A DNA stretch of 64,000 bases from Cryptosporangium arvum DSM 44712. Lineage in GTDB: Bacteria > Actinomycetota > Actinomycetes > Mycobacteriales > Cryptosporangiaceae. Shown in pieces: positions 1 through 64,000 of the stretch (the first letter of the stretch is position 1; each line of letters opens with the position of its first letter). The notes under the pieces are model-generated. The model was given only the letters and a program-made list of their open reading frames with translations. It was not told where the DNA came from and searched no databases. The DNA is taken from contig NZ_KK073874.1 in the NCBI RefSeq assembly GCF_000585375.1, positions 6,106,894 through 6,170,893 of the forward strand. The letters are read 5' to 3'. The position numbers and the translations under genes were made by a program.

Positions 1-1
1 C

Positions 2-847
2 GCTCGTGACCGGACGCTGAGCGTCGGCGAGCCGTACACCCTCTCGTTCCACTGGGTCGCGCCGGTGACGGACGCCGCCGGGCGCCCGGCGGTGCTCAAG
101 CTCGGGCCACCCGGCCCGGGGCACCTCCGGGACGAGGTCGCCGCGCTGCGTGCGTTCGACGGGCGCGGCGCGGTCCGGCTGCTCGACGAGGACGCCGGCC
201 GGGGCGTTCTGCTGCTCGAACGCGCCGAGCCCGGCACGCTCGCCCGCGACCTGCTCACCGGTGGTGCCCGGCGCCGTCCGCTCGCCGCTCGCGACGCCGA
301 TGCGACCGCCGCGCTGATCACGGTCGTGAACCGCCTCCATCGCGCAGGCGCGACCCCACTGCCGCAGGTGGAGACGCAGCGCGAGGCGTTCGGGCAGTAC
401 CTCCACCGGTTCGGCGACCACGGACCGCTGCCGCGGGAGCTGGTGGAGCGGGCCGACCGGCTGTTCGGCGAGCTCTGCGCCGACCGCACCCGCACGGTCG
501 TGCTGCACGGCGACCTCCACCACGACAACGTGCTGCGGGCCGAACGCGAACCCTGGCTCGCGATCGACCCGCACGGCCTGGTCGGCGACCCCGCGTACGA
601 GGCCGCGGCCCTGCTCTACAACCCCGACCCCGACCGTCGCGACCCGTCGTTGCTCGCGCTGGTGCCGGCCCGGATCGAGCAGCTCGCGGACGGCCTCGCC
701 CAGCCGGTCGACCGGGTCACCGCGTGGGGGTTCGCGGTCGCGATGCTCTCGGCGGTGTGGGACACCGAAGGCCAGGACGAGCCCGGCCCGCCCGGGCGCG
801 CGCTCGACGTGGCCAGGCTGCTCAGCCGCTCAGCTCCCGTTCGGTAG
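2..847 (+). CDS. Aminoglycoside/hydroxyurea O-phosphotransferase (APH(6)/streptomycin kinase family), 5'-truncated by the window edge
   Basis: The reading frame is open from base 2, so the N-terminus lies upstream of the window. The GTG at 65 is internal, because the residues before it (LSVGEPYTLSFHWVAPV) already look like this family's N-terminal lobe. The kinase catalytic loop is visible as VVLHGDLHHDNVL (around bases 499-537), followed by AIDPHGLVGDPAYEAA, the metal-binding DPxGLxGDPAYE block typical of streptomycin 6-kinase and hydroxyurea phosphotransferase. Family members transfer the ATP gamma-phosphate to hydroxyls of aminoglycosides or hydroxyurea in the cytoplasm. Many actinomycete members are orphan kinases, so the substrate is not assured. 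The 3' end overlaps the convergent next gene by 26 bases. Confidence 0.85.
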   Translation, partial: ARDRTLSVGEPYTLSFHWVAPVTDAAGRPAVLKLGPPGPGHLRDEVAALRAFDGRGAVRLLDEDAGRGVLLLERAEPGTLARDLLTGGARRRPLAARDADATAALITVVNRLHRAGATPLPQVETQREAFGQYLHRFGDHGPLPRELVERADRLFGELCADRTRTVVLHGDLHHDNVLRAEREPWLAIDPHGLVGDPAYEAAALLYNPDPDRRDPSLLALVPARIEQLADGLAQPVDRVTAWGFAVAMLSAVWDTEGQDEPGPPGRALDVARLLSRSAPVR

Positions 848-2009
848 GGGTGCGGAACCGCGGCAGGACGCGGACGCCACCGGCGGCGGCCAGCCACCCG
901 GCCACCCGCTGCGCCTCGGCCTCGATGAGCGCGGACGCCTCGCGCCCGACGTCCTCGAAGACCCGGACGGCCACCTCACCGTCGGGCCGGTGCGCCCATC
1001 CGCCGACGATGCGGCCGCTGAGCCAGATCGCCGGGCCCGCGTTGCCGGCGCGGTCGAAGAGCAGTGGAGCGTACTCGCCGAGGTACCAGTCGCGCCCGGC
1101 CCAGCCCATCGTCGTGGGGTCGAGCGCCGGCAGGAAAGCCACCCACGGGCCGGGGTCGGGCGTCTGCTCCCGGTCGCCGGGGAGCACCAGCCCGGTGGCG
1201 CCGCCGGCCAGCGCGACCGGCATCGCCCCGGCGTCGGAAACCGCGCGGGTGACCTGCGCCCCCGTCCAGCCGGTCCACCACCGCAGGTCCGACGCGGGCG
1301 CCGGCCCGTACGCGGCGAGCCAGGCCGCGGCGAGCCGGGCGCGGGCCTCGGCGGGCGGCGGCCGGTCGAGCGGTACCGGCAACCACTGCTCGGCCAGCGC
1401 CCACTGGTAGCGCTGGGAGAACAGGGTGCCGGTGGGGCGGCCGCGGACGATCCGCCCGTCGGCGCCGAGAATCGTCAGCACGCGGCTGGTGATCGCGGGG
1501 CGGGCCTCGTAGGGCTTGCCCGGTGCCAGGTGCAGGGTCGTTCGTAGCCGCGGCTCGGCGGCGGCCAGCTCCACGGCCGAGGCCGTGCCGCCCCGGGCGG
1601 CGAGCGCGGCGAGCGTGCCGGCCTCGACGTCGGCGAGCCAGGCCTCGGTATCCGGCACCCCGGCCGTGACCAGGTCCTTGAGCAGGGCGCGGCGCTGGGT
1701 GGCGACGACGCGCTCCATCGTCGACGCCTCGATGACCGGGAGCAGCGGGCTGGGTACGACGAACACCGTGCGCCGCATGCCGAGCATGCGCACGAGCGTG
1801 CGCCGTGTGTACAGCGCGTCCTGGAGGTCGGCCGGTGTACCGCGGGCGGCGCGGGCGCGCACGGCGAGGAACACGCTCGCGGCGTCGGTGGCGTGCAGTG
1901 CGACCACCCGGGCCGCCGCCTCGACCGGGTCGGCGGCGCGCGCCGCCGGCGCCAGCGCATGACGCACGCCGAGCCGCCGCCGGCGCTCCTCGTCGCTGAA
2001 TTCAGGCAT
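822..2009 (-). CDS. Winged-helix DNA-binding protein, AlkZ/YcaQ-like (HTH_42 family)
   Basis: The 395-residue protein starts at an ATG at 2009. The repeated winged-helix architecture and the block RVVALHATDAASVF near residue 40 match the HTH_42 superfamily, which includes the AlkZ and AlkX (YcaQ) DNA glycosylases. Those unhook alkylated bases or interstrand crosslinks with a Q-x-Q or Q-x-D motif. Here the matching position reads HATD, so the canonical first glutamine is absent and glycosylase activity cannot be assumed. It stands alone on the minus strand, 86 bases after the MocR gene's stop, and overlaps the convergent kinase gene. Family assignment is good; catalytic role is open. Confidence 0.75.
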   Translation of the reverse strand: MPEFSDEERRRRLGVRHALAPAARAADPVEAAARVVALHATDAASVFLAVRARAARGTPADLQDALYTRRTLVRMLGMRRTVFVVPSPLLPVIEASTMERVVATQRRALLKDLVTAGVPDTEAWLADVEAGTLAALAARGGTASAVELAAAEPRLRTTLHLAPGKPYEARPAITSRVLTILGADGRIVRGRPTGTLFSQRYQWALAEQWLPVPLDRPPPAEARARLAAAWLAAYGPAPASDLRWWTGWTGAQVTRAVSDAGAMPVALAGGATGLVLPGDREQTPDPGPWVAFLPALDPTTMGWAGRDWYLGEYAPLLFDRAGNAGPAIWLSGRIVGGWAHRPDGEVAVRVFEDVGREASALIEAEAQRVAGWLAAAGGVRVLPRFRTPTERELSG

Positions 2010-2095
2010 GGCCCGGATGGTGCCGGACCCCTCCGACAGTTCTGGTCAGCCGGCGGGCGACCGCGTCGCGAGGAGACCCCGTGTCGGTCGGGGGG

Positions 2096-3484
2096 TCACT
2101 CGTGGCCCCGGTCCACCGCGTCGCGCAACGCGTCGAGGCCGGACGGTATTTTCTCGGCCGGGACGAGGCCGAACCCGAAGACCAGCCCGCCGTGCTCGGG
2201 CAGTGTCTCGAGGTGGACGCCACGGCGTGCGGCCCCGCGGGCCAGTCGCGCCACGTCGACGCCGGGCGCGGCGCGGACGCTCAGGTGCAGCCCGGCGGCC
2301 GACGGGATGCGGGTGAGCACGTCGGCGAAGTCGCGGTCGAGCCGGACGGTGAGCGCCTGGTGGCGGGCGGCGTAGACCCGGGTCGCCCGGCGGACGTGCC
2401 GGGCCAGCCGACCCTCGTCGAGGAAACGGGCCAGCGCGTGCTGGGTGACCGGGTCGCCGTGCCGGTCGGCGAGGCGCCGGGCCGCCACCAGCGCCGGGCG
2501 CAGCGACCGCGGCGCGACCAGGAAGCCGAGTCGCAAGGCCGGGGACAGCGTCTTCGCGAACGATCCGACGTAGACGACACGGCCGTCGGGGTCGAGGCTC
2601 TGGAGCGGTTCGAGCGGACGGTCGGCGTACCGGAACTCGCTGTCGTAGTCGTCCTCGACGACGATCGCGTCGTGGTGGTCGGCCCAGCGCAGGAGGGCGG
2701 CGCGGCGGGTCAGCGAGAGCGGGACGCCGAGCGGGTACTGGTGGGCCGGGGTCACGTACACCAGGCGGACGTCGCGCGGCAGCGCGTCCACGACGAGGCC
2801 CTCGGCGTCGACGGGGACGTCGACGATCCGCGCGCCCCGGGCCGCGTAGAGGGCCCGGGCGGCGGGGTACCCGGGTGCTTCGATCGCGACGCGGTCGCCC
2901 GGAGCGAGCAGGACCCGTCCGATCAGGTCGAAGGCCTGCTGGGCGCCGGCGGTGACGAGGACGTCGTCGGTGTGCGCGCGTACCGCCCTGGCCACGCCGA
3001 CGTGGTGCGCGATCGCGGCGCGCAGCGCGGGGACTCCGGCCGGGTCGCCGTACGCGTCGTCGCGGAAGACCGCGGCGCGGAGGGCGGCGCTCATCAGACG
3101 GCGCCAGGTGGCCAGCGGGAAGAGGTCCGGGTCCGGCATCCCGACCCGGAAATCCCAGCCCGCACGCGGAGCGCCGCCGGGCCCACCGCTGTCCGCCGGC
3201 ACGGCGACCGGGAGGGGCGGGCCGGGGCGGGCGGACGCGGGGGCGGGCAGCGGGGCGTCGCTGACGTAGGTTCCGGCGCCGACCCGGCCGACCAGGAAGC
3301 CCTCGGCGGTGAGCCGGTCGTAGGCCACGCCGACCGTGGTGCGTGAGATCCCGAGCTGCGCGGCCAGCTCGCGGGTGGCCGGAACCTGCTCACCGGGGCG
3401 CAGGCGGCCCTCGAGCACCGCGGCGCGCACCTGCCGGTAGATCTGGGCGGCTAGACCACTTCGGCCGCTGACGTGGATCTCCAT
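2096..3484 (-). CDS. MocR/PdxR-type regulator (GntR wHTH fused to a fold-type I aminotransferase domain)
   Basis: Starting at the ATG at 3484, the protein has 462 residues. The N-terminal GntR winged helix contains LRPGEQVPATRELAAQLGIS and TTVGVAYDRL. A full PLP-dependent aminotransferase-like domain follows, with VTAGAQQAFDLIGRVLL, the DDYDSEFRY loop and the PLP-lysine block SFAKTLSPALRLGF. MocR regulators sense PLP, amino acids or related amines and bind direct repeats. The gene lies immediately downstream of, and overlaps by 34 bases, an MFS transporter on the same strand, so it is probably co-transcribed with and controls that exporter. A direct repeat upstream of the transporter is the likely operator. 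Effector unknown. Confidence 0.88.
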   Translation of the reverse strand: MEIHVSGRSGLAAQIYRQVRAAVLEGRLRPGEQVPATRELAAQLGISRTTVGVAYDRLTAEGFLVGRVGAGTYVSDAPLPAPASARPGPPLPVAVPADSGGPGGAPRAGWDFRVGMPDPDLFPLATWRRLMSAALRAAVFRDDAYGDPAGVPALRAAIAHHVGVARAVRAHTDDVLVTAGAQQAFDLIGRVLLAPGDRVAIEAPGYPAARALYAARGARIVDVPVDAEGLVVDALPRDVRLVYVTPAHQYPLGVPLSLTRRAALLRWADHHDAIVVEDDYDSEFRYADRPLEPLQSLDPDGRVVYVGSFAKTLSPALRLGFLVAPRSLRPALVAARRLADRHGDPVTQHALARFLDEGRLARHVRRATRVYAARHQALTVRLDRDFADVLTRIPSAAGLHLSVRAAPGVDVARLARGAARRGVHLETLPEHGGLVFGFGLVPAEKIPSGLDALRDAVDRGHE

Positions 3485-4695
3485 CCTGCGCCGACCGTAC
3501 TGCGTTGCGCCCACCGCGCCGCGGGCACCATCAGCGCGGCGGCCAGCGCGAAGATCCCGCCGAGGACGAACCATCCGGGTGTCCCCCAGGTGACGACGAG
3601 CGTGGTGAGCAGCGCCGGGCCGACCATCCGGGCGAGGGCGACGCCGCTGGAGAAGAAGCCCTGGTACTGGCCGTGGCGATCGGGTGGGGCGAGGTCGAAG
3701 CTGAGCTGCCAGGAGCCGGCCGAGTGCAGCATCTCGCCGGCGACCTGGACCGCGGCCGCGGTCACCAGGCACAGGGTGGCCAGCCAGGGCGACGCTCCCC
3801 CGCCGGACAGCGCGAACACCAGGCAGGCGACGAAGAGCAGCAGGCCGGCCCGGCGGACCGCGGCGGCGCCGGTGCGGACGTCGCGCACCACCCGGGCCAC
3901 CCGGACCTGCAGCAGCGCGACGCTCAGCGTGTTGAGCACGAGCACCGCGGCCACCATGCCGCGCGGCGCCTCGGTGCGCTCGGCGATCCACAGCGGCAGC
4001 ACCCAGCTGAGCAGCGGCATGTTCAGCAGCAACACCGCCTGCAGCAGCGTGATCACCGCGTACGGCCGATCACGCAGCACCGCCAGGGCCGACCCCCGCG
4101 TACCGGGAGCCGCCGGGGCGGCCGGCGTCCCCGGGGGGAGCGTGCGCAGGATCAGCGCGGCCAGCACGAACGCGGCCGCGTCCACGGCCAGCACCGACAC
4201 GTAAGCCGCGGCGGTGTCCCGCCACAGCGCCGCCCCGCCGAGCGCCGCGCCCAGCGCGAGCCCGGCGTTCGTCGTCGACTGCAGGTACGCCCGGGTCTCG
4301 GTCCGCAGCGCGGGTGCGATCAGGCGAGCCAGCAGCGCCTGCCGGGCCGCGTGCAGCCCGGCCTGGCTGCACGCGTACGCGCACATCGCGACGACGAACA
4401 GCGGCACCGACCGCACGCCCAGCAGCGCCAGTACCGACAGCGCGGTCGCCGCCGCGAGCACGACCGCGGTGCCGCGCGGGCCGCGCCGGTCGGCGAAGTG
4501 GCCGAGCGGCACGCCGGCCAGCAGCCCGGCGACCCAGCCGATCGACACCCCGAGCCCGAACTGCCCGGCCGGTAATCCGACGATCCGGGTGAAGAACAGC
4601 GCGAACGTGACGAAGAACGCCCCGTCGCCGACGGAGTTCGCGAGCTGGGCGAGCGCGAGCCGACGCGCGGGACCGGGAGCGGGCAGCAGTTTCAC
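3451..4695 (-). CDS. Major facilitator superfamily (MFS) transporter
   Basis: A hydrophobic protein of about 414 residues with roughly 12 predicted membrane spans. It carries the MFS loop 2-3 motif GHFADRRGPRGTAVV after the second helix (family consensus GxLaDrxGrr). I chose the GTG at 4695 (protein start VKLLPAPGPARRLALAQLANS). An ATG at 4761 would add 22 residues encoded by a direct-repeat regulatory element that looks non-coding. It is a probable drug or metabolite exporter of the inner membrane. It precedes the MocR gene with a 34-base overlap, implying co-transcription. Substrate cannot be told from sequence. Confidence 0.82.
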   Translation of the reverse strand: MKLLPAPGPARRLALAQLANSVGDGAFFVTFALFFTRIVGLPAGQFGLGVSIGWVAGLLAGVPLGHFADRRGPRGTAVVLAAATALSVLALLGVRSVPLFVVAMCAYACSQAGLHAARQALLARLIAPALRTETRAYLQSTTNAGLALGAALGGAALWRDTAAAYVSVLAVDAAAFVLAALILRTLPPGTPAAPAAPGTRGSALAVLRDRPYAVITLLQAVLLLNMPLLSWVLPLWIAERTEAPRGMVAAVLVLNTLSVALLQVRVARVVRDVRTGAAAVRRAGLLLFVACLVFALSGGGASPWLATLCLVTAAAVQVAGEMLHSAGSWQLSFDLAPPDRHGQYQGFFSSGVALARMVGPALLTTLVVTWGTPGWFVLGGIFALAAALMVPAARWAQRSTVGAGWRSTSAAEVV

Positions 4696-4730
4696 GGGTC
4701 CAGCCTGCCGACCTATCGGCCCACTCCGAA

Positions 4731-4760
4731 GATCCAATTCGGCCCGATCCAACTGGGCCA
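4731..4760. promoter_or_regulatory. Direct repeat, candidate MocR operator
   Basis: Two adjacent 15-base direct repeats, GATCCAATTCGGCCC and GATCCAACTGGGCCA, lie between the MFS gene and the divergent SAM hydrolase gene. On the minus strand they read TTGGATC-x8-TTGGATC. MocR-family regulators commonly recognise direct repeats, so this is the likely binding site of the MocR protein encoded two genes away. The site would sit inside codons 1-10 if the MFS gene began at 4761, which argues for the later GTG start. Confidence 0.5.
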
Positions 4761-4836
4761 TTGCGTCCCTCCCCTCATGGCGACAAAACCCTTCGAAGCA
4801 GGTTGTATCGCCGACGGCCGGGGGTATGCCGGGCGC

Positions 4837-5616
4837 ATGCTCGTGCACCTGATCGCCGACTACGGCCCCGGGGACCTGGCCTTCGCCGAGGTCCGGCAGC
4901 AGCTCGCACTGCACCTGCCGGGCGCGGACGTGGTCTACACGCCGGTACCGCCGTTCGACACGCTCGCGGCCGGGTTCTGCATCGCCCAGCTGGCGCTGAC
5001 GCCCGGCCCGGCGGATCGACTGGTCTACTGCAACGTCGCTCCGCGGGCCGACTCCGACGCGCCCCGCCCGGAGAACGAGGGCGAGCGGCTCCTCGCCGCC
5101 CGGCTGGGCGACGGCACGCGGGTCGTCGGGGTGGACGCCGGGCACGTCTTCGCGTTCCTGCGGGACGAGACCGACGAGCTGACCGAGATCGTGATCCCCC
5201 CGACCGGCTCCCAGTTCCGGTCCCGCGACGCGTTCCCCCCGCTCCTGCCACGGATACTCCGGGGCGACGCCGAGCAGGCCGGCCCCGTCGACCCGGCCGC
5301 GATCCCGGCCCCGCCGGAACGCTCGCTGATCTACGTCGACGGCTACGGCAACCTGAAGACGAGCTGGACGGAGCCGCCGGCGCCGATCGGGTCGGTGGTG
5401 ACCCTGCGGGTGGGTGGCATCGGCGCCGAGGCGATGATCAGCGACGGCACGTTTGACGTCCCGGCGCGGACGCTGGCGTTCGCGCCGGGCAGCTCGGGCT
5501 GGACCCGGCGGGACGGCTCCGCGGTGCGCTGGTACGAGGTGCTGCTGCGCGGCGGGAGCGCCGCCGAGCTGCTCGACCACCCCGAACCGGGCACGCGGGT
5601 CTCGGTGCGGGCCTGA
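4837..5616 (+). CDS. S-adenosylmethionine hydroxide adenosyltransferase (DUF62 / fluorinase superfamily) homologue
   Basis: The 259-residue protein from the ATG at 4837 starts LVHLIADYGPGD, matching the Asp-rich opening of the DUF62/fluorinase/SAM-hydrolase superfamily. The VPPFDTLAAGFCIAQ block follows (family IPPFDV), and the C-terminal domain has LIYVDGYGNLKTSW (family YIDxFGNLxTN). Characterised relatives cleave SAM to adenosine and methionine using activated water, or form halogenated adenosines. A GTG-rich purine stretch precedes the chosen start; an ATG at 4777 has no ribosome site. It is divergent from the MocR-MFS pair and converges on a SAM-dependent methyltransferase, leaving 2 bases between stops. 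Exact reaction inferred from family only. Confidence 0.75.
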   Translation: MLVHLIADYGPGDLAFAEVRQQLALHLPGADVVYTPVPPFDTLAAGFCIAQLALTPGPADRLVYCNVAPRADSDAPRPENEGERLLAARLGDGTRVVGVDAGHVFAFLRDETDELTEIVIPPTGSQFRSRDAFPPLLPRILRGDAEQAGPVDPAAIPAPPERSLIYVDGYGNLKTSWTEPPAPIGSVVTLRVGGIGAEAMISDGTFDVPARTLAFAPGSSGWTRRDGSAVRWYEVLLRGGSAAELLDHPEPGTRVSVRA

Positions 5617-5618
5617 CC

Positions 5619-6410
5619 TCAGACGACCGACGCGGTCCAGAGCAGGTACTCCCACTCCATTCCACCGCCGACCAGCGCACCGTCGCCCAGCCGGGCGAGC
5701 GCGGCGTCGAGCGCGGCGGTCCGATCGGCGTCCAACCCGCGGTACGCCGCGATCGTCGGCCCGTAGTTCGCCGCGAAGTAATCGCGGAACTCGGCCCCGG
5801 ACGCGAACGCGGAGACCGTCAACGTGCGTTTCTCGGCCACGACGCCGCTGACCCGGTCGCCGAAGAGGGTCGCCACGTGTTCCTCGGAGCCCCAGAGCGG
5901 CGGGGCCTGCACGCCGGGCGGCGGTGCGGCGACGAACGGCTTCATCGTGGCGAACAGCTGCCCGACGAACCCGCCGGGCGTCCAGCTGATCAGCCCGATC
6001 GTGCCGCCGGGACGGGTGACCCGGACGATCTCGTCGGCGGTCGCCCGGTGGTGCGGCGCGAACATCGCGCCGACGCAGGAGACCACGACGTCGAACGAGT
6101 CGGGCGCGAACGGCAGGTCCTCCGCATCGGCTTCGCGCCAGGTCAGGGACGCGCCCCGGTCGGCCGCGAGCGTCTGCCCGGCCGCGAGCAGCTCCGGGGT
6201 GAGGTCGGCGGCGACGACCGCGGCTCCGGTCAGCGCGGCCGGGATCGCCACGTTGCCGGAGCCGGCCGCGACATCGAGGACGCGGTGACCGGGCCCGATG
6301 CCGGTGGCGGCGACCAGGACCGGGCCGAGCGGAGCGACGAGATCGGCGGCGACGGCGGGATAGTCGCCGAGCGCCCAGAGTGCGCGGTGGCGCGCTTTCA
6401 GTTCGTCCAT
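5619..6410 (-). CDS. Class I SAM-dependent methyltransferase (Methyltransf_11/UbiE-like)
   Basis: A 263-residue protein with the Rossmann SAM-binding motif VLDVAAGSGNVAIPAAL, motif II-like VVAADLTPELL, and the post-motif segment FDVVVSCVGAMFAPHH. The length and the C-terminal IGLISWTPGGFVGQLF block fit the UbiE/Methyltransf_25 group that methylates small metabolites. It is divergently transcribed from an HxlR regulator across a 59-base gap carrying a perfect palindrome, so it is probably that regulator's target. No substrate can be assigned. Confidence 0.85.
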   Translation of the reverse strand: MDELKARHRALWALGDYPAVAADLVAPLGPVLVAATGIGPGHRVLDVAAGSGNVAIPAALTGAAVVAADLTPELLAAGQTLAADRGASLTWREADAEDLPFAPDSFDVVVSCVGAMFAPHHRATADEIVRVTRPGGTIGLISWTPGGFVGQLFATMKPFVAAPPPGVQAPPLWGSEEHVATLFGDRVSGVVAEKRTLTVSAFASGAEFRDYFAANYGPTIAAYRGLDADRTAALDAALARLGDGALVGGGMEWEYLLWTASVV

Positions 6411-6445
6411 GGGTCGAGGCTAGGAAAACGGAGCGTGCTGCCCTA

Positions 6446-6460
6446 GTACACGATCTGTAC
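6446..6460. promoter_or_regulatory. Palindrome GTACA-N5-TGTAC, candidate HxlR operator
   Basis: A perfect inverted repeat (GTACA CGATC TGTAC) lies in the 59-base gap between the divergent methyltransferase and HxlR genes, 9 bases before the HxlR start. Its size and place fit an autoregulatory dimer site controlling both promoters. Confidence 0.5.
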
Positions 6461-6469
6461 CGTGCTCCC

Positions 6470-7150
6470 ATGGGCGCGTCGTACCACCAGTTCTGCCCGG
6501 TCGCGAAGGCGATGGAGCTGCTCGACGAACGCTGGACGCTGCTCGTCGTCCGGGAGCTCGTCGCGGGGAGCCGTCACTTCAACGAGTTGCGCCGCGGCTT
6601 ACCGCGGATGTCCCCCACGCTGCTGTCCAAGCGGCTGCAGCAGCTGGTCGCGGCCGGTGTCGTCGAGCGCCGTCCGGGAGGGCGCGAGGTCCAGTACGTG
6701 CTCACCCCGGCGGGTGCGGAGCTCGCGCCGATCGTGCAGGCGCTCGGCGCGTGGGGCGTGCGGTGGGTCGGCCGGCTCGGGGACGCCGACCTCGACCCGA
6801 AACTGCTCCTGTGGGACCTGCACCGCCATGTCGACCAGGACGCGGTGCCGCCGGGACGCACCGTGGTGGAGTTCCGCTTCCCCGGGGTGGAGGCGGGGAA
6901 GCGGACCTGGTGGCTGGTGATCGCGCCGCCCGACGTCGACGTCTGCGATGTCGACCCCGGCCACGACGTGGCGGTGCGGGTGACCGCCGACCTGCGCCGG
7001 ATGGTGCTGGTCTGGCGGGGTGACGTGTCGTGGGCCGAGGCCGTGCGCGCCGGCGACGTCGTGCTCGACGGCCCGTCGGCGGTGCGGAGGGCGGTACCGT
7101 CCTGGTTCCGCCCGACGATGTTCGCCTCCGTGCCTAGGCCGGCTGGCTGA
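6470..7150 (+). CDS. HxlR-family winged-helix transcriptional regulator with C-terminal SCP2-like domain
   Basis: The ATG at 6470 gives 226 residues. The N-terminal HxlR signature is clear: FCPVAKAMELLDERWTLLVV, then RHFNELRRGLPRMSPTLLSKRL and the wing RRPGGREVQYVLTP. Unlike minimal HxlR proteins of about 110 residues, it has a further 110 residues (FRFPGVEAGKRTWWLVIAP through DLRRMVLVWRGD). This resembles the SCP2/lipid-binding tail of many actinobacterial HxlR proteins and probably binds a hydrophobic ligand. It is divergent from the methyltransferase. The 3' end overlaps the convergent monooxygenase gene by 17 bases. Confidence 0.88.
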   Translation: MGASYHQFCPVAKAMELLDERWTLLVVRELVAGSRHFNELRRGLPRMSPTLLSKRLQQLVAAGVVERRPGGREVQYVLTPAGAELAPIVQALGAWGVRWVGRLGDADLDPKLLLWDLHRHVDQDAVPPGRTVVEFRFPGVEAGKRTWWLVIAPPDVDVCDVDPGHDVAVRVTADLRRMVLVWRGDVSWAEAVRAGDVVLDGPSAVRRAVPSWFRPTMFASVPRPAG

Positions 7151-8264
7151 CCAGGGTCGAGACCCGGCCCATCAGGCCGGGGACGTCGCCGCGGACGCCG
7201 TCGATGAGCCACTGGCCCAGCTGCACCGACGACTCGACCACGGTCTTCGCCCGCTCGTAGCGGCGCACCGTGAACACGTCGAAAACGCTCTGCTCGAGCT
7301 GTTCGGCGCTGAGCAGGAGCTCGGCGAGCACCGCCGCGTCCTCCAGCGCCATCGCCGCGCCCTGGGCCAGGGTGGGTGGGCAGGTGTGGGCGGCGTCGCC
7401 GATGAGCACGACCCGGCCGCGGTTCCAGGGCGCGTCGAGCAGGTGCTCCTCGAACCGGGTGTAGTTGACCCGGCTCGGGTCAGTCAGGCCGGGACGGATG
7501 TCGTCCCAGGGGCCGTGGTAGGCCCGCGACAGCTCGACCATCGTCGCGAGCTGTTCCTCGGGCGACAGGCCGCTGCGGTCCTGCGCCTTCTCGACGATGT
7601 ACGCGTAGAGCGTGTCCTCGCCGGTCGGGCAGTACCCGGCGATGTAACTCGGGCCGCCGTAGATCAGATCGGTGCGCGTCACGCTGGCCGGCCGGGGCGC
7701 GAAGACCCGCCAGATGCCCATGCCGGTGGCGCGGGTCTCCAGCTCGACGCCGACCGCGCGGCGCACGGCCGAGCGGATGCCGTCGGCACCGATGACCAGG
7801 TCGTAGCGGCCGCTCGAGCCGTCGGCGAACCGCACGTCGACACCGCTGTCGTCCTGGGTCAGCCCGGCGAACGCGGCGCCGAAGCGCACCGTGACGCCCA
7901 CCTCGGCGGCCCGGCCGAGCAGGATCGCGGCGAGGTCGGGCCGGTACATGCCGAGCGTCGCCGGCAGCTCCGGGCCGCCGGTGCGGGCGTCGGGGAACTC
8001 GGCGACGATCGTGCCGGCCGGGTCGGGCGCGCGGATGCCCAGATCGTCGAACGCGTAGCCCTTCGCGCTGACCTGCTCCCACACCCCGAGCTGACGCAGC
8101 ACGCGCAGCGCGTTTCCCTGCAGCGTGATGCCGGAGCCGAGCGCGCCGATCCCGGGCTTGGCTTCGGCGATCTCCACCGTCACGCCACGCTCGGCGAGCA
8201 GGACCGCGGCTGCGGCACCGGCCGCGCCACCGCCGACGACCAGGACGTTCGCTACAGCTGGCAT
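7134..8264 (-). CDS. FAD-dependent aromatic-type monooxygenase (PHBH fold, FAD_binding_3)
   Basis: A 376-residue flavoprotein from the ATG at 8264. The N-terminal dinucleotide-binding motif is VLVVGGGAAGAAAAVLLAERG. The second motif (DG fingerprint) is LVIGADGIRSAVRRAVG, and the third (GD motif) is VVLIGDAAHTCPPTLAQGAA. The set identifies class A flavin monooxygenases, which hydroxylate aromatic or polyketide-type substrates with NAD(P)H and oxygen. An upstream ATG/GTG at 8300 would only add a weak, polar extension. It stands alone between the HxlR gene (convergent, 17-base overlap) and a divergent phosphotransferase gene 168 bases away. Substrate unknown; similarity in layout to salicylate- or TetX-type enzymes does not decide it. 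Confidence 0.87.
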   Translation of the reverse strand: MPAVANVLVVGGGAAGAAAAVLLAERGVTVEIAEAKPGIGALGSGITLQGNALRVLRQLGVWEQVSAKGYAFDDLGIRAPDPAGTIVAEFPDARTGGPELPATLGMYRPDLAAILLGRAAEVGVTVRFGAAFAGLTQDDSGVDVRFADGSSGRYDLVIGADGIRSAVRRAVGVELETRATGMGIWRVFAPRPASVTRTDLIYGGPSYIAGYCPTGEDTLYAYIVEKAQDRSGLSPEEQLATMVELSRAYHGPWDDIRPGLTDPSRVNYTRFEEHLLDAPWNRGRVVLIGDAAHTCPPTLAQGAAMALEDAAVLAELLLSAEQLEQSVFDVFTVRRYERAKTVVESSVQLGQWLIDGVRGDVPGLMGRVSTLVSQPA

Positions 8265-8432
8265 GGCATTCTCCGCGTCGTCACGGGCAGGGGAACCCAC
8301 TATGCGAGACCCAGGTCACATGAAGGAAATCGATTCTTCCCATACCGAGTATTTCCCACGTCGATGTTTCGTGACCACTGTGGACGACCATAACGCTGCG
8401 ACACTGGAAGGGCAGCGATCGGAAGGAGCAAC

Positions 8433-9443
8433 GTGGCTTCTGACCCAGCTCTGCCAGGCCTCGACCTGGCGAGGTTCACCGCGTGGGCGTCGACCCACAT
8501 CCCCGAGCACGGTTCGGTGCAGGACGCCGAGCTGATCGCCGGTGGGCTCTCGAATCTCACGTACCGCATCACGCTCGACACCGGGTCGCTCATCCTCCGG
8601 CGGCCACCGCGCGGCCCGGTGCTCCCGAGCGCCCACGACATGGCCCGCGAGTACCGGGTGCTCTCCGGCCTGCAGCGCAGCGCCGTCCCGGTCGCGCGCA
8701 CGATCGCCCACCACCCGTACCCCGACGTCCTCGGGGCTGAGTTCTACCTGGTCGAGGACGTCGCGGGTGCGGTGTACCGGTCCGTCGAGCAGACCGCGTC
8801 GCTCAGCGTCGACGAGCGGGCCGCGGTCGGGGCGGCCGTCGTGGAGGCGCTGGCCCGCATCCACGAGGTGGACCTGGCCGCGACCGGGCTGGCCGACTTC
8901 GGGCCGCCGAGCGGCTACCTGCAGCGCCAGGTGCGGCGGTGGGGCCGGCAGTGGGACGCGTCGAGGACCCGGGACCTGCCGGTCCTCGACGAGGTGCTGA
9001 CCCGCCTCGCCGCGGCGCTCCCGGCCGACGGCGAGACGACGCTCGTCCACGGCGACTACCGCCTGGACAACATGATCGTGCGCGGCACCCGGGTGGCCGC
9101 GGTCGTCGACTGGGAGCTCTCCACCCTCGGCGACCCGCTGGCCGACCTGGCGCTGACGCTCCTCTACTGGGGTGACGACGGCACGGTGTCGTCGGCGGGC
9201 GGCGTCACCGGGCATCCCGGTTTCCCCACCGCCGACGAGTTCGCCGCCGCCTACGCCGCCCGCACCGGCCGGAGCCTGGAACTGCTGCCGCTCTACCGCG
9301 CGTTCGCCGCGTTCAAGCTGGCCGTGATCCTCGAGGGCGTGCACGCCCGCTACCTGGCCGGTGGCACGGTCGGCGACGGGTACGCGCGCGCCGGTGCGGC
9401 GGTCGGCGAGCTGGCGTCGCGCGCGCGGGCGCTACTGGACTGA
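8433..9443 (+). CDS. Phosphotransferase family protein, ACAD10/11-like APH-fold kinase
   Basis: GTG start at 8433 preceded by GGAAGGA at 8421-8427. The 336-residue protein carries LVHGDYRLDNMIV (catalytic HGDxxxxN) and AAVVDWELSTLGDPLADLALTL (the metal-binding DWE/GDP block). This is the pattern of the APH-fold kinase domain found in ACAD10/ACAD11, which phosphorylates 4-hydroxyacyl-CoAs during fatty-acid handling. In actinobacteria the family is large and often acts on lipid or xenobiotic acids. It is divergent from the FAD monooxygenase across an AT-richer 168-base gap and overlaps the next convergent gene by 12 bases. Confidence 0.85.
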   Translation: MASDPALPGLDLARFTAWASTHIPEHGSVQDAELIAGGLSNLTYRITLDTGSLILRRPPRGPVLPSAHDMAREYRVLSGLQRSAVPVARTIAHHPYPDVLGAEFYLVEDVAGAVYRSVEQTASLSVDERAAVGAAVVEALARIHEVDLAATGLADFGPPSGYLQRQVRRWGRQWDASRTRDLPVLDEVLTRLAAALPADGETTLVHGDYRLDNMIVRGTRVAAVVDWELSTLGDPLADLALTLLYWGDDGTVSSAGGVTGHPGFPTADEFAAAYAARTGRSLELLPLYRAFAAFKLAVILEGVHARYLAGGTVGDGYARAGAAVGELASRARALLD

Positions 9444-10529
9444 GAGGTGGACGTGGTTGGTGTGCGCCGCGGACGGGTCACCGCCGCTCTGGTAGGCGCG
9501 CCAGCCCGAGCCGGGTAGCCAGATCTGCCGGTACCAGATGACGTAGAGCACGCCGAGCCGGTCGGCGTTGTCGACGTACCACGCGGCCAGGCGGTTGCCG
9601 TAGGTGCGGTCACCGCCGGTCGCGGCCCCGCCGAACCCGCCGGCCGCGGCGGCGAAGTCGCACGCCCGGCCCTTGGGGTGCTCTCCGAACGACGCCTGCC
9701 GGAAGCAGTGCACGTAGCGGGTGAAGCCGGCCGCCTTGGTCTGCTGGAGCGCGTGCAGGGTGCGCGGGGTCAGACAGCCGCCGGAGGTCGGGTCGTCCTG
9801 CGAGCAGCCCTCGGAGCCGTACGAACCGTCGCCGCGGCGGGGCGCCGAGGTCGCCTTCCGGGCCTTCTTCCCGGTGCGCTTCTTCTTCGGCGTGGACTGC
9901 TCACCGTTGCCGGTGGCCTCCGGTACGTCGTTGTTCTCGCCGTCGCTGGTGAAGCCGCCCGACTTCTGGCCGCCGACCTTCGCCTTCGCCAGCGCCCGCT
10001 CGGCGTCGGCGCGGCGCTGCTGCATCGTCCGCTCCTCGCGACGCTGCTTCGCCAGTTCGGTGTCGATCCGGCGGCGGGCGGCGACGAGGTCCGACCGGGT
10101 GTCGACGAGGTCGTCGAGCGTCTGCCTGCGCTGGCGGGTGAGGCTGTCGACCAGGCCGACGTTGCCGATCATGTCGGGCAGCGAGCGGGAGTTGGCCATC
10201 GCGGTGGCCGGGTCGGGCAGGCCGTGCCGGTAAGCGGCCGCGCTCAGTTCCTGAACCTGGTCCTCCAGCGCCGTGATGCGTTTCTCGGCGCTCGCGATCC
10301 GGGTGACCAGAGCCGAGCGGCGTTTCTGCGACGCCTGCGCTTTCGCCCGCGCGTTGTTGTATCCGGCCGTCGCGGTGTCGAGGTCACGCCGGAGCGCCTC
10401 GGTGCCGCCCTCGTCGTCCTCCGCGGCCGGCCCCGGTGCCGCCGACGCCGGACCGGGAACCGCGCTGAGCAGCAACGCGAGTCCGATCAGGACGATGGCC
10501 AGCAGACGAGCGGGGGAAGTTCCGAGCAC
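9432..10529 (-). CDS. Secreted coiled-coil protein with C-terminal M15-like (VldE/ARB_07466-type) domain
   Basis: GTG start at 10529, 365 residues. The N-terminus is a signal peptide (LLAIVLIGLALLLSAVPGPASA). Residues about 45-185 form a Lys/Arg/Glu-rich coiled coil (for example ARRRIDTELAKQRREERTMQ), followed by a basic low-complexity linker. The C-terminal 120 residues contain GEHPKGRACDFA and HTNHVHLSVQ, the His/Asp and H-x-H positions seen in M15-fold peptidase-like domains. The organisation resembles actinobacterial envelope proteins that pair a periplasmic coiled coil with a cell-wall hydrolase or its regulator. Extracytoplasmic location is firm; catalytic activity is inferred from the few His/Asp positions. 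Confidence 0.8.
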   Translation of the reverse strand: MLGTSPARLLAIVLIGLALLLSAVPGPASAAPGPAAEDDEGGTEALRRDLDTATAGYNNARAKAQASQKRRSALVTRIASAEKRITALEDQVQELSAAAYRHGLPDPATAMANSRSLPDMIGNVGLVDSLTRQRRQTLDDLVDTRSDLVAARRRIDTELAKQRREERTMQQRRADAERALAKAKVGGQKSGGFTSDGENNDVPEATGNGEQSTPKKKRTGKKARKATSAPRRGDGSYGSEGCSQDDPTSGGCLTPRTLHALQQTKAAGFTRYVHCFRQASFGEHPKGRACDFAAAAGGFGGAATGGDRTYGNRLAAWYVDNADRLGVLYVIWYRQIWLPGSGWRAYQSGGDPSAAHTNHVHLSVQ

Positions 10530-10580
10530 ACCCGCACCGTAGGCAGAACGGAAACCGCGCCCCCGTCCCGCACGAGCGAA

Positions 10581-10612
10581 TTTGCGTCGGCCTTAATCGC
10601 AAACTAATTGCG
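10581..10612. promoter_or_regulatory. Inverted repeats TTTGCG...CGCAAA...TTGCG upstream of the secreted coiled-coil gene
   Basis: The AT-rich 108-base gap between the secreted-protein gene and the DHFR-like gene holds TTTGCG at 10581-10586, CGCAAA at 10598-10603 and TTGCG at 10608-10612. Two overlapping inverted repeats result (spacers of 11 and 5 bases). They lie 52-83 bases before the secreted-protein start and may be a regulator site; no binding protein is suggested. Confidence 0.25.
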
Positions 10613-10637
10613 CGTGTTACTCGTGTGGTCAATGTGA

Positions 10638-11204
10638 TTAATGGTTCGCGGAATACCGGAGAAGCACTACTCCGGATCGGAACGTGCGTGATTCGAGCAG
10701 CCGCAGCCCCGGGCGCTCGACGCCGTCGGGGAACAGCCGGGCACCCTGGCCGACGACCGTCGGGTAGACGAACAGCCGGTACTCGTCGACGAGGTCCTCC
10801 GCGACGAGCTGACGCACCAGGTCGATGCTCCCGGTGACGACGATGTCGCGGCCCGGCTGGGCTTTGAGCGCCGCGACGTCGCTACGCAGCGGCCCGCGCA
10901 GGATCGTGGTCGGTTCCCAGCCGGCCTCGGTGAGGCGGCGCGAGACCACGTACTTGCGCACCTGGTTCAGGTACGCGCTGACCCCGGTGGTGTCCTCGGT
11001 CTGCGCCGGCCAGAAGCCCCGCATCTGTTCGAACGTGACCCTCCCGACGAGGAACGCGTCGGCGCCGCGCATGTGCTCGGCCAGCGCCTCGGTCAGGTCG
11101 GACGTGTCGAGGCCGGGGTTCGTGCCGGCCGGGTCGAACCAGCCGCCGGTCGCGTCGATCACGCCGTCGAGCGTGATGTTCTCGGTCACCACCAGGGTTC
11201 GCAT
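10638..11204 (-). CDS. Dihydrofolate reductase family protein (RibD C-terminal domain)
   Basis: ATG at 11204, 188 residues. The protein begins MRTLVVTENITLDGVIDA and continues with ADAFLVGRVTFEQMRGFWP, DIVVTGSIDLVRQLV and DEYRLFVYPTVVGQGARLF, all diagnostic of the YwjB/YyaP-type RibD_C family. These are NADPH-fold reductases related to DHFR and to the riboflavin reductase RibD; most actinobacterial copies are of unknown substrate and are not the housekeeping DHFR. It lies 5 bases downstream of the DrrB-type permease gene, so it is probably the last gene of that operon. Confidence 0.87.
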   Translation of the reverse strand: MRTLVVTENITLDGVIDATGGWFDPAGTNPGLDTSDLTEALAEHMRGADAFLVGRVTFEQMRGFWPAQTEDTTGVSAYLNQVRKYVVSRRLTEAGWEPTTILRGPLRSDVAALKAQPGRDIVVTGSIDLVRQLVAEDLVDEYRLFVYPTVVGQGARLFPDGVERPGLRLLESRTFRSGVVLLRYSANH

Positions 11205-11209
11205 CGGGC

Positions 11210-12052
11210 TTACTTCCGGTTGTAGCGGTGCATCGTGAGCGAGCCGAAGACCACGACGAAGAAGGCGCCTGCGACGAACGTCCAGAGCACGGCCGGGCCG
11301 TCGAACTCGCCGGCCATCAGCCCGCGGATCGCGGTCACCAGCTGGGAGATCGGGTTGACGTTGACGAACGCCTGCAGCCACCCGGGCATCGTCGACGGGT
11401 CCACGTAGACGTTGCTCAGGAACGTCAGCGGCATCAGCACCATCATGCTGACACCCATCACCGACTTCTCGCTGCGCAGCACGAGCCCGAAGTACGTCCA
11501 GATCCAGGAGAACGCGAACGAGAACACGACGAGCAGCGCGATACCGGCCGCGACGCCCGGGACACCGCCGGCGGGGCGGAACCCGAGGGCCAGGCCCACG
11601 GCCAGGATCACCAGCGACGCGATGACGTAGCGCAGCAGATCGCCGAAGATCATGCCGACCAGAGCGGCCGGCCGCCAGACCGGCAGCGTGCGGAACCGGT
11701 CGAACACGCCCTTCTCGATGTCGGTGTTGAGCCCCACCCCGGTGTACATCGTGATCATCACGACGCTCGAGACCAGGATTCCGGGCAGGAAGAACTGCAG
11801 GTAGTCGCGCGGCGAATCGGCGAGCGCGCCGCCGAACAGGTACGTGAACATCAGCGTCATGATCAGCGGGAACGCGGTCACGTCGAAGAGCTGCTCCGGG
11901 ACGTGCTTGATGCGCAGCATCGCCCGCCAGCCGAACACGATCGACGCCGCGAACGGCCCGGGCGGCGTGGGGCGCCCGGCCGGCGAGAGGACGGCCTGCA
12001 GCGTCTCGGCCGTGGGAACGTAGACGGTGGACTCGTCGGCCGTGGTCGTCAT
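11210..12052 (-). CDS. ABC-2 type multidrug transporter permease (DrrB-like)
   Basis: The ATG at 12052 overlaps the ATPase stop in an ATGA, giving 280 residues. There are six probable membrane spans. The family block [20 protein letters not shown] and the coupling segment [19 protein letters not shown] (DxExGxxxRlrslPv) are characteristic of DrrB/ABC2_membrane exporters, as is [23 protein letters not shown] near the C-terminus. It forms the inner-membrane half of an efflux pump with the adjacent ATPase. Daunorubicin-type self-resistance is the archetype, but the real substrate is unknown. Confidence 0.9.
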
Positions 12053-13008
12053 GGTGTTGCTCCCTTGGCGGTGAGGGCGAGGAAGACCTCGTCGAGGCTG
12101 GGCTGGCCGAGTGAGAAGTCGTCGACGACGATGCCGGCCGCGGCGAGCTCGGCCAGCGCCCGGGACGCGTGCTCGGCGGCGCCGCGCTCGGAGCCGCCGC
12201 CGATGCGCACGGAGAGCGCGACCGGATCGGCCTCCTGCAGCACGGTGGCCTCCAGCGACCGCCCGAGGATCTCGGCGGCCTCGCCGCGCTGGTGGGCCTC
12301 CCGCAGGCGGACGTGCACGGTGCCGGCACCGATCGAGGACTTCAGCGCACCCGGGGTGCCCTCGGCGATGACCTTGCCGTGGTCGATCACCGCGATGCGG
12401 CCCGCGAGCCGATCGGCCTCGTCGAGGTACTGCGTGGTGAGCAGCACGGTGGTGCCGTAGGCGACGACCGCGCGCACGATGTCCCACACCTGGTTGCGGC
12501 TTCGGGGATCCAGACCGGTGGTGGGTTCGTCGAGGAAGAGCAGGTCGGGGGTGTTGAGGATGCTGGCGGCGATGTCGAGCCGGCGCCGCATGCCGCCGCT
12601 GTACTTCTTCACCTGGCGGCCGGCCGCGTCGGTGAGCCCGAACGCGGTGAGCAGATCGTCGGCCCGCGACCGGGCCGTGCGTTTGTTGTGCCCGACCAGG
12701 CGGCCGAGCAGGAGCAGGTTCTCCAGGCCGGTGAGGTCCTCGTCCACCGACGCGTACTGGCCGGTGAGGCTCACCTTGCTGCGCACGACGTCGGCCTCGC
12801 GCACGACGTCGTGGCCGAAGACGCGCGCCTCCCCGCCGTCGGGGCGCAGCAGCGTGGCCAGGATGCGCACGGCGGTGGTCTTGCCCGCGCCGTTCGGGCC
12901 CAGCACCCCGTAGACCGTGCCGGTGGGCACGCTCAGGTCGATCCCGTCGACGGCTCGAGTCTCTCCGAACGTCTTGACCAGCCCGACGGTCTCGATCGCT
13001 CTCTCCAT
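12049..13008 (-). CDS. ABC transporter ATP-binding protein (DrrA-like)
   Basis: The ATG at 13008 gives 319 residues; a second ATG at 13017 adds three. Walker A is [14 protein letters not shown], the Q-loop is [15 protein letters not shown], the signature is [15 protein letters not shown], and Walker B is [12 protein letters not shown]. The C-terminal extension with [19 protein letters not shown] is the DrrA-specific motif needed for DrrB assembly. The pair energises drug efflux. Transcription starts in the gap facing the glycosyltransferase gene, where an AATTC-N9-GAATT inverted repeat lies. Stop overlaps the permease start (ATGA). Confidence 0.92.
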
Positions 13009-13032
13009 GGTCCCCATGCTCCCGGGTCTATC

Positions 13033-13051
13033 AATTCGGTACGACAGAATT
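13033..13051. promoter_or_regulatory. Inverted repeat AATTC-N9-GAATT between divergent DrrA and glycosyltransferase genes
   Basis: AATTC at 13033-13037 and GAATT at 13047-13051 sit in an AT-rich patch 25-43 bases before the ATPase start and 38-56 bases before the glycosyltransferase start. This is a plausible repressor site for the divergent promoters. No local regulator gene points to its identity. Confidence 0.35.
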
Positions 13052-13088
13052 AGTGACCGTGGACGCTGTGTCACCCTAACGTCGGCGC

Positions 13089-14192
13089 ATGCGCGTTCTG
13101 GTGGTCTCTGCACCACTGTCCGGTCACGTCCTCCCGCTCCTTCCGTTGGCCCGTGCACTCGCCGGAGCCGACCACGACGTCCTCTTCGCCACCGCCGCCG
13201 ACGCCGCGTCCGCGGTGAGAAAGCTGGACCTGCCGGTGGAGGACGTCGCCCCCGACTTCGACTTCGCCGCGATCGCCCGCGGCGTCGCGCTGAGACACCC
13301 GTTGACCGCCCGCGCCGAGCTCGCCGGCAGCGGCGGGACCAAGGGGGTCGGTGCGCTGTTCGGGACGATCAACGCGAGGCTCGCCGGGGCGGTCCGGGAC
13401 GTCACCGAGAAGTTCGATCCGGACGTCGTGGTCACCGAGCCGCTGGCCGTGGCCGGGGCGATCGCGGCGGCCGGCCACGGGGTACCGGCGGTCCGGCACG
13501 AGACGAATCTGTTCGACGGGGCGGAGCTCGCCGCGGCCGCGGCCGGTCCGGCGCTGCGCCGGCTCGCGATCGACCGGCTGCCCGACCCGGCGGCCGTGAT
13601 CCAGGTCCTGCCGCCGAGCGTGGTCGGGCCGCGCCCCGGGTGGCCGATGCGCTACGAACCGCCGGCGCCCGCGTCACTGCCGTCCTGGCTCACCGAGACG
13701 CCGGCGCTGCCGCGGATCCTGGTCAGCCGCAGCACGGTCGCAGGGCCCGGCAACGGGAACCTGATGAAGGCGCTGGTCGCGGTGGCCGGTTCGATCGACG
13801 CCGAGTTCGTGCTGGTCCGCCCGGAGCCGGACCTTCCGCCGGAGCTCCCCGACAACGTCCGCACGATCGGGTGGGTGTCGCTCGACGCGGTGCTGCCGAC
13901 CTGTACCGGCCTGGTCCACCACGGCGGGGCCGGCACCGTGCAGGCCGCGCTCGCGGCCGGGGTACCGCAGCTGGTGGTGCCGGGCCCCGGCGACCGGCGG
14001 CACAACGCCGAGCTGGTCGCGGAGATCGGCGCCGGTCTCTGCGCCCCGCGCAACGGCCCCGCCGCCGAGCACCTGCAACGGCTCATCACCGACGACGAGC
14101 TGCGCCGGGTGAGCGTCCGGATCCAGGACGAGCTGGCCGCCCGCCCCTCCCCCGCGGAGATCGCGGACCGCGTCGCTACGTTGGCGAACTGA
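13089..14192 (+). CDS. MGT-type glycosyltransferase (GT-B fold, GT1 family)
   Basis: ATG at 13089, 367 residues. The N-terminal acceptor domain starts [20 protein letters not shown], the usual GHxxPxxxLA opening. The C-terminal nucleotide-sugar site is [25 protein letters not shown], followed by [15 protein letters not shown], the GT1 donor-binding signature with HHGGAGT. Relatives decorate macrolides and other polyketides, either in biosynthesis or to inactivate a drug. It is slightly shorter than the usual 390-420 residues. Its position divergent from a drug exporter suggests a resistance or tailoring role, but no biosynthetic genes are nearby. Confidence 0.88.
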
Positions 14193-14250
14193 CACTGCGG
14201 ACGGTGGCGCGGGCACAGAGCGCCCGCGCCCCGGACGCTTCAATTCCGGT

Positions 14251-14724
14251 ATGGCCGCGACGACGAGCACCACCCGCCCCCAGACCTCCGGGCTCGACCA
14301 CCTGGAGCCCTACCTCCTCGCCCCCTCCTCGCTGACCCCGAGCGCGCTGCGCGAGCGGGCCGAGCTCATCACCGCCGAGATCGCCGCCGCCGGTGGCGCC
14401 GAGGCGATGCTGGCGGAGTCCGGCGGGGAGCCGGTGGCGCTGCGCGGCAACTTCCTCTACGACGCCTGGCTGGTGCGCTGGGCCCCGGGCGACGCGACCG
14501 ACCTGCACGCCCACAGCATCGGCTTCCAGACCGTCACCGTGCTCGGCGGCCACCTGACCGAGACCGTCGCGACCGCCGACGGCCTCGACGAGGCCGAGCA
14601 CCCGGTCGGCGGGCAGCTCGCCGCCCGTCCCGGCCACACCCACCGCCTGGTCGCGGGCGGGAGCGGCGCGGTCAGCCTGATGCTCTCGTCGCCGCCGCGC
14701 CCGGTGCCGGTGATCAAGGGCTGA
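14251..14724 (+). CDS. Cupin-fold protein, cysteine dioxygenase-like
   Basis: ATG at 14251, 157 residues. The core NFLYDAWLVRWAPGDATDLHAHS and the later ARPGHTHRLVAG supply three histidines (HxH and a distant H) in the arrangement of type I cysteine dioxygenase and related thiol dioxygenase cupins. The beta-strand pattern around GFQTVTVLGGHLTE fits as well. Known members oxidise cysteine or 3-mercaptopropionate with Fe(II) and oxygen in the cytosol. It follows the glycosyltransferase gene after 58 bases and overlaps the convergent DUF4185-like gene by 11 bases. Confidence 0.72.
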   Translation: MAATTSTTRPQTSGLDHLEPYLLAPSSLTPSALRERAELITAEIAAAGGAEAMLAESGGEPVALRGNFLYDAWLVRWAPGDATDLHAHSIGFQTVTVLGGHLTETVATADGLDEAEHPVGGQLAARPGHTHRLVAGGSGAVSLMLSSPPRPVPVIKG

Positions 14725-16030
14725 ACGTCACCCGCAGCAGTTTCTGGGCGCCGCTGAACTGCTGGTAGTACGTCACGTACTGCACCAGCCCGTCGCGCTC
14801 GGCGTACTCCGGGTGGGCGTAGGCGGCGTAGTTCGTGCCGTACTCGCCGGGGTCGGTGTCGGTCACCGTGAACGGATCCGACCACGGCCCGTAAGGGGCC
14901 CCGCCCACCTGCGCGCGCACCTCGTGCGAGCCGTACTCCATGTAGACGTTGACCCAGGCCTCGAGCGCCGGGTTCCAGAGCACGGTGTTGCCCGCCCCGC
15001 CGGCCCGGATCGTGGCCACCGCGTCGGCCGGGTCGGCCGACCACCAGCCGTCGCCGCCGTAGAACCGCCACGCCGACCGGTCGGCGATCTTCGCCAGCGG
15101 CACCTTCGCCACCCGGCACCGGACGTCGTCGGTCCGGCAGTCGCCGTAGACGTAGACGTCGTCGCCGGCCACCACCGCGGCCGACGCGTACCGGGTGTCC
15201 GGGCCGAAGAACAGCGTCGGGTCGCGACCTTCGATGCTGCTCAGCGGTTCGACGTTCCCGGCGGTCAACCGGGTGACCCGGTACGTGCGCATGTCGACGG
15301 CGGCCACGCCGGAGCCGATGTCCTGGCCGTACCTCTGCGAGCACGGCGCCTTCGCCGCGCCACCCCGGCAGAGCTTGTGGTAGAGCACGATCACCCGGTG
15401 CCGTTGCGGGTCGGCGATCACCGGGCCGGGCCAGAGCGCGAACGTCACGCCGCAGTACCTCACCACGCAGTTCTTCGCGTGGGCGCGCTCGAAGGTGCGC
15501 TCGGCGTCGGCCCAGGGCAGGAACTCGTCGTGCAGATCACCGGCGGTGCCGCCCACGTCGGCCGCGGTGAGCGTGATCCCGTCGCCCCCGGTCAGGTCCA
15601 CGGTGGACGCCGCGGTGTTCGAGAGGAACGCGTCGGGCTTCGTCAGCTCGGTGTCGGCGAACACCCAGACCGACCGGTCTCCGTACCGGGTGCTCTGCCC
15701 GTTGTCGCGGCCGGTGACCCGGCCCTGCTGGTGCACCGGGTCGAGCCGGTCGACGCGGGCCACGCCGGGCCGGTCGGGGATCACGTCGCTCATCGGCGGC
15801 GCGGGCTCGCGGGTCGGTGCCGCGTGCACCGGCGCCGGCCGGGACGGCGAGGGCGGGGGCGCCGCGGGTTGCTGCGCGTCCCCGGCATCGATCACGAACC
15901 CGGCCGCGACCAGCGTGACCAGGTAGGCCAGCAGCGCCGTAACGATCGGCCGGCGTAGCGGGCGGCGCGTGCGGCCACCGTTCGGGGGCGCCTCGGCCGC
16001 CTCCGCGTCCGGGAAGGCAGCGGTCGGCAC
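14714..16030 (-). CDS. Membrane-anchored DUF4185-like beta-propeller protein
   Basis: GTG at 16030, 438 residues. A basic N-terminus (RTRRPLRRPIVT) precedes one membrane span (ALLAYLVTLVAAGFVIDAG, about residues 32-50) and a Pro/Ala-rich linker, so the body is outside the cell. Blade-like repeats such as YGDRSVWVFADTELTKPDAF, HRVIVLYHKL, DDVYVYGDC and GPWSDPFTVTDT resemble DUF4185/GH43-like five-bladed propellers that recognise or cleave glycans. Several Cys pairs (CVVRYC, CRTDDVRC) suggest disulfides. An activity cannot be assigned. The gene is alone; its upstream region has paired direct repeats. Confidence 0.7.
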   Translation of the reverse strand: MPTAAFPDAEAAEAPPNGGRTRRPLRRPIVTALLAYLVTLVAAGFVIDAGDAQQPAAPPPSPSRPAPVHAAPTREPAPPMSDVIPDRPGVARVDRLDPVHQQGRVTGRDNGQSTRYGDRSVWVFADTELTKPDAFLSNTAASTVDLTGGDGITLTAADVGGTAGDLHDEFLPWADAERTFERAHAKNCVVRYCGVTFALWPGPVIADPQRHRVIVLYHKLCRGGAAKAPCSQRYGQDIGSGVAAVDMRTYRVTRLTAGNVEPLSSIEGRDPTLFFGPDTRYASAAVVAGDDVYVYGDCRTDDVRCRVAKVPLAKIADRSAWRFYGGDGWWSADPADAVATIRAGGAGNTVLWNPALEAWVNVYMEYGSHEVRAQVGGAPYGPWSDPFTVTDTDPGEYGTNYAAYAHPEYAERDGLVQYVTYYQQFSGAQKLLRVTFSP

Positions 16031-16060
16031 GGCTGCTTCCTCCCGGCGGAACGAGCGACG

Positions 16061-16104
16061 CTGACACTGGCTGGTGGTAACTACTGGGTGGTAGAGCTGA
16101 CACT
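16061..16104. repeat. Nested direct repeats upstream of the DUF4185-like gene
   Basis: CTGACACT occurs at 16061-16068 and 16097-16104, and between them GGTGGTA appears twice. On the minus strand, which is the gene's sense, the order is AGTGTCAGC, TACCACC, TACCACC, AGTGTCAGC. This looks like a regulatory element bound by a dimer or tandem activator, 31-74 bases before the start codon. Confidence 0.3.
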
Positions 16105-16189
16105 TCCATAGAAAAAACCACGCGTGGGCGAGTCAGGAGAGTCAACGTGTGATCTGTGGTACCCCGCGGTTCCAGAGCCAATCGCGACC

Positions 16190-16212
16190 GCCCGGTCCTC
16201 AGAGGACCGGGC
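16190..16212 (-). terminator. Strong GC hairpin after the HMG-operon, candidate terminator
   Basis: A perfect 10-bp stem, GCCCGGTCCT pairing with AGGACCGGGC on either side of a 3-base loop, lies 26 bases beyond the last gene (stop at 16238) of the minus-strand operon. It has no T-tract, which is common for actinobacterial terminators. The surrounding 207-base gap (16031-16237) otherwise holds only the DUF4185-gene promoter region. Confidence 0.45.
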
Positions 16213-16237
16213 TGCGCACTGTTTCAGTTCACTTTTG

Positions 16238-17026
16238 TCAACTGGATCGGTAATGCCCCCGAGCCAGCAGCCGGCCGCCGTCGTACAGCTCCACGTCCGT
16301 GCCGCGCCCGACGATCCGCAGCGCGGCGTCGACGAGCACCGGGGACCGGGATCGGACCGACCAGTGGGTGATCGACAGGTCCGGGCGAGCCGCGCGGAGC
16401 GCGTCGAGCAGCAGGATGCGCACCAGCGGACCGTGCACCAGCAGGCCGGGCAGCCGCTCCACCTCGACAGCCCAGTCCCGGTCGTAGTGCACGCGGTGGG
16501 TGTTGAACGTGATCGCGGAGAACCGGAACAACTGCCTGATGTCGACGCTCAGCGCGGCGGCCCAGTCCCCGGCCGGAGCCTCGCCGGTGACCGGAGCAGC
16601 CGCGGCGGCCGCGCCCCCCGCGGTCAGGAACACGTCGTGCCAGACGCTGCGCACCGCCACGGTCCCGCCCACCACGAACTCGCGGGTGATGTCGGCGAAC
16701 AGCAGCGGGCCCGACCGCCCTTCCTTCCGCACCACCGAGGTCAGCGACGACCGCTGCTCGACCTGATCGCCCCAGCGCAGCGGGTGGAGGAACTCGGTGT
16801 CCTCGCCCGCGTACATCCGGCGGGGCGGCGCGTCCGGCGGGGTCAGGCCGTCGCCGGCCGGGCTCCCGTCGGCACGCAGCCCGGCGAGCGGCGCGTCGAA
16901 CGGGAAGTACAGGCCCTCCCAGGCCGGGGGGAGGGCGGCGCCCGCCTCCACCGGTTCACCCGGCGCGAACGTGCCCGCGAACCGAACGGCGGGCGCGAGG
17001 TCCAGTACCGAGGTCCGGGCGATCAC
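16238..17026 (-). CDS. FAS1-like / MaoC-type acyl-CoA hydratase (mesaconyl-C4-CoA hydratase-like)
   Basis: GTG at 17026, overlapping the CoA-transferase stop (GTGA), 262 residues. It has a FAS1-like dehydratase half (WEGLYFPFDAPL and GEDTEFLHPLRWGDQVEQRS) and a MaoC half with FSAITFNTHRVHYDRDWA. This double hot-dog layout is that of mesaconyl-C4-CoA and itaconyl-CoA hydratases and of related 3-methylglutaconyl-type hydratases. In this operon the chemistry that fits is reversible hydration of 3-methylglutaconyl-CoA to HMG-CoA, but itaconyl- or mesaconyl-CoA hydration is an alternative. It is the last gene before a strong hairpin. Confidence 0.8.
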   Translation of the reverse strand: MIARTSVLDLAPAVRFAGTFAPGEPVEAGAALPPAWEGLYFPFDAPLAGLRADGSPAGDGLTPPDAPPRRMYAGEDTEFLHPLRWGDQVEQRSSLTSVVRKEGRSGPLLFADITREFVVGGTVAVRSVWHDVFLTAGGAAAAAAPVTGEAPAGDWAAALSVDIRQLFRFSAITFNTHRVHYDRDWAVEVERLPGLLVHGPLVRILLLDALRAARPDLSITHWSVRSRSPVLVDAALRIVGRGTDVELYDGGRLLARGHYRSS

Positions 17027-18228
17027 ACCACACCGGCCGCGCGCAGCTGGGCGATCCGCTCGTCGGAGTACCCGGCCAGGGCCGTCAGCACGGCCTCGGC
17101 GTGCTCGTTGAGCTCGTTGGCGCGCCGCGCCGGGGTGGCCGGGGTGACGCTGAGCCGCACCGGCTGCCCGAACATGCGCAGCGGTCCGAGCGCGCCGTAC
17201 CCCACCTCGACGACCATCCCGCGCGCCGCGGTCTCCGGGTCGTCGACCACCTCGCCGATGTTCTTCACCGCGGTCAGCGGCACCACGTCGCCGGCGAGTT
17301 CCTCCAGCTCGGCGCGGGTGCGCCCGGCGAACCAGCCGAGGATGAGCGGCTTCACGCGCCGCTCGTAGACCTCTTCGTCGAACCGCTTGCGCATGGTGTC
17401 GATCTCGGGGTCGTCCGCGACCTCGGGGCTCCCGAACAGCGCGCAGGAGACCCGCCACAGCTTGTCGGTGTAGCCGCCGAAGAACACCTGGCCGTCGGCG
17501 CAGGGGAACAGCTCGTACGGCCGGACCCAGGAGTGTCTGTTGCCCGCCGGCCGCGCGACCTTGCCGTCCACGGTGTAGTCGACGACCGCGGTCTCGGTCA
17601 TCGCGAGCACGCTGTCGACCTGGGCGACGTCGACGATCTGGCCCTGGCCGGTGCGCTCGGCGTGCCGGAGCGCGGCGAGCGTGCCGATGACGCCGAACAT
17701 CGTCGCGGACAGGTCCCCGATCGTGACGCCCACGCGCACCGGCGGCTGGTCCGGGTAGCCGTTCATCGACCACAGGCCCCCGGCGGCCTGCGCGGTGTTG
17801 TCGAACGCCGGGCGGCGGCTGCGGGTGCCGGTGCGGCCGTACCCGGAGATCGCGGTGTAGACGAGCCTCGGGTTGACCGCGGCCAGCGTCTCGTAGGAGA
17901 GGCCGAGCTTGTCCATCGTGCCCGGGCGGAAGTTCTCCACCAGCACGTCGGCCCGGCGGACCAGGTCGGTCAGGACCTCCCGGCCCTCGTCCGACCCCAG
18001 GTCGAGCGCCAGCCCGAGTTTGCCCCGGTTGTACTGGGCGTAGTAGCCGCTGACCTCGGTGTCGCCGGCCCGCAGGTAGGGCGGGAAGCCGCGCGCGACG
18101 TCGGGGTCCTTCGGGTTCTCGATCTTGATCACGGTCGCGCCGAGGTCGGCCATGATCTGGGCCGCGTAGGGCCCGGCGAGCACCCGGGACAGGTCGAGGA
18201 CGACGACGCCGTCCAGCGCACCGGTCAT
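17023..18228 (-). CDS. Class III (CaiB/BaiF) CoA-transferase
   Basis: ATG at 18228 (ATGA overlap with the lyase), 401 residues. VVVLDLSRVLAGPYAAQIMADLGATVIKIE is the diagnostic N-terminus; positions NRGKLGLALDL, DVLVENFRPGTMDKLG and the GRTGT-containing loop also match. The catalytic aspartate of the family falls in the VTIGDLSATMFGVIG segment. Enzymes of this family move CoA between dicarboxylates; the human member SUGCT uses glutarate and 3-hydroxy-3-methylglutarate. In an operon with HMG-CoA lyase and HMG-CoA reductase, activation of free HMG or a similar branched acid is a reasonable inference. Confidence 0.88.
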   Translation of the reverse strand: MTGALDGVVVLDLSRVLAGPYAAQIMADLGATVIKIENPKDPDVARGFPPYLRAGDTEVSGYYAQYNRGKLGLALDLGSDEGREVLTDLVRRADVLVENFRPGTMDKLGLSYETLAAVNPRLVYTAISGYGRTGTRSRRPAFDNTAQAAGGLWSMNGYPDQPPVRVGVTIGDLSATMFGVIGTLAALRHAERTGQGQIVDVAQVDSVLAMTETAVVDYTVDGKVARPAGNRHSWVRPYELFPCADGQVFFGGYTDKLWRVSCALFGSPEVADDPEIDTMRKRFDEEVYERRVKPLILGWFAGRTRAELEELAGDVVPLTAVKNIGEVVDDPETAARGMVVEVGYGALGPLRMFGQPVRLSVTPATPARRANELNEHAEAVLTALAGYSDERIAQLRAAGVV

Positions 18229-19244
18229 TGCTGGGCCTCCTGGGAAGTCAGCGCCGCGAGGACGCGGGACGGGCCGGTTCTCCCGCGCTCGGCGGCCAGC
18301 CACTGGGACGTGCGCACCAGCGCGGTGAGGTCCAGGCCGGTGTCGATGCCCAGGCCGTGCAGCATCCAGACCAGTTCCTCGGTGGCGAGGTTGCCGGTCG
18401 CGCCGGCGGCGTAGGGGCAGCGCCCGAGGCCGCCGACCGCGGCGTCGAACTCGGTGACCCCGACGCGTAGCGCGGCGAGGACGTTCGCGAGGCCCTGACC
18501 GTAGGTGTCGTGCAGGTGCAGGGCCAGCGCGGTCACCGGCACGCCGGCGTCGACCGTGCGCCGGACGACGTCGGCGACCTGGCCGGGCGTGCCGAGGCCG
18601 ACGGTGTCGCCGAGCGCGACCGTGGCGCAGCCGGCGGCGTGGAGTTCGGCGGCCATCGCCGCGACCGTCGACGCGTCGACGTCGCCCTCCCACGGGTCGC
18701 CGAACGACATCGAGAGGTACCCGCGGACGGCACGGCCCGCGCTGCGTGCCTCGGCGGTGACCTTCGCCGCGGTCTCCAGCGAGCCGCGCGCGGTCGAGTT
18801 GAGGTTCGCGGCGGCGAACGAGTCCGTCGCGCTGGCGACGACCGCGACGTCGTCGTAGCCGGCGGTCATCGCGTCGGAGAGGCCCCGGGCGTTCGGGACG
18901 AGCGCCACGGTGCGGCCGCCGGCGGGCAGGACGGCGGCCGAGACCTCGGCGGCGTCGGCGAGCTGCGGTATCCAGCTCGGTGGCACGAAGCTGGTGACCT
19001 CGAGGCCGGCGCGTCCGGCCCCGGCAGCCAGCAACCGGCGGCACAGCTCGGCCTTGGTCGCGGCGGGAACCACGTCAAGCTCGGCCTGCAACCCGTCGCG
19101 CGGCCCCACCTCGTACACCCGCACCGCCACCGGCAGGTCGGGGTCACGCACCGGCCGCGGCACGGGCGTCCAGAGACCGCCGGGCTTCCCGGGAGCGCCG
19201 GGCTTCCCGGGAGCGCCGGGCTTCCCGGGAGCGCCGGGTTTCAC
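18225..19244 (-). CDS. Hydroxymethylglutaryl-CoA lyase
   Basis: The GTG at 19244 overlaps the preceding stop (GTGA), giving 339 residues. The TIM-barrel lyase motifs are clear: VYEVGPRDGLQAE near the start, LHLHDTYGQGLANVLAAL (metal-binding HxH) and GGLGRCPYAAGATGNLATEE, which keeps the catalytic Cys of the HMG-CoA lyase signature. The reaction is (S)-HMG-CoA to acetyl-CoA plus acetoacetate. The first 20 or so residues are unusual: about three PGAPGK repeats encoded by an 18-bp tandem repeat. A later in-frame start is possible, but the overlap supports this one. Confidence 0.9.
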   Translation of the reverse strand: MKPGAPGKPGAPGKPGAPGKPGGLWTPVPRPVRDPDLPVAVRVYEVGPRDGLQAELDVVPAATKAELCRRLLAAGAGRAGLEVTSFVPPSWIPQLADAAEVSAAVLPAGGRTVALVPNARGLSDAMTAGYDDVAVVASATDSFAAANLNSTARGSLETAAKVTAEARSAGRAVRGYLSMSFGDPWEGDVDASTVAAMAAELHAAGCATVALGDTVGLGTPGQVADVVRRTVDAGVPVTALALHLHDTYGQGLANVLAALRVGVTEFDAAVGGLGRCPYAAGATGNLATEELVWMLHGLGIDTGLDLTALVRTSQWLAAERGRTGPSRVLAALTSQEAQQ

Positions 19245-19253
19245 GGGACCGCC
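19182..19253. repeat. 18-bp minisatellite inside the start of the HMG-CoA lyase gene
   Basis: The unit GGGCTTCCCGGGAGCGCC is perfectly repeated at 19182-19199, 19200-19217 and 19218-19235, with a fourth, degenerate copy at 19236-19253 (GGGTTTCACGGGACCGCC). In the lyase frame (minus strand) each copy adds Gly-Ala-Pro-Gly-Lys-Pro. The degenerate copy contains the lyase GTG start and the reductase stop. Being a multiple of three, copy number change would alter the N-terminus length without frameshift. Confidence 0.9.
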
Positions 19254-20524
19254 GGGGGCGTCGAGCCGCGGAGTTCGGCCAGGACCTCGGCCGCGTACTC
19301 CGCGCGGATCTTGCGCTCGGCGACGATGCGGCTCGCGACCGGCGCCACCTCGTGCGGCTCGGCGCCGGCGCTCGCCGCGATCGTGCGCGCGTGCAGCGTC
19401 ATGTGTCCACGCTGGATCCCCTCCGCGGCCAGCGCCCGGCAGGCCGCGAGGTTCTGCGCGAGCCCCACCGACGCGATCACCGCGCCGAGCTCGACCGCGG
19501 TGCCGATCCCGAGGATCCGCACCGCGGCCCGCGCGACCGGGTGCGCGCGTGTCGCACCCCCGACCAGCCCGACCGCCAGCGGCACCTCGAGCGTGCCGGC
19601 CAGGTGCCCCTCCGGCGTCTGCTCGAACCGGGACAGCGCCCGGTAGCCCCCGTCGCGCGCCGCGTGCGAGTGGCACCCGGCCTCGACCGCGCGGGTGTCG
19701 TTCCCGGTGGCGAGCACCACGGCCGTGATCCCGTTCATGATGCCCTTGTTGTGGGTCGCCGCCCGGTACGGGTCGGCCTCCGCGAACGCCGACGCGTGCA
19801 CGATGTCGCGCACCACCTCGGCGCCACCGAGCAGGTCCCGGTCGAACGTCGCCCGGGCCCGCACCAGCCGCTGGTCGGCCTTGTTGCTCAGGATGCGCAG
19901 GATCGCGCGCCCACCGGCGATCTCGGCCAGCCGCGGCGCGAGCGCCTCGGCCATCGTGTTCACCGCGTTCGCGCCCATCGCGTCGCGCACGTCGACGTGC
20001 AGGTGGACGATGACCTGCACGCCGGTGCGGGTCGGCAGCTCGCGGACCTCGACCGCGCGGGCCCCACCCCCGAACGAGACCAGCACGGGGTCCTGGAGGT
20101 CGGCCAGCGCCAGGATCTCCGCCGACGCCTCGCGCAGCCGGAACGCCGCCGCCCCCGGGTCGGGCACGTCGACGAGCTGGATCTGGGCGATCATCACCGA
20201 CCCGGAGTTCGACGTGGTGAACCCCCCGTGCTCTCGGGCCATCCGCGCCGCGTTGCTGGCCGCGGCCACCACCGACGGCTCCTCGGTCGCCATCGGTACC
20301 AGCCGGTCGACCCCGTCGACGACGAAGTTCGTCCCGACGCCGAGCGGGACGCCGAGGAGCCCGACGACGTTCTCGATCATGTGGTCGGCCTGCTCGATCG
20401 AGAGCCCGGCGCCGGGGTCGAGCACGTCCAGCTCCGCGGGCGGGAGGCCGGCGCTCCCGGCGACGCGCTCGCGCCGTCCGCTGACGTCCGAGTCCCGGAG
20501 TCCGGTCAGTCGACTGGTCACCAC
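19241..20524 (-). CDS. Class II (degradative-type) HMG-CoA reductase
   Basis: 427 residues, the usual class II length (about 428). Catalytic residues are in place: Glu82 in ATEEPSVVAAASNAA, Lys260 in THNKGIMNG, Asp276 in GNDTRAVEAG and His374 in GHMTLHAR. The coenzyme A/substrate block VDVRDAMGANAVNTMAE is also present. Class II enzymes such as that of Pseudomonas mevalonii usually run in the oxidative direction, mevalonate to HMG-CoA. Coupled genes for HMG-CoA lyase, a CoA-transferase and a hydratase support catabolism rather than isoprenoid synthesis. The PucR-type regulator gene ends 55 bases upstream on the same strand. Confidence 0.93.
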   Translation of the reverse strand: MVTSRLTGLRDSDVSGRRERVAGSAGLPPAELDVLDPGAGLSIEQADHMIENVVGLLGVPLGVGTNFVVDGVDRLVPMATEEPSVVAAASNAARMAREHGGFTTSNSGSVMIAQIQLVDVPDPGAAAFRLREASAEILALADLQDPVLVSFGGGARAVEVRELPTRTGVQVIVHLHVDVRDAMGANAVNTMAEALAPRLAEIAGGRAILRILSNKADQRLVRARATFDRDLLGGAEVVRDIVHASAFAEADPYRAATHNKGIMNGITAVVLATGNDTRAVEAGCHSHAARDGGYRALSRFEQTPEGHLAGTLEVPLAVGLVGGATRAHPVARAAVRILGIGTAVELGAVIASVGLAQNLAACRALAAEGIQRGHMTLHARTIAASAGAEPHEVAPVASRIVAERKIRAEYAAEVLAELRGSTPPAVP

Positions 20525-20579
20525 GTGTGTCCTCCTCGCTGGGGCCTCGGCCCAGGCTAGGAGCGGGCGCGGCGATCAC

Positions 20580-22505
20580 CTATGGATGTTCGGCCCACTG
20601 ATCGCCCGAGTTGATGTGCGGATCGACCCGTGCCGCCAGCTCGTCCAGCCGGACCGCCAGCGAGATCCGGAACAGCCGTTCCTCGTTCCGCCAGGTGGTG
20701 CCGAGCACCCGGTCGAGGCGGTCGAGCCGCTGCAGGATCGTGTTGGGGTGGAAGTTCAGCGCGCGGGCGGTCCTCGTCGGGCTCGCGTTGTGACGCACGA
20801 ACGCGCGCAGCGTCGTCAGCAGCTCGGTGCCGCGCTCGGCGTCGTACGCGCGCACCGCACCGATCGTCGCGTCGAGGAACTCACGCAGCGACCGGGGATC
20901 GGTGTCCAGCACCGCGGAGTAGGGCAGGTAGTCGTCGGTGTGTTCGGTCGTGCCGGCGATGCCCAGCGCGGAGAGCAGCCGGGCGGTGCGGGTGGCGGTC
21001 GCGACCGCCGCCGCCAGCCCCGCCACCGAATCGACGCCGGGCGGGCGCACGCAGCCCACCGGCTCCCCCACCGCGCCGGCCAGCCGCGCCCGGACGCCCT
21101 CCGCGTCGGTGTCCGACGGCACCAGCGCGACCACCGCGCCGCGGCGCTCCCCCACCAGCGCGCCGGGCAGCTGCTGCTGGGCCGCACGCACGAGCGCGCC
21201 ACGCCCGGCGCCGGTCACCGTGAACAGCAGCACGGTGTCGAGCCCGGCCACCCCGACGCCGAGCCGCCGGGCCCGCCGCTCGCCGTCGGCGCGCCGCTCC
21301 GGGTCGCCGTCGACCAGGTCGGCGACCAGCTCGGCCCGGATCCGGCTCTCCGCCTCCGCGACCGCCTCGCGCTGCAGCGCCAGCAGCGCGCCGACCTGCA
21401 TGGCCCGCTCCACCGTGCGCCGGTCCACCGGCGTCAGCTCGAACGTACCGACGCCGAGCAGCGCCGCGCCGAAGTAGCGCGCCCCCGCGGTCATCGACGC
21501 CACCGCGGACAGCCCGTCGTCGTCGACGAGCACGCAGCGCCCCGAGGTGCGCGCGGCGTCGAGAGCGCCACGGGTGACCGCCCCGAGCGTGAGCTCCCCG
21601 GACGGTTCCGAGTCCGCGATCGGCCGGTCCCGCTCGTCGATCACCACGACCCGCCGCCCGAGCGCCGCGCCGAGCGTCCGCGCCACCGGCCCGAACCCGC
21701 CGCCGGCCAGCACCGCCCGGAGCAGGTCCTGGTGGACGGTGTTGGCGCGGTCGCGCTCACCGAGGTGGGCGGTGAGCCGCTCCAGTGCGCTGCGGGCCTC
21801 GTCGTCGGAGCGCTGGAGCTCGCGGATGCGCTGCGCGGTCTGCAGCACCACCGACGCGTGGTCGGCGAGCGCGGAGAGCAGCGCGATCGCCTCCTGGGTG
21901 AACGCCATCTCCTGGCGGTTGGCCACGAACAGCACGCCGAGCACGTCGGCGCCGGAGAGCATCGGGACGCCGAGGATCGACACCAGCCCCTCGGCCGCGA
22001 CCGCGTCGTCGACCCCGGCGTCGTGCCGCTCGGCGGCGTAGCGGGTGTAGTCGGCCACCCAGTGCGCGGCCCTGCTCTCCACCACCGCGCCGGCCAGCCC
22101 CGCCCCCGGCGGCACCTCCAGCTGCTGGAACAGCGGGCTGACCGAGCCCTTGGTGGTGCGGACCCGCAGCGTGCGGGAGCGGGAGTCGAACTCCGAGAGG
22201 TACGTGACGTCGCAGCCCATCATCGTGTGCGCGCGGTCGACGAGCCGGTCCAGGAGCGTGCCGGTGTCGTGCACCTCGGCCAGCTCGCGGGCGCTGGCGA
22301 ACAGCGCGGTGAGCTCGTGCTCGCGCCGCCGGAGCCGGCCGAGCTCGCGGCGGGCCCCGAGCAGGCGGTCGAGCACGGCGGCCGCGGCCCCGGGCTCGAG
22401 ATCGAGGCGCTCCAGGGCCGCGCGCACGCGGTCGTCGTCCCCGTCCGCACCGGCCACCGCGTCGATCACCGCGAGCAGCGCGGAGGACATCGCCGCCTGG
22501 GTCAT
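20580..22505 (-). CDS. GAF-domain PucR/CdaR-type transcriptional regulator
   Basis: About 641 residues from the ATG at 22505. A TTG at 22523 or ATG at 22490 are alternatives; none has a strong ribosome site. A GAF domain spans residues about 65-230 (LVDRAHTMMGCDVTYLSEF to GVLFVANRQEMAFTQEAIALLSALADHA). A short coiled coil and a CdaR-GGDEF-like middle follow. The C-terminal PucR helix-turn-helix is LRAFVRHNASPTRTARALNFHPNTILQRLDRLD. Such proteins sense acids or CoA-related ligands and control adjacent catabolic operons. It sits directly upstream of the HMG operon in the same direction, so it is the probable regulator. Confidence 0.88.
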   Translation of the reverse strand: MTQAAMSSALLAVIDAVAGADGDDDRVRAALERLDLEPGAAAAVLDRLLGARRELGRLRRREHELTALFASARELAEVHDTGTLLDRLVDRAHTMMGCDVTYLSEFDSRSRTLRVRTTKGSVSPLFQQLEVPPGAGLAGAVVESRAAHWVADYTRYAAERHDAGVDDAVAAEGLVSILGVPMLSGADVLGVLFVANRQEMAFTQEAIALLSALADHASVVLQTAQRIRELQRSDDEARSALERLTAHLGERDRANTVHQDLLRAVLAGGGFGPVARTLGAALGRRVVVIDERDRPIADSEPSGELTLGAVTRGALDAARTSGRCVLVDDDGLSAVASMTAGARYFGAALLGVGTFELTPVDRRTVERAMQVGALLALQREAVAEAESRIRAELVADLVDGDPERRADGERRARRLGVGVAGLDTVLLFTVTGAGRGALVRAAQQQLPGALVGERRGAVVALVPSDTDAEGVRARLAGAVGEPVGCVRPPGVDSVAGLAAAVATATRTARLLSALGIAGTTEHTDDYLPYSAVLDTDPRSLREFLDATIGAVRAYDAERGTELLTTLRAFVRHNASPTRTARALNFHPNTILQRLDRLDRVLGTTWRNEERLFRISLAVRLDELAARVDPHINSGDQWAEHP

Positions 22506-22556
22506 GGAGGAAAACGCTAGCAACTACCGCGAACCATGGGTACCTACCACACTTCA

Positions 22557-22569
22557 CTTACGCTGTAAG
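22557..22569. promoter_or_regulatory. TetR autoregulatory operator CTTAC-N3-GTAAG
   Basis: The palindrome CTTACGCTGTAAG lies 9 bases before the GTG start of the TetR gene, inside its predicted promoter/leader. The same palindrome occurs twice upstream of the oxidoreductase gene after the TetR gene, which makes it the likely TetR binding site and indicates autorepression. Confidence 0.75.
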
Positions 22570-22578
22570 ATCGCGGGC

Positions 22579-23235
22579 GTGAGCGCGCCGCGGATCCCGC
22601 TGAGCCGGGACCGGGTGCTCCGGGCCGCGATCGCGATCGCCGACGCCGACGGGGTCGGAGCACTCACGATGCGCCGCCTGGCCCGGGAGCTCGACGCCGA
22701 GGCGATGTCGCTCTACCACCACGTCACGAACAAGGACGACGTGCTCGACGGCGTCGTCGACGTGATCGCGGGCGAGATCAACGCGGCGGTCGAGCACATC
22801 ACCGCACCGACCTGGAAGGCCGCCGCACGGGAGCGGATCCTCACCGCGCGCTCGATCTTCCTGCGCCACCCCTGGGCACCGGCGGTCTTCGCCGGGCGCA
22901 CCACGGTCAGCTTCGAGGTGGTGCGCTACCACGACCGCCTCGTCGGCCTGATGCACGACGGCGGGTTCACCTACGACCTGGCCCACCACGCGCTGCACGC
23001 GCTGGGCAGCCGGGCGCTGGGCTTCGCGCAGGAGCTGTTCGACCCCGGGGACGCCGGCGGCGCCGCCGAGGTGCCGCCGGAGATGGCCGCGGCGGTGCCG
23101 AACCTGGTCGGCATGCTCGCCGAGGTCGCCCACGACGATCCCGGCTCGACGCTGGGCTGGTGCGACGACCAGTTCGAGTTCGAGTTCGGGCTCGACCTGG
23201 TGCTCGACGGCCTCGAGCGCCTCCGCACCGCCTGA
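22579..23235 (+). CDS. TetR-family regulator (TetR_C_1 group)
   Basis: GTG at 22579, 218 residues. The N-terminal helix-turn-helix is ADGVGALTMRRLARELDAEAMSLYHHVTNKDDVLDGVVD, the very well conserved TetR/TetR_C_1 DNA-binding region. The ligand domain runs from residue about 75. The start is only 9 bases after a CTTAC-N3-GTAAG palindrome. It precedes a quinone-oxidoreductase gene whose leader carries matching palindromes, so the pair makes a self-contained inducible detoxification unit. Its ligand is unknown. It is divergent from the GAF-PucR gene across a gap of about 70 bases. Confidence 0.92.
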   Translation: MSAPRIPLSRDRVLRAAIAIADADGVGALTMRRLARELDAEAMSLYHHVTNKDDVLDGVVDVIAGEINAAVEHITAPTWKAAARERILTARSIFLRHPWAPAVFAGRTTVSFEVVRYHDRLVGLMHDGGFTYDLAHHALHALGSRALGFAQELFDPGDAGGAAEVPPEMAAAVPNLVGMLAEVAHDDPGSTLGWCDDQFEFEFGLDLVLDGLERLRTA

Positions 23236-23253
23236 TCCCCTCCCCTTGACGCG

Positions 23254-23303
23254 CCGTACCTCGTACGGGAGCCTTACGGCGTAAGACAGCCTTACAACGT
23301 AAG
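23254..23303. promoter_or_regulatory. Three palindromes phased at 18 bp upstream of the oxidoreductase gene
   Basis: Three 13-base palindromes start at 23255, 23273 and 23291, exactly 18 bases apart: CGTACCTCGTACG (a variant), CTTACGGCGTAAG and CTTACAACGTAAG. The last runs into the ribosome-binding AAGGAG at 23301-23306 of the downstream GTG at 23313. A TTGAC at 23246-23250 is a candidate -35 element beside them. The two exact copies equal the TetR operator at 22557. Binding would block both transcription and start access. Confidence 0.7.
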
Positions 23304-23312
23304 GAGAAGGTC

Positions 23313-24287
23313 GTGAAAGCCGTGCTCCACACCACCTACGGCGGCCCCGAGGTACTGCGGTTCACCGACGTGGAGACCCCGTCGCCCGCCGACGGCGACG
23401 TGCTCGTCCGAACCCACGCGGTGTCGCTCAACGCCCGCGACTGGCATCTGCTGCGCGGCGACCCCTACCTGGCCCGGCTCGGCGCGCCCGAGCTCGGTCT
23501 CCGGGGTCCGAGGGTGCGCATCCGCGGCACCGACTTCGCCGGAACGGTCGACGCGGTCGGCCCCGGCGTCACCGACCTGGCCGTGGGCGACGAGGTGTTC
23601 GGGGAGGCGCCCGGCGCGTTCGCCGAGTACGTCGTCGCGCCGCGCGACCGCGTCGAGCGCAAGCCCGCCACCCTGACGATGGGCGAAGCGGCGGCGTTAC
23701 CGCTGGCGGCGAACACCGCCCTGATCGGCCTGCGCGAGGTGGCCGGGGTCGGCGCCGGGCAGTCGGTCCTGATCAACGGCGCGTCCGGAGGGGTCGGGCT
23801 GTTCGCCGTGCAGCTGGCCGCCGCCGACGGCGCCGAGGTCACCGCGGTGTGCAGCACCCGCAACGTCGAGACCGTGCGATCGATGGGTGCGCACACGGTC
23901 GTCGACTACACGATCGAACAGCCCACCGGGCGCTACGACGTCGTGTTCGACCTGGTCGGCAACCGGTCGCTGGGCGAGCTGCGCCGGCTGCTGGCCCCGG
24001 GCGGCACGCTGCTGCTCTCCGGCGGCGGGACGTCGGACGGCGGGAGCCTGTTCGGGCCGATGGGGCTGGTCCTCCGCGCGTCGGCGCTGGCCCCGTTCGT
24101 GCGGGAGCGCGTCGTCGTGCTGGAGGCGAAGCCCACCGCCGCCCGCCTCACGGTGCTGCGTGAGCTCGCCGACGCCGGCGTCCTGCGGCCGCTGGTCGAG
24201 CGCACGGTGCCGCTCGCCGCCGCCGCGGACGCCGTGCGCCGGATGGAGACCGAGCACACCCGCGCCAAGATCGTTCTCGCGGTGTGA
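23313..24287 (+). CDS. NAD(P)-dependent zinc-free medium-chain oxidoreductase (quinone oxidoreductase-like)
   Basis: GTG at 23313, 324 residues. The GroES-like half starts MKAVLHTTYGGPEVLRF, with VLVRTHAVSLNARDWHLLRG (family SVNPxDW). The Rossmann half has VLINGASGGVGLFAVQLAAADGAEVTAVCS, the NADPH-binding GxSGGVG motif, and DVVFDLVGNRSLGEL. No zinc-binding Cys cluster is visible. Members reduce quinones or enones in detoxification. The control region carries the TetR palindromes, and the gene lies 77 bases after the TetR gene on the same strand. The 58-base gap to the next gene holds nothing distinct. Confidence 0.9.
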   Translation: MKAVLHTTYGGPEVLRFTDVETPSPADGDVLVRTHAVSLNARDWHLLRGDPYLARLGAPELGLRGPRVRIRGTDFAGTVDAVGPGVTDLAVGDEVFGEAPGAFAEYVVAPRDRVERKPATLTMGEAAALPLAANTALIGLREVAGVGAGQSVLINGASGGVGLFAVQLAAADGAEVTAVCSTRNVETVRSMGAHTVVDYTIEQPTGRYDVVFDLVGNRSLGELRRLLAPGGTLLLSGGGTSDGGSLFGPMGLVLRASALAPFVRERVVVLEAKPTAARLTVLRELADAGVLRPLVERTVPLAAAADAVRRMETEHTRAKIVLAV

Positions 24288-24345
24288 CACGCTGCTTCAC
24301 GCGGCGGAGCGCGGCTGTTCGCCCCGGCGCGCTTAGGTTTCAAGG

Positions 24346-25257
24346 GTGCCCAAGAGCATCCTCGGCGGACGCCGTCCGATACCGGCCCACGTCACGGTCC
24401 ACCTGTTCGTCCTCGTGCCGTTCGTGGCCCTGGTCGCCGCCGTGCCCGTCGCCTGGGGCTGGGGCCTGAGCTGGGTCGACGTGGCCCTCACCGTCGTCTT
24501 CTACGTCGTCACGTGCCTGGGCACCACGGTCGGGTACCACCGGTACTTCACCCACGGGTCGTTCAAGGCGAAACGGCCGCTGCGGATCGCGCTCGGCGTC
24601 GCCGGCAGCCTGGCCGTGCAGGGGCCGGTCCGGCACTGGGTGGCCGACCACCGGCGGCACCACGCGTTCTCCGACCGGGAGGGCGACCCGCACTCGCCGT
24701 GGCGCTACGGCACGTCGCCGCTGGCGCTGGTCCGCGGGTTCTGGCACGCCCACCTCGGCTGGGTGCTCGACCGATCGCTCACCAACCAGGAGCGGTTCGC
24801 GCCCGACCTGCTCGCCGACGACGACATCCGGATCGTGCACCGGCTGTTCGGCCCGCTGACGATCGTGACGCTGGCCGCCCCCGCAGTGCTCGGCGGGCTG
24901 ATCACCTGGTCGTGGGCCGGCGCGCTGTCCGCGTTCTTCTGGGCCGGGCTGGTGCGGATCACGCTGCTGCACCACGTCACCTGGTCGGTGAACTCGGTCT
25001 GCCACCTGATCGGCGAACGCCCGTTCGCGGTGCGCGACAAGTCCGCGAACTTCTGGCCGCTGGCGCTGCTGAGCATGGGCGAGAGCTGGCACAACCTGCA
25101 CCACGCCGACCCGACGAACGCCCGGCACGGCGTGTATCCGGGCCAGATCGACATCTCCGCGCGGGTGATCCGGATCTTCGAACGCCTCGGCTGGGCCTAC
25201 GACGTGCGCTGGCCGACGCCGGAGCGCCTGGCCAAGATCACCCGCGTGCCGCTCTGA
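24346..25257 (+). CDS. Acyl-CoA (stearoyl/delta-9 type) fatty acid desaturase
   Basis: GTG at 24346, 303 residues. The integral-membrane diiron desaturase His boxes are all present: HRYFTH (HxxxxH), HRRHH (HxxHH) and HNLHH (HxxHH), plus HHVTWSVNSVCH between. Membrane segments flank them. The enzyme inserts a cis double bond, usually delta-9, into acyl-CoA to adjust membrane fluidity. It is probably monocistronic, convergent with the EamA transporter gene (20-base overlap). Confidence 0.92.
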   Translation: MPKSILGGRRPIPAHVTVHLFVLVPFVALVAAVPVAWGWGLSWVDVALTVVFYVVTCLGTTVGYHRYFTHGSFKAKRPLRIALGVAGSLAVQGPVRHWVADHRRHHAFSDREGDPHSPWRYGTSPLALVRGFWHAHLGWVLDRSLTNQERFAPDLLADDDIRIVHRLFGPLTIVTLAAPAVLGGLITWSWAGALSAFFWAGLVRITLLHHVTWSVNSVCHLIGERPFAVRDKSANFWPLALLSMGESWHNLHHADPTNARHGVYPGQIDISARVIRIFERLGWAYDVRWPTPERLAKITRVPL

Positions 25258-26119
25258 CCTCGGCCTCGTCCTCCCGGCGGGCCGCCGACTCCCGGTGGAC
25301 GGCCACCCCGACGATGACCAGTGCCACGCCGGCGATCTCGGCGAACGAGGGCACCTGCGCCAGCACAACCACCCCGATCACCGTCGCGGTGGCCGGTAGC
25401 AACGACACCATCAGCGCGTACGTCGCCCGGGGCAACCGCGCCATCGCGAGCTGATCGCTCACGTACGGGATCACCGACGACGACACCCCGACCCCCACCG
25501 CGGCCGCCAGCGCGACCACGTCGGTGAACGCCGGCGCCGCGTCGGCGATCCCGATCGGCACCGCGATCACCGCGGCGATCAGCATCGACAGCGCGAGCCC
25601 GTCCAACCCCGGCACCGCGGAGCTCTGCGCCACCCGGTGCCCGAGCACGATGTACGCCGCGAACAACACCGCGTTCGCGGCCGCGAACACGAAACCCAGC
25701 GGCTCCCCCACCAGCCGCACGTCGACGAGCAGGTAGACACCGGCGACGGCGCAGACCAACGCCACCGCGTTGCGCCGGGTCCGCGACGCCCACGCGGCCA
25801 GCACGATCACCGGCAGGAACTCGATCGCCGCCACGGTGCCCAGCGGCAACCGCTCCAACGCGAGGTAGAACGCGCTGTTCATCACCGCGAGCACCGCGGC
25901 CCACCCGATCAGCACCCGCCGGACCGGCCGTTCGAGCTCCGTCCACACCCGCCACGGCCGGCGCCACACCGCGAAGACCACCGCGGCCGAGGCGATCCGC
26001 AGCCAGGCGACGCCGAGCGCGTCGACCCGGGCGAACAGCAGCACGGCGAACGCCGGGCCGAGGTAGTGGAACACCGCGCTGACGACGAAATACGCATGGG
26101 GAGGTACCCGCTTCGACAT
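25238..26119 (-). CDS. EamA/DMT-superfamily transporter (RhtA-like)
   Basis: ATG at 26119, 293 residues with about 10 membrane spans in two EamA repeats. Typical features are YLGPAFAVLLFARVDALGVAWLRI in the first repeat and LPATATVIGVVVLAQVPSFAEIAGVALVI in the second. RhtA-like members export homoserine, threonine or other amino acids. A divergent Lrp/AsnC regulator 65 bases away supports an amino-acid-related export role. Family assignment is firm, substrate inferred. Confidence 0.85.
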   Translation of the reverse strand: MSKRVPPHAYFVVSAVFHYLGPAFAVLLFARVDALGVAWLRIASAAVVFAVWRRPWRVWTELERPVRRVLIGWAAVLAVMNSAFYLALERLPLGTVAAIEFLPVIVLAAWASRTRRNAVALVCAVAGVYLLVDVRLVGEPLGFVFAAANAVLFAAYIVLGHRVAQSSAVPGLDGLALSMLIAAVIAVPIGIADAAPAFTDVVALAAAVGVGVSSSVIPYVSDQLAMARLPRATYALMVSLLPATATVIGVVVLAQVPSFAEIAGVALVIVGVAVHRESAARREDEAEVRAARG

Positions 26120-26184
26120 GCGACTATCGTCGGAAGGAGCGCCGCTCAACACCATGCACGATCGACGGCACAAGGGCGGAGATC

Positions 26185-26679
26185 ATGTCCTCTCGCGCAC
26201 CTCGATTGCCGAACGGCCTTCCCGACGGAAAGTCGCTCGTCGACGACGTCAACCGCGCGCTTCTCCGGGCGCTGAACGACGATCCGCGGGCCAGCGCGGC
26301 CGAGCTCGCCCGCCGGGTGAACATGTCGGCGCCGGCGGTCCGGGAACGACTCGGCCGCCTCGAGGAAGCGGGCGTCATCCGGGGCTACCGGGTCGACATC
26401 GACCCGGCCGCGCTCGGGTTGCCGGTCACCGCCTGGGTGCGCGTGCGTCCCGGGCCCGGGCAGCTGCCCAAGGTCGCCGAGCTGGCCGCGCGCACCCCCG
26501 AGGTCAGCGAGTGCCACCGCATCTCCGGCGACGACTGCTTCCTGATGAAGGTGCACGTCCCGGCCATCGAGGCGCTCGAGGACGTCCTCGACCGGTTCCT
26601 GGTGCACGGCCGGACGATCAGCTCGTTCGTCGTGACGACGCCGGTCGAGCCCCGCCTGCCGGGCGCGTCAGTGCCCTGA
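26185..26679 (+). CDS. Lrp/AsnC-family transcriptional regulator
   Basis: ATG at 26185 with a purine-rich GGGCGGAG upstream, 164 residues. The HTH is LVDDVNRALLRALNDDPRASAAELARRVNMSAPAVRERL, followed by the RAM ligand domain (VTAWVRVRPGPGQLPKVAELA and CHRISGDDCFLMKVHV). Such regulators sense amino acids and often control a divergent exporter, here the EamA gene. It overlaps the 3' end of the convergent SDR gene by 12 bases. Confidence 0.92.
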   Translation: MSSRAPRLPNGLPDGKSLVDDVNRALLRALNDDPRASAAELARRVNMSAPAVRERLGRLEEAGVIRGYRVDIDPAALGLPVTAWVRVRPGPGQLPKVAELAARTPEVSECHRISGDDCFLMKVHVPAIEALEDVLDRFLVHGRTISSFVVTTPVEPRLPGASVP

Positions 26680-27435
26680 CATGCCGCCGTCCACCGCGAG
26701 CGTCGTGCCGGTGACGTACGACGACGCGTCGCTGGCCAGGAAGACCACCGCGGCGTCGAGCTCGTGCTGCTCGCCCATCCGGCCCAGTGGGCTACGTGCG
26801 CCGATGAACGCGTCCAGCGTGTCGGGGGCCACCTCGGCGGTCATCTCGCTGGCGAAGTAGCCCGGCGCGATCGCGTTGACCCGGATCCCCTTGCGCCCCG
26901 CCCACTGCTGCGAGAGGTCCCGGGTGAGGCCGACCAGCCCCGCCTTGCTCGCGGCGTAGGCGGCCTGCGGTGCGTACGACGCGATCAGCGCGAGCACGCT
27001 GGCGATGTTGACGATGCTCGAGCCGCGCGGCATCACGCGCGCGGCGGCCTGCGCCATCCAGTAGGCGCCGTGCAGGTTCACGTCGACGACCGAGCGGAAC
27101 TGCTCGGGGGTCTCCCGGAGCGCGGGCACCGCGGTGCCGAGTCCGGCGTTGTTCACCAGTACGTCGAGGTGCCCGAGCTGCTCCACCGCCGCCCGCGCGA
27201 CCTCGGCGCACGCGTCCGGATCGGTGACGTCGGCCGTCACGGTGACGACCCGGCGTCCGTGCGCGCGCACGGCGTCGGCCACCGAGTCCAGCCGGTCGGC
27301 GCGGCGGGCGGCCAGCACCAGGTCGGCACCGGCCGAGGCCAGCGCCGCCGCGAACCCGGCTCCCAGGCCGGAACTCGCTCCGGTGACGACCGCGACCTTG
27401 CCGGCGAGCGAGAAGCGGTCGAGCACCGAGCTCAC
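26668..27435 (-). CDS. SDR-family NAD(P)-dependent oxidoreductase
   Basis: GTG at 27435 (GTGA overlap with the acyl-CoA synthetase stop), 255 residues. It carries the classical SDR motifs: VAVVTGASSGLGAGFAAAL (TGxxxGxG), DVLVNNAGLG (NNAG), SIVNIASV with the catalytic Ser, and YAASKAGL (YxxxK). Residue RRADR after the second strand suggests NADP preference. It is the last gene of the long catabolic operon and presumably oxidises or reduces an intermediate there. It overlaps the convergent Lrp gene. Confidence 0.9.
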   Translation of the reverse strand: MSSVLDRFSLAGKVAVVTGASSGLGAGFAAALASAGADLVLAARRADRLDSVADAVRAHGRRVVTVTADVTDPDACAEVARAAVEQLGHLDVLVNNAGLGTAVPALRETPEQFRSVVDVNLHGAYWMAQAAARVMPRGSSIVNIASVLALIASYAPQAAYAASKAGLVGLTRDLSQQWAGRKGIRVNAIAPGYFASEMTAEVAPDTLDAFIGARSPLGRMGEQHELDAAVVFLASDASSYVTGTTLAVDGGMSGH

Positions 27436-28946
27436 GAATCCTCCTGGGCGGTGACGCGCAGGACGTTCTTCCGGATCTTGCCGGTCGACGTGCGCGGTAG
27501 CTCGCTGAACACGATCCGCTTGGGCACCTTGAACCCGGCGAGCCGCTCCCGCGCGAACCGGCGCAGCTCCTCCTCGGTGACCGCGGCCCGGGTGGTCACG
27601 AACGCGACCGGCACCTCGCCCCACTTCTCGTGCGGCGCCCCGACGACCGCGCTCTCCACCACCGCCGGATGCTCGTCCAGCACCCGCTCGACCTCGACCG
27701 ACGCGATGTTCTCCCCGCCGGAGATGATGACGTCCTTGAGCCGGTCACGGATCTCGACGTAGCCGTCGGGGTGCGTCACCGCGAGGTCGCCGGTGCGGAA
27801 CCAGCCGTCGTAGGACGCCCGCTCGGTCGCCTCGTCGTCCCGGTAGTAGCCGAGCATCACGTCGTTGCCCCGGACTACCAGCTCACCGATCGTCTCGCCG
27901 TCGGCGGGAAGGTCCTGTCCGGACGCGTCCACCACGCGCAGCGGGGACGCGACCACGTTCGGCACGCCCTGGCGCGCCACCCGGCGGGCCCGCGCGTCCT
28001 CGTCCAGCGCGTCCCACTCCGGCTGCCAGACGTTGATGACGACCGGGCCGAACGTCTCGGTCAGCCCGTAGAGGTGGGTGACGTCGACGTTGAGCCTGCG
28101 CATGCGGGCCAGCAGCGCCGGTGAGGGCGGCGCGCCGCCGGTGGTCGCCGCCACCGGACGGTCCAGTACCGCGGCCGCGGGATGCTCGGCGATCATCGTC
28201 AGCACGGTGGGCGCGGCGCTGAAGTGCGTCGTCCGCGGCAGGGCGCCCCAGATCGCGGCCACCTCGACGGTCCGCAGCGCCCGGTGGGTGGCCCCGGCCG
28301 CGGTCACCGCCCAGGGGAAACACCAGCCGTTGCAGTGGAACATCGGCAGCGTCCACAGGTACGTCGACCCGGGGCCGAGTCCGGTGTGGAAGGCCATCGC
28401 GAGCGACTGCAGGTAGGCGCCGCGGTGGTGGTACATCACGCCTTTGGGGCGCCCGGTCGTGCCGCTGGTGTAGTTGATCGCGAGCAGCGCGCGCTCGTCG
28501 TCGGTCTCGATCCGGGCGGGGGCCGCCGAGTACGACAGATCGTCCTCGAGGATCACCGGAACCCCGAGCCGCCCGCTCAGAGCGCGGGCCACGTCGGCGA
28601 ACTCACGGGTCGCGACCAGCAGCGACGCCCCCGAGTGCGCCAGGATGTACGCGAGCTCGTCGGGGGCGAGCCTGGTGTTCAGCGCGACCAGCACCGCGGA
28701 CCGTAACGGCACCGCGTGGTGCAGCTCGATCATCACGTGCGAGTTCGCGCAGAGCGCCGCGACCCGGTCACCGGGCCCGACGCCGTGCGCGGCGAGCACT
28801 CCGGTCAGCGCGTCGACCCGCTGCCGCAGCTGCGCGTAGGTCAGCTCGACGTCACCGTCGACCACCGCGGTGCGGCCCGCGAAGACGGCCGCCGACCGGT
28901 CGAGGAAACGGGTGGGGCTCAGCGGCTCCCAGCTGGTCACCGGCAT
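27432..28946 (-). CDS. AMP-dependent acyl-CoA synthetase/ligase
   Basis: ATG at 28946, 504 residues. Motifs: YTSGTTGRPKGVMYHHRGAY (P-loop of ANL enzymes), the YGLTETFGP adenylate-binding block, WFRTGDLAV, and the terminal PRTSTGKIRKN with the catalytic Lys. The family activates carboxylic acids to adenylates then to CoA thioesters; the sequence is of the medium- or long-chain/fadD3-like type rather than acetyl-CoA synthetase. It starts 3 bases after the HAD phosphatase gene and overlaps the SDR gene. An acid-activating enzyme is unexpected in a sugar operon. Confidence 0.9.
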   Translation of the reverse strand: MPVTSWEPLSPTRFLDRSAAVFAGRTAVVDGDVELTYAQLRQRVDALTGVLAAHGVGPGDRVAALCANSHVMIELHHAVPLRSAVLVALNTRLAPDELAYILAHSGASLLVATREFADVARALSGRLGVPVILEDDLSYSAAPARIETDDERALLAINYTSGTTGRPKGVMYHHRGAYLQSLAMAFHTGLGPGSTYLWTLPMFHCNGWCFPWAVTAAGATHRALRTVEVAAIWGALPRTTHFSAAPTVLTMIAEHPAAAVLDRPVAATTGGAPPSPALLARMRRLNVDVTHLYGLTETFGPVVINVWQPEWDALDEDARARRVARQGVPNVVASPLRVVDASGQDLPADGETIGELVVRGNDVMLGYYRDDEATERASYDGWFRTGDLAVTHPDGYVEIRDRLKDVIISGGENIASVEVERVLDEHPAVVESAVVGAPHEKWGEVPVAFVTTRAAVTEEELRRFARERLAGFKVPKRIVFSELPRTSTGKIRKNVLRVTAQEDS

Positions 28947-28949
28947 CGT

Positions 28950-29609
28950 TCACGCTCCACGGATCGCGGCCGGCAACGCACTGACCTCGTCGCAGATCAC
29001 GGTAGCGCCCGCGGCGTCCAGCGCGGCGGCTCCGTAGTAACCCCAGCCCGCGCCGACGAAGGCCAGACCGGCGCCGAAGGCGGCCTCGGCATCGTGCGGG
29101 CCGTCGCCAACGTACACCGCGTCGGCCGGCTTCCAGCCGGTCCGCTCGAGCGCGATCTCGATCGGCCGCGGCGACGGCTTGCGCTCGACCGAGTCGGCCG
29201 CGGTGATCACCACGTCGAACAACGCCGCGCCGTGGCCGCGCCCGTCCAGCGGGGCGATGTCGGCCGGCGTCCGGCTGGCGCCTTTGTTGGTGACGACGCC
29301 GAGCCGGATGCCGTGCGCGCGCAGGTCGGCGAGCACGGCCACGACCCCCGGGTAGAGCCGTACCTCGTCGCGCGTGCGGGTGCGGTAGTACACGTCGTAC
29401 TTCTCGGCGCACTCGGCGCCCCGCTCCGGGCCGGCGATCGCCGCGCAGCACTCGGCCACCCGCATCGCGAGCAGCGAGCCGACCGGGATCGCCGCGAGCC
29501 GCTCCGCGCCGCCCGGGTATTCGGCCGCGGCCAGCCGGTACGCGGCCAGCACCGCGCCGCGCGAGTCGAGCAGCGTGCCGTCGAGGTCGAACAGGGCGGC
29601 GCCGATCAC
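28950..29609 (-). CDS. HAD-superfamily phosphatase (phosphoglycolate phosphatase-like)
   Basis: GTG at 29609 (GTGA overlap with the upstream gene), 219 residues. Motif I is ALFDLDGTLLDSRGAVLAAY with the nucleophile Asp, motif II is LGVVTNKGASRTP (the Thr/Ser-Asn position), the Lys is in SVERKPSPRPIEIAL, and motif III is DAVYVGDGPHDAEAA. The cap insertion after motif I makes it a Gph/beta-phosphoglucomutase-like subfamily. It probably dephosphorylates a small sugar phosphate of the pathway. Confidence 0.9.
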   Translation of the reverse strand: MIGAALFDLDGTLLDSRGAVLAAYRLAAAEYPGGAERLAAIPVGSLLAMRVAECCAAIAGPERGAECAEKYDVYYRTRTRDEVRLYPGVVAVLADLRAHGIRLGVVTNKGASRTPADIAPLDGRGHGAALFDVVITAADSVERKPSPRPIEIALERTGWKPADAVYVGDGPHDAEAAFGAGLAFVGAGWGYYGAAALDAAGATVICDEVSALPAAIRGA

Positions 29610-30526
29610 CGGCCGGCCTCGCGGAACGTCAGCAGCCGGGCCGGGTTGTCCCGCAGCACCAGGTCGCCCACCCGGTCGTCGGCGAGCGCCGCCCGGATCG
29701 CCGCCGAGCACCCGGCGAACCCCGGCGACCCCCCATAGGCGGGCTGGTAGCGGCCGCGGCCGAGGTCTCCGGACACCGTGATCCGGGTGTGGCCGGCGTC
29801 GACCAGCCGGTGCACCATCGCGGCCCGCGCGGCGTCCGACCCGTACTTGTCCTTGGTCCACTGGTCCAGGCCGATCCAGGCGCCGCGCTCGGAGAGTTCG
29901 CGCAGGTAGTCCCAGCCGATGTTGCGGTCGAGGTGGCCGAGGCAGACCTGGTCGGCCGGCAGCCCCTCGCCGAGCAGCAGGTCGAGCTGCTGGTGGCCGA
30001 GGTGCCCGGCCTGGGTGTGGGTGAGCACGGGCGCTCCGGTGCGGACCGCGGCCCGCGCGGCGGCCCGGATCACCGTCGCCTCGACGTCCCAGATCCGCTC
30101 GAGGGAGCACGTACCGACCTTGATCAGCCCGGCGCGGGCCGCCGTCCCGTCGATGCCCTTCTCGATGTCGGCGACGAACTGCTCGGCGAGGTCGTCGACG
30201 TCGCGACGGTTCGTGCCCGCCGGGTAGTAGATGCCTTTCTGCAGGCCGGTCGCCTGGACGACGTGCACCCCCGACTGCTGCGACGCGTGGACCGAGGCGG
30301 CGACGTCGCGGCCGTAGTCGACGGTGGTGAGCTCGCAGATCGCGCCGCCACCGCCGTCCGCGTAGGCCCGCAGCTCGGCGGCGGCCCCGTCGTGCGTGCC
30401 GAACTCCAGGTCGTCGTCGTCCTGGGTGGCGTAGGGCGGCGGGGACGTCAGCAGGTGCTCGTGGATGAGGGTCGGCCCGAGCCCGGCCGGGTCGATGTCG
30501 CCGAGCACGGTGCGGATGAACGTCAT
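29606..30526 (-). CDS. Phosphotriesterase-family metal hydrolase (probable lactonase)
   Basis: ATG at 30526 (ATGA overlap with the kinase stop), 306 residues. PTE-type metal-site residues are visible: LIHEHLL near the start (HxH), GLIKVGTC with the carbamylated Lys position, VLTHTQAG, CLGHLDRN and VSGDLGRG with the Asp. Family members hydrolyse organophosphates or, more often, lactones such as phosphorylated sugar lactones. In a sugar operon with an FGGY kinase and dehydrogenases, hydrolysis of a (phospho)sugar lactone is the best guess. Confidence 0.87.
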   Translation of the reverse strand: MTFIRTVLGDIDPAGLGPTLIHEHLLTSPPPYATQDDDDLEFGTHDGAAAELRAYADGGGGAICELTTVDYGRDVAASVHASQQSGVHVVQATGLQKGIYYPAGTNRRDVDDLAEQFVADIEKGIDGTAARAGLIKVGTCSLERIWDVEATVIRAAARAAVRTGAPVLTHTQAGHLGHQQLDLLLGEGLPADQVCLGHLDRNIGWDYLRELSERGAWIGLDQWTKDKYGSDAARAAMVHRLVDAGHTRITVSGDLGRGRYQPAYGGSPGFAGCSAAIRAALADDRVGDLVLRDNPARLLTFREAGR

Positions 30527-32016
30527 GCGGTCCCCCGGTGATCGTCGTAGAACGCGCGCGTCATCCGCTGCGCGGCCGTGAAGCGGGCGAACTGCCGCTG
30601 GTGCGCCCGGTGCAGCTCGGCGTCGGGTTCGATCCGGCGGACCACGCGCACGACCGACTTCTCGGCCGCCTCCAGCGTGGGCCAGACGCCGGCCGACACC
30701 CCGGCCAGCACCGCGACGCCCAGCGCGGCGCCCTCGTCGGCCGCCAGCAGCTCGACCGGGACACCCATGATGTTGCTGAGCACACCGGGCCAGATCGCGC
30801 TGGCCGCTCCCCCGCCGGTCAGGCGGATCGTCTCGGCGGTGCGCCCGAACGCGGAGTAGCAGTCGGCCATCGCGTAGGCCAGGCCCTCGTAGACCGCGCG
30901 GAAGATGTCGGCCCGGCCGGTCGCGTCCTCCAGCCCGAGCAGCGTGCCCCGCAGGTTCGGCGCCTTGAACGGGGCCTGCGTGCCGGCCGCCGAGAAGTAC
31001 GGCAGGAACGTGAGGTTCGTGGCCGCCTCGCCGACGGCGAGCACCTCGGCCTCCAGCGCGGCGAAATCGCGGGTGCCGGACACCTCGGGGGCGAGGTGGC
31101 GCAGCCACCAGTCGAACGTGCTCGACCCGGCCTGCTGCGCGACGAAGTGCGCGAACGCCCCGTTCGGCATCGGGTACATCCAGCCGATGCCGCGCCGGCC
31201 GCCGTGCGGGTCGGTGACCACGGTGGCACTCAGCCAGCTGGTGCCGAGGATCGAGACGGCCGAGCCCGGCGTCACCGCGCCGCAGCCGACCATCGCGGCC
31301 GGTGCGTCGCCCAGCCCGGCGACGACGGGGGTGCCTGCGGGCAGGCCGGTGAGCTCGGCCGCACCCGGGGTGACCTCCCCCAGAACGCTGCCGCTCGGGA
31401 TCAGCTCGGGGAACTTCCCGCTCCACTCCGGCGCGCCGAGGATCTCCAGCACCCGCGCGGAGTGCGTGCCCCGGTCGATGTCGGACGGCACGAACGCCGC
31501 GTCGGACGGCTCCGAGGCCATCCGCCCGGTCAGCCGCAGGCCGACGAAGTCCTTCGCGTTGAGCACCGCGTGGACCTGGTCGACCAGCTCCGGTCCGAGG
31601 TGCGCGAGCACCGGAACGGTCATGCCGGGCAGCGCGCCGTTCTCGGTGATGCGCAGGAACTCGTCGAGGTCGGGGCCGTTCTCCAGCCGGGCGACGACGT
31701 CGTTGGCCCGGGTGTCGGGCCAGGCGATCGCGCGGCGCACGGACCGGCCGGCGGCGTCGACGAACCAGGCGCCGCCCATGTGGCCGGTGACCCCGACCCC
31801 GACGACGTCGGCCGTGCGGGCACCGAGGGCCGCCATGCACTCGGCCACGGTCCCGGCGGTGCGGGCCCAGGTGTCCTCGGGGTCCTCCTCGTGCCATCCG
31901 GGGCCGTCGTGGAACTGCCGGACCCGGCGGCTCGCGCTGACGACCTGCGTCCCGTTCTCGTCGAACACCGCGGTCTTGGTGACCGAGGTGCCCTTGTCGA
32001 TGCCGACGACGAGCAT
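30523..32016 (-). CDS. FGGY-family carbohydrate kinase
   Basis: ATG at 32016, 497 residues, shares one base with the permease stop. The N-terminal ATPase motif is VVGIDKGTSVTKTAVFD, the middle GVGVTGHMGGAWFVDAAG, and the C-terminal nucleotide-binding ETIRLTGGGAASAIW with GAALGVAVLAG. FGGY kinases phosphorylate ketoses, aldoses or polyols. The set of genes around it (split transketolase, oxidoreductases) suggests that the product is a ketose phosphate that a transketolase then cleaves. The precise sugar is unknown. Confidence 0.9.
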   Translation of the reverse strand: MLVVGIDKGTSVTKTAVFDENGTQVVSASRRVRQFHDGPGWHEEDPEDTWARTAGTVAECMAALGARTADVVGVGVTGHMGGAWFVDAAGRSVRRAIAWPDTRANDVVARLENGPDLDEFLRITENGALPGMTVPVLAHLGPELVDQVHAVLNAKDFVGLRLTGRMASEPSDAAFVPSDIDRGTHSARVLEILGAPEWSGKFPELIPSGSVLGEVTPGAAELTGLPAGTPVVAGLGDAPAAMVGCGAVTPGSAVSILGTSWLSATVVTDPHGGRRGIGWMYPMPNGAFAHFVAQQAGSSTFDWWLRHLAPEVSGTRDFAALEAEVLAVGEAATNLTFLPYFSAAGTQAPFKAPNLRGTLLGLEDATGRADIFRAVYEGLAYAMADCYSAFGRTAETIRLTGGGAASAIWPGVLSNIMGVPVELLAADEGAALGVAVLAGVSAGVWPTLEAAEKSVVRVVRRIEPDAELHRAHQRQFARFTAAQRMTRAFYDDHRGTA

Positions 32017-33056
32017 CAGTGCCCCACTCTCCGCCCGGCGATCATCCGGCGGGCGGCGGTGCTCATGCCCACCGCGCCGATCAGCAGCGCGCCCTGGAAG
32101 ATGTACGACGCGGACGCGGTGACCCCGTAGATCGCCATGCCGTTGGTGCCGATCGCGACCGTGAGGACGCCGATCAGCGTGCCGACGACGTGGAACTCGC
32201 CGTTGCGCAGGGCCGCCGACCCCAGGAACGCGGCCGCGAACGACGTCAGCAGGAAGCCGTCTCCGCCGCCGCTCTGACCGCTGCCGACGTTCGCGGTGAT
32301 CAGCAACCCGCCCAGGGCGGCGAGCGTGCCGCCGATCACGAACGCCATGATCACCACCCGGTGCACCCGGATCCCGCTCAGCTCGGCCGCGGTCCGGTTG
32401 CCGCCCACGGCCTGCACCTCCAGCCCGAACGTCGTCCGGTTCAGCAGTAACCAGAGCACCGCGGCGACCGCGGCCAGCAGCACCACGGCCCACGGGACCG
32501 GCCCGAGCGAGCCGAGGTAGAGCTGCAGCAGGCCCTGCCCGGACTCGTCCAGGCTCTGCGGGGTGCCCTCGGTGACGATGTAGTTGACGCCGACCACGAG
32601 GCTACCGACGCCGAGCGTCCCGACCAGCGCATTGACACCCAGTTTGGTGACGACGAGACCGTTGATCAGGCCGACGAGCGCACCGACCCCCAGGACCACC
32701 AGCACCATCAGCACCTTGTTGACGCCGCTGCCGGAGAAGAGCGCGGCCGTCAGCACGCCGGCGAGGCTCGCCACGTACCCGACGCTGAGGTCGAACTCGC
32801 CGACCATCAGCACCACGGTGAGCCCGAGCGCGATCACGACGCCGATCGCCGACTGCACCAGCACGTTGCGCAGGTTGTCGACCGCGAAGAAATCGGTCCC
32901 CAGCAGCACGGTGTAGACGACGATCATCGCGCCGAGCACGACGAGCGTGCCGTACTTGCCGAAGAAGCCGACGAGCCGGACTCCGCGTCGGGTCGACACC
33001 GCGGTCGTGGTGGCGTCGACGGTCCCGGCGTCCGCGGGCAGGGTGGTGGCTTTCAT
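32016..33056 (-). CDS. Sugar ABC transporter permease (RbsC-like)
   Basis: ATG at 33056, 346 residues, about ten membrane spans. Conserved permease segments are VLMVGEFDLSVGYVASLAGVLTA (family GGIDLSVG) and AVGGNRTAAELSGIRVHRV (family GGNxxAARLSGI), plus AAFLGSAALRNGEFHVVGTLIGV. ATGA overlap with the ATPase gene upstream. It forms the membrane channel of an importer of pentose/hexose type with the ATPase and binding protein next to it. Confidence 0.92.
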   Translation of the reverse strand: MKATTLPADAGTVDATTTAVSTRRGVRLVGFFGKYGTLVVLGAMIVVYTVLLGTDFFAVDNLRNVLVQSAIGVVIALGLTVVLMVGEFDLSVGYVASLAGVLTAALFSGSGVNKVLMVLVVLGVGALVGLINGLVVTKLGVNALVGTLGVGSLVVGVNYIVTEGTPQSLDESGQGLLQLYLGSLGPVPWAVVLLAAVAAVLWLLLNRTTFGLEVQAVGGNRTAAELSGIRVHRVVIMAFVIGGTLAALGGLLITANVGSGQSGGGDGFLLTSFAAAFLGSAALRNGEFHVVGTLIGVLTVAIGTNGMAIYGVTASASYIFQGALLIGAVGMSTAARRMIAGRRVGH

Positions 33057-34570
33057 GACCTGTCTCCCGGAACACGTCGGATGAAGCAGAGTCGGGTGAG
33101 TTCGTCCTCGTCGAAGTCCGCCCCCACGGGTGCCGCGACCGTGGTGCGGCCTTCGACGACGACCTGGATCCGGTCGCAGAACGCGAGCTCGGCGAGCTCG
33201 GAGGAGATGTAGAGGACCCCGACGCCGCCGTCGGCGACGCGGCGCACCAGGGTCTGGAAGTCGCGGCGGGCGCCGACGTCGACCCCGCGGGTGGGCTCGT
33301 CGAGCAGCAGCAGCCGCAGGCCGTCGGTGAGAACGCGGGCCAGCACGACCTTCTGCTGGTTGCCGCCGCTCAGCGCGGTGATCGGGTCCTTGAGCGACGC
33401 CGCTTTGAGCCTGAGGTCACCGGTGGCCTCGGCGGCCGCGCGCTCGTACGCGCGCGGAGCGGAGATCCAGCCGCCCGGGCCGCGGCCCAGGCGCCGGAAC
33501 CGCGACGCCGAGGCGTTGAAGACGATGTCGCGGGCCGGGAACAGCGCGTGGGCGGCGCGCTCCTCCGGTACCAGCGCGACGCCGCGCCGGACCGCGTCGG
33601 CGGCGTTGCGGGGGCGGTACGGCGCGCCGTCGAGCGTGACCGTGCCGCCGACGATCCGGCGCAGCCCCATCAGGGCCTCGACGATCTCGGTGCGCCCGGC
33701 GCCGACCAGCCCGGCCAGCCCGACGATCTCCCCCGGCGCGATCCGCAGGTCGACGTCGGCCACCGCCGTCTGCAACCGGAGCCCCCGGACGTCCAGGAGC
33801 GACCCGGACGCGGGTTCCCGGTGCGTGACCTCGACCGGGCCGTCCTTGGGCGCACCGCTGGGCGCGATCAGCTGGGCGAGCTGGTTCTCGTCCAGCCCTG
33901 CGGTGGGCCCCGAACTCACGACGACGCCGTTGCGCAGGACCGTGGCGTCGGTGCAGAGCTCGCTGACCTCGCCCAGCCGGTGGCTGACGAACACCACGGC
34001 GGCCCCCTCCGCCGCCCGGCGCCGCACGATCCGGAACAGGCCGGCCACCTCGTGCGGCCCGAGTGAGGCCGTCGGCTCGTCCAGGAGCACGAGCCGCGCG
34101 TCCCCGGCCAGCGACCGGGCCAGCGACACCGCGGTCTGCAGCGCCGGAGCCAGCGACCGCATCTCGGCGGAGAGCGGGACGTCGATCTCCCACTCGTCGA
34201 AGAGCTCCCGGTAGGCCTTCTCCGACGCGCCCGGCCGGAACCGCTCGCCGAGCGCGAGGTTCTGCCGGACCGACAGCGCCGGCACGACCGCCAGCTCCTG
34301 GTGGGCGACGCGGATCCCGGCCCGCATCGCGTCCCGGGGGCTGCGCGGCGCGTACGGTTCGCCGTCCAGCTCGATCCGGCCGCCGGTCGGGGTGGTCAGG
34401 CCGGCGACGATCTTGATCAGCGTCGATTTGCCCGCCCCGTTGGCGCCGAGCAGCCCGTGCACCTGGCCGCGCTCGAGGCGCAGGTCCACCCCGGCCAGGG
34501 CGCGGGTGGGCCCGTAGTCCATCACCACGCCGGTCGCGGTGAACGTGGCAGTGCCGGACGTCGTCGTCAC
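33053..34570 (-). CDS. Sugar ABC transporter ATP-binding protein (RbsA-like, two ABC domains)
   Basis: GTG at 34570, 505 residues. The first ATPase half has GANGAGKSTLIKIVAGLTTP, SLARSLAGDARLVLLDEPTAS and VFVSHRLGEV. The second has the degenerate Walker A GLVGAGRTEIVEALMG, ALSGGNQQKVVLARVL and LLLLDEPTRGVDVGAR. This pattern is standard for RbsA/XylG-type import ATPases. It starts 15 bases after the binding-protein gene. Supplies energy for uptake. Confidence 0.94.
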   Translation of the reverse strand: MTTTSGTATFTATGVVMDYGPTRALAGVDLRLERGQVHGLLGANGAGKSTLIKIVAGLTTPTGGRIELDGEPYAPRSPRDAMRAGIRVAHQELAVVPALSVRQNLALGERFRPGASEKAYRELFDEWEIDVPLSAEMRSLAPALQTAVSLARSLAGDARLVLLDEPTASLGPHEVAGLFRIVRRRAAEGAAVVFVSHRLGEVSELCTDATVLRNGVVVSSGPTAGLDENQLAQLIAPSGAPKDGPVEVTHREPASGSLLDVRGLRLQTAVADVDLRIAPGEIVGLAGLVGAGRTEIVEALMGLRRIVGGTVTLDGAPYRPRNAADAVRRGVALVPEERAAHALFPARDIVFNASASRFRRLGRGPGGWISAPRAYERAAAEATGDLRLKAASLKDPITALSGGNQQKVVLARVLTDGLRLLLLDEPTRGVDVGARRDFQTLVRRVADGGVGVLYISSELAELAFCDRIQVVVEGRTTVAAPVGADFDEDELTRLCFIRRVPGDRS

Positions 34571-34585
34571 TCCGAGCCGCTCCCC

Positions 34586-35569
34586 TCAGGCGCCGAGGTC
34601 GGGGGTCTCGGACAGGTACTTGTCGATGTTGTCCGGCGTCAGCAGGACCGACGGTGCGGGCACGGTCTTCGTCTTCCACCCGTCCTTGCCGTCGCGGTAC
34701 TCCTTGATCAGGTCGGCGAGCTGCTGGCCGGCTTCCTCGACCTGGATCCAGAGGACGGCGCTCATCGTCCCGGCCTTCAGCGCCTCGACGGCCGGCTTGG
34801 AGACGTCCCAGGTGTAGAGCTCGTAGGGCCCGCGCTTGAGCTGCTGCTCGGCGGCGACGGCACCGAGCGCGGCCTCGGAGAAGCAGGGCCAGATCACCAG
34901 GTTCGTGCCCGGCGTCTCCTTGTACTTCTGCAGCCAGCCCGACGTCGCCTGCTGGGCGGACTGCTGGCCGCCGGGGATCTTGACCTCCTGGCGGGTGACG
35001 TTCACCTGCGGCAGGTCCTTCAGCTTCGCGTCGAGGTCGTCGGCGCGGGCGCGGCAGGGGGCGCCGGGGGTGTACCGCAGCTCCAGCAGCTCGACCTTCT
35101 CCATGCCCTTGAGCTTCTCGATCAGCGGGTCGTTGACCGCGGCCGCGTTGACCAGCTCGACCGCACCGGCCATCGTGCCGCCGGCCTCGCCACCGGAGCT
35201 GGAGAAGACCGGGATGTCGGCGGCCTTCGCGGCCGCCAGCCCGGCGGTGAGCTGGTCGGGCGTGTAGGTCTGGACGACGATCGCGTCCACCTTGCGCTGA
35301 ACCAGGTTCTGGATCGCGGTGATGGCCTCGGCGGGGTTGCCGTTGCTGTTGACCTCGACGGTCTTCCACCCGAGCTTCTTCATCGCGTCCTGGGCGGCCT
35401 TGCGCTCACGGTTGGCCGTGATCTGCGTGGCGTCCAGCGCGACCACACCGACGGTGAACTCGTCGTCCCCGCCGCCGCTGCCGTTCGCGCGGTTGCACGC
35501 GGCCAGCGAGGTGGCGAGTAAGACGGCGCTCGCGCCGGCCAGTAGGCGTCTAGTAAGCGTCGTTGCCAA
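34586..35569 (-). CDS. Periplasmic-type sugar-binding lipoprotein of the ABC importer
   Basis: TTG start at 35569, with AGGAGG five bases upstream on the minus strand; 327 residues. The lipoprotein signal RRLLAGASAVLLATSLAAC has a lipobox Cys. A type I periplasmic-binding fold follows (FTVGVVALDATQITANRER, VDAIVVQTYTPDQLTAGL, AADIPVFSSSGG). It delivers the ligand to the RbsC/RbsA pair. The ligand is expected to be a sugar or polyol. The gap of 76 bases before it holds its promoter and an inverted repeat. Confidence 0.92.
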   Translation of the reverse strand: MATTLTRRLLAGASAVLLATSLAACNRANGSGGGDDEFTVGVVALDATQITANRERKAAQDAMKKLGWKTVEVNSNGNPAEAITAIQNLVQRKVDAIVVQTYTPDQLTAGLAAAKAADIPVFSSSGGEAGGTMAGAVELVNAAAVNDPLIEKLKGMEKVELLELRYTPGAPCRARADDLDAKLKDLPQVNVTRQEVKIPGGQQSAQQATSGWLQKYKETPGTNLVIWPCFSEAALGAVAAEQQLKRGPYELYTWDVSKPAVEALKAGTMSAVLWIQVEEAGQQLADLIKEYRDGKDGWKTKTVPAPSVLLTPDNIDKYLSETPDLGA

Positions 35570-35587
35570 CGGGACCTCCTGGTGTAC

Positions 35588-35608
35588 CCACTGTCTTATT
35601 CCGAGTGG
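35588..35608. promoter_or_regulatory. Inverted repeat CCACT-N11-AGTGG upstream of the importer operon
   Basis: CCACT at 35588-35592 and AGTGG at 35604-35608 straddle an AT-rich TGTCTTATTCC between the IclR gene and the binding-lipoprotein gene. It is 19-39 bases before the TTG start, so it overlaps the likely promoter. Related CACT/AGTG half-sites occur upstream of the IclR gene and before the transketolase genes. Confidence 0.4.
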
Positions 35609-35645
35609 ATGGACACATGACAGCAGGATGAGACTTAGGAGTCAA

Positions 35646-36479
35646 TCAAACGGCGGAGATTCCATTGGATCGGCCGTGCTTGGGCACTGGCCAGCCCGTC
35701 TCCCGGTAGCCGAGGTCGAACGACGTGCGCCGGGCCGCCTCCATCACCCGCTCGGGCAGCGTCAGCTCGGGGTTGAGCACGGACTCGGCGATGCCGCTGA
35801 CCGAGAGCGCCCCGATCAGGCGGCGGCGGTAGTCGAAGACCGGCGCGCCGATGGCCGCGATGCCCGGCGTGATGTTGCGGTCGGAGATCGAGTAGCCGCG
35901 CTCCCGGATGCGGCGCAGCTCGTCCTCGACGTCCTTCACGCCGGGCGGCGCGGGCAGGTTGAACCGCTCCAGGCCGTGCTCGGCCGCGTGCACCAGCCAC
36001 TCCCGGTGCAGCTCCTCGTCCGACCAGGCCAGCACCGACATCGGGCCCGCCCCGGCGTGCAGCGGCATCGAGCCGCCGAGCACCAGCGCGATGCTCTGCA
36101 CCTGACGGCCCTCGATGCGTTCGATGCAGACCGCGCGCAGGCCGCGCGGCACGATGAGGAAGACGGTCTCGCCGGTGGCCTCGGCGAGGTCCTCCATGTG
36201 CGGCCAGGCGGCCCGGCGCACGTCCATGCGCTGCACGGCGCTGGAGCCGAGCCGGAACAGGTGCAGGCCGATGCTCCACTGCCCGCGGGCGCCGGCCGGT
36301 TCGACCCAGCCGAGTTCGTGGAGCTGGCGCAGCATCCGGTGCACGCTGCTGCGCGGCTCGTCGAGGAGATCGGCCAGCTCGGCGGCGGTGGCCTGCTCGC
36401 GGGCGGCGAGCACCTCCAGCAGCGCGGAGACCTTGCCGAGGACGCTGACGCCTTCCGCAGGCGCGGTGTTCTTGGGCAT
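35646..36479 (-). CDS. IclR-family transcriptional regulator
   Basis: ATG at 36479, 277 residues. The IclR winged helix is ATAAELADLLDEPRSSVHRMLRQLHELGWVEP, and the effector domain holds GLRAVCIERIEGRQ, PLHAGAGPMSVLAW and the RRLIGALSVSGIA C-terminal block. The protein is the only regulator in the 13-gene catabolic run, and binding sites near it fit autoregulation. The effector is probably a pathway sugar, acid or phosphate. Upstream gap of 63 bases contains a long palindrome. Confidence 0.92.
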   Translation of the reverse strand: MPKNTAPAEGVSVLGKVSALLEVLAAREQATAAELADLLDEPRSSVHRMLRQLHELGWVEPAGARGQWSIGLHLFRLGSSAVQRMDVRRAAWPHMEDLAEATGETVFLIVPRGLRAVCIERIEGRQVQSIALVLGGSMPLHAGAGPMSVLAWSDEELHREWLVHAAEHGLERFNLPAPPGVKDVEDELRRIRERGYSISDRNITPGIAAIGAPVFDYRRRLIGALSVSGIAESVLNPELTLPERVMEAARRTSFDLGYRETGWPVPKHGRSNGISAV

Positions 36480-36515
36480 GCCGGATTTTCGGGTGGTGCA
36501 CCCTCCGCTGTCAAT

Positions 36516-36535
36516 CAGTGGACCGTCGTCCACTG
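36516..36535. promoter_or_regulatory. Palindrome CAGTGGAC-N4-GTCCACTG, candidate IclR operator
   Basis: An 8-base arm palindrome (CAGTGGAC at 36516-36523 and GTCCACTG at 36528-36535) lies 37-56 bases before the IclR start. It is near the stop of the SDR gene (36543), so it lies between two genes of the run. Position and symmetry fit autoregulation by IclR, perhaps with an internal promoter. Confidence 0.55.
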
Positions 36536-36542
36536 GTTTGGC

Positions 36543-37301
36543 TCACTCGTCCAATCGGTGAAACGTGCCGTCGATGACGAAGCCGCCGTCGACCGGCAGC
36601 ACGACGCCGGTGACGAACGACGCGTCCGGAGAGACCAGGAACGAGACCGCCGCCGCCACCTCGGCGGCCCGGCCGAGACGGCCGAGCGGCGTGTGCTGCA
36701 GCAGCAGCTGCTCGTCGAGGACACCGGCGGCGAGCCCGGTGCGGGTCATCGTCGTGTCCATGTAGCCCGGGGCCACCGCGTTGACCCGGATCCCCCGCCG
36801 CCCCCACTCCGCGGCCAGTTCCCTGGTCATGCCGACGATGCCGGTCTTGGTCGCGGTGTAGCCCAGGCGCAGGTTCAGGCCCAGCGACGAGCCGACCGAG
36901 GCCAGGTTGACGATCGACGGGTTCGGGCTCGCCAGCAGGTGCGGGTAGACCGCCCGGGAGCAGCGCATCGTCCCGCCCATGTTGACGTCGAGCTCGCGGA
37001 TCCAGGCCGCGGTGTCGATGTCCTGCGACGCCGAGCGGACGACCACGCCGGCGTTGTTGACGAGCACGTCGATCCGGCCGAGCTCGGCGTGCACCGTCCG
37101 CACGGCCTCCGCGACGCCGGCGTCGTCGGTCACGTCGATGCCGATGCCGATCGCGTGCTCGATCGTGCCCGCGGTCTCGGCGGCCAGGTCGGCCAGCACG
37201 TCGGCGATCACCACGGCGTAGCCGTCGGCGGCCAACCGGGTCGCGATCGCCTCCCCCAGCCCGCGGGCGCCTCCCGTGACGACGGCGACGGGGCGCGTCA
37301 T
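36543..37301 (-). CDS. SDR-family oxidoreductase of the sugar catabolic cluster
   Basis: ATG at 37301 (ATGA overlap with the transketolase C subunit), 252 residues. SDR motifs: VAVVTGGARGLGEAIATRL, DVLVNNAGVV, SIVNLASVGSS and YTATKTGIVGMTREL with the YxxxK pair. Acid residues after beta-2 (IADVLAD) suggest NAD preference. Related enzymes oxidise polyols or sugars such as threitol, erythrulose or apiitol type substrates. It stands immediately next to the split transketolase and is probably one of its upstream steps. Confidence 0.9.
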   Translation of the reverse strand: MTRPVAVVTGGARGLGEAIATRLAADGYAVVIADVLADLAAETAGTIEHAIGIGIDVTDDAGVAEAVRTVHAELGRIDVLVNNAGVVVRSASQDIDTAAWIRELDVNMGGTMRCSRAVYPHLLASPNPSIVNLASVGSSLGLNLRLGYTATKTGIVGMTRELAAEWGRRGIRVNAVAPGYMDTTMTRTGLAAGVLDEQLLLQHTPLGRLGRAAEVAAAVSFLVSPDASFVTGVVLPVDGGFVIDGTFHRLDE

Positions 37302-38323
37302 CGGGTGCTCCGGCGGGCGATCCACTCCTGGGCCTCCAACGCGATTCCCGGGGCGTCCAGCCGGTAGTGCTGGTAGAGGTGTGTCGGCGGACCGATGAGT
37401 GAGTATTCGTCACGGATGCCGTGCCGGTGCAGCGGCACGCCGACGCCCTCCTCGGTGAGCACCTCGGCCACCGCGCCACCGAGGCCACCGAGCACGTTGT
37501 GCTCCTCGACGGTCATCAGCAGCCGGGATCCCGCGGCGGCGGTCAGGATCGCGTCGCGGTCGATCGGCTTGATCGTGTGCAGGTCGACGACGCCCACGTC
37601 GACGCCGTCCGCGCGGAGCGCCGCGGCGGCCGCCAGCGTCGCGTGCAGCGTCGTTCCGCCGCTGATCAGCGTCAGGTCGGAGCCGGTCGAGTGGACGATC
37701 GCCGTCCCCGGCTCGAACACCGCGTCCTCGTCGTACACCTGCGGTTCGCGGCCGCGGCCCATCCGGAAGTAGACCGGGAGCGGATGGTCCGCGTACGCCC
37801 GCAGCGCCTTCCCCAGCTGCACCGGGTCGGCCGGCGCGACGACGGTCATGTTCGCGATCGAGCGCATGATCGCGATGTCCTCGGTGGCGTGGTGCGACGT
37901 GCCGTAGAAGCCGAACGTGATGCCGGCGTGGTGCCCGATCAGGCGTACCGGCAGCTCGGTGTAGGCGAGGTCGGTGCGGATCTGCTCGCAGCAGAGCAGG
38001 GCCAGGAACGACGAGAACGCGGCGACGTACGGCCGGATACCGGTGGTGGCCAGGCCGGCGGCGACCGACACCATGTTCTGCTCGCTGATCCCCATCTGCA
38101 GGAACCGGTCGGGGTGCTGCTCGCGGAAGGCCCACAGGCCGTTGGAGAACGCGAGGTCCGGCGTCAGCACGACGACCGGCTGGTCAGCGGCCAGCTCGCC
38201 GAGGTCGCGACCGAGGCGCAGCAGTCCGTTGGAGCTGGTCAGCATGCTGGGGATGTGCCAGCTGCCGGTGGTCATCGGCGTACCGTCGGGGCCACGGGGC
38301 ACCAGCCGCTCGGCGATGTTCAT
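37298..38323 (-). CDS. Transketolase C-terminal subunit (pyrimidine-binding and C-terminal domains)
   Basis: ATG at 38323 (ATGA overlap with the N subunit), 341 residues. RFLQMGISEQNMVSVAAGLA carries the pyrimidine-site Glu; GITFGFYGTSHHATEDIAIMRS, ADPVQLGKALRAY and MTVEEHNVLGGLGGAV are the remaining DXS/TK-type blocks. Split transketolases of this kind transfer two-carbon ketol units and occur in specialised sugar pathways as well as general pentose metabolism. The N-terminal half is encoded next door, so the active site forms between subunits. Confidence 0.92.
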   Translation of the reverse strand: MNIAERLVPRGPDGTPMTTGSWHIPSMLTSSNGLLRLGRDLGELAADQPVVVLTPDLAFSNGLWAFREQHPDRFLQMGISEQNMVSVAAGLATTGIRPYVAAFSSFLALLCCEQIRTDLAYTELPVRLIGHHAGITFGFYGTSHHATEDIAIMRSIANMTVVAPADPVQLGKALRAYADHPLPVYFRMGRGREPQVYDEDAVFEPGTAIVHSTGSDLTLISGGTTLHATLAAAAALRADGVDVGVVDLHTIKPIDRDAILTAAAGSRLLMTVEEHNVLGGLGGAVAEVLTEEGVGVPLHRHGIRDEYSLIGPPTHLYQHYRLDAPGIALEAQEWIARRSTR

Positions 38324-39159
38324 CGGCTCTCCTCCAGTTCGGCGTAGACCGCCGCCTCGTCCTCCGGCGCGAGCCACCCGAGGTGCCACCCGAAGTCACG
38401 CTCCATGAACCCGACGCCCTTGCCCTTGACCGTGTGCGCGATGACGACCGCGGGCCGGGTGCGCCCGGCGTCGTCGCGCAGGCGCCGGAACGTCGACACG
38501 ACCGCGGCGACGTCGTGCCCGTCGATCTCGTGCACGTCCCAGCCGAACGCGCGCCAGCGGTCGGCCAGCGGCTCGATCGTGACGACGTCGTCGACCTTGC
38601 CGTCCAGGCTGTAGCCGTTGCGGTCGACGACCGCGACCAGCCCGGAGACGCCGTAGTGGCCGGCGACGCCCGCGGCCTCCCAGATCTGGCCCTCGTGCTG
38701 CTCACCGTCGCCGAGCAGGACCCAGGTGAGGAAGTTCCGGCCGGTCTGCCGGGCGCCGAGCGCCATGCCCAGCCCGACCGACAGGTTGTGCCCGAGCGAG
38801 CCCGAGCTGAAGTCGATGCCGGGCACCTTCGTCATGTCGGGGTGGTCGCCGAGCGGGTTGCCCAGGCGCGTGTACCCGTCGAGCACCGCGCGGTCGAGGT
38901 AGCCGAGGTCGGCCAGGACCGGGTAGACGCCGACCGCCGCGTGCCCCTTGCCCATCAGGAACCGGTCGCGATCGGGGTGGCGCGGTTCGCCCGGCACCAG
39001 CCGCAGCGTGTCGTAGTACAGGGCGGCGAGGATCTCCGCGCAGGAGAACGTGGACGAGTAGTGCCCGGTCTTGGCGATCGAGATCAGCCGCACCGTCTCG
39101 GTCCGGATGAAGTGGGCCCGCTCGCGGACGCGATCGAGCACCGCCTGGTCTAAATCCAC
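38320..39159 (-). CDS. Transketolase N-terminal (thiamine diphosphate-binding) subunit
   Basis: GTG at 39159, 279 residues, first gene of the minus-strand run. Substrate/TPP His positions are in KTGHYSSTFSCAEILAALYY and GKGHAAVGVYPVLADLG. The TPP/Mg motif is LLGDGEQHEGQIWEAAGVAG through VDRNGYSLDG (GDG-x26-N). AHTVKGKGVGFMERD is the conserved HTxKGxG loop. Works with the next gene product as one enzyme. Divergent from a GldA-like dehydrogenase gene. Confidence 0.92.
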   Translation of the reverse strand: MDLDQAVLDRVRERAHFIRTETVRLISIAKTGHYSSTFSCAEILAALYYDTLRLVPGEPRHPDRDRFLMGKGHAAVGVYPVLADLGYLDRAVLDGYTRLGNPLGDHPDMTKVPGIDFSSGSLGHNLSVGLGMALGARQTGRNFLTWVLLGDGEQHEGQIWEAAGVAGHYGVSGLVAVVDRNGYSLDGKVDDVVTIEPLADRWRAFGWDVHEIDGHDVAAVVSTFRRLRDDAGRTRPAVVIAHTVKGKGVGFMERDFGWHLGWLAPEDEAAVYAELEESR

Positions 39160-39184
39160 GTAACCTCCCCAGTCGGGTTCACGC

Positions 39185-39214
39185 TCACTGAATGGAACAC
39201 GATTCGCTGAGTGA
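39185..39214. promoter_or_regulatory. Inverted repeat TCACT-N20-AGTGA between transketolase and GldA-like genes
   Basis: TCACT at 39185-39189 and AGTGA at 39210-39214 lie in the 93-base divergent promoter gap. The arms resemble the CACT/AGTG half-sites at 35588 and 36516, though the spacing differs. It is therefore only a suggestive regulator site. Confidence 0.3.
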
Positions 39215-39252
39215 TAGCAACAGATCCTGTGAGCAGATTAGAGTCCGGCCAC

Positions 39253-40308
39253 ATGAGTGAATCCACGCTGCGTGTCTTCGGTGCGCCCCATCGCTACGTG
39301 CAGGGGCCCGGCGCGCTCGACGAGCTCGCCGCGCGGGTCGCGGGCCTCGGTCCGCGGGCCGTGCTGATCGTCGACGCCGGGGTCTCGGCGTTCCTGGCGC
39401 CCCGGCTCTCCGGCGACCAGTACCTGGAGGTCGACCTCGAGGTCACGCACGCGGCGATCGAGGCGACGCTCGCCCGGGTCACCGCCGGCCCGGCGGTCGT
39501 CGTCGGCGTGGGTGGCGGCAAGGCCATCGACCTCGCCCGGGCGGTCGCCTGGCGGCGCGGCGACCCGCTGGTGACGGTGCCGACCGTGGCGTCGAACGAC
39601 AGCCCGGCCGCGATGGCGGTGGCGGTCTACGACGACGAGCACCGGATGGTCGAGGTCGTCCAGACCGGACGCAACCCCGAGCTCGTGCTCGTCGACACCG
39701 CGGTGATCGCCCGCGCCCCGGTGCGGCTGCTGGCGGCCGGCATCGGCGACGCGGTGGCGAAGAAGTTCGAGGCGCGCTCGTGCCGGGCCGTCGGGGGCAC
39801 CAACCAGCACGGCACGCGCGGGCTGCGGCTGGCGGCCGCGATCGCCGACGCGTGTTACGAGACCCTGCGCACGTCGGCGGTCGCGGGGCTGGCCGCCGCC
39901 CGGCGCGGTGAGCCCGACGCCGCGTTCGAGGACATGGTCGAGGCGACGATCCTGCTCTCGGGCCTGGCGTTCGAGAACGGCGGGCTGTCGATCGCGCACT
40001 CGTTCGTCCGGGGGTTGCAGGCCGTGCGCGGGGCCCGGGAGGCGCTGCACGGGGAACACGTCGGGTACGGGCTGCTCGTGCAGCTGGCGCTGGAGGGCGG
40101 CGAGCGGGCGGAACTCACCGGGTTCCTGGAGGCGGTGGGCTTACCGGTGAGGCTGGCGCAGCTGGGTCTGCCCGACCCGACCGACGACGAGCGGCGCGAA
40201 CTCGCCGAGCGGTGCGTGGCCGGCCCGCACCGGCACAAGACGCCCGCGGTCGTCGACGTGCCCGCGATCCTGGCCGCGATCGACGTGGTCGAGGGTCGGG
40301 GCCAGTAG
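39253..40308 (+). CDS. GldA-like iron/zinc-containing glycerol dehydrogenase family protein
   Basis: ATG at 39253, 351 residues. NAD-binding GVGGGKAIDLARAVAWR (GGGKxxD) and VPTVASNDSPAAMAVAVY match glycerol dehydrogenases. The metal ligands Asp and two His are in GIGDAVAKKFEAR, LSIAHSFVRGLQA and LHGEHVGYGLLVQL. The family oxidises glycerol or reduces dihydroxyacetone-type carbonyls with NAD(H); some relatives act on other sugars. Divergent from the transketolase pair, so likely part of the same regulon; it may channel a triose or act on the sugar itself. Confidence 0.9.
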   Translation: MSESTLRVFGAPHRYVQGPGALDELAARVAGLGPRAVLIVDAGVSAFLAPRLSGDQYLEVDLEVTHAAIEATLARVTAGPAVVVGVGGGKAIDLARAVAWRRGDPLVTVPTVASNDSPAAMAVAVYDDEHRMVEVVQTGRNPELVLVDTAVIARAPVRLLAAGIGDAVAKKFEARSCRAVGGTNQHGTRGLRLAAAIADACYETLRTSAVAGLAAARRGEPDAAFEDMVEATILLSGLAFENGGLSIAHSFVRGLQAVRGAREALHGEHVGYGLLVQLALEGGERAELTGFLEAVGLPVRLAQLGLPDPTDDERRELAERCVAGPHRHKTPAVVDVPAILAAIDVVEGRGQ

Positions 40309-40341
40309 GTTGGCCCTCGACGTCCGCGGGAGAAAGCAGGC

Positions 40342-40848
40342 ATGCCGATGACCGAGCCGCGGCTCCTCCACCCCGGCCTCACCTGGGAGGAGCAGGTCGA
40401 CCTGGTGTTCCGCACGAACCGGCGCACGGTCACCGAGGCCGACCTGGTGCAGTTCGTGACCTGGTCGGGCTTCGTCGAGCCGCTCTTCTACGACGCGGAG
40501 CACGCACGGAGCGCCGGCTACAGCGGGCGGCTCGTGCCCGGCGGGCTCGTCTACAGCATCGCCGAGGGCCTGGTCATGATCTCGGGCTCGATCACCGGCA
40601 CCGGGCTGGCGTTCCTCGGCATGGAGCTCACCGTCAAGGGGCCGACGTTCGTCGGGGACACGCTCTACGCGGTCGTCACGACGCTGGAGGCCCGCCCGTC
40701 GAGCAAACCGGGCCGTGGGGTCGTGCGTACCGAGGTCAGCGTGCGCAACCAGCGCGACGAGGAGGTGCTGGTCTACACCCCGGTACGCCTCATCCGCGGC
40801 CACGACTACGCCGAGCCGCGGCCGGACCGGGCCGACCCGGCCGAATGA
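40342..40848 (+). CDS. MaoC-like hot-dog dehydratase/thioesterase domain protein
   Basis: ATG at 40342, 168 residues. The pattern RTVTEADLVQFVTWSG, VEPLFYDAEHARSAGYSGRLVPGGLVYSIAEGL is that of MaoC/NodN hot-dog proteins, with the D-x4-H hydratase dyad (DAEHAR in a shortened form) and the GRLVPG loop. MaoC enzymes hydrate trans-enoyl-CoAs. It follows the GldA-like gene by 33 bases and shares an ATGA overlap with the HD-domain gene. Confidence 0.82.
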   Translation: MPMTEPRLLHPGLTWEEQVDLVFRTNRRTVTEADLVQFVTWSGFVEPLFYDAEHARSAGYSGRLVPGGLVYSIAEGLVMISGSITGTGLAFLGMELTVKGPTFVGDTLYAVVTTLEARPSSKPGRGVVRTEVSVRNQRDEEVLVYTPVRLIRGHDYAEPRPDRADPAE

Positions 40849-41423
40849 GCGGGCTGCCGACCGACGACGAGATCGAGGCGCTGCATCGCCGGTACGCGCC
40901 GAGCGAGGCGGACTTCGCGCTGGTCCACACGCACTGCCGCATCGTCCGCGACCTCGCGCTCGGGCTGCTGGCCGAGCACCCCCGGCCGGTCGACGCCGAG
41001 CTGGTGCGGGTCGGCGCGCTCGTGCACGACCTCGGCGTGTACCGCCTCGGCGGCGCTCCCTATCTGCGGCACGGCGTCGAGGGCTACGCGCTCCTGCGCG
41101 GGCTGGGCTGGCCGGAGCGGATCGCGCGGTTCTGCTCGCACCACACCGGAGTGGGCCTCACCCGCGCCGACGTCGTCGACCGGCGGCTCCCGCTGCCGGT
41201 CGACGACTACCTGGCCGAGACGCCCGAGGAGGAGCTGGTCATGTACGCCGACAAGTTCCACAGCAAGCTCGACCCCCCGGTCTTCGTCTCGGCCGGGACC
41301 TATCGCACGATCGTGGCCGGCTTCGGCCCCGACAAGGCCGACCGCTTCGACGCCCTGCGCCGGGCCTACGGCGACCCCGACCTCGGGCCGCTCTCGGCGG
41401 CCACCGGCCACCCGATCACCTGA
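40845..41423 (+). CDS. HD-domain phosphohydrolase
   Basis: ATG at 40845 overlapping the MaoC stop (ATGA), 192 residues. The HD signature is seen as HTHCRIVRDLALGLLAE, VRVGALVHDLGVYRL (the HD pair) and ARFCSHHTGVGL with later YADKFHSKLDPP (the D). HD proteins hydrolyse phosphate esters, including nucleotides, and some are hydratases or lipid phosphatases. Tight coupling to a MaoC protein is unusual. The 3' end overlaps the convergent hydrolase-GNAT gene by 8 bases. Confidence 0.83.
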   Translation: MSGLPTDDEIEALHRRYAPSEADFALVHTHCRIVRDLALGLLAEHPRPVDAELVRVGALVHDLGVYRLGGAPYLRHGVEGYALLRGLGWPERIARFCSHHTGVGLTRADVVDRRLPLPVDDYLAETPEEELVMYADKFHSKLDPPVFVSAGTYRTIVAGFGPDKADRFDALRRAYGDPDLGPLSAATGHPIT

Positions 41424-42777
41424 GGCGCTTGGTGTAGCGGCGGCACGGGACCGCGATCGTGGTCCCGCCGTTCTCGGCGGCGTAGTCGAAGTCGCCCTCG
41501 TCGGCCCATCCCTCGCGCTCGTAGAACCGGCGCGCCCTGGCGTTGCCGGCCACCACCGCGAGCCAGGCCGCCCCGTGCCCGGCCGCGGCGATCCGGCGCT
41601 CGGCCGCCGCCAGCAGCATCCCGGCCGCTCCCCCGCCCCGGTGCGGGGCCGCCACGTACACCTGCTCGACCTCGTCGCCGGCCACGACGACGAAGCCCGC
41701 CACCTCGCCGCCGCGCTCCAGCACGGTGGTTCCGGCCAGCCGGTCGGCGGCCCGGGGCGCGAACGACTCCGGGGTGCGCACCGCCGCCAACGCGGCCGGC
41801 ACGTTCCCGGCGTGCCCGTCGTGCCAGCCCCGGTGCCAGATCGCCGCGATCGCCCCGACGTCGGCCGGCGTGGCCGGGCGCACCGCGGGCCGGCCGGCTC
41901 CGGTCAGGTGCTCGGCCAGCAGCGCCGTCACCGCGGCCGGGGCCTCGCGGTGGGGGAAGTGGCCGACCCCGTCGATCACCTCGAGCCGGTACCCGCCGGA
42001 AAAGTGCTCCGCCTGCCCCGCCAGCAGCGACGGCGGATCGCAGTGATCCGCCCCGCCCTGGACGGTCAGCGTGTCGACGCCGATCGTGCCCACCGTGGCC
42101 AGACGCGCCGCGAGCGGGTCGTACCGGGGGTCGCGGGGCTCGTCGGCGGCGAACCGCGACCGGTACGCGTTCAGCGTGATCGCGGCCCAGTCGGGGTTCG
42201 CGAACGCCTCGGCCGCGGCCGCGAACGTCGCCTCGTCGAACCAGCCGGGCGGGCTCCACGTCTCCCACTGCAGCCGGGCGAACCCCACCGGATCGCGCCG
42301 GATCGCCTCCGCGCCCGCGTCGACGAACATCAGCCACTGGTACCAGAACGCCCGGGCCTGCCGGAAGTCCGGCATCGCGAACACCCCGTGCGGCTGGTAG
42401 CCCAGCGAGAGCGTCGCCAGCCGGGTGACCCGGGACGGCTCCAGCGCGGCCAGCGTGTAGGCCGCCCGGGCTCCCCAGTCGTGGCCGACCACCGCGAACC
42501 GCGTCACGCCCAGCGCGTCGAGGAGGTCCAGGGCGTCCTGGGCCAGCGCCACGCCCCGCCCGTCGCGCACCGTCCCGGGTTCCCGGAACCGGGTCGCCCC
42601 GTGCCCGCGCAGCTCCGGCGTGATCGTGCGCAGCCCCAGCCCGGCCAGGTGGTCGGCGATCGGCGTCCAGGCCGACGCCGCGTCGGGCCAGCCGTGCAGG
42701 ATCAGCACGACCGGGCCGTCGGCCGGGCCCGCGTCGCGGTAGGTGACGGACAGGACATCGGTCGTCAGCGCGCTCAT
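41416..42777 (-). CDS. Alpha/beta-hydrolase fused to a GNAT acetyltransferase
   Basis: ATG at 42777, 453 residues, two domains in a single uninterrupted frame. Residues 1-290: epoxide-hydrolase-like fold with VVLILHGWPDAASAWTP (oxyanion HGWP), VVGHDWGARAAYTLAAL (nucleophile Asp in GHDWG), and VIDGVGHFPHREAPA (the His). Residues about 295-453: GNAT, with RPATPADVGAIAAIWHRGW, VEQVYVAAPHRGGGAAGMLL (acetyl-CoA loop RGxGxA) and ARRFYEREGW. The hydrolase uses an Asp nucleophile like epoxide hydrolases or dehalogenases; the fusion is uncommon. It starts 3 bases after the LuxR gene stop. Confidence 0.86.
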   Translation of the reverse strand: MSALTTDVLSVTYRDAGPADGPVVLILHGWPDAASAWTPIADHLAGLGLRTITPELRGHGATRFREPGTVRDGRGVALAQDALDLLDALGVTRFAVVGHDWGARAAYTLAALEPSRVTRLATLSLGYQPHGVFAMPDFRQARAFWYQWLMFVDAGAEAIRRDPVGFARLQWETWSPPGWFDEATFAAAAEAFANPDWAAITLNAYRSRFAADEPRDPRYDPLAARLATVGTIGVDTLTVQGGADHCDPPSLLAGQAEHFSGGYRLEVIDGVGHFPHREAPAAVTALLAEHLTGAGRPAVRPATPADVGAIAAIWHRGWHDGHAGNVPAALAAVRTPESFAPRAADRLAGTTVLERGGEVAGFVVVAGDEVEQVYVAAPHRGGGAAGMLLAAAERRIAAAGHGAAWLAVVAGNARARRFYEREGWADEGDFDYAAENGGTTIAVPCRRYTKRLR

Positions 42778-42780
42778 GCG

Positions 42781-43446
42781 CTACAGGTAACCCTCCCGGA
42801 AGGCGTAGGCAACCGCGTGGGTCCGGTTCCGCAGCTGGAACCGCGCGTTCAGCCCGGCGAGCACGTTCTTCACCGTCCGCTCGGAGTAGGCGAGCTTGGC
42901 CGCGATCGCGCGCGTCTCCCACCCGTCGGCGAGCAGCCGCAGCACGTCGAGCTCACGGTCGGTGAGCTGCTGGGCCCCGGGGAGCAGCCCGTCGGCGGAC
43001 TCCCTGCGCATCCGGTTCACCGCGTCCACGAGCTGGCCGAGGAGGTCGCTGGGCAGGTCCCGGTCACCGCGGGCGGCGGCCCTGACCGCGGCGGCCAGCC
43101 GCTCCGGCGTCGCGTCGGAGCGCAGCACGATCGCGGTGACCCCGCTGTCCAGAGCCCGCAGCAGCTCCGGTTCACGCATCCGCTCGACGACGAGCACGAC
43201 CCGCTTGTTCAGCGCGAGCCGACGCAGCCGGGCCACGTCGAGGTCGTCCAGCCGCCCGGCCAGCACCACCGCCACCCCACCGACCGCGCCGACGCTCACG
43301 TCGAACGGCTCGATCAGCGGGTCGCCGCGCAGGTGGCTGAGCAGACCGGCGCGGGTCAGCGGGTCGTCGCAGTGGATCGTGACCGGGATCCGATTCGGGT
43401 CCGGTCGCGGCCCGTCGGGGCGGGAAGCGACTCGGGAAGGCGCCAC
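42781..43446 (-). CDS. LuxR/NarL-type regulator with an atypical (pseudo) receiver domain
   Basis: GTG at 43446 with GAGGAG seven bases upstream (the site overlaps the SARP gene's stop), 221 residues. The C-terminal LuxR HTH is QLTDRELDVLRLLADGWETRAIAAKLAYSERTVKNVLAGLNARF. The N-terminal half has receiver-like alternation, but the third strand reads GVAVVLAGRLDD instead of VVLLDxRMP, so the phosphoacceptor Asp is replaced by Ala63 or so. Hence control probably does not depend on phosphorylation. Co-transcribed with a SARP-type regulator and the hydrolase-GNAT gene. Confidence 0.86.
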   Translation of the reverse strand: MAPSRVASRPDGPRPDPNRIPVTIHCDDPLTRAGLLSHLRGDPLIEPFDVSVGAVGGVAVVLAGRLDDLDVARLRRLALNKRVVLVVERMREPELLRALDSGVTAIVLRSDATPERLAAAVRAAARGDRDLPSDLLGQLVDAVNRMRRESADGLLPGAQQLTDRELDVLRLLADGWETRAIAAKLAYSERTVKNVLAGLNARFQLRNRTHAVAYAFREGYL

Positions 43447-43450
43447 GCGG

Positions 43451-46291
43451 CTACTCCTCGTTGCTGGCCAGCAGAACCCGGGGAGCGTACGAGGGAGCTC
43501 GTGTAGGAAATCTGTACGCGCTCTGCACGGGCCGGGCCAGCAGCGCGCGCAGCTCGTCACGCAGCAGCTCGGCGGCGGGCTGATCGGCGTCCTGCACCAG
43601 GGCGAGTGCCCGGTTCCAGGAGTCGCGCGCGTTCTCGGCCGAGCCGAGATTCCACCAGCAGATGCCGTGCTCGTGATGCGCCCGCGCGGCTTCCAGACCG
43701 CCGTGGATCTCCGCGAAGAGCGCCAGCGCCCGTTCGTTGCAGCGCAGCGCCGCGGTCCACTCCTCGCGGCGGCGGTGCAGCTGCGCGAGGTTGGCCAGCA
43801 CCGACGCCTCGCCGAACCGGTCGGCGGTGCCGGCGAACAGCATGGCCGCCCGCCAGTAGTGCGCCGCGGCGTCGTCGAGCGTTTCGGGGTCGAGCGAGAG
43901 CCGCCAGCCCATGTTGTTCTCGGAGTAGGCCTCGCCCGCGCGGTCGCCGACGGCGCGGTGCAGCTCGATCGCCCGGCGATCCTCCACCAGCGCGGCGGCC
44001 GGCCGGCCGGCGAGCGAGAGCGCGGCCGCCGCCCCGACCTGGGCCATGGCCTCCCACCCGACGTCACCGACCGCGGCGAACAGGCGGGCCGCCTCCCGGC
44101 TGTGGTCGACCGCGTCGTCCGGTCGGCTCAGCTCGCTCAGCCCGATCGACATCCGGTGGTGGGCCTGCGCCATCCACCAGGCGTCGTGCTGGCGGGCCGC
44201 GGACAGCAGCGCCAGCTCGGCCTGCACCATCCAGTCCCGCCACCGCCCGGACATGTGCTGGACCATGCTCAGCGCGGCGGCCAGCTGGCAGACGTGCGCG
44301 TCGAGGCACCGGCGTTCGGCCGCGCGCACCATCTCCAGCAGCGCGACGCGCTCGGTCTCGTACCAGGTCACGACCGCCCCGGCATCGACGAAGTCGTGCC
44401 GGGCGAGGCCGGGCGGACGGTCCATGAGGCGGTCAAGCGGCCGCGCGGGCGCCAGCACCTGGCGGGTCTCGATCGCGGTGTGCAGGTAGTAGTCGAGCGC
44501 GCCGAGGAACGCGCCGTCGTCGTCGGCTCCGGCCAGCTCGAGCGCGTACTCACGGAGCAGGTCGTGGTAGGCGAAGCGGCCGGGGCGCAGCTCGGTGACG
44601 AGGTTCGCCGCCACCAGCTCGCGCAACCCGCGGCGCACGACCGGCTCCGCTTCACCGGCCATCGCCACCGCGGCGGGCAGCCCCAGGTCCGGGCCGGGGT
44701 GCGCGGCCATGCGCCGGAACAGCCTCGCGGTCTCCGGGCGCAGCGTCCGGTACGACCCGGAGAACACCGCACGCAGGTCGCCGCGCAGGCCCGGCGCCGT
44801 GAACGCGTCCAGCCCGACGTCGGACTCCAGTTCGTCGGCGAGCGCGGAGAGCGGGAACGTGGAGTTCAGCGCGGCCCTGGCCGCGACGATCGCCAGGGCA
44901 AGCGGCAGGCGTCCGCTGCGGGCGACGATCCGGTCCGCCGCCTCGGGCTCGGCCGCCACCCGGGTGACCCCGAGCCGGCCGCGCAGGAACTCGCGGGACG
45001 CCTCGGGGGTGAACGCGTCGAGCGCGACCGAGGTCACCGCACCGGCCGCGACCAGCTCGGCCAGCGGGTCCCGGCTGGTCACCACGGCCGTGCAGCCGCT
45101 CGAGCCCGGGAGCAGCGGGGCGACCTGACGGGCGTCCCTGGCGTCGTCGACGACCACGAGCACCCGCCGGCCGGCCAGCAGGCTGCGGTAGAGCGACGCC
45201 TGCGCGTCGAGGCCGTCGGGGACCGAGGCCGGCGGAACCCCGAGCGCGTCCAGGAACGCGCGGAGCGCCTCCCCCGGGTCCACCGGCGAGTCGTTCTCGT
45301 CGAAACCACGCAGGTCGACGTAGAGCTGGCCGTCGGGATAGCGCGCGGCGACCGCGTGGGCCCACCGCACGGCCAGCGCGGTCTTCCCGACGCCACCCAT
45401 GCCCCGCACCGCGACCGCGGCGGCCGTGTCGACCGCGGCGTCGATCGCGGCCAGCTCGGCGCTCCGCCCGGTGAACGTGGCCAGCGCGGCCGGCAGCTGG
45501 GCCGGGATCGTGGTCCGCTCGGCCCCGTCGGCGTGCAGGACGTCCTCGTGGGCGCTGCGCAACTCCGGCCCCGGCTCGATGCCCAGCTCGTCGACGAGCC
45601 GGTCACGGACGCTGCGGTAGAGCGCCAGTGCGGGCCCGCGCCGCCCCTCGGCGGCCAGCGTGCGCACCAGGCGGGCCTGGAGCGGCTCGTCGAGCGGCTC
45701 GAGCGCCGCCTGCCGCTGCAGGAACGGCAGCACGTCGCGGGTCAGGCCGGCGTCGAGCGCGGCGTCGGCCGCGTCGGCCAGCACCTCGGCGTACTCGTCC
45801 TCGAGCGCCCGGAACGTGGGGTGCGACCGGACCGTGACGTCCAGACCGGCCGCGACCGGGCCGCGCCACACCTCCAGCGCGTCGACCCAGGCGGCGATCG
45901 CGTCGGTGGCGACGGCCGCCGCCCGCGCCTCGGCGACCCGGCGGCGGAACCACAGCAGGTCCACCTCGTCGGCGCTCGCGACCAGCCGGTACCCGCGCGA
46001 CACCCGCTCGATCCACCGGCTGGGGGCCCGGACCGGACGGTCGGGCTCCAGGACGCGGCGCAACCGGCTGGCGTACCCGTGCAGGCTGCCGGCGGCGCTG
46101 GCCGGGGGCCCGGCCGGCCACAGCGCGTCGATCAGCTCGGCGAGCGGAACCTCCTGGCCGGCCCGGGCGAGTAACAGCGCGAGCACAGCGCGTTGTTGCG
46201 GTGGGCCGACGTCGACCGAGCGTCCGTCCGCCCAGGCCTGTACCGGTCCGAGGACGCAGAGCCACACCGGGCGGGATCTCGGCAGATCCAC
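43451..46291 (-). CDS. SARP/AfsR-type regulator: OmpR-like DNA-binding, BTAD, NB-ARC and TPR domains
   Basis: 946 residues from 46291. Domain order: winged helix (residues 10-100: LCVLGPVQAWADGRSVDVGP to YRLVAS); BTAD, residues about 105-250 (DLLWFRRRVA to LVDELGIEPGPELR); NB-ARC ATPase, with P-loop RGMGGVGKTALAV at about 296-308 and Walker B VLVVVDDARDARQ; winged helix after ARC2; TPR-rich C-terminal half from about 640. Family members, such as AfsR, activate secondary metabolism or morphological genes, and ATP binding plus TPR ligands gate activity. It heads an operon with the LuxR and hydrolase-GNAT genes; no biosynthetic cluster is adjacent. Confidence 0.92.
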   Translation of the reverse strand: MDLPRSRPVWLCVLGPVQAWADGRSVDVGPPQQRAVLALLLARAGQEVPLAELIDALWPAGPPASAAGSLHGYASRLRRVLEPDRPVRAPSRWIERVSRGYRLVASADEVDLLWFRRRVAEARAAAVATDAIAAWVDALEVWRGPVAAGLDVTVRSHPTFRALEDEYAEVLADAADAALDAGLTRDVLPFLQRQAALEPLDEPLQARLVRTLAAEGRRGPALALYRSVRDRLVDELGIEPGPELRSAHEDVLHADGAERTTIPAQLPAALATFTGRSAELAAIDAAVDTAAAVAVRGMGGVGKTALAVRWAHAVAARYPDGQLYVDLRGFDENDSPVDPGEALRAFLDALGVPPASVPDGLDAQASLYRSLLAGRRVLVVVDDARDARQVAPLLPGSSGCTAVVTSRDPLAELVAAGAVTSVALDAFTPEASREFLRGRLGVTRVAAEPEAADRIVARSGRLPLALAIVAARAALNSTFPLSALADELESDVGLDAFTAPGLRGDLRAVFSGSYRTLRPETARLFRRMAAHPGPDLGLPAAVAMAGEAEPVVRRGLRELVAANLVTELRPGRFAYHDLLREYALELAGADDDGAFLGALDYYLHTAIETRQVLAPARPLDRLMDRPPGLARHDFVDAGAVVTWYETERVALLEMVRAAERRCLDAHVCQLAAALSMVQHMSGRWRDWMVQAELALLSAARQHDAWWMAQAHHRMSIGLSELSRPDDAVDHSREAARLFAAVGDVGWEAMAQVGAAAALSLAGRPAAALVEDRRAIELHRAVGDRAGEAYSENNMGWRLSLDPETLDDAAAHYWRAAMLFAGTADRFGEASVLANLAQLHRRREEWTAALRCNERALALFAEIHGGLEAARAHHEHGICWWNLGSAENARDSWNRALALVQDADQPAAELLRDELRALLARPVQSAYRFPTRAPSYAPRVLLASNEE

Positions 46292-46347
46292 GCCGGAAGC
46301 CTATCCGCCCCCGGCGCGGGTCGACGTCACGACGCGGACGAAGGCGC

Positions 46348-47211
46348 TCAGTGCGCCCACGGGGTGACCGGCAGCCCGGGCACCTCGACCGGCACCACGA
46401 ACAGGTGGCCGGAGTCGGGGTGGTCACGCCGCTGCTGCTCGGTGAGCGCGACCGTCGCCGTGGTGACGACCAGGCGGTCGAGGTCGTCACCGGCGAACGC
46501 GACGCTGGTGACGTTCGGCGCGGGCACCTCGCGCCGGTCGACGAGCGTGCCGTCGGGCGCGTACCGCCGGATCTCGCCCTCGCCCCAGATGGCGACCCAG
46601 AGGTGTTCCTCGACGTCGATCGTGATGCCGTCGGGGTACGACTCGCCGAGGTCGAGGTGCACGCGGCGCTCCCCCACCGCGCCGTCGGCCGGGTCGTAGT
46701 CGCGCACGGAGATCCGGCGGCGGAACGTGTCGGTGCTGTAGAGGCGACGCCCGTCGGGCGACCAGGCGAGCCCGTTGGAGAGCGTGAGGTCGTTGTCGAG
46801 CTCGGTGACCAGCCCGTCGTACTCGACCCGGACCAGCCGCTCGTTCTCGGACTCCCCGTCGATGAGCATCGTGCCGACGAGGAAGCGCCCGGCCGGATCG
46901 ACCGCGCCGTCGTTGAGGCGCCGTCCCTCTCCGACCGCGACCAGCCGGGGCCCGATCTCGCGGGTGCCGTCGGGCCGCAGCACGATCAGCTCCTCCTGCG
47001 CGGCGACGAGCAGCGAGCCGTCCTCGGCCGGCACGACCGCGCCGAGCATGCTGTCGAACGTGTGGGTGCGGGTCACCCGGATCCGGTCACCGTCGAGCGC
47101 TCCTTCGAGCAGGGTTCCGCTCGGAATGTCGACCCAGAGCAGGCGTCGGCGGGATTTGTCCCAGATCGGCCCCTCAGCCAACGTGTACGACTCATCTGTG
47201 GCCGGTTTCAT
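46348..47211 (-). CDS. SMP-30/gluconolactonase/LRE family protein
   Basis: ATG at 47211 gives 287 residues; an ATG at 47238 would add nine. The six-bladed propeller signatures are YTLAEGPIWDKSRRRLLWVD (with the metal Glu), GRRLNDGAVDPAGRFLVGTM (Asn/Asp metal site) and TLSNGLAWSPDGRRLYSTDT with the catalytic Asp. Such enzymes hydrolyse aldonolactones. It is divergent, 47 bases from the sugar-acid dehydratase gene, giving a lactone to acid to 2-keto-3-deoxy acid sequence. Ends 56 bases before the SARP gene on the same strand. Confidence 0.9.
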   Translation of the reverse strand: MKPATDESYTLAEGPIWDKSRRRLLWVDIPSGTLLEGALDGDRIRVTRTHTFDSMLGAVVPAEDGSLLVAAQEELIVLRPDGTREIGPRLVAVGEGRRLNDGAVDPAGRFLVGTMLIDGESENERLVRVEYDGLVTELDNDLTLSNGLAWSPDGRRLYSTDTFRRRISVRDYDPADGAVGERRVHLDLGESYPDGITIDVEEHLWVAIWGEGEIRRYAPDGTLVDRREVPAPNVTSVAFAGDDLDRLVVTTATVALTEQQRRDHPDSGHLFVVPVEVPGLPVTPWAH

Positions 47212-47258
47212 CGGTAGAAAATAAGACACCGCGTTCATCGTCGGAAAGGCGGCCACCC

Positions 47259-48950
47259 GTGACCCTCCGCAGCGCCCACTGGTACGCCGGGCAGGACCGC
47301 AACGCCTACATCCACCGGGCCTGGATGCGCCGTGGCACACCGGACGACGCGTTCGACCGCCCGCAGATCGCGATCGCCAACACCGCGTCGGACCTGACGC
47401 CGTGCAACGCGCACCTGACCGAGGTCGCGCGGTCGGTCGCCAACGGCATCTACGAGGCCGGCGGCATCCCCCGGGAACTGCCGGTGGTGTCGCTGGGCGA
47501 GACGAACGTGCGGCCGACCGCGATGCTCTGGCGCAACATGGCCGCGATGTCGACCGAGGAGATGCTGCGCGCCAACCCGATCGACGGCGTCGTGCTCCTC
47601 GGCGGTTGCGACAAGACGATCCCGTCGCTGCTGATGGCGGCCGCGTCGGTGGACCTGCCCGCGGTGGTGGTGCCCGGCGGCCCGATGCTCACCGGCACGT
47701 TCCGGGGTGTGCCGCTCGGCTGCGGCACCGACGTGTGGCGGCTCTCCGAGGAGGTCCGCGCGGGCACGCTGTCGAACGACGACTTCACGCGCTCGGAGAA
47801 GTCGATGATCCGGTCCCGGGGCCACTGCAACACGATGGGCACCGCGTCGACGATGGCGCTCGTCGCCGAGGCGCTCGGGACGACGGTTCCCGGCACCGCG
47901 GGCACGCCGGCCCCGGACAGCCGGCTGCTGGAGGCCGCGCACGGCACCGGCCGGCTCGCGGTCGAGCTGATCACCGAGGACCGCCGCCCGTCGACGTTCC
48001 TGACCAGGGCCAACTTCCACAACGCGATCGTGGCTCTGGCCGCGATCGGCGGGTCCACCAACGCGGTCGTGCACCTGCTCGCGATCGCCGGGCGCCTCGG
48101 CCTCGACCTGACGCTCGACGACTTCGACCGGATCGGCTCGCGGGTGCCGGTGCTCGTCGACCTGCTGCCGGCCGGCCGGTTCCTGATGGACGACTTCCAC
48201 CGCGCCGGCGGCCTGCTCGCGGTGCTGCGCGAGGTGCGTGACCTGCTCGACCCGTCCGGGCTGACGGTGACCGGCAAGCCGCTCGTCGACTACCTGGACG
48301 AGGCGCCGATCTGGGACGCCGAGGTGATCAGGCCCCGGGGCGCGCCGCTCGTCGCCGAGGGCGGCATCGCCGTGCTGCGCGGCTCGCTGGCGCCGTCGGG
48401 CGCGCTGATCAAACCGGCCGCGGCGTCGCCGGAGCTCCTGCGCCACCGCGGCCGGGCGGTCGTGTTCGACTCGATCGAGGACTTCCACGCCCGGATCGAC
48501 GACCCCGCGCTCGACGTCGACAAGGACTCCGTCCTGGTGCTGCGGGGCTGCGGCCCCAAGGGCTACCCCGGCATGCCCGAGGTCGCGAACATGCCGCTGC
48601 CCCGCAAGCTGCTGGAGCAGGGCGTCCGCGACATGGTGCGGATCTGCGACGGGCGGATGAGCGGCACCGCCTACGGGACCGTCGTCCTGCACGTGGCGCC
48701 GGAGGCGGCCGCGGGCGGGCCGCTCGCCCGCGTCCGGACCGGCGACTACATCGTTCTGGACGTGCCCGGGCGCCGGATCGACGTCGAGGCCGACCTGAGC
48801 GAGCGCACCCCGAACACCGACGGTTTCGCCGCTCCCCGCCGGGGCTGGGAGCGGCTCTACGTCGACCACGTCCTCGGCGCCGACACCGGCGCCGACCTGG
48901 ACTTCCTGCTCGGCTCCAGTGGTTCGGAGGTCAGCCGGGAGTCGCACTGA
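47259..48950 (+). CDS. IlvD/Edd-family sugar-acid dehydratase (arabonate/xylonate dehydratase-like)
   Basis: GTG at 47259, 563 residues. The family Fe-S Cys positions are in SDLTPCNAHLTEVARSV, LLGGCDKTIPSLLMA and RGHCNTMGTASTMALVAE; the C-terminal DGRMSGTAYGTVVLHVAPEAA is the IlvD_Edd signature. The sequence is closer to the L-arabonate/xylonate dehydratase group (about 570-590 residues) than to branched-chain IlvD, based on GETNVRPTAMLWRNMAAMS. It removes water from an aldonate to give 2-keto-3-deoxy acid. Paired with the divergent lactonase; dehydrogenase and aldolase partners are not in the window. Confidence 0.88.
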   Translation: MTLRSAHWYAGQDRNAYIHRAWMRRGTPDDAFDRPQIAIANTASDLTPCNAHLTEVARSVANGIYEAGGIPRELPVVSLGETNVRPTAMLWRNMAAMSTEEMLRANPIDGVVLLGGCDKTIPSLLMAAASVDLPAVVVPGGPMLTGTFRGVPLGCGTDVWRLSEEVRAGTLSNDDFTRSEKSMIRSRGHCNTMGTASTMALVAEALGTTVPGTAGTPAPDSRLLEAAHGTGRLAVELITEDRRPSTFLTRANFHNAIVALAAIGGSTNAVVHLLAIAGRLGLDLTLDDFDRIGSRVPVLVDLLPAGRFLMDDFHRAGGLLAVLREVRDLLDPSGLTVTGKPLVDYLDEAPIWDAEVIRPRGAPLVAEGGIAVLRGSLAPSGALIKPAAASPELLRHRGRAVVFDSIEDFHARIDDPALDVDKDSVLVLRGCGPKGYPGMPEVANMPLPRKLLEQGVRDMVRICDGRMSGTAYGTVVLHVAPEAAAGGPLARVRTGDYIVLDVPGRRIDVEADLSERTPNTDGFAAPRRGWERLYVDHVLGADTGADLDFLLGSSGSEVSRESH

Positions 48951-49176
48951 TCGAGTTCGCGTGCTCGCGCAGCTCCTTCGGCGTCATCACGACGCCGAAG
49001 CGGCGCAGGCGGATGTCCAGCTCGCGGGCGAGCTCGTCGACCGACGCGTCGGGCTTCTGCTTGGCGACCTGTTTGACGGTGAGCTGGATCCGCTGCGCGA
49101 GCTGCCAGCCGAGCACGGTCGGCGAGTTCTCGACGGTCGCTCCGGATAAGCCGGTGATGGAGAAATGTGAGGTCAT
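48931..49176 (-). CDS. Small conserved-looking protein of unknown function (81 residues)
   Basis: ATG at 49176. The predicted protein is polar and alpha-helical: LAQRIQLTVKQVAKQKPDAS, VDELARELDIRLRRFGVVMT, PKELREHANSIS. There are no membrane segments, cysteine clusters or signal peptide. It overlaps the dehydratase stop by 20 bases (convergent) and is divergent from the membrane-protein gene. I do not recognise it; codon use is compatible with a real gene, and length suggests a small DNA- or protein-binding partner. Confidence 0.55.
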   Translation of the reverse strand: MTSHFSITGLSGATVENSPTVLGWQLAQRIQLTVKQVAKQKPDASVDELARELDIRLRRFGVVMTPKELREHANSISATPG

Positions 49177-49245
49177 GCCGTGCGGATCGGGGGCGGGCCG
49201 GCCCGGGCGACGGTTCCGGCCGATCCGCTCCCCGATTGCACCCCA

Positions 49246-49290
49246 TTGACTTTCCGAGATGGAAAATGGTTGACTTTCCGTCATGGAAAA
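49246..49290. promoter_or_regulatory. Two copies of TTGACTTTCC-N5-GGAAAA over the membrane-protein start
   Basis: TTGACTTTCC at 49246-49255 pairs with GGAAAA at 49261-49266, and again TTGACTTTCC at 49270-49279 with GGAAAA at 49285-49290, 24 bases apart. Each is an inverted repeat TTTCC-N5-GGAAA. The second overlaps the ATG at 49283, so binding would stop both transcription and start access. The winged-helix protein at 49723 is the likely ligand. Confidence 0.6.
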
Positions 49291-49726
49291 CAACGCCGCT
49301 GAGCAGCTCGCCGCGATCAACGACACCCGCGCCGCCGCCGCTGACCGGCTGGTCACCCCGTGGTGGTACCACCCGGTGCTCGGCCTGCTGCTCGCCGGGT
49401 ACGTCCTCGGGCTCAGCCTCGGCGACACCGCCGTCCGCTCGGGCACCCTCGCGGTGCTGATCGTCGGCTCCGTCCTGCTGGTCCGGGTCTACCGGCGCAT
49501 CACCGGCGTGTGGGTCTCGGGCTTCAACGCCGGTCGGGCCGGCCGATGGGCCAAGGGCATGGGCGGTCTGGCCGCGCTCGGTCTGGCCACCGCGTGGGGC
49601 ATCGCGTACTTCACCGACCTGCGCTGGCCGGTCTGGCTGATCGCCGCCCTCGTGCTGGTGGGCACGATCGTCCTCGGCCGCCGGTTCGACGACGAGTTGC
49701 GGGCCCAGCTGCGCGCCGGCGCATGA
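49283..49726 (+). CDS. Small multi-pass membrane protein
   Basis: ATG at 49283, 147 residues. The N-terminal 25 residues are soluble; membrane segments are WWYHPVLGLLLAGYVLGLSL, TLAVLIVGSVLLVRVYR, MGGLAALGLATAWGIAYF and WPVWLIAALVLVGTIVLG. It is followed by an ATGA overlap with a winged-helix regulator. Pairs of this type are common in actinobacteria, with the regulator controlling the pair. Function not known. Confidence 0.75.
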   Translation: MENNAAEQLAAINDTRAAAADRLVTPWWYHPVLGLLLAGYVLGLSLGDTAVRSGTLAVLIVGSVLLVRVYRRITGVWVSGFNAGRAGRWAKGMGGLAALGLATAWGIAYFTDLRWPVWLIAALVLVGTIVLGRRFDDELRAQLRAGA

Positions 49727-50076
49727 CCGAGCGCTCGCGCGAGGTCCGACCGGCACCGTCGACCGAACCGTTCGACGAGACGATTCACGCGCCCAACCGG
49801 CTGCGGATCTGCGCGTTCCTCGACGCCACCGCCAGCACCGAGTTCGGCGTCCTGCGCGACGTGCTCGGCGTCGCCGACTCGGTGCTGAGCAAGCACCTCA
49901 AGGTGCTGCAGGACGCCGGCTACGTCGAGATCACCAAACCCACCGGGCGCGGCCGGGTGAAGACCTGGGTCAGCCTGACGCCGAGCGGCACCGCCGCCTA
50001 CCGCACGCACGTCGCCGCACTCAAAGCACTCTTTGCGAGCCCGGGGCAACCGAACACCCCCGCCCGTCCATCTTAG
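49723..50076 (+). CDS. Winged-helix transcriptional regulator (HTH_34/ArsR-like)
   Basis: ATG at 49723 (ATGA overlap), 117 residues. The HTH is FGVLRDVLGVADSVLSKHLKVLQDAGYVEITK, followed by the wing GRGRVKTWVSLTPSG. This is the short winged-helix type used to repress an adjacent membrane gene. The twin inverted repeats over the first gene's start codon are its probable sites. Confidence 0.88.
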   Translation: MTERSREVRPAPSTEPFDETIHAPNRLRICAFLDATASTEFGVLRDVLGVADSVLSKHLKVLQDAGYVEITKPTGRGRVKTWVSLTPSGTAAYRTHVAALKALFASPGQPNTPARPS

Positions 50077-50110
50077 AGAGGACCAGGCACCGGGGACCGG
50101 AGGGCACGGA

Positions 50111-50626
50111 GTGAGCGAGCAGCCGGGGGACGCGTACCTGGAGTACGTGCGGAACCGCTTACCCATGTTCCAGCGCCTGGCCTTCATGCTGTGCCAGGAC
50201 CGGGACCGGGCCGACGACCTGGTCCAGGACAGCCTCGAGCGGCTGTACCTGAAGTGGGACAAGGCCGACGACGCCCGGAACACCGACGCGTACGCGCGCC
50301 AGCTGCTGGTGCGGGTGTTCCTCAGCGAGCGGCGCACACCGTGGGCGCGGCGGGTGGTGCTCGTCGACCGGCTACCCGAGTCGGCCGCCGCCACCGGCCC
50401 CGACGCCGCGTCGACGCTGGCCGTGCGGGGCGCGCTGGCCGGGCTGGCGCCGCGGCAACGCGCGGTGCTCGTCCTGCGGTTCTTCTCCGATCTGTCGGTC
50501 GACGAGGTCGCGCAGACGCTGAAGTGCTCCCCCGGCACGGTGAAGAGCCAGACGTCGAAAGGGCTGGCGGCGCTGCGGCGCGCGCTGGGAGAGTTCGAGC
50601 CCGCCGAGCTCGGGGCGAGGAGCTGA
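50111..50626 (+). CDS. SigE-family ECF RNA polymerase sigma factor
   Basis: GTG at 50111 after a GAGG-containing run, 171 residues. Region 2: LAFMLCQDRDRADDLVQDSLERLYLKWDK; region 4: LRFFSDLSVDEVAQTLKCSPGTVKSQTSKGLAALR. This is the actinomycete 'SigE-family' ECF type (about 170 residues), distinct from the heat/envelope SigE. Two bases separate it from the next gene, a membrane protein that is the possible anti-sigma factor. Targets unknown. Confidence 0.9.
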   Translation: MSEQPGDAYLEYVRNRLPMFQRLAFMLCQDRDRADDLVQDSLERLYLKWDKADDARNTDAYARQLLVRVFLSERRTPWARRVVLVDRLPESAAATGPDAASTLAVRGALAGLAPRQRAVLVLRFFSDLSVDEVAQTLKCSPGTVKSQTSKGLAALRRALGEFEPAELGARS

Positions 50627-50628
50627 CG

Positions 50629-51693
50629 ATGGACGAGACGACGACCCGACTCCTTTTCCACCAGGTGTCCGCCTCGGCCCCGCCGGCCGCGGACGTGGAC
50701 CTGCGCCGGGTGGTCCGGCGCGCCGAGCGGCGACGCCGTCGACGGCAACGCGGGCTGGCCGCGATGGCGGCGGCGGTCGTGCTGGTGGTCACCGGCGGGG
50801 TCGCGCTGCTGGCCACCGGGCTCGGTGCCGATCGGACGCCACCGGCCCGCCCCGCCGGGCCGGACGTCACGTACGGGCCGCCGCTGACCGTCGCACCGAC
50901 CGCCTTCGACCCGCTCCGGCACGCGATCCAGGTGTCCGGGCTGCCGTCCGGCCTGCCGTTCGTCATCGGGCGCGTCACCCGCGACGAGGCGTTCTACCTC
51001 GCGTCGCGGACGTACTCCGGGGACGACTACCGCGTGCGGCTGGCGGCCCGCGGCCACCCGCTCGAGGAGGAGTCCGGCCTGATCGGACGCGTCTCCGTCC
51101 CCGGGCCGGAGATCCACGGCCGGCCGAGCCGGTGGTACACGTCGACGAAGGACGCCCGCGGGCAGGCGACGCACGAACTGCGCTGGGAGTGGGCGCCGGG
51201 CGCGCGGGCCTCCGTCCGGCTCGGCGATCAGCCGGACGCGCTGGGCGTCGCGGCCAGGATCGCGGAGTCGGCGCGGATGACCGCCACGCCGCTGCGCCTG
51301 CCCTACACGGCCGACGTCCCGGCGCCGTTCCGTCCGTCGGCGGCCGGCTCGAGCTGGCGCGGCCGTGACCTCAGCACGTTCAGCCTGGAGTTCGACGACC
51401 CGGCCACCGGCTCGGTCCTCGGCATCGGGGTGGCGTCGAACTCCTTGACGCTCGACTTCGAGCCGAACACCGAGATCCACGACCAGCCCGGCCAGACCAA
51501 GCGCGACGGCAACTTCGCCCGGGTCCGGGTGCGCCAGCCCACGGTGCAGTTCGGGCTCGACTGCGACGACAAGCCCTACGGGGCGCAGAGCGTCGGCGTC
51601 GCGATGGCCCGGTGCGTCGCGGTCGCCGAGTCGATCGACCTGGTCGCGAACCCGCTCCGGCCGGACACCTGGCCGCGGGCTACGGTCCGCTGA
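50629..51693 (+). CDS. Membrane-anchored protein, putative partner of the ECF sigma factor
   Basis: ATG at 50629, 354 residues. A basic cytoplasmic part (VDLRRVVRRAERRRRRRQRG) precedes one membrane span (LAAMAAAVVLVVTGGVALLAT, about residues 43-63). The remaining ~290 residues are outside and rich in beta segments. No anti-sigma zinc or ASD motif is visible in the short inside part. Its gene order (two bases after the sigma gene) suggests an anti-sigma or sensor partner. I know no named family from the extracellular part. Confidence 0.7.
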   Translation: MDETTTRLLFHQVSASAPPAADVDLRRVVRRAERRRRRRQRGLAAMAAAVVLVVTGGVALLATGLGADRTPPARPAGPDVTYGPPLTVAPTAFDPLRHAIQVSGLPSGLPFVIGRVTRDEAFYLASRTYSGDDYRVRLAARGHPLEEESGLIGRVSVPGPEIHGRPSRWYTSTKDARGQATHELRWEWAPGARASVRLGDQPDALGVAARIAESARMTATPLRLPYTADVPAPFRPSAAGSSWRGRDLSTFSLEFDDPATGSVLGIGVASNSLTLDFEPNTEIHDQPGQTKRDGNFARVRVRQPTVQFGLDCDDKPYGAQSVGVAMARCVAVAESIDLVANPLRPDTWPRATVR

Positions 51694-52762
51694 CGGCCTC
51701 GGGGAACGCGAGCTCGACCCGCAGGCCGTCGCGACCGGTGGACGACGCGGTGATCACGCCGTCGTGGGCGCGGGTGATCGAGCGGGCGATCGCGAGCCCC
51801 AGCCCGACGCCGCCGCTGTGGTCGATGCGGGTTCCGGCCAGCCGACGGAACGGCTCGAACAGCGCGGACACCGCGTCGGGAGGGACGTCGTCGCCGGTGT
51901 TGGTGATCACCAGCGCGGGGTCGTCACCGACCTCGACCTCGACGGTGCCCTGGTCCCGGTTGTACTTGACCGCGTTCTGCACCAGGTTGGTGATCAGCCG
52001 TTCGAGCAGCACCTGCTCCCCCATCACCACCCGCGGACGCAGGGTGCCGGTGATCGTGATTCCGGCCTCGGCGGCGCGGGCCCGGTGGGCGTCGAGCACC
52101 TCGGCGGTGATCGTGTCCAGCCGCAGCGGGGTGCGCGAGACCAGGCCGCGGTCGCTCTCGCTGAGCACGAGCAGGCCCTCGATCAGACGCTCGTTGCGTT
52201 CGTTCGTGGTCAGCAGCTGCCGGGTGAGCAACGCGAGCTGGTCCCCGGTGGGCGCGCCGGACAGGCCGACCTCGATCAGCGTGCGCTGGACCGCGAGCGG
52301 CGTGCGCAGCTCGTGGGACGCGTCGGCGGCGAACCGCCGCTGGGCGTCGTAGCCCACCGCGATCCGGTCGGTCATGTCGTCGATCGCGCGGCTGAGGACC
52401 GCCAGCTCGTCGCGGCCCGGGCCGGGCCGGAGGCGGTACCCGAGGTTCTGCGGCCCGACGTTCGCGATCATCGGGACGAGGTCCCGGATCGGGCGCAGGC
52501 ACCACCGCACCGCGAAGACGCACGCCACCAGCAGCACCGCCAGGAGCAGCGTCAGCGCGATCACGGTCGCGATGGTGGGCCGGTAGAACACCTGCCGGCA
52601 GACGTAGGAGCCGGACGGCGCGCCGTACTGGTCGACCGCGCACCAGGACGGGCCGAACTCGGCCCACAGCCAGAGCAGCCGCCCGGCGAGCCACGGGCCG
52701 AGCTGCGCGATCACGAACACGGCCCCGCACAGCAGGAGCACACGTCGCGCGGGTGACCTCAC
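51680..52762 (-). CDS. Sensor histidine kinase (two-component)
   Basis: GTG at 52762 (GTGA overlap with the regulator gene), 360 residues. Two membrane spans (residues about 7-32 and 62-86) flank a small outer domain with Cys pairs (CAVDQYG, YVCRQ). A HAMP-like segment follows. The H-box is FAADASHELRTPLAVQ, the N-box LITNLVQNAVKYN, and the G-boxes ITNTGDDV and GGVGLGLAIARSI. It is an OmpR-partner kinase. The stop overlaps the convergent membrane-protein gene by 14 bases. Confidence 0.93.
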   Translation of the reverse strand: MRSPARRVLLLCGAVFVIAQLGPWLAGRLLWLWAEFGPSWCAVDQYGAPSGSYVCRQVFYRPTIATVIALTLLLAVLLVACVFAVRWCLRPIRDLVPMIANVGPQNLGYRLRPGPGRDELAVLSRAIDDMTDRIAVGYDAQRRFAADASHELRTPLAVQRTLIEVGLSGAPTGDQLALLTRQLLTTNERNERLIEGLLVLSESDRGLVSRTPLRLDTITAEVLDAHRARAAEAGITITGTLRPRVVMGEQVLLERLITNLVQNAVKYNRDQGTVEVEVGDDPALVITNTGDDVPPDAVSALFEPFRRLAGTRIDHSGGVGLGLAIARSITRAHDGVITASSTGRDGLRVELAFPEAVSGP

Positions 52763-53418
52763 GAGCCGAGCCGGTAGCCCACGCGCGGCACGGTCGCGAT
52801 CGGCGAGGGCTCACCGAGCTTGCGGCGCAGCGTCATCACCGTCGTGCGTACCGTGTTGGTGAACGGGTCCGTGTGCTCGTCCCACGCCTGTTCCAGCAGG
52901 TCCTCGGTGCTCACCACGCGTCCGCCCGCGCGCATCAGGACGTGCAGGACGGCGTACTCCTTGGGCGAGAGCGAGAGCGGCAGGCCGTCGCGGGAGGCCA
53001 CGTGCCTGGCGACGTCGAGCACGATGCCGTCCTGTTCCAGCACCGGCGGCAGGGCGGGGGCCGAGCGGCGCGAGAGCGCCTGCAGCCGGGCGACCAGCTC
53101 GGCGAACGCGAACGGTTTGGTGAGGTAGTCGTCGGCGCCGAGGCCCAGGCCCTCCACCCGCTGCCGGATGCCCGCGGCGGCCGTGAGCAGCAGCACCCGG
53201 GTGCCGGTGCCGGACGCGACGATCCAGCGGCAGACCTCGTCGCCGGTGCTGCCGGGCAGGTCCCGGTCGAGCACCGCGACGTCGTAGCGGTTGACCGCGA
53301 GCCGTTCCAGCGCGGTGTCCCCGTCGTAGGTCACGTCGACGGCCATCGACAGCCGGCGCAGGCCTTCGGCCACCGTGTCGGCCAGCACCCGCTCGTCCTC
53401 GGCCACGAGTATCCGCAC
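52759..53418 (-). CDS. OmpR/PhoB-family response regulator
   Basis: 219 residues from 53418. Receiver: MRILVAEDERVLADTV (acidic pocket), YDVAVLDRDLPGSTGDE (phospho-Asp), VLLLTAAAGIRQRVEGLGLGADDYLTKPFAF (T and K). The C-terminal winged helix has PLSLSPKEYAVLHVLMRAGG and TVRTTVMTLRRKLGE. It heads the two-gene system with the histidine kinase and lies 87 bases from the divergent secreted-protease gene, so it may control that gene. Confidence 0.94.
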   Translation of the reverse strand: MRILVAEDERVLADTVAEGLRRLSMAVDVTYDGDTALERLAVNRYDVAVLDRDLPGSTGDEVCRWIVASGTGTRVLLLTAAAGIRQRVEGLGLGADDYLTKPFAFAELVARLQALSRRSAPALPPVLEQDGIVLDVARHVASRDGLPLSLSPKEYAVLHVLMRAGGRVVSTEDLLEQAWDEHTDPFTNTVRTTVMTLRRKLGEPSPIATVPRVGYRLGS

Positions 53419-53505
53419 CCCTGCAGGCTGACACAGCGTTCATAAAAGATCCGTCAAGACGTCGCTTAACGCCGTCGGACGAGCTGAATCGCAGCATAAA
53501 TCCCC

Positions 53506-54351
53506 ATGTTCCTTCGGTTCCTCGCCGTCACCGTGCTGACGGCGGCCGCGGCCGTCGCTCCGGTGGGTGTCCGGCCGGCCGCCGCGATCGCCCACGGTGA
53601 GGACGGCGCGTATCGGTTCGCGGTGCTGCTGTCGATGTCCGGCCTGCCGGCCGCCGGGTCCGGCACCCGGGACAGCTCCTGCTCCGGCGCGCTGATCGCG
53701 CCGCGGTGGGTGATCACGGCCGGCCACTGCTTCCGCGACGCCGACGGGCGACGGGTGAGCCGCACCGTCGCGCGGCGCACCACCGCCACCGTCGGCCGGG
53801 CCGACCTGGACGGGGCCGGCGGCTGGGAGGGCGAGGTCGTCGACGTGCGCCAGGCCGGCGACGCCGACGTGGCGCTGGCCCGGCTCGACGCCGACGTTCC
53901 CGGGATCGAGCCGCTGGTGGTCGGCACCGCACCGCCATCGGTCGGCGAGGCCGTGCGCCTGGCCGGATACGGGCTGACGATCCGGGACGGCGCCTACACC
54001 CCCGCGACCCGGCAGCAGACCGGGCAGTTCGTCGTCGACCGGGTCTCCGACACCGTGCTGGAGATCTCCGGCCGGGTTCCCGGCCCGGACACCAGCGCGT
54101 GCGAGCACGACTCCGGCGGGCCGTACTTCCGGGAACGGCCGGACGGGGTCGCGGTGCTGGTCGGGATCGTGAGCACCGGGCCGTCCTGCCCGCACCCGGG
54201 CGCGGACATCGGCGCGCGCACCGACAACCTGAGCGGCTGGATCGAGGACACCGTCCGGGGCGGCGTACCGCTCGGGCGGTTCGCCCTGGGCGGCCTGGTG
54301 GTGCTCGTGGTGCTCCTCGGCGCCTGGCGGGCCCGGGCCGGGCGCCGGTGA
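53506..54351 (+). CDS. Secreted trypsin-like serine protease with C-terminal membrane anchor
   Basis: ATG at 53506, 281 residues. Signal peptide (FLRFLAVTVLTAAAAVAPVG). The S1 catalytic triad is in place: His74 in WVITAGHCF, Asp121 in DADVALARL and Ser203 in CEHDSGGPYF. The C-terminus has one membrane span (FALGGLVVLVVLLGAW) and a basic tail. It acts outside the membrane. The GTGA overlap couples it to the PBP-like gene; it is divergent from the two-component regulator. Confidence 0.92.
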   Translation: MFLRFLAVTVLTAAAAVAPVGVRPAAAIAHGEDGAYRFAVLLSMSGLPAAGSGTRDSSCSGALIAPRWVITAGHCFRDADGRRVSRTVARRTTATVGRADLDGAGGWEGEVVDVRQAGDADVALARLDADVPGIEPLVVGTAPPSVGEAVRLAGYGLTIRDGAYTPATRQQTGQFVVDRVSDTVLEISGRVPGPDTSACEHDSGGPYFRERPDGVAVLVGIVSTGPSCPHPGADIGARTDNLSGWIEDTVRGGVPLGRFALGGLVVLVVLLGAWRARAGRR

Positions 54352-55838
54352 TCCGGTGGGTGGTGCGGGTCGGCGCCGGTGTCCTCATCGGAGTCCTGGC
54401 GCTGGTGGTGGCCGGTTTCCACGCGGTGGACCTGCCGCCGTTCCCGGACCAGCCCCAGACCAGCACCGCGGTCTCCGCCGACGGGAGGCACCCGCTGGCG
54501 CTGTTCGCGACCGAGAACCGGCAGCGGGTGCCGCTGGGCCGGGTACCGCGCCACGTGCAGGACGCGGTGGTCACCGCCGAGGACGCGGGCTTCTGGGACG
54601 ACAGCGACGGGGTGTCGCTCTCCGGGATCGGCCGCGCGGTTCTCGGGCTCGTGCGCCGGAACGCGGGCAGCGGCGGCGGATCGACGATCACTCAGCAGTA
54701 CGTCCGCAACGCGCTCGACCTCACCCGCGAGCGCAGCTACTCGCGTAAGGCCAAGGAGCTCGTGCTCGCCGGCAAGCTCGCCCGCACCGCGTCGAAGGAG
54801 GAGATCCTCGAGGGCTACCTCAACACGATCTACTTCGGTCGCGGTGCGTTCGGGATCCAGGCGGCCGCGCAGGCCTACTTCGGGCGCGACGTCGACGAAC
54901 TCACCGCCGCGCAGGGCGCCGTGCTCGCGGCCGTGATCAAGGACCCGACGAACTTCGATCCCCGGATCAGACCGGGGAGCGCGCGGGGCCGCTGGCAGTA
55001 CCTGATCGACCGGATGGTCGCGAGCGGGTACCTGTCCCCGGGGAGCCGATCGTTCCCGGGCACCGTCGCGCGGAGGGCGTCCGCCTCGGCCCGGGAGGCG
55101 CTGCGCTCCGGCTGGCGCGGTGTGCTGGGGGGCCGGATCGAGCGGGAACTCGACGGCGTCCTGACCGAGCAGCAGCTCTACACCGGCGGGTACACGATCA
55201 CGACGACGCTCGACTGGGCCGACCAGCAGCGGGCCGCGCGGGCGGTGGCGACCCACCTGCGAGGTCAGGACCCGCGCCTGACCGCCGCCGTGGTCGCGAT
55301 CGAGCCCTCGACCGGCCGGGTCACCGCGTACTACGGCGGCGAGGCCGGGTACGGGTACCTCGACCAGGCCGACACGGCCCGGCTGGCCGCCGAGACGTAC
55401 TGGCCCTACGTCCTCGCGGCGAGGCTCGGCGGTTCCCCGGTGCCCGACACCGACCTCCCGACGGTGTCCCCCTTCGACCAGGCGTCGGGCTACGCCACCT
55501 TCGCCGACGACGGCCTCGCCCGGGAGCCGTACTTCGTCCAGCGGGTCACCGCGCCCGACGGCACCGTGGTCCGGGAACGCCGGCCCTCACCCGGGTACCG
55601 GGTGCTGCCGAGCGAGGCCACCGGCGTGCTCGCCGCGCACGCAGCGGCCCGGCCCGGGACCTCGGACGGCAACACCAACGCCTGGATGTGCGGCTTCACC
55701 GCCGACCGCGCGGTCGCGGTGTGGGTGGGCAGCAGCGGCGACGACTTCCCGATGCGTGACGCCCGCTCCGGCGAGCGCGTGCGGGGCGAGGGCATCCCGG
55801 CCGGGATCTGGTCGGACTACCTCGCCGAGGCCGGGTGA
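54348..55838 (+). CDS. Class A penicillin-binding protein-like glycosyltransferase with a degenerate transpeptidase domain
   Basis: GTG at 54348 (GTGA overlap with the protease), 496 residues. One membrane span (residues 8-24). The GT51 domain is intact: VVTAEDAGFWDD with Glu78, GGGSTITQQYVRN, KAKELVLAGKLARTASKEEI and YLNTIYFGRGAFGI. The transpeptidase part, residues about 310-496, is short. Where PGSxFKPF is normal it reads AAETYWPY (Glu349 and Trp352 replace the catalytic Ser and Lys), SxN is missing with about 80 residues, and KTGT is RPGT. This should polymerise glycan but not crosslink or bind beta-lactam. Confidence 0.87.
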   Translation: MIRWVVRVGAGVLIGVLALVVAGFHAVDLPPFPDQPQTSTAVSADGRHPLALFATENRQRVPLGRVPRHVQDAVVTAEDAGFWDDSDGVSLSGIGRAVLGLVRRNAGSGGGSTITQQYVRNALDLTRERSYSRKAKELVLAGKLARTASKEEILEGYLNTIYFGRGAFGIQAAAQAYFGRDVDELTAAQGAVLAAVIKDPTNFDPRIRPGSARGRWQYLIDRMVASGYLSPGSRSFPGTVARRASASAREALRSGWRGVLGGRIERELDGVLTEQQLYTGGYTITTTLDWADQQRAARAVATHLRGQDPRLTAAVVAIEPSTGRVTAYYGGEAGYGYLDQADTARLAAETYWPYVLAARLGGSPVPDTDLPTVSPFDQASGYATFADDGLAREPYFVQRVTAPDGTVVRERRPSPGYRVLPSEATGVLAAHAAARPGTSDGNTNAWMCGFTADRAVAVWVGSSGDDFPMRDARSGERVRGEGIPAGIWSDYLAEAG

Positions 55839-56839
55839 CCCACCTCCCCGGACCCCCGCTCGACGACCGTGCTCGGCAGCACGATCGTCCGGGGTGGAGC
55901 GTCCGGGTCGGCGATGCGCGCGACCGCGAGCAGCGCCGCCTGCCGCCCGACCTCCTGCGGGTCCCTGGTGATCGCCGTGATGCCCAGGCCGGCCGAGAGC
56001 TCGGTCTCGTCCAGCGTGATGAACGCGTTCGAACGCCGGTTCGCGATGCGGTCGAGCAGGGCGCCGGTGCTGATGCCCAGGTTCAGCGCCAGGATCGCGG
56101 TCGGCGGATCCGCGCGGTCGAGCAGCAGGCACGCGGCCGCCCTGGCCTCGTCGGTCGTCGTGAGACCGGTGACGACGAGCGACGGATCCTCCTCGACGCG
56201 GTGCGCGGCGAGCCCGGCCCGGAAGCCGCGGAGCCGCTGGTCCGCGCGGAACGAACCGGCCCGGCCGGCCAGCGCCGCGATCCGCCGGTGCCCGAGCGCC
56301 ACCAGCCGGGCGGTCGCATCCTGGACGCCGCGGTCGTCGTCGGTCATCACGACGTCGACGTCGAGGCCGTTGGCCGGGCGACCGGCCAGCACGACCGGCG
56401 TGGCGAACGTCCGGTCGGGGCGCAGGAAGTCACGCTCGTCCCCGTCGGGCATCATGATCAGCGCCCGGACCCGGCGGTCCACCATCGTGCGGGCCAGCTC
56501 CGGCTCCCGGCGGACGTCGTCGTCGGTGGAGCCGATCACCAGGTGCAGGCCGGTGCGGTTGAGCTCGCGCTCGGCGCCGGCCGCGACCCCGGCCTGGAAC
56601 ATGTTGGTGAAGCCCGCGGTGACCAGGCCGATCGCCGCGGTGCGCTGGTCGCGGCGCAGGTCCTGGGCGGTGGGGTTGGGCGAGTACCCGAGCCGCTGCG
56701 CCACCTCGAGCACCCGCTCCCTGGTCGCGGGTGTGACCAGTGCGGAGCCCTGGATGGTTCTGGTGACGGTGGCGGTGCTGACCCCGGCGGCGCGCGCCAC
56801 GTCGGTGACGGTCACCCGGGAACGGTCCGACGTTCGCAC
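55817..56839 (-). CDS. LacI-family transcriptional regulator
   Basis: GTG at 56839 (AGGGG five bases upstream), 340 residues; a GTG at 56845 is an alternative. The HTH is VTVTDVARAAGVSTATVTRTIQGSALVTPATRERVLEVAQRLGYSPN, typical of LacI with the hinge helix. The ligand domain contains LVIGSTDDDVRREPELARTM and CLLLDRADPPTAILALN. It is divergent from the ABC operon across a 112-base gap with two matching operators, so it is that operon's repressor. Overlaps the convergent PBP-like gene by 22 bases. Confidence 0.94.
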   Translation of the reverse strand: MRTSDRSRVTVTDVARAAGVSTATVTRTIQGSALVTPATRERVLEVAQRLGYSPNPTAQDLRRDQRTAAIGLVTAGFTNMFQAGVAAGAERELNRTGLHLVIGSTDDDVRREPELARTMVDRRVRALIMMPDGDERDFLRPDRTFATPVVLAGRPANGLDVDVVMTDDDRGVQDATARLVALGHRRIAALAGRAGSFRADQRLRGFRAGLAAHRVEEDPSLVVTGLTTTDEARAAACLLLDRADPPTAILALNLGISTGALLDRIANRRSNAFITLDETELSAGLGITAITRDPQEVGRQAALLAVARIADPDAPPRTIVLPSTVVERGSGEVGHPASAR

Positions 56840-56875
56840 GATCACCCCTACGGCCCGGAAGCGCTGACGGCTCGA

Positions 56876-56892
56876 TTGTAAACGTTGACATT
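56876..56892. promoter_or_regulatory. LacI-type operator 1 (TTGTAAACGTTGACATT)
   Basis: A 17-base, CG-centred near-palindrome 37 bases before the LacI gene start. The reverse complement of site 56921-56937 matches it at 14 of 17 positions, giving the consensus TGTAA[A/T]CGTT[G/A]ACATT. CG-centred sites of this kind are typical for LacI regulators, and the pair would permit looping. Confidence 0.75.
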
Positions 56893-56920
56893 CGCGTCGT
56901 GCTGACCAACACTTGCCGCC

Positions 56921-56937
56921 AATGTTAACGATTACAT
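56921..56937. promoter_or_regulatory. LacI-type operator 2 (AATGTTAACGATTACAT)
   Basis: The reverse-orientation copy of operator 1, with centres 46 bases apart, 15 bases before the ATG of the binding-protein gene. It overlaps the probable promoter or leader of the ABC operon. Confidence 0.75.
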
Positions 56938-56951
56938 CGGGAGGACCGGCT

Positions 56952-58262
56952 ATGCGCGCTCGATGGAGAGCCGCCGCGACCGCGGTGGTGGTGTTACTCG
57001 CGACGGGCACCGCGTGTCAGGGCGACGGCGGGAGCGACCGGACCGTGCTGACCTACTGGGCGTCGCAGCAGTCGCCGAGCGTCCAGCGCGACAAGGAGAT
57101 CCTGGAACCGGAGCTGCGTGAGTTCACCGAGCGGACCGGCGTCGAGGTCGACCTGGAGGTCGTGCCGTTCACCGAGCTGCTCACCAAGATCCTGACCGCG
57201 ACGACGAGCGGCCAGGGCCCCGACGTCGTCAACGTCGGCAACACCTGGTCGACGTCGCTGCAGGCCACCGGCGCGTTCGTCGAGTGGGACGAGGACCTGC
57301 TGGACGGCGTGGGTGGCGCCGACCGGTTCGAGCCCGCGGCGCTGGAGACGACCGGAGCCGCCGGAGCGCCGCCGGCCGCGGTTCCGCTCTACACCAAGGT
57401 CTACCAGCTCTACTACAACAAGAAACTCTTCCGCGAGGCCGGCATCACCGCACCGCCGGCCACCTGGGACGAGTTCGTCACCACGGCCAGGAAGCTCACC
57501 AGGGACACGACCGGTGACGGCACGCCTGACCAGTGGGGCCTGGCGTTGCGCGGGCAGGCCACGACGATCGCGCTGCACTACGCCTACATCCTCGGCACCG
57601 CCCGGGGCGCGGAGTACTTCGACGGCACCAAGCCGACCTTCGACTCACCGGCGGCGGTCGCCGGCATCCAGCAGTACCTCTCCTGGATGGGTGCGGACGG
57701 CATCGTCAACCCGTCCGACGCGGAGAACGCCGACTGGGCCGACGTCTACTCGGCATTCGCCGCGAACAAGGCCGGCATGATGCTCGTCCAGACGCTCGGA
57801 CGGACGCTCGCGGACTACCGGCTCACCGACGAGGACTACGGTGTCGCACCGATGCCGAGGAGCACCGGGCCCGGCGCCCGGGACGTGGCCTCGTTCGTCG
57901 GCGGCACCAACGTCGCGATCCTGAACTCGACCGACAACCGGGACGGGGCCGTCAGCCTGGTCGAGTTCCTCACCAGCGCACCGGAGCAGGTGACGCTGAA
58001 CACGGCCTACGGCACCGTTCCGCCGGTCAAGGACGTCACCGGCGACGCCTTCCGGACGCCGGAGCAGCTGATCGCCCGCGAGACGCTGGCCCGGCGGGCC
58101 GTCCCGATGCCGCGCGTGCCGCAGGAGACGCAGTTCGAGACGCTCGTCGGCAAAGACGTGGTCAGCTGGCTCGCCGACACGGCTACCGGCAGGCAACCGG
58201 ACGACGCCGCGATCAGGGCGGCGCTGAAGTCGGCCGCCGGCACGGTGGGCGCGGGCGGATGA
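56952..58262 (+). CDS. Extracellular sugar-binding lipoprotein of a CUT1-type ABC importer
   Basis: ATG at 56952, 436 residues. The lipoprotein signal (AAATAVVVLLATGTAC) ends with a lipobox Cys. The fold is the MalE/SBP_bac_1 type: LTYWASQQSP, FTELLTKILTATTSGQGPDVVNVGN, YNKKLFREAGITAPPATWDE and FVGGTNVAILNSTDNRDGAV. It binds an oligosaccharide or related solute. ATGA overlap with the first permease. Expression should be repressed by the divergent LacI protein. Confidence 0.93.
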   Translation: MRARWRAAATAVVVLLATGTACQGDGGSDRTVLTYWASQQSPSVQRDKEILEPELREFTERTGVEVDLEVVPFTELLTKILTATTSGQGPDVVNVGNTWSTSLQATGAFVEWDEDLLDGVGGADRFEPAALETTGAAGAPPAAVPLYTKVYQLYYNKKLFREAGITAPPATWDEFVTTARKLTRDTTGDGTPDQWGLALRGQATTIALHYAYILGTARGAEYFDGTKPTFDSPAAVAGIQQYLSWMGADGIVNPSDAENADWADVYSAFAANKAGMMLVQTLGRTLADYRLTDEDYGVAPMPRSTGPGARDVASFVGGTNVAILNSTDNRDGAVSLVEFLTSAPEQVTLNTAYGTVPPVKDVTGDAFRTPEQLIARETLARRAVPMPRVPQETQFETLVGKDVVSWLADTATGRQPDDAAIRAALKSAAGTVGAGG

Positions 58263-59158
58263 GCAGGCGGTGGACGCCCTACTGGTTCCTGCTCCCCGCC
58301 CTGCTGCTGGAGCTGTTCATCCACTTCGGGCCGATGCTCGTCGGCGCGCTGATGAGCCTGCTCCGGCTCACCCAGTTCCAGCTGGGCCGCTGGTGGGAAG
58401 CTCCGTGGGCGGGGACCGGCAACTATCGCGTCGTGCTGGACGCCGATCGGCCGGTGGGCGCGTCGCTGCTGCAGTCGTTCCTGGTGACGGTCGGCTTCAG
58501 CGTGCTCGTCGTCGGGGTGTCGTGGGGGCTCGGCTTCGCCGGCGCGCTCGCGCTGCAGCGGTCCGGCCGGGGGCGCGGGGTGCTCCGCGCGCTGTTCCTG
58601 GTGCCGTACGCGCTGCCGGTCTTCGCGGCGGTGATCACCTGGCGCTTCCTGCTGCAGCGGGACACCGGGATGCTCAACCACCTGCTGGTCGACCAGCTCG
58701 GCCTGCTCGACGGAAACGCCTTCTACCTCATCGGCTCGAACTCGTTCTGGTCGCTGTGCGCGGTGGAGATCTGGCGGGAGTGGCCGTTCGCGTTCCTGAT
58801 GCTCATGGCCGGGCTGCAGTCGGTACCCGACGAGGTGTACGAGGCGTCGGTGATGGACGGCGCGAGCCCGTGGCGGCAGGCGCGCAGCATCACGCTGCCG
58901 ATGCTGTCCCCGGTCAACCAGGTGCTGGTCCTGGTGATGGTCCTGCGCACGTTCCGCAATTTCGAGACGCCGTACGTGCTGTTCGGCGGCGCGGTGCCCG
59001 ACCAGGCCCGGCTGATCAGCGTCGAGATCCACCAGAACTCGTTCCTGACGTTCAACTTCGGCCTGGGATCGGCGATGAGCGTCCTGCTCCTGCTCTTCCT
59101 CGTGCTGGTGACGGCCGCCTACCTTCTCCTGACCCGACGGAGGGTCCATGAAGCATGA
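58259..59158 (+). CDS. ABC transporter permease (MalF/UgpA-like)
   Basis: ATG at 58259 (ATGA overlap), 299 residues, six membrane spans. The cytoplasmic coupling loop (EAA motif) is QSVPDEVYEASVMDGASPWRQARSITLPML. A typical start LLPALLLELFIHFGPM and late FGLGSAMSVLLLLF match CUT1 permeases. Works with the next gene product. Confidence 0.92.
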   Translation: MSRRWTPYWFLLPALLLELFIHFGPMLVGALMSLLRLTQFQLGRWWEAPWAGTGNYRVVLDADRPVGASLLQSFLVTVGFSVLVVGVSWGLGFAGALALQRSGRGRGVLRALFLVPYALPVFAAVITWRFLLQRDTGMLNHLLVDQLGLLDGNAFYLIGSNSFWSLCAVEIWREWPFAFLMLMAGLQSVPDEVYEASVMDGASPWRQARSITLPMLSPVNQVLVLVMVLRTFRNFETPYVLFGGAVPDQARLISVEIHQNSFLTFNFGLGSAMSVLLLLFLVLVTAAYLLLTRRRVHEA

Positions 59159-59990
59159 AACCCGCGGCTACCGCCTCTTCCGGCGGAGCACGCTGACGGT
59201 GCTGACCGTCTTCGTCTGCGCCCCGCTCGTCGTCATGGTGACGACCGCGCTCAAGCCGCTCGACGCGGTCCAGGGCGGCTTCCACTGGATCCCCACCGAG
59301 CCCACGGTCCGGCCGTTCGTCGACATGTGGTCGACGGTGCCGCTCGCCCGGTACTTCGCAAACTCGGTGATCGTCGCCGGGATCGCCACCGCGCTGTCGG
59401 TGACGGTGGCCGTGCTGGCCGCGTACGCGGTGAGCCGCTGGCGGTTCCGGGGCCGCGAACCGTTCCGCCTCGCGATCCTGTCCACACAGATGTTCCCCGG
59501 CATCCTGTTCCTGCTGCCGCTCTTCCTCCTCTTCGTCATGATCGACCGGCTGACCGGGGTGACGCTCGTCGGCACCCGGACCGGGCTGGTGATCACCTAC
59601 CTCACGTTCGCGCTGCCGTACTCGATCTGGATGCTCGTCGGCTACTTCGAGTCGATTCCGCGCGGTCTCGACGACGCGGCCAAGGTCGACGGCTGCGGCC
59701 CGTTGCGGTTGCTGGTCAGCGTCCTGCTCCCGGCGGCCCGGCCGGTGATCGTCGCGGTGACGATCTTCTCGTTCATGCTGGCGTGGGGCGAGGTGCTCTT
59801 CGCCTCGGTGCTGACCGCGGAGAACACCCGCACCCTCTCGGTCGGGCTGCAGGCCTACACCAGCGAGGCCAACGTCTACTGGAACCAGGTGATGGCCGCC
59901 TCGCTCGTCGTCTCGGCGCCGCTGGTGGTGGCGTTCCTGCTCCTCCAGCGGCACATCACCGCCGGTCTGACGGCCGGAGCCGTCAAATGA
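59148..59990 (+). CDS. ABC transporter permease (MalG/UgpE-like)
   Basis: ATG at 59148 overlapping the preceding gene by 11 bases, 280 residues. The EAA loop is ESIPRGLDDAAKVDGCGPLRLLVSVLLPAARP; membrane segments include LTVLTVFVCAPLVVMVTTAL and YLTFALPYSIWMLVGYF. ATGA overlap with the lyase gene. The operon carries no ATPase, so it presumably uses a shared MsiK-type ATPase elsewhere in the genome. Confidence 0.92.
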   Translation: MKHETRGYRLFRRSTLTVLTVFVCAPLVVMVTTALKPLDAVQGGFHWIPTEPTVRPFVDMWSTVPLARYFANSVIVAGIATALSVTVAVLAAYAVSRWRFRGREPFRLAILSTQMFPGILFLLPLFLLFVMIDRLTGVTLVGTRTGLVITYLTFALPYSIWMLVGYFESIPRGLDDAAKVDGCGPLRLLVSVLLPAARPVIVAVTIFSFMLAWGEVLFASVLTAENTRTLSVGLQAYTSEANVYWNQVMAASLVVSAPLVVAFLLLQRHITAGLTAGAVK

Positions 59991-61393
59991 CCGCCCGCCT
60001 GACCGACGGCCGCCTCTCGGTCGGCCCGTCGGCGTTGCTGGTCCGGCACGTCAACGCGGTGGAGCTCGACGACGAACTCGCGCACGCCGACAGCTTCGTC
60101 CAGATCGATCTGGCCCACGCGCTCATGCTCACCCGGCAACGGATCTTCGGTGCCGGCCAGGGCCGGACCGTCGTCCGCGCGCTCCTCGAGCTGCTCGACG
60201 GCGACGCGGCCGCCGCGCTGGGAAACGATCCGGAGATCGGCACGATCACGCTGCACCTCGAGCGGTACCTGGAACGGGCGTGCGGCCCCGATGGCCTCGA
60301 CATCCAGCGCGCACGCAGCCGCATCGACCAGAACGCGACCGGCCTGCGCATGGCCGACCGCGGGGGCACGCTGGCGGTGCTGCGTGCGCTGATCGACCTG
60401 GGCGCCACCCTGCTGGAGGCCGCGGCCACCCACGACGACGTGCTCAGCCCCGGCTACACGCATCTCCAGCACGCCCAGCCCACCACGCTCGGGCACTACT
60501 TCAACGCTCACTACTGGTCCGTGTCACGCAATGTCGACCGCCTGGTCGAGGCCTACCGGCGCCTCAACCAGTGCCCGCTGGGCGGGGCCGCGCACAGCGG
60601 CACGTCCTGGCCGATCGACCGTGATCTCACGGCGGCCTACCTCGGGTTCGACCGGCCGGTCCCGAACGCCCGGGACGCCGGGCTCTCGGCCACCGACGTC
60701 GGCGCCGAGCTGGCGGGCGTGCTCGGGCTCACGCTGGCCGGGCTCAGCCGGTGCGCGTCCGACCTGTACTTCTGGTCGTCCTCCGAGGTGGCGATGGTGC
60801 GGGTGCACGCGTCGCTCTGCGGGACGTCGAGCATGATGCCGCAGAAGCGCAATCCGATCGCGCTCGAACGCATCCGCGCGCTGGCCGGCGACGCGGCCGG
60901 ATGGGGCGCGAGCCAGCTCGGCCTCCTGCACTTCGCCACGTCCACCGACGCCGACCAGGGTTACGTGCACAACCGCCTCCCCGGGTACTGCGCCGACACG
61001 GTCGGCGCGACCGCGCTGCTCGGCGCGGCGATCGTGACGCTGGAGGTCGACCGCGACCGGCTGCGCGACTCGGCCGGGGCGCACTGGTCGACCGCGAGCG
61101 CGCTCGCCGACGACCTGGTCCGCACCCGCGGCGTGAGTTACCGCGAGGCCCACGACGTGGTCGCGCGCCTGGTCGCGGCGGACGCGTCCGGCACCGGGCT
61201 CCTCGATCCCGGTGCGTTCGTGGAGAGCCGGACCAGCGCCGGCGGCACGGCGTCGGCGCGGCGCGCGGAGCTCGCGGCCCGCGCCGCCGACGACCTGACC
61301 CGGCTCCGGCGGACCGTGGACACCCTCACGAACCGGGTGTCGCAGGCGCGGGCCCGGCTGGTCGACGAGGCGCGGACGCTCGCCGAGGGCTGA
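59987..61393 (+). CDS. Argininosuccinate-lyase/fumarase-superfamily lyase, non-canonical
   Basis: ATG at 59987 (ATGA overlap), 468 residues. The superfamily signature is GTSSMMPQKRNPIALERIR with the catalytic Ser and Lys; the second conserved block is GYTHLQHAQPTTLGH with the acid-base His159. The first block reads ARSRIDQNATGLR, where argininosuccinate lyases have RSRND: the Asn is replaced by Ile, so the substrate probably differs. Members split C-N or C-O bonds to release fumarate. Its coupling to a sugar-type ABC importer makes catabolism of an imported amino-linked compound conceivable. Confidence 0.84.
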   Translation: MTARLTDGRLSVGPSALLVRHVNAVELDDELAHADSFVQIDLAHALMLTRQRIFGAGQGRTVVRALLELLDGDAAAALGNDPEIGTITLHLERYLERACGPDGLDIQRARSRIDQNATGLRMADRGGTLAVLRALIDLGATLLEAAATHDDVLSPGYTHLQHAQPTTLGHYFNAHYWSVSRNVDRLVEAYRRLNQCPLGGAAHSGTSWPIDRDLTAAYLGFDRPVPNARDAGLSATDVGAELAGVLGLTLAGLSRCASDLYFWSSSEVAMVRVHASLCGTSSMMPQKRNPIALERIRALAGDAAGWGASQLGLLHFATSTDADQGYVHNRLPGYCADTVGATALLGAAIVTLEVDRDRLRDSAGAHWSTASALADDLVRTRGVSYREAHDVVARLVAADASGTGLLDPGAFVESRTSAGGTASARRAELAARAADDLTRLRRTVDTLTNRVSQARARLVDEARTLAEG

Positions 61394-62599
61394 TCAGGCG
61401 GTGGCCGCGCGGTCGAGGACGAGGTCGCGGGCCGCGGCCAGACCCGACGCGAGCGCGCCGAGCAGGACGGCGTCACCGCCGAGGGTGGAGACCTCGATCC
61501 GGGGCGGCTCGAGCGCGACCAGGTGGCCGAGGCGGTCGAGCAGCGGGGCGGTGAGCAGGTCACCGGCGTGGCTGCCCACGCCGCCGCCGAGCACCACGAG
61601 CTCCGGGTCGAGCACCGCGGCCACCCCGGCCACGGCCCGGCTGAGGTGCTCGACCTCCTGGTCCACCGCGCGGCGTGCGGCCTCGTCCCCGGCGCGGGCG
61701 GCGTCGAGGACGTCCTTCGCGCTCGTCGCGCCGGTCATGCCGAAACGCTTCGCGGTCGCGACCACGCCGGCCGCCGACGCGACGGACTCGAACATGCCGC
61801 GGCCGCGGACACCGGGCTGGTGCAGCAGCGGGTCACCCTCGCCGATCGGCAGGTACCCGATCTCGCCGGCGGCACCGCGGAACCCGCGGTAGAGCTTCCC
61901 GTCGATCACGATGCCCATCCCGAGGCCGGTACCGATGTGCAGGTAGACGAAGTGCGGGACGTCGCGGCCCAGGCCGTAGGTGGCCTCGCCGATGGCCGCG
62001 AGGTCGACGTCGTTCTCCACCGTGTACGTCGGACCGGCGACGCCGGCGAGCCGGTCCAGGCTGTCGCGCTGCTCCCAGCCCGGCAGGTTGGGCGCGAGGT
62101 GCAGCGAGCCGTTGGCCTCGTCGTGGATGCCGGGGGTGCCGAACACGGCCAGCGTGACGTCGCCGCGGCCGACGCCCGCGGTGGCGGTGAGCTCGTCGGC
62201 CAGCCGGGCGAGCTGGGCGACGAGGTCGTCGGCGCCGGGCCCGGCCGCGGGATCGTCGACCCGCGCGACGACGTCGCCGACCAGGTCGGCCAGCGCCATC
62301 CGCACGTACGCGCGTCCGATGTCGACGGCGAGTACGTACCCGGCCGCGGGCCGCACCTCGTAGAGCAGCGCCGAGCGACCGGCCGCTCCCGAGCGCGAGC
62401 CGGTCTGGCGGAGCAGGCCCGCGCTCTCCAGGTTGGTGAGCGCCACCGCGACCGTGGGCTTCGACAGCCCGGTCAGCTGAGCCAACTCGGGGCGGGACGC
62501 TCGGCCGAGCCGGAAGACCGCGGCGAAGACCGCCCGTTCGTTCATGACCCGGAGAAGCGCCGTCGTACTGGCGGTCTGCACCTCACCAGGCTGCCACAC
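61394..62599 (-). CDS. ROK-family transcriptional regulator
   Basis: I place the start at GTG 62599 (401 residues). An ATG at 62638 would encode 13 extra residues from AT-rich sequence that is really the operator region; GTG 62581 is also possible. The HTH is RASRPELAQLTGLSKPTVAVALTNLESAGLL, and the ROK kinase-like domain has VLAVDIGRAYVRMALADLVGD, IGTGLGMGIVIDGKLYRG and RGAAGEIGYLPIG. The zinc-binding motif is weak: only parts of the Cys region are seen. It is divergent from the xylose-type importer, which it likely represses. Confidence 0.88.
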   Translation of the reverse strand: MWQPGEVQTASTTALLRVMNERAVFAAVFRLGRASRPELAQLTGLSKPTVAVALTNLESAGLLRQTGSRSGAAGRSALLYEVRPAAGYVLAVDIGRAYVRMALADLVGDVVARVDDPAAGPGADDLVAQLARLADELTATAGVGRGDVTLAVFGTPGIHDEANGSLHLAPNLPGWEQRDSLDRLAGVAGPTYTVENDVDLAAIGEATYGLGRDVPHFVYLHIGTGLGMGIVIDGKLYRGFRGAAGEIGYLPIGEGDPLLHQPGVRGRGMFESVASAAGVVATAKRFGMTGATSAKDVLDAARAGDEAARRAVDQEVEHLSRAVAGVAAVLDPELVVLGGGVGSHAGDLLTAPLLDRLGHLVALEPPRIEVSTLGGDAVLLGALASGLAAARDLVLDRAATA

Positions 62600-62605
62600 C
62601 GATTC

Positions 62606-62644
62606 GTAAAGGTCACTTACCAATTTTGTAAAGGACATTGCCAA
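62606..62644. promoter_or_regulatory. Direct repeat GTAAAGGnCAnTnnCCAA, candidate ROK operator
   Basis: GTAAAGGTCACTTACCAA at 62606-62623 and GTAAAGGACATTGCCAA at 62628-62644 are similar direct repeats, 22 bases apart. The first contains an inverted repeat GTAA-N7-TTAC. They are 54-92 bases before the importer start and beside the ROK start, fitting a shared operator. Confidence 0.5.
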
Positions 62645-62697
62645 ACGCGCGAGGATGGCCCACGATCCACTCCACACCCCGCGAGAGAGGCGCCGCC

Positions 62698-63747
62698 ATG
62701 AGGGCCAGAATCGTCGCCGTCCTAGCTCTTCTCCTAGTGACCGCCTGCAGCAACGGATCGTCGTCGGGCGACTCCGACGCCAAGACGATCGCCCTGTTCC
62801 TGCCGGAGTCGAAGACCACGCGCTACGAGGCGTTCGACCGCCCGCTGTTCGAAGCCAAGGTCAAGGCGCTCTGCGCCGACTGCAAGATCCTCTACTCCAA
62901 CGCCGATCAGGACGCCGCCAAGCAGCAGCAACAGATCGAGGCGGCGCTCACCCAGGGCGCGGACGCGCTGGTGCTCGACGCGGTCGACGCCGGTGCGGTG
63001 GCACCGCTGGTCAACCAGGCCAAGCAGAAGGACGTGCCGGTCATCGCCTACGACCGGCTGATCACCGGGATCACCTACGAGTACTACGTCTCGTTCAACA
63101 ACGTCCGGGTCGGCGAGATGCAGGGCCAGGCCCTGCTCGACGCGCTCACCAAGGCCGGTACGGCCGATACGGGCCAGATCGTCATGATCAACGGCGCCCC
63201 GACCGACCCCAGCTCGGCCGATTACAAGAAGGGCGCGCACAACGTCCTCGACGGCAAGGTGAAGATCGGGCGCGAGTTCGACACCCCCGACTGGAGCCCG
63301 GACAAGGCCCAGCAGGAGATGGAGCAGTCGATCACCGCGCTCGGCCGGCAGTCGATCGTCGGGGTGCTCTCGGCCAACGACGGCATGGCCGGTGGCGCGA
63401 TCGCCGCGATGAAGCGGGCCGGCTACACCACGTTGCCGCCGATCACCGGGCAGGACGCCGAACTCGCGGCGGTGCAGCGGATCCTGACCGGCGAGCAGTA
63501 CATGACGATCTACCTCGACATCCGCAGCGAGGCCGAGAAGGCCGCCGAACTCGCGGTCGCCATGGTCAAGGGCGAGAAGCCGACCGCGCCCACGAAGGTC
63601 GGGGAGATTCCCGCGTTCCTGCTCGACCCGATCCCGGTGACCGCGGACAAGGTCGGCGACACGATCGTCAAGGACGGCTTCTACCGGGCGGCCGACCTCT
63701 GCACCGCGGAAGTCAAGGCGGCCTGCGACCGCCAGGGCATCAAGTAA
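62698..63747 (+). CDS. Sugar-binding lipoprotein, XylF-like
   Basis: ATG at 62698 with GAGAGAGG upstream, 349 residues. The lipoprotein signal (ARIVAVLALLLVTAC) has a lipobox Cys. The type I fold is that of D-xylose and related binding proteins: IALFLPESKTTRYEAFDRPLF, QGADALVLDAVDAGAVAPLV, VPVIAYDRLITG and GVLSANDGMAGGAIAAMKRAG, ITGQDAELAAVQRI. TAATG stop-start overlap with the ATPase gene. Xylose is the best guess for the ligand, glucose-type also seen in this group. Confidence 0.93.
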   Translation: MRARIVAVLALLLVTACSNGSSSGDSDAKTIALFLPESKTTRYEAFDRPLFEAKVKALCADCKILYSNADQDAAKQQQQIEAALTQGADALVLDAVDAGAVAPLVNQAKQKDVPVIAYDRLITGITYEYYVSFNNVRVGEMQGQALLDALTKAGTADTGQIVMINGAPTDPSSADYKKGAHNVLDGKVKIGREFDTPDWSPDKAQQEMEQSITALGRQSIVGVLSANDGMAGGAIAAMKRAGYTTLPPITGQDAELAAVQRILTGEQYMTIYLDIRSEAEKAAELAVAMVKGEKPTAPTKVGEIPAFLLDPIPVTADKVGDTIVKDGFYRAADLCTAEVKAACDRQGIK

Positions 63748-64000
63748 TGCTCTCGGCCTCCGGCGTCTCCAAGCGCTACCGCGCGGTCCAGGCCCTCGAC
63801 GACGTCCGGCTGGACCTGCCGGACGGCGAGGTCGTCGCGCTCGTCGGCGACAACGGCGCCGGCAAGTCCACGCTGGTCAAGGTGCTGTCCGGCGTGGTGA
63901 TCCCGGACCAGGGCGTGATCGAGCGCGACGACGGCCCGGTGCGTATCGGCTCACCGCACGACGCGCAGCGGCTGGGCATCGCGACCGTGCACCAGGACCT
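63747..64000 (+). CDS. Sugar ABC transporter ATP-binding protein (XylG-like), 3'-truncated by the window edge
   Basis: ATG at 63747 shares a base with the binding-protein stop (TAATG). Only 84 codons are seen: SGVSKRYRAVQALDDVRLDLP and the Walker A GDNGAGKSTLVKVLSGV, then the Q-loop start IATVHQDL. This is the first half of an import ATPase of the RbsA/XylG family; a permease gene is expected downstream. Confidence 0.93.
   Translation, partial: MLSASGVSKRYRAVQALDDVRLDLPDGEVVALVGDNGAGKSTLVKVLSGVVIPDQGVIERDDGPVRIGSPHDAQRLGIATVHQD

Follow-up and report, generated by a model that had tools for sequence, protein, structure and literature searches.

Peptidoglycan glycosyltransferase activity without transpeptidase (TP) activity is known from the monofunctional glycosyltransferases MtgA and SgtB/MGT. 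In the class A PBP PonA1 (PBP1, Rv0050) of mycobacteria a GT51 domain, a linker and a TP domain follow one another in a single chain. In Mycobacterium smegmatis, according to the accessible text of PMC4483258, growth is supported by TP− PonA1 and by a TP-less truncation (residues 1–360), but not by a TG− allele. The same text describes a changed cell shape in cells carrying the TP-less protein, so the TP domain of PonA1 does matter in this organism. For mycobacterial PBP1 (ponA1), the C-terminal 259 amino acids are described as sufficient for RipA binding, and protein without the last 150 amino acids as not binding, in the accessible part of PMC2912383. Among the best-ranked matches in the open-licence literature, no report was found of natural class A PBPs that are dead in the TP half or in both halves (doubly dead).

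The gene analysed here, P0001, was found in a window of 64,000 nucleotides (the whole stretch of DNA that was analysed). Its product has the GT51–linker–TP order of PonA1 and PonA1 heads the VIA-align matches of its modelled C-terminal remnant; it differs from PonA1 in the absence of the three TP motifs, of the SxN region, of the cytoplasmic N-terminal part and of the C-terminal tail. It would act like the monofunctional glycosyltransferases, as a GT51 enzyme without TP activity, but it carries a linker and a TP remnant, groups with PonA1-type sequences and scores 112.8 with the NCBIfam monofunctional model TIGR02070, under the curated cut-off of 182.65. With a probability of roughly two in three, we read P0001 as the product of a duplication of a PonA1-type class A PBP gene, turned into a dedicated peptidoglycan glycan polymerase whose TP remnant is kept for folding or docking. 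The engineered PonA1(1–360) and TP− alleles of M. smegmatis, as far as the accessible text of PMC4483258 describes them, likewise combine glycosyltransfer with loss of transpeptidation; P0001 differs in that it is natural, stands as an extra gene beside an intact copy and has kept a TP remnant that appears to be constrained.

The PBP gene and its two halves

The features of the locus, together with the doubly dead genes of the genus, are listed in Table 1.

Table 1. Positions of the features (in the window, unless a locus is named).
Feature	Position	Strand	Remarks
Class A PBP paralogue P0001, PonA1 type, GT51 intact, TP dead by sequence	54348..55838	+	496 aa, GTG start
N-terminal membrane helix, residues 2–26	54351..54425	+	Model helix, pLDDT 53–56 (low); topology by eye
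GT51 domain, residues 53–223, with E78, GGSTITQQ (110–117), E137	54504..55016	+	Pfam, residue check
TP remnant, residues 311–495, SxN-bearing region deleted	55278..55832	+	AF2 pLDDT 66–96, lowest at 361–370
Place of SxxK, E-T-Y-W, residues 349–352 (E349, W352)	55392..55403	+	MAFFT and profile alignments
Junction, residues 361–372; 12 residues span 97 profile positions including SxN	55428..55463	+	Profile alignment
Place of KTGT, R-P-G-T, residues 435–438	55650..55661	+	MAFFT and profile alignments
Trypsin-like (S1) protease P0002, signal peptide, H/D/S triad (HDSGGP)	53506..54351	+	Pfam PF00089, 75.4 bits; triad and signal peptide by eye
C-terminal hydrophobic anchor of P0002	54280..54330	+	By eye
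OmpR-type response regulator, divergent from the protease–PBP pair	52759..53418	−	
Sensor histidine kinase, short outer loop with two Cys	51680..52762	−	Loop and Cys by eye
Doubly dead PonA1-type PBPs	L067:6650-8608 (G000); L068:8355-10556 (G003); L069:7712-9739 (G001); L070:574-2544 (G002)		

An intact glycosyltransferase half with Glu78 and GGSTITQQ had been described in an earlier note made from the sequence alone, and both were recovered. Pfam Transgly matches this half with 184.7 bits (cut-off 27), and both catalytic glutamates are present together with GxSTxTQQ, as in a GT51 peptidoglycan glycosyltransferase. The protein lacks the cytoplasmic part ahead of the membrane helix; in the intact copy the N-terminal region is long. 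Pfam Transpeptidase matches only as a fragment (17.8 bits, under the cut-off of 22.1), and the NCBIfam PBP_1a model gives 289.4, under its cut-off of 508.75, the match lying mainly in the first half of the model.

The TP motifs were placed in two separate MAFFT alignments and with a profile HMM built from 61 intact relatives; a residue check at the motifs was an extension of the first MAFFT alignment and is not independent of it. The three alignments agree in placing E349 and W352 at the SxxK pair and RPGT at KTGT, as the earlier note had read, and in finding no SxN. Where a bifunctional class A PBP has SxxK, SxN and KTG, P0001 therefore has EW, a gap and RPG, and there is no serine at the nucleophile site. 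The loss of SxN had been put at some 80 residues, which is too small: profile positions 120–216 (97 positions, with the SxN consensus at 162–164) are replaced by 12 residues, and in a second gap positions 266–291 (26 positions) are replaced by nine. Judged from these alignments, the TP half is without nucleophile, general base, SxN and KTG, and no residue is left for transpeptidation at the three motif sites. Aligning the protein with class A PBPs thus upheld the losses, and the profile alignment ruled out that SxxK, SxN or KTG lie elsewhere in P0001.

A frameshift or sequence error in the TP half is unlikely, because third-position GC is 0.93–1.0 in 12 of 12 blocks of 40 codons and because a single unbroken frame aligns on both sides of the gap. 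The description of the TP half as conserved and decayed, not truncated by a frameshift, holds in its second part. The word conserved has to be qualified: no orthologue of P0001 was found in the four other genomes of the family (three of the genus and G004 of a sister genus; drafts, 93–99% complete), and what is kept of the TP half is a remnant common to P0001 and a paralogue in the same genome. A class-wide search of 394 genomes, a weak one with three candidates scored per genome, gave no match at 1e-75 outside the genome of P0001.

The AF2 model of P0001 (pLDDT 83.2, pTM 0.71) was obtained from a 22-row alignment. Its residues 254–496 superposed best in VIA-align on M. tuberculosis PonA1 (5cxw), with Z 28.7 and an rmsd of 1.6 over 239 aligned residues at 36% identity; Acinetobacter baumannii PBP1a entries (Z 28.1, rmsd above 7) and 4oon (27.9) tie with it to within 1 in Z. 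With the whole model, the first Foldseek match was S. aureus PBP2 (E 1.3e-24); longer two-domain PBPs led this ranking, and PonA1, for which the structure covers the TP part only, came 31st. The remnant is thus predicted to be folded, and the TP core fold to outlast the deletion, with the reservation that a folded appearance is common in AlphaFold models when homologues are used to build them.

Descent, related copies and constraint

The genome carrying P0001 (9.2 Mb, one contig) has eight GT51 genes; none of the other genomes of the order that were examined (111 in all) exceeds seven. One of them is the intact relative L019 (C1:9163968), whose best PDB match by sequence is M. tuberculosis PonA1 (5crf, E 1.8e-69). 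One flank holds rplI, rpsF and a gene for a GT87 protein, the other genes for DUF5318, PadR and inositol-phosphate synthase (Ino1), a gene order which we take to be that of the ponA1 (Rv0050) neighbourhood of M. tuberculosis. In the GT tree, P0001 and a paralogue, L014, fall into a set of ten rows (support 100/98), the other eight being four intact and four doubly dead sequences of the genus. Given the 5crf match and the ponA1-like gene order around L019, the rows grouped in this way are assigned to the PonA1 type, and P0001 is taken to be a PonA1-type paralogue.

L014 is located 64 kb downstream of P0001, is 572 amino acids long and is 61% identical to it. It has kept the GT half, has A-K at S-K and QPG at KTG, and lacks SxN, the SxN columns holding one residue in the extended alignment and none in the separate one. 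The two proteins share x-P-G at KTG and 28 residues that are absent from all five intact relatives compared, and 48 TP columns occupied in each of these five are empty in both; 44 further columns missing from both are the C-terminal tail. Beyond the columns missing in L014, P0001 lacks another 57 of the TP half. Because of these shared residues and shared missing columns, the common ancestor of the two was probably TP-dead already.

In the sister genus (genome G004), two further TP-dead genes, L013 (S-R, gap, VSG) and L020 (G-L, gap, VTG), occur alongside an intact one, L015. Opposite L020 lies a gene for a D-Ala-D-Ala carboxypeptidase (S13). In this genus a TP-dead GT51 gene and such an S13 gene are placed end to end and convergent (L066:3204-5060 and 1550-3169). 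In the GT tree L013 pairs with the intact L015 (100/99). A single ancestral loss of TP for all TP-dead copies was rejected by AU tests, in which P0001, L014 and L013 as one clade gave p 0.00016, the same with L020 p 1e-51, and L013 with L020 p 0.0007; the groups for these tests were chosen after the tree had been seen. Since the joint clades are rejected, TP activity is judged from the tree to have disappeared on three or more occasions within the five genomes. A clade of P0001 and L014 with the four doubly dead rows was rejected only marginally (p 0.044), and the doubly dead line would represent either a fourth loss or one early lesion shared by all six genes.

Counted over the five genomes of the family, four of them drafts, eight of 13 PonA1-type genes are TP-dead, four in the TP half only and four in both halves; repeated loci were counted once and an inverted second copy on a contig of G002 was omitted. 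For the rest of the order, 58 matches outside the family were obtained at E <= 1e-60 and 57 were examined, a 398-aa frame at a contig end (G081) being omitted. All TP motifs were present in 56 of the 57; the remaining frame, L128 (381 aa, from a genome 74% complete), breaks off and was excluded, so that none of the 56 complete PonA1-type genes examined elsewhere in the order is TP-dead. Fisher's test for 8/13 against 0/56 gives 1.5e-7, a value that ignores shared descent. The short frames of two other GT51 genes (L153, L154) were excluded, and the 22 PonA2-type rows, all intact, were kept out of the PonA1-type count. A scan of contigs yielded 36 loci, namely the gene of the sister genus and 35 others, most of which have all motifs; L078, L081 and L085 are incomplete or ended by a contig edge. 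At L078, where a contig of a Pseudonocardiales MAG ends, a PBP seems to have lost its TP motifs and may be another case.

Constraint on the remnant was examined by comparing P0001 with L014. Identity is 51% in the TP half (153 residues) and 70% in the GT half. By codon position (first, second, third), the proportions of sites that differ are 0.34, 0.29 and 0.41 in the remnant (0.67, 0.73 and 0.50 after shuffling) and 0.19, 0.15 and 0.34 in the GT half (0.69, 0.75 and 0.53 after shuffling). With positions 1 and 2 far under the shuffled level and position 3 near it, the remnant is judged to be under purifying selection, and its faster divergence indicates that this selection is weaker than on the GT half. 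The NG86 w values (P0001–L014, TP 0.62 and GT 0.37; P0001–L019, TP 1.21) are unreliable, with third positions at about 95% GC and near saturation, and the comparison by codon position was preferred for that reason.

It might be held that P0001 is simply a gene being lost, a superfluous PonA1 copy without a special role in which the TP half decayed first and the GT half will follow. That the three other genomes of the genus examined have no orthologue, that the TP half diverges faster than the GT half and that a related lineage of the genus has lost both halves would all fit such a course. A decaying gene is nevertheless hard to reconcile with intact GT catalytic residues, with an intact frame and codon use, with the codon-position pattern of the P0001 and L014 remnants and with the occurrence of TP-dead copies in two genera, and we consider this account unlikely. 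Of the readings considered, a dedicated glycan polymerase has the best support, because the GT residues are intact, the TP sites are empty, the remnant is predicted to be folded and constrained, and PonA1 provides a laboratory precedent. The earlier note had offered a glycan polymerase or a pseudo-enzyme sensor; for the sensor no evidence was found. As a polymerase, P0001 would polymerize lipid II in a moenomycin-sensitive and penicillin-insensitive manner, and crosslinking would be left to other PBPs or to L,D-transpeptidases. The remnant, which retains residues aligned with the C-terminal portion of the TP domain, would keep the protein folded and could dock partners such as peptidoglycan hydrolases.

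Copies dead in both halves

Each of the four genomes of the genus examined has one PonA1-type gene that is dead in both halves. The frames of these genes are open and both Pfam domains score above cut-off in all four. The motif-3 glutamate is lost in all and the motif-1 glutamate in three of the four, and GGSTITQQ is altered to SIAEQ, SIAEK, SLTEQ or TLAEQ. The S-K pair is replaced by P-E, A-A, A-E or A-Q; all four retain KTG or KSG, and one retains SxN. In the GT tree the four form one side of a branch (91/99). Between two of them, L017 and L018, the TP part is 75% and the GT part 55% identical; of the five other pairs, TP identity is ahead in three (those with L024) and about equal to that of GT in two (L016–L017 and L016–L018). 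Their neighbourhoods are unlike one another, apart from a PadR gene that G000 and G003 have in common along with the sequence next to it; the G002 contig is too short for this comparison. This contig (C152, 5142 bases), which carries L070, holds two inverted copies of one gene, probably an assembly artefact, and the gene was counted once.

Persistence of such genes in all four genomes makes non-catalytic roles plausible in this genus, and the accessible part of PMC2912383 describes the TP domain of PonA1 as a docking surface for RipA. P0001 itself could accordingly be pictured as a pseudo-enzyme regulator or decoy which binds lipid II, nascent glycan or partners and regulates the intact PonA1, with polymerization secondary or absent. 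In contrast to the doubly dead copies, however, the GT residues checked in P0001 show no loss, and such a role is quite improbable for it; a polymerase with a docking remnant is preferred.

A wider scenario is put forward tentatively, as one that may well prove wrong: PonA1 duplicates of this family would repeatedly have taken a path to glycan-only synthases with a docking TP domain, one line having gone on to a doubly dead scaffold or regulator. If it were true, selection on class A PBPs could act on a second function, a structural one, in the absence of any catalysis, as in pseudokinases. The relatives dead in both halves would count as bifunctional-type pseudo-PBPs. Evolution seems to have repeated, more than once in one small family, the split of PonA1 that was made in the laboratory. 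The genes would offer natural material for studying the non-catalytic role of the TP domain, the need for coupling of polymerization to crosslinking and the behaviour of a penicillin-blind polymerase.

Protease and two-component neighbours

The gene upstream of P0001 encodes the membrane-anchored trypsin-like protease that the earlier note had described (Pfam Trypsin, 75.4 bits, cut-off 20.6), and its stop codon does overlap the GTG start of P0001 as GTGA. Six homologues of P0002 were found in the family at 46–50% identity (E <= 1e-10); the C-terminal anchor is absent from all six, as judged by eye, and P0002 is the only one of the seven to have it. One of the six, the paralogue L114 (G000:C1:5843429-5844190), has a TGA inside the matched stretch. 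The adjacent two-component system is also present, as a divergent kinase and OmpR-type regulator. The regulator has five paralogues in the genome at 53–60% identity. The best matches in the other four genomes of the family are 42% identical for the kinase and 50% for the protease, so neither has a close orthologue there.

The paralogue L014 is likewise head-to-head with a kinase–regulator pair, one of another subfamily. Its regulator is only the 19th of 27 matches to that of the window, in a genome with 60 HisKA matches, and duplication of two-component systems together with the PBPs as a block is not supported. No two-component genes were found beside L013 or L020. Homologues with comparable losses, which the earlier note had suggested seeking beside S1 proteases, do exist, but a protease neighbour is absent, as judged by eye, from the other three TP-dead GT51 loci, L014, L013 and L020 (the contig of L013 starts 660 bases upstream).

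These observations bear on the idea of a protease-gated synthase, in which the anchored S1 protease cleaves the remnant or activates P0001 and the two, induced by stress through the two-component system, serve as a repair pair. The GTGA overlap, the divergent regulator and the membrane anchor peculiar to P0002 agree with it. The three loci without a protease and the lack, in the four remaining genomes of the family, of close orthologues of either kinase or protease do not, and we regard it as very improbable. Of the earlier proposal that P0001 works with or is processed by the protease under stress control, the overlap and the divergent regulator stand, and comparative support is missing; it is gene order at the P0001 locus that suggests the links to protease and stress. 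The divergent two-component systems beside both P0001 and L014 point to regulated expression, not to a protease link. Two-component control of the glycan polymerase is plausible, and, less firmly, P0001 and the tail-anchored protease might be produced jointly as need arises, with the divergent system in control.

The gene htrA3 may lie next to cutRS, but no confirmation of this was found in the literature and it carries no weight here. In the secretion-stress system of Streptomyces, CutS is controlled by two cysteines in its sensor domain, as stated in the accessible text of PMC12802291. The two cysteines in the short outer loop of the window's kinase are reminiscent of CutS and provide a lead.

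Directly 3′ of the PBP gene, genes for a LacI-type regulator and a sugar ABC transporter occupy 55817–59990 and are probably unrelated to it; an ABC transporter is also found near L014.
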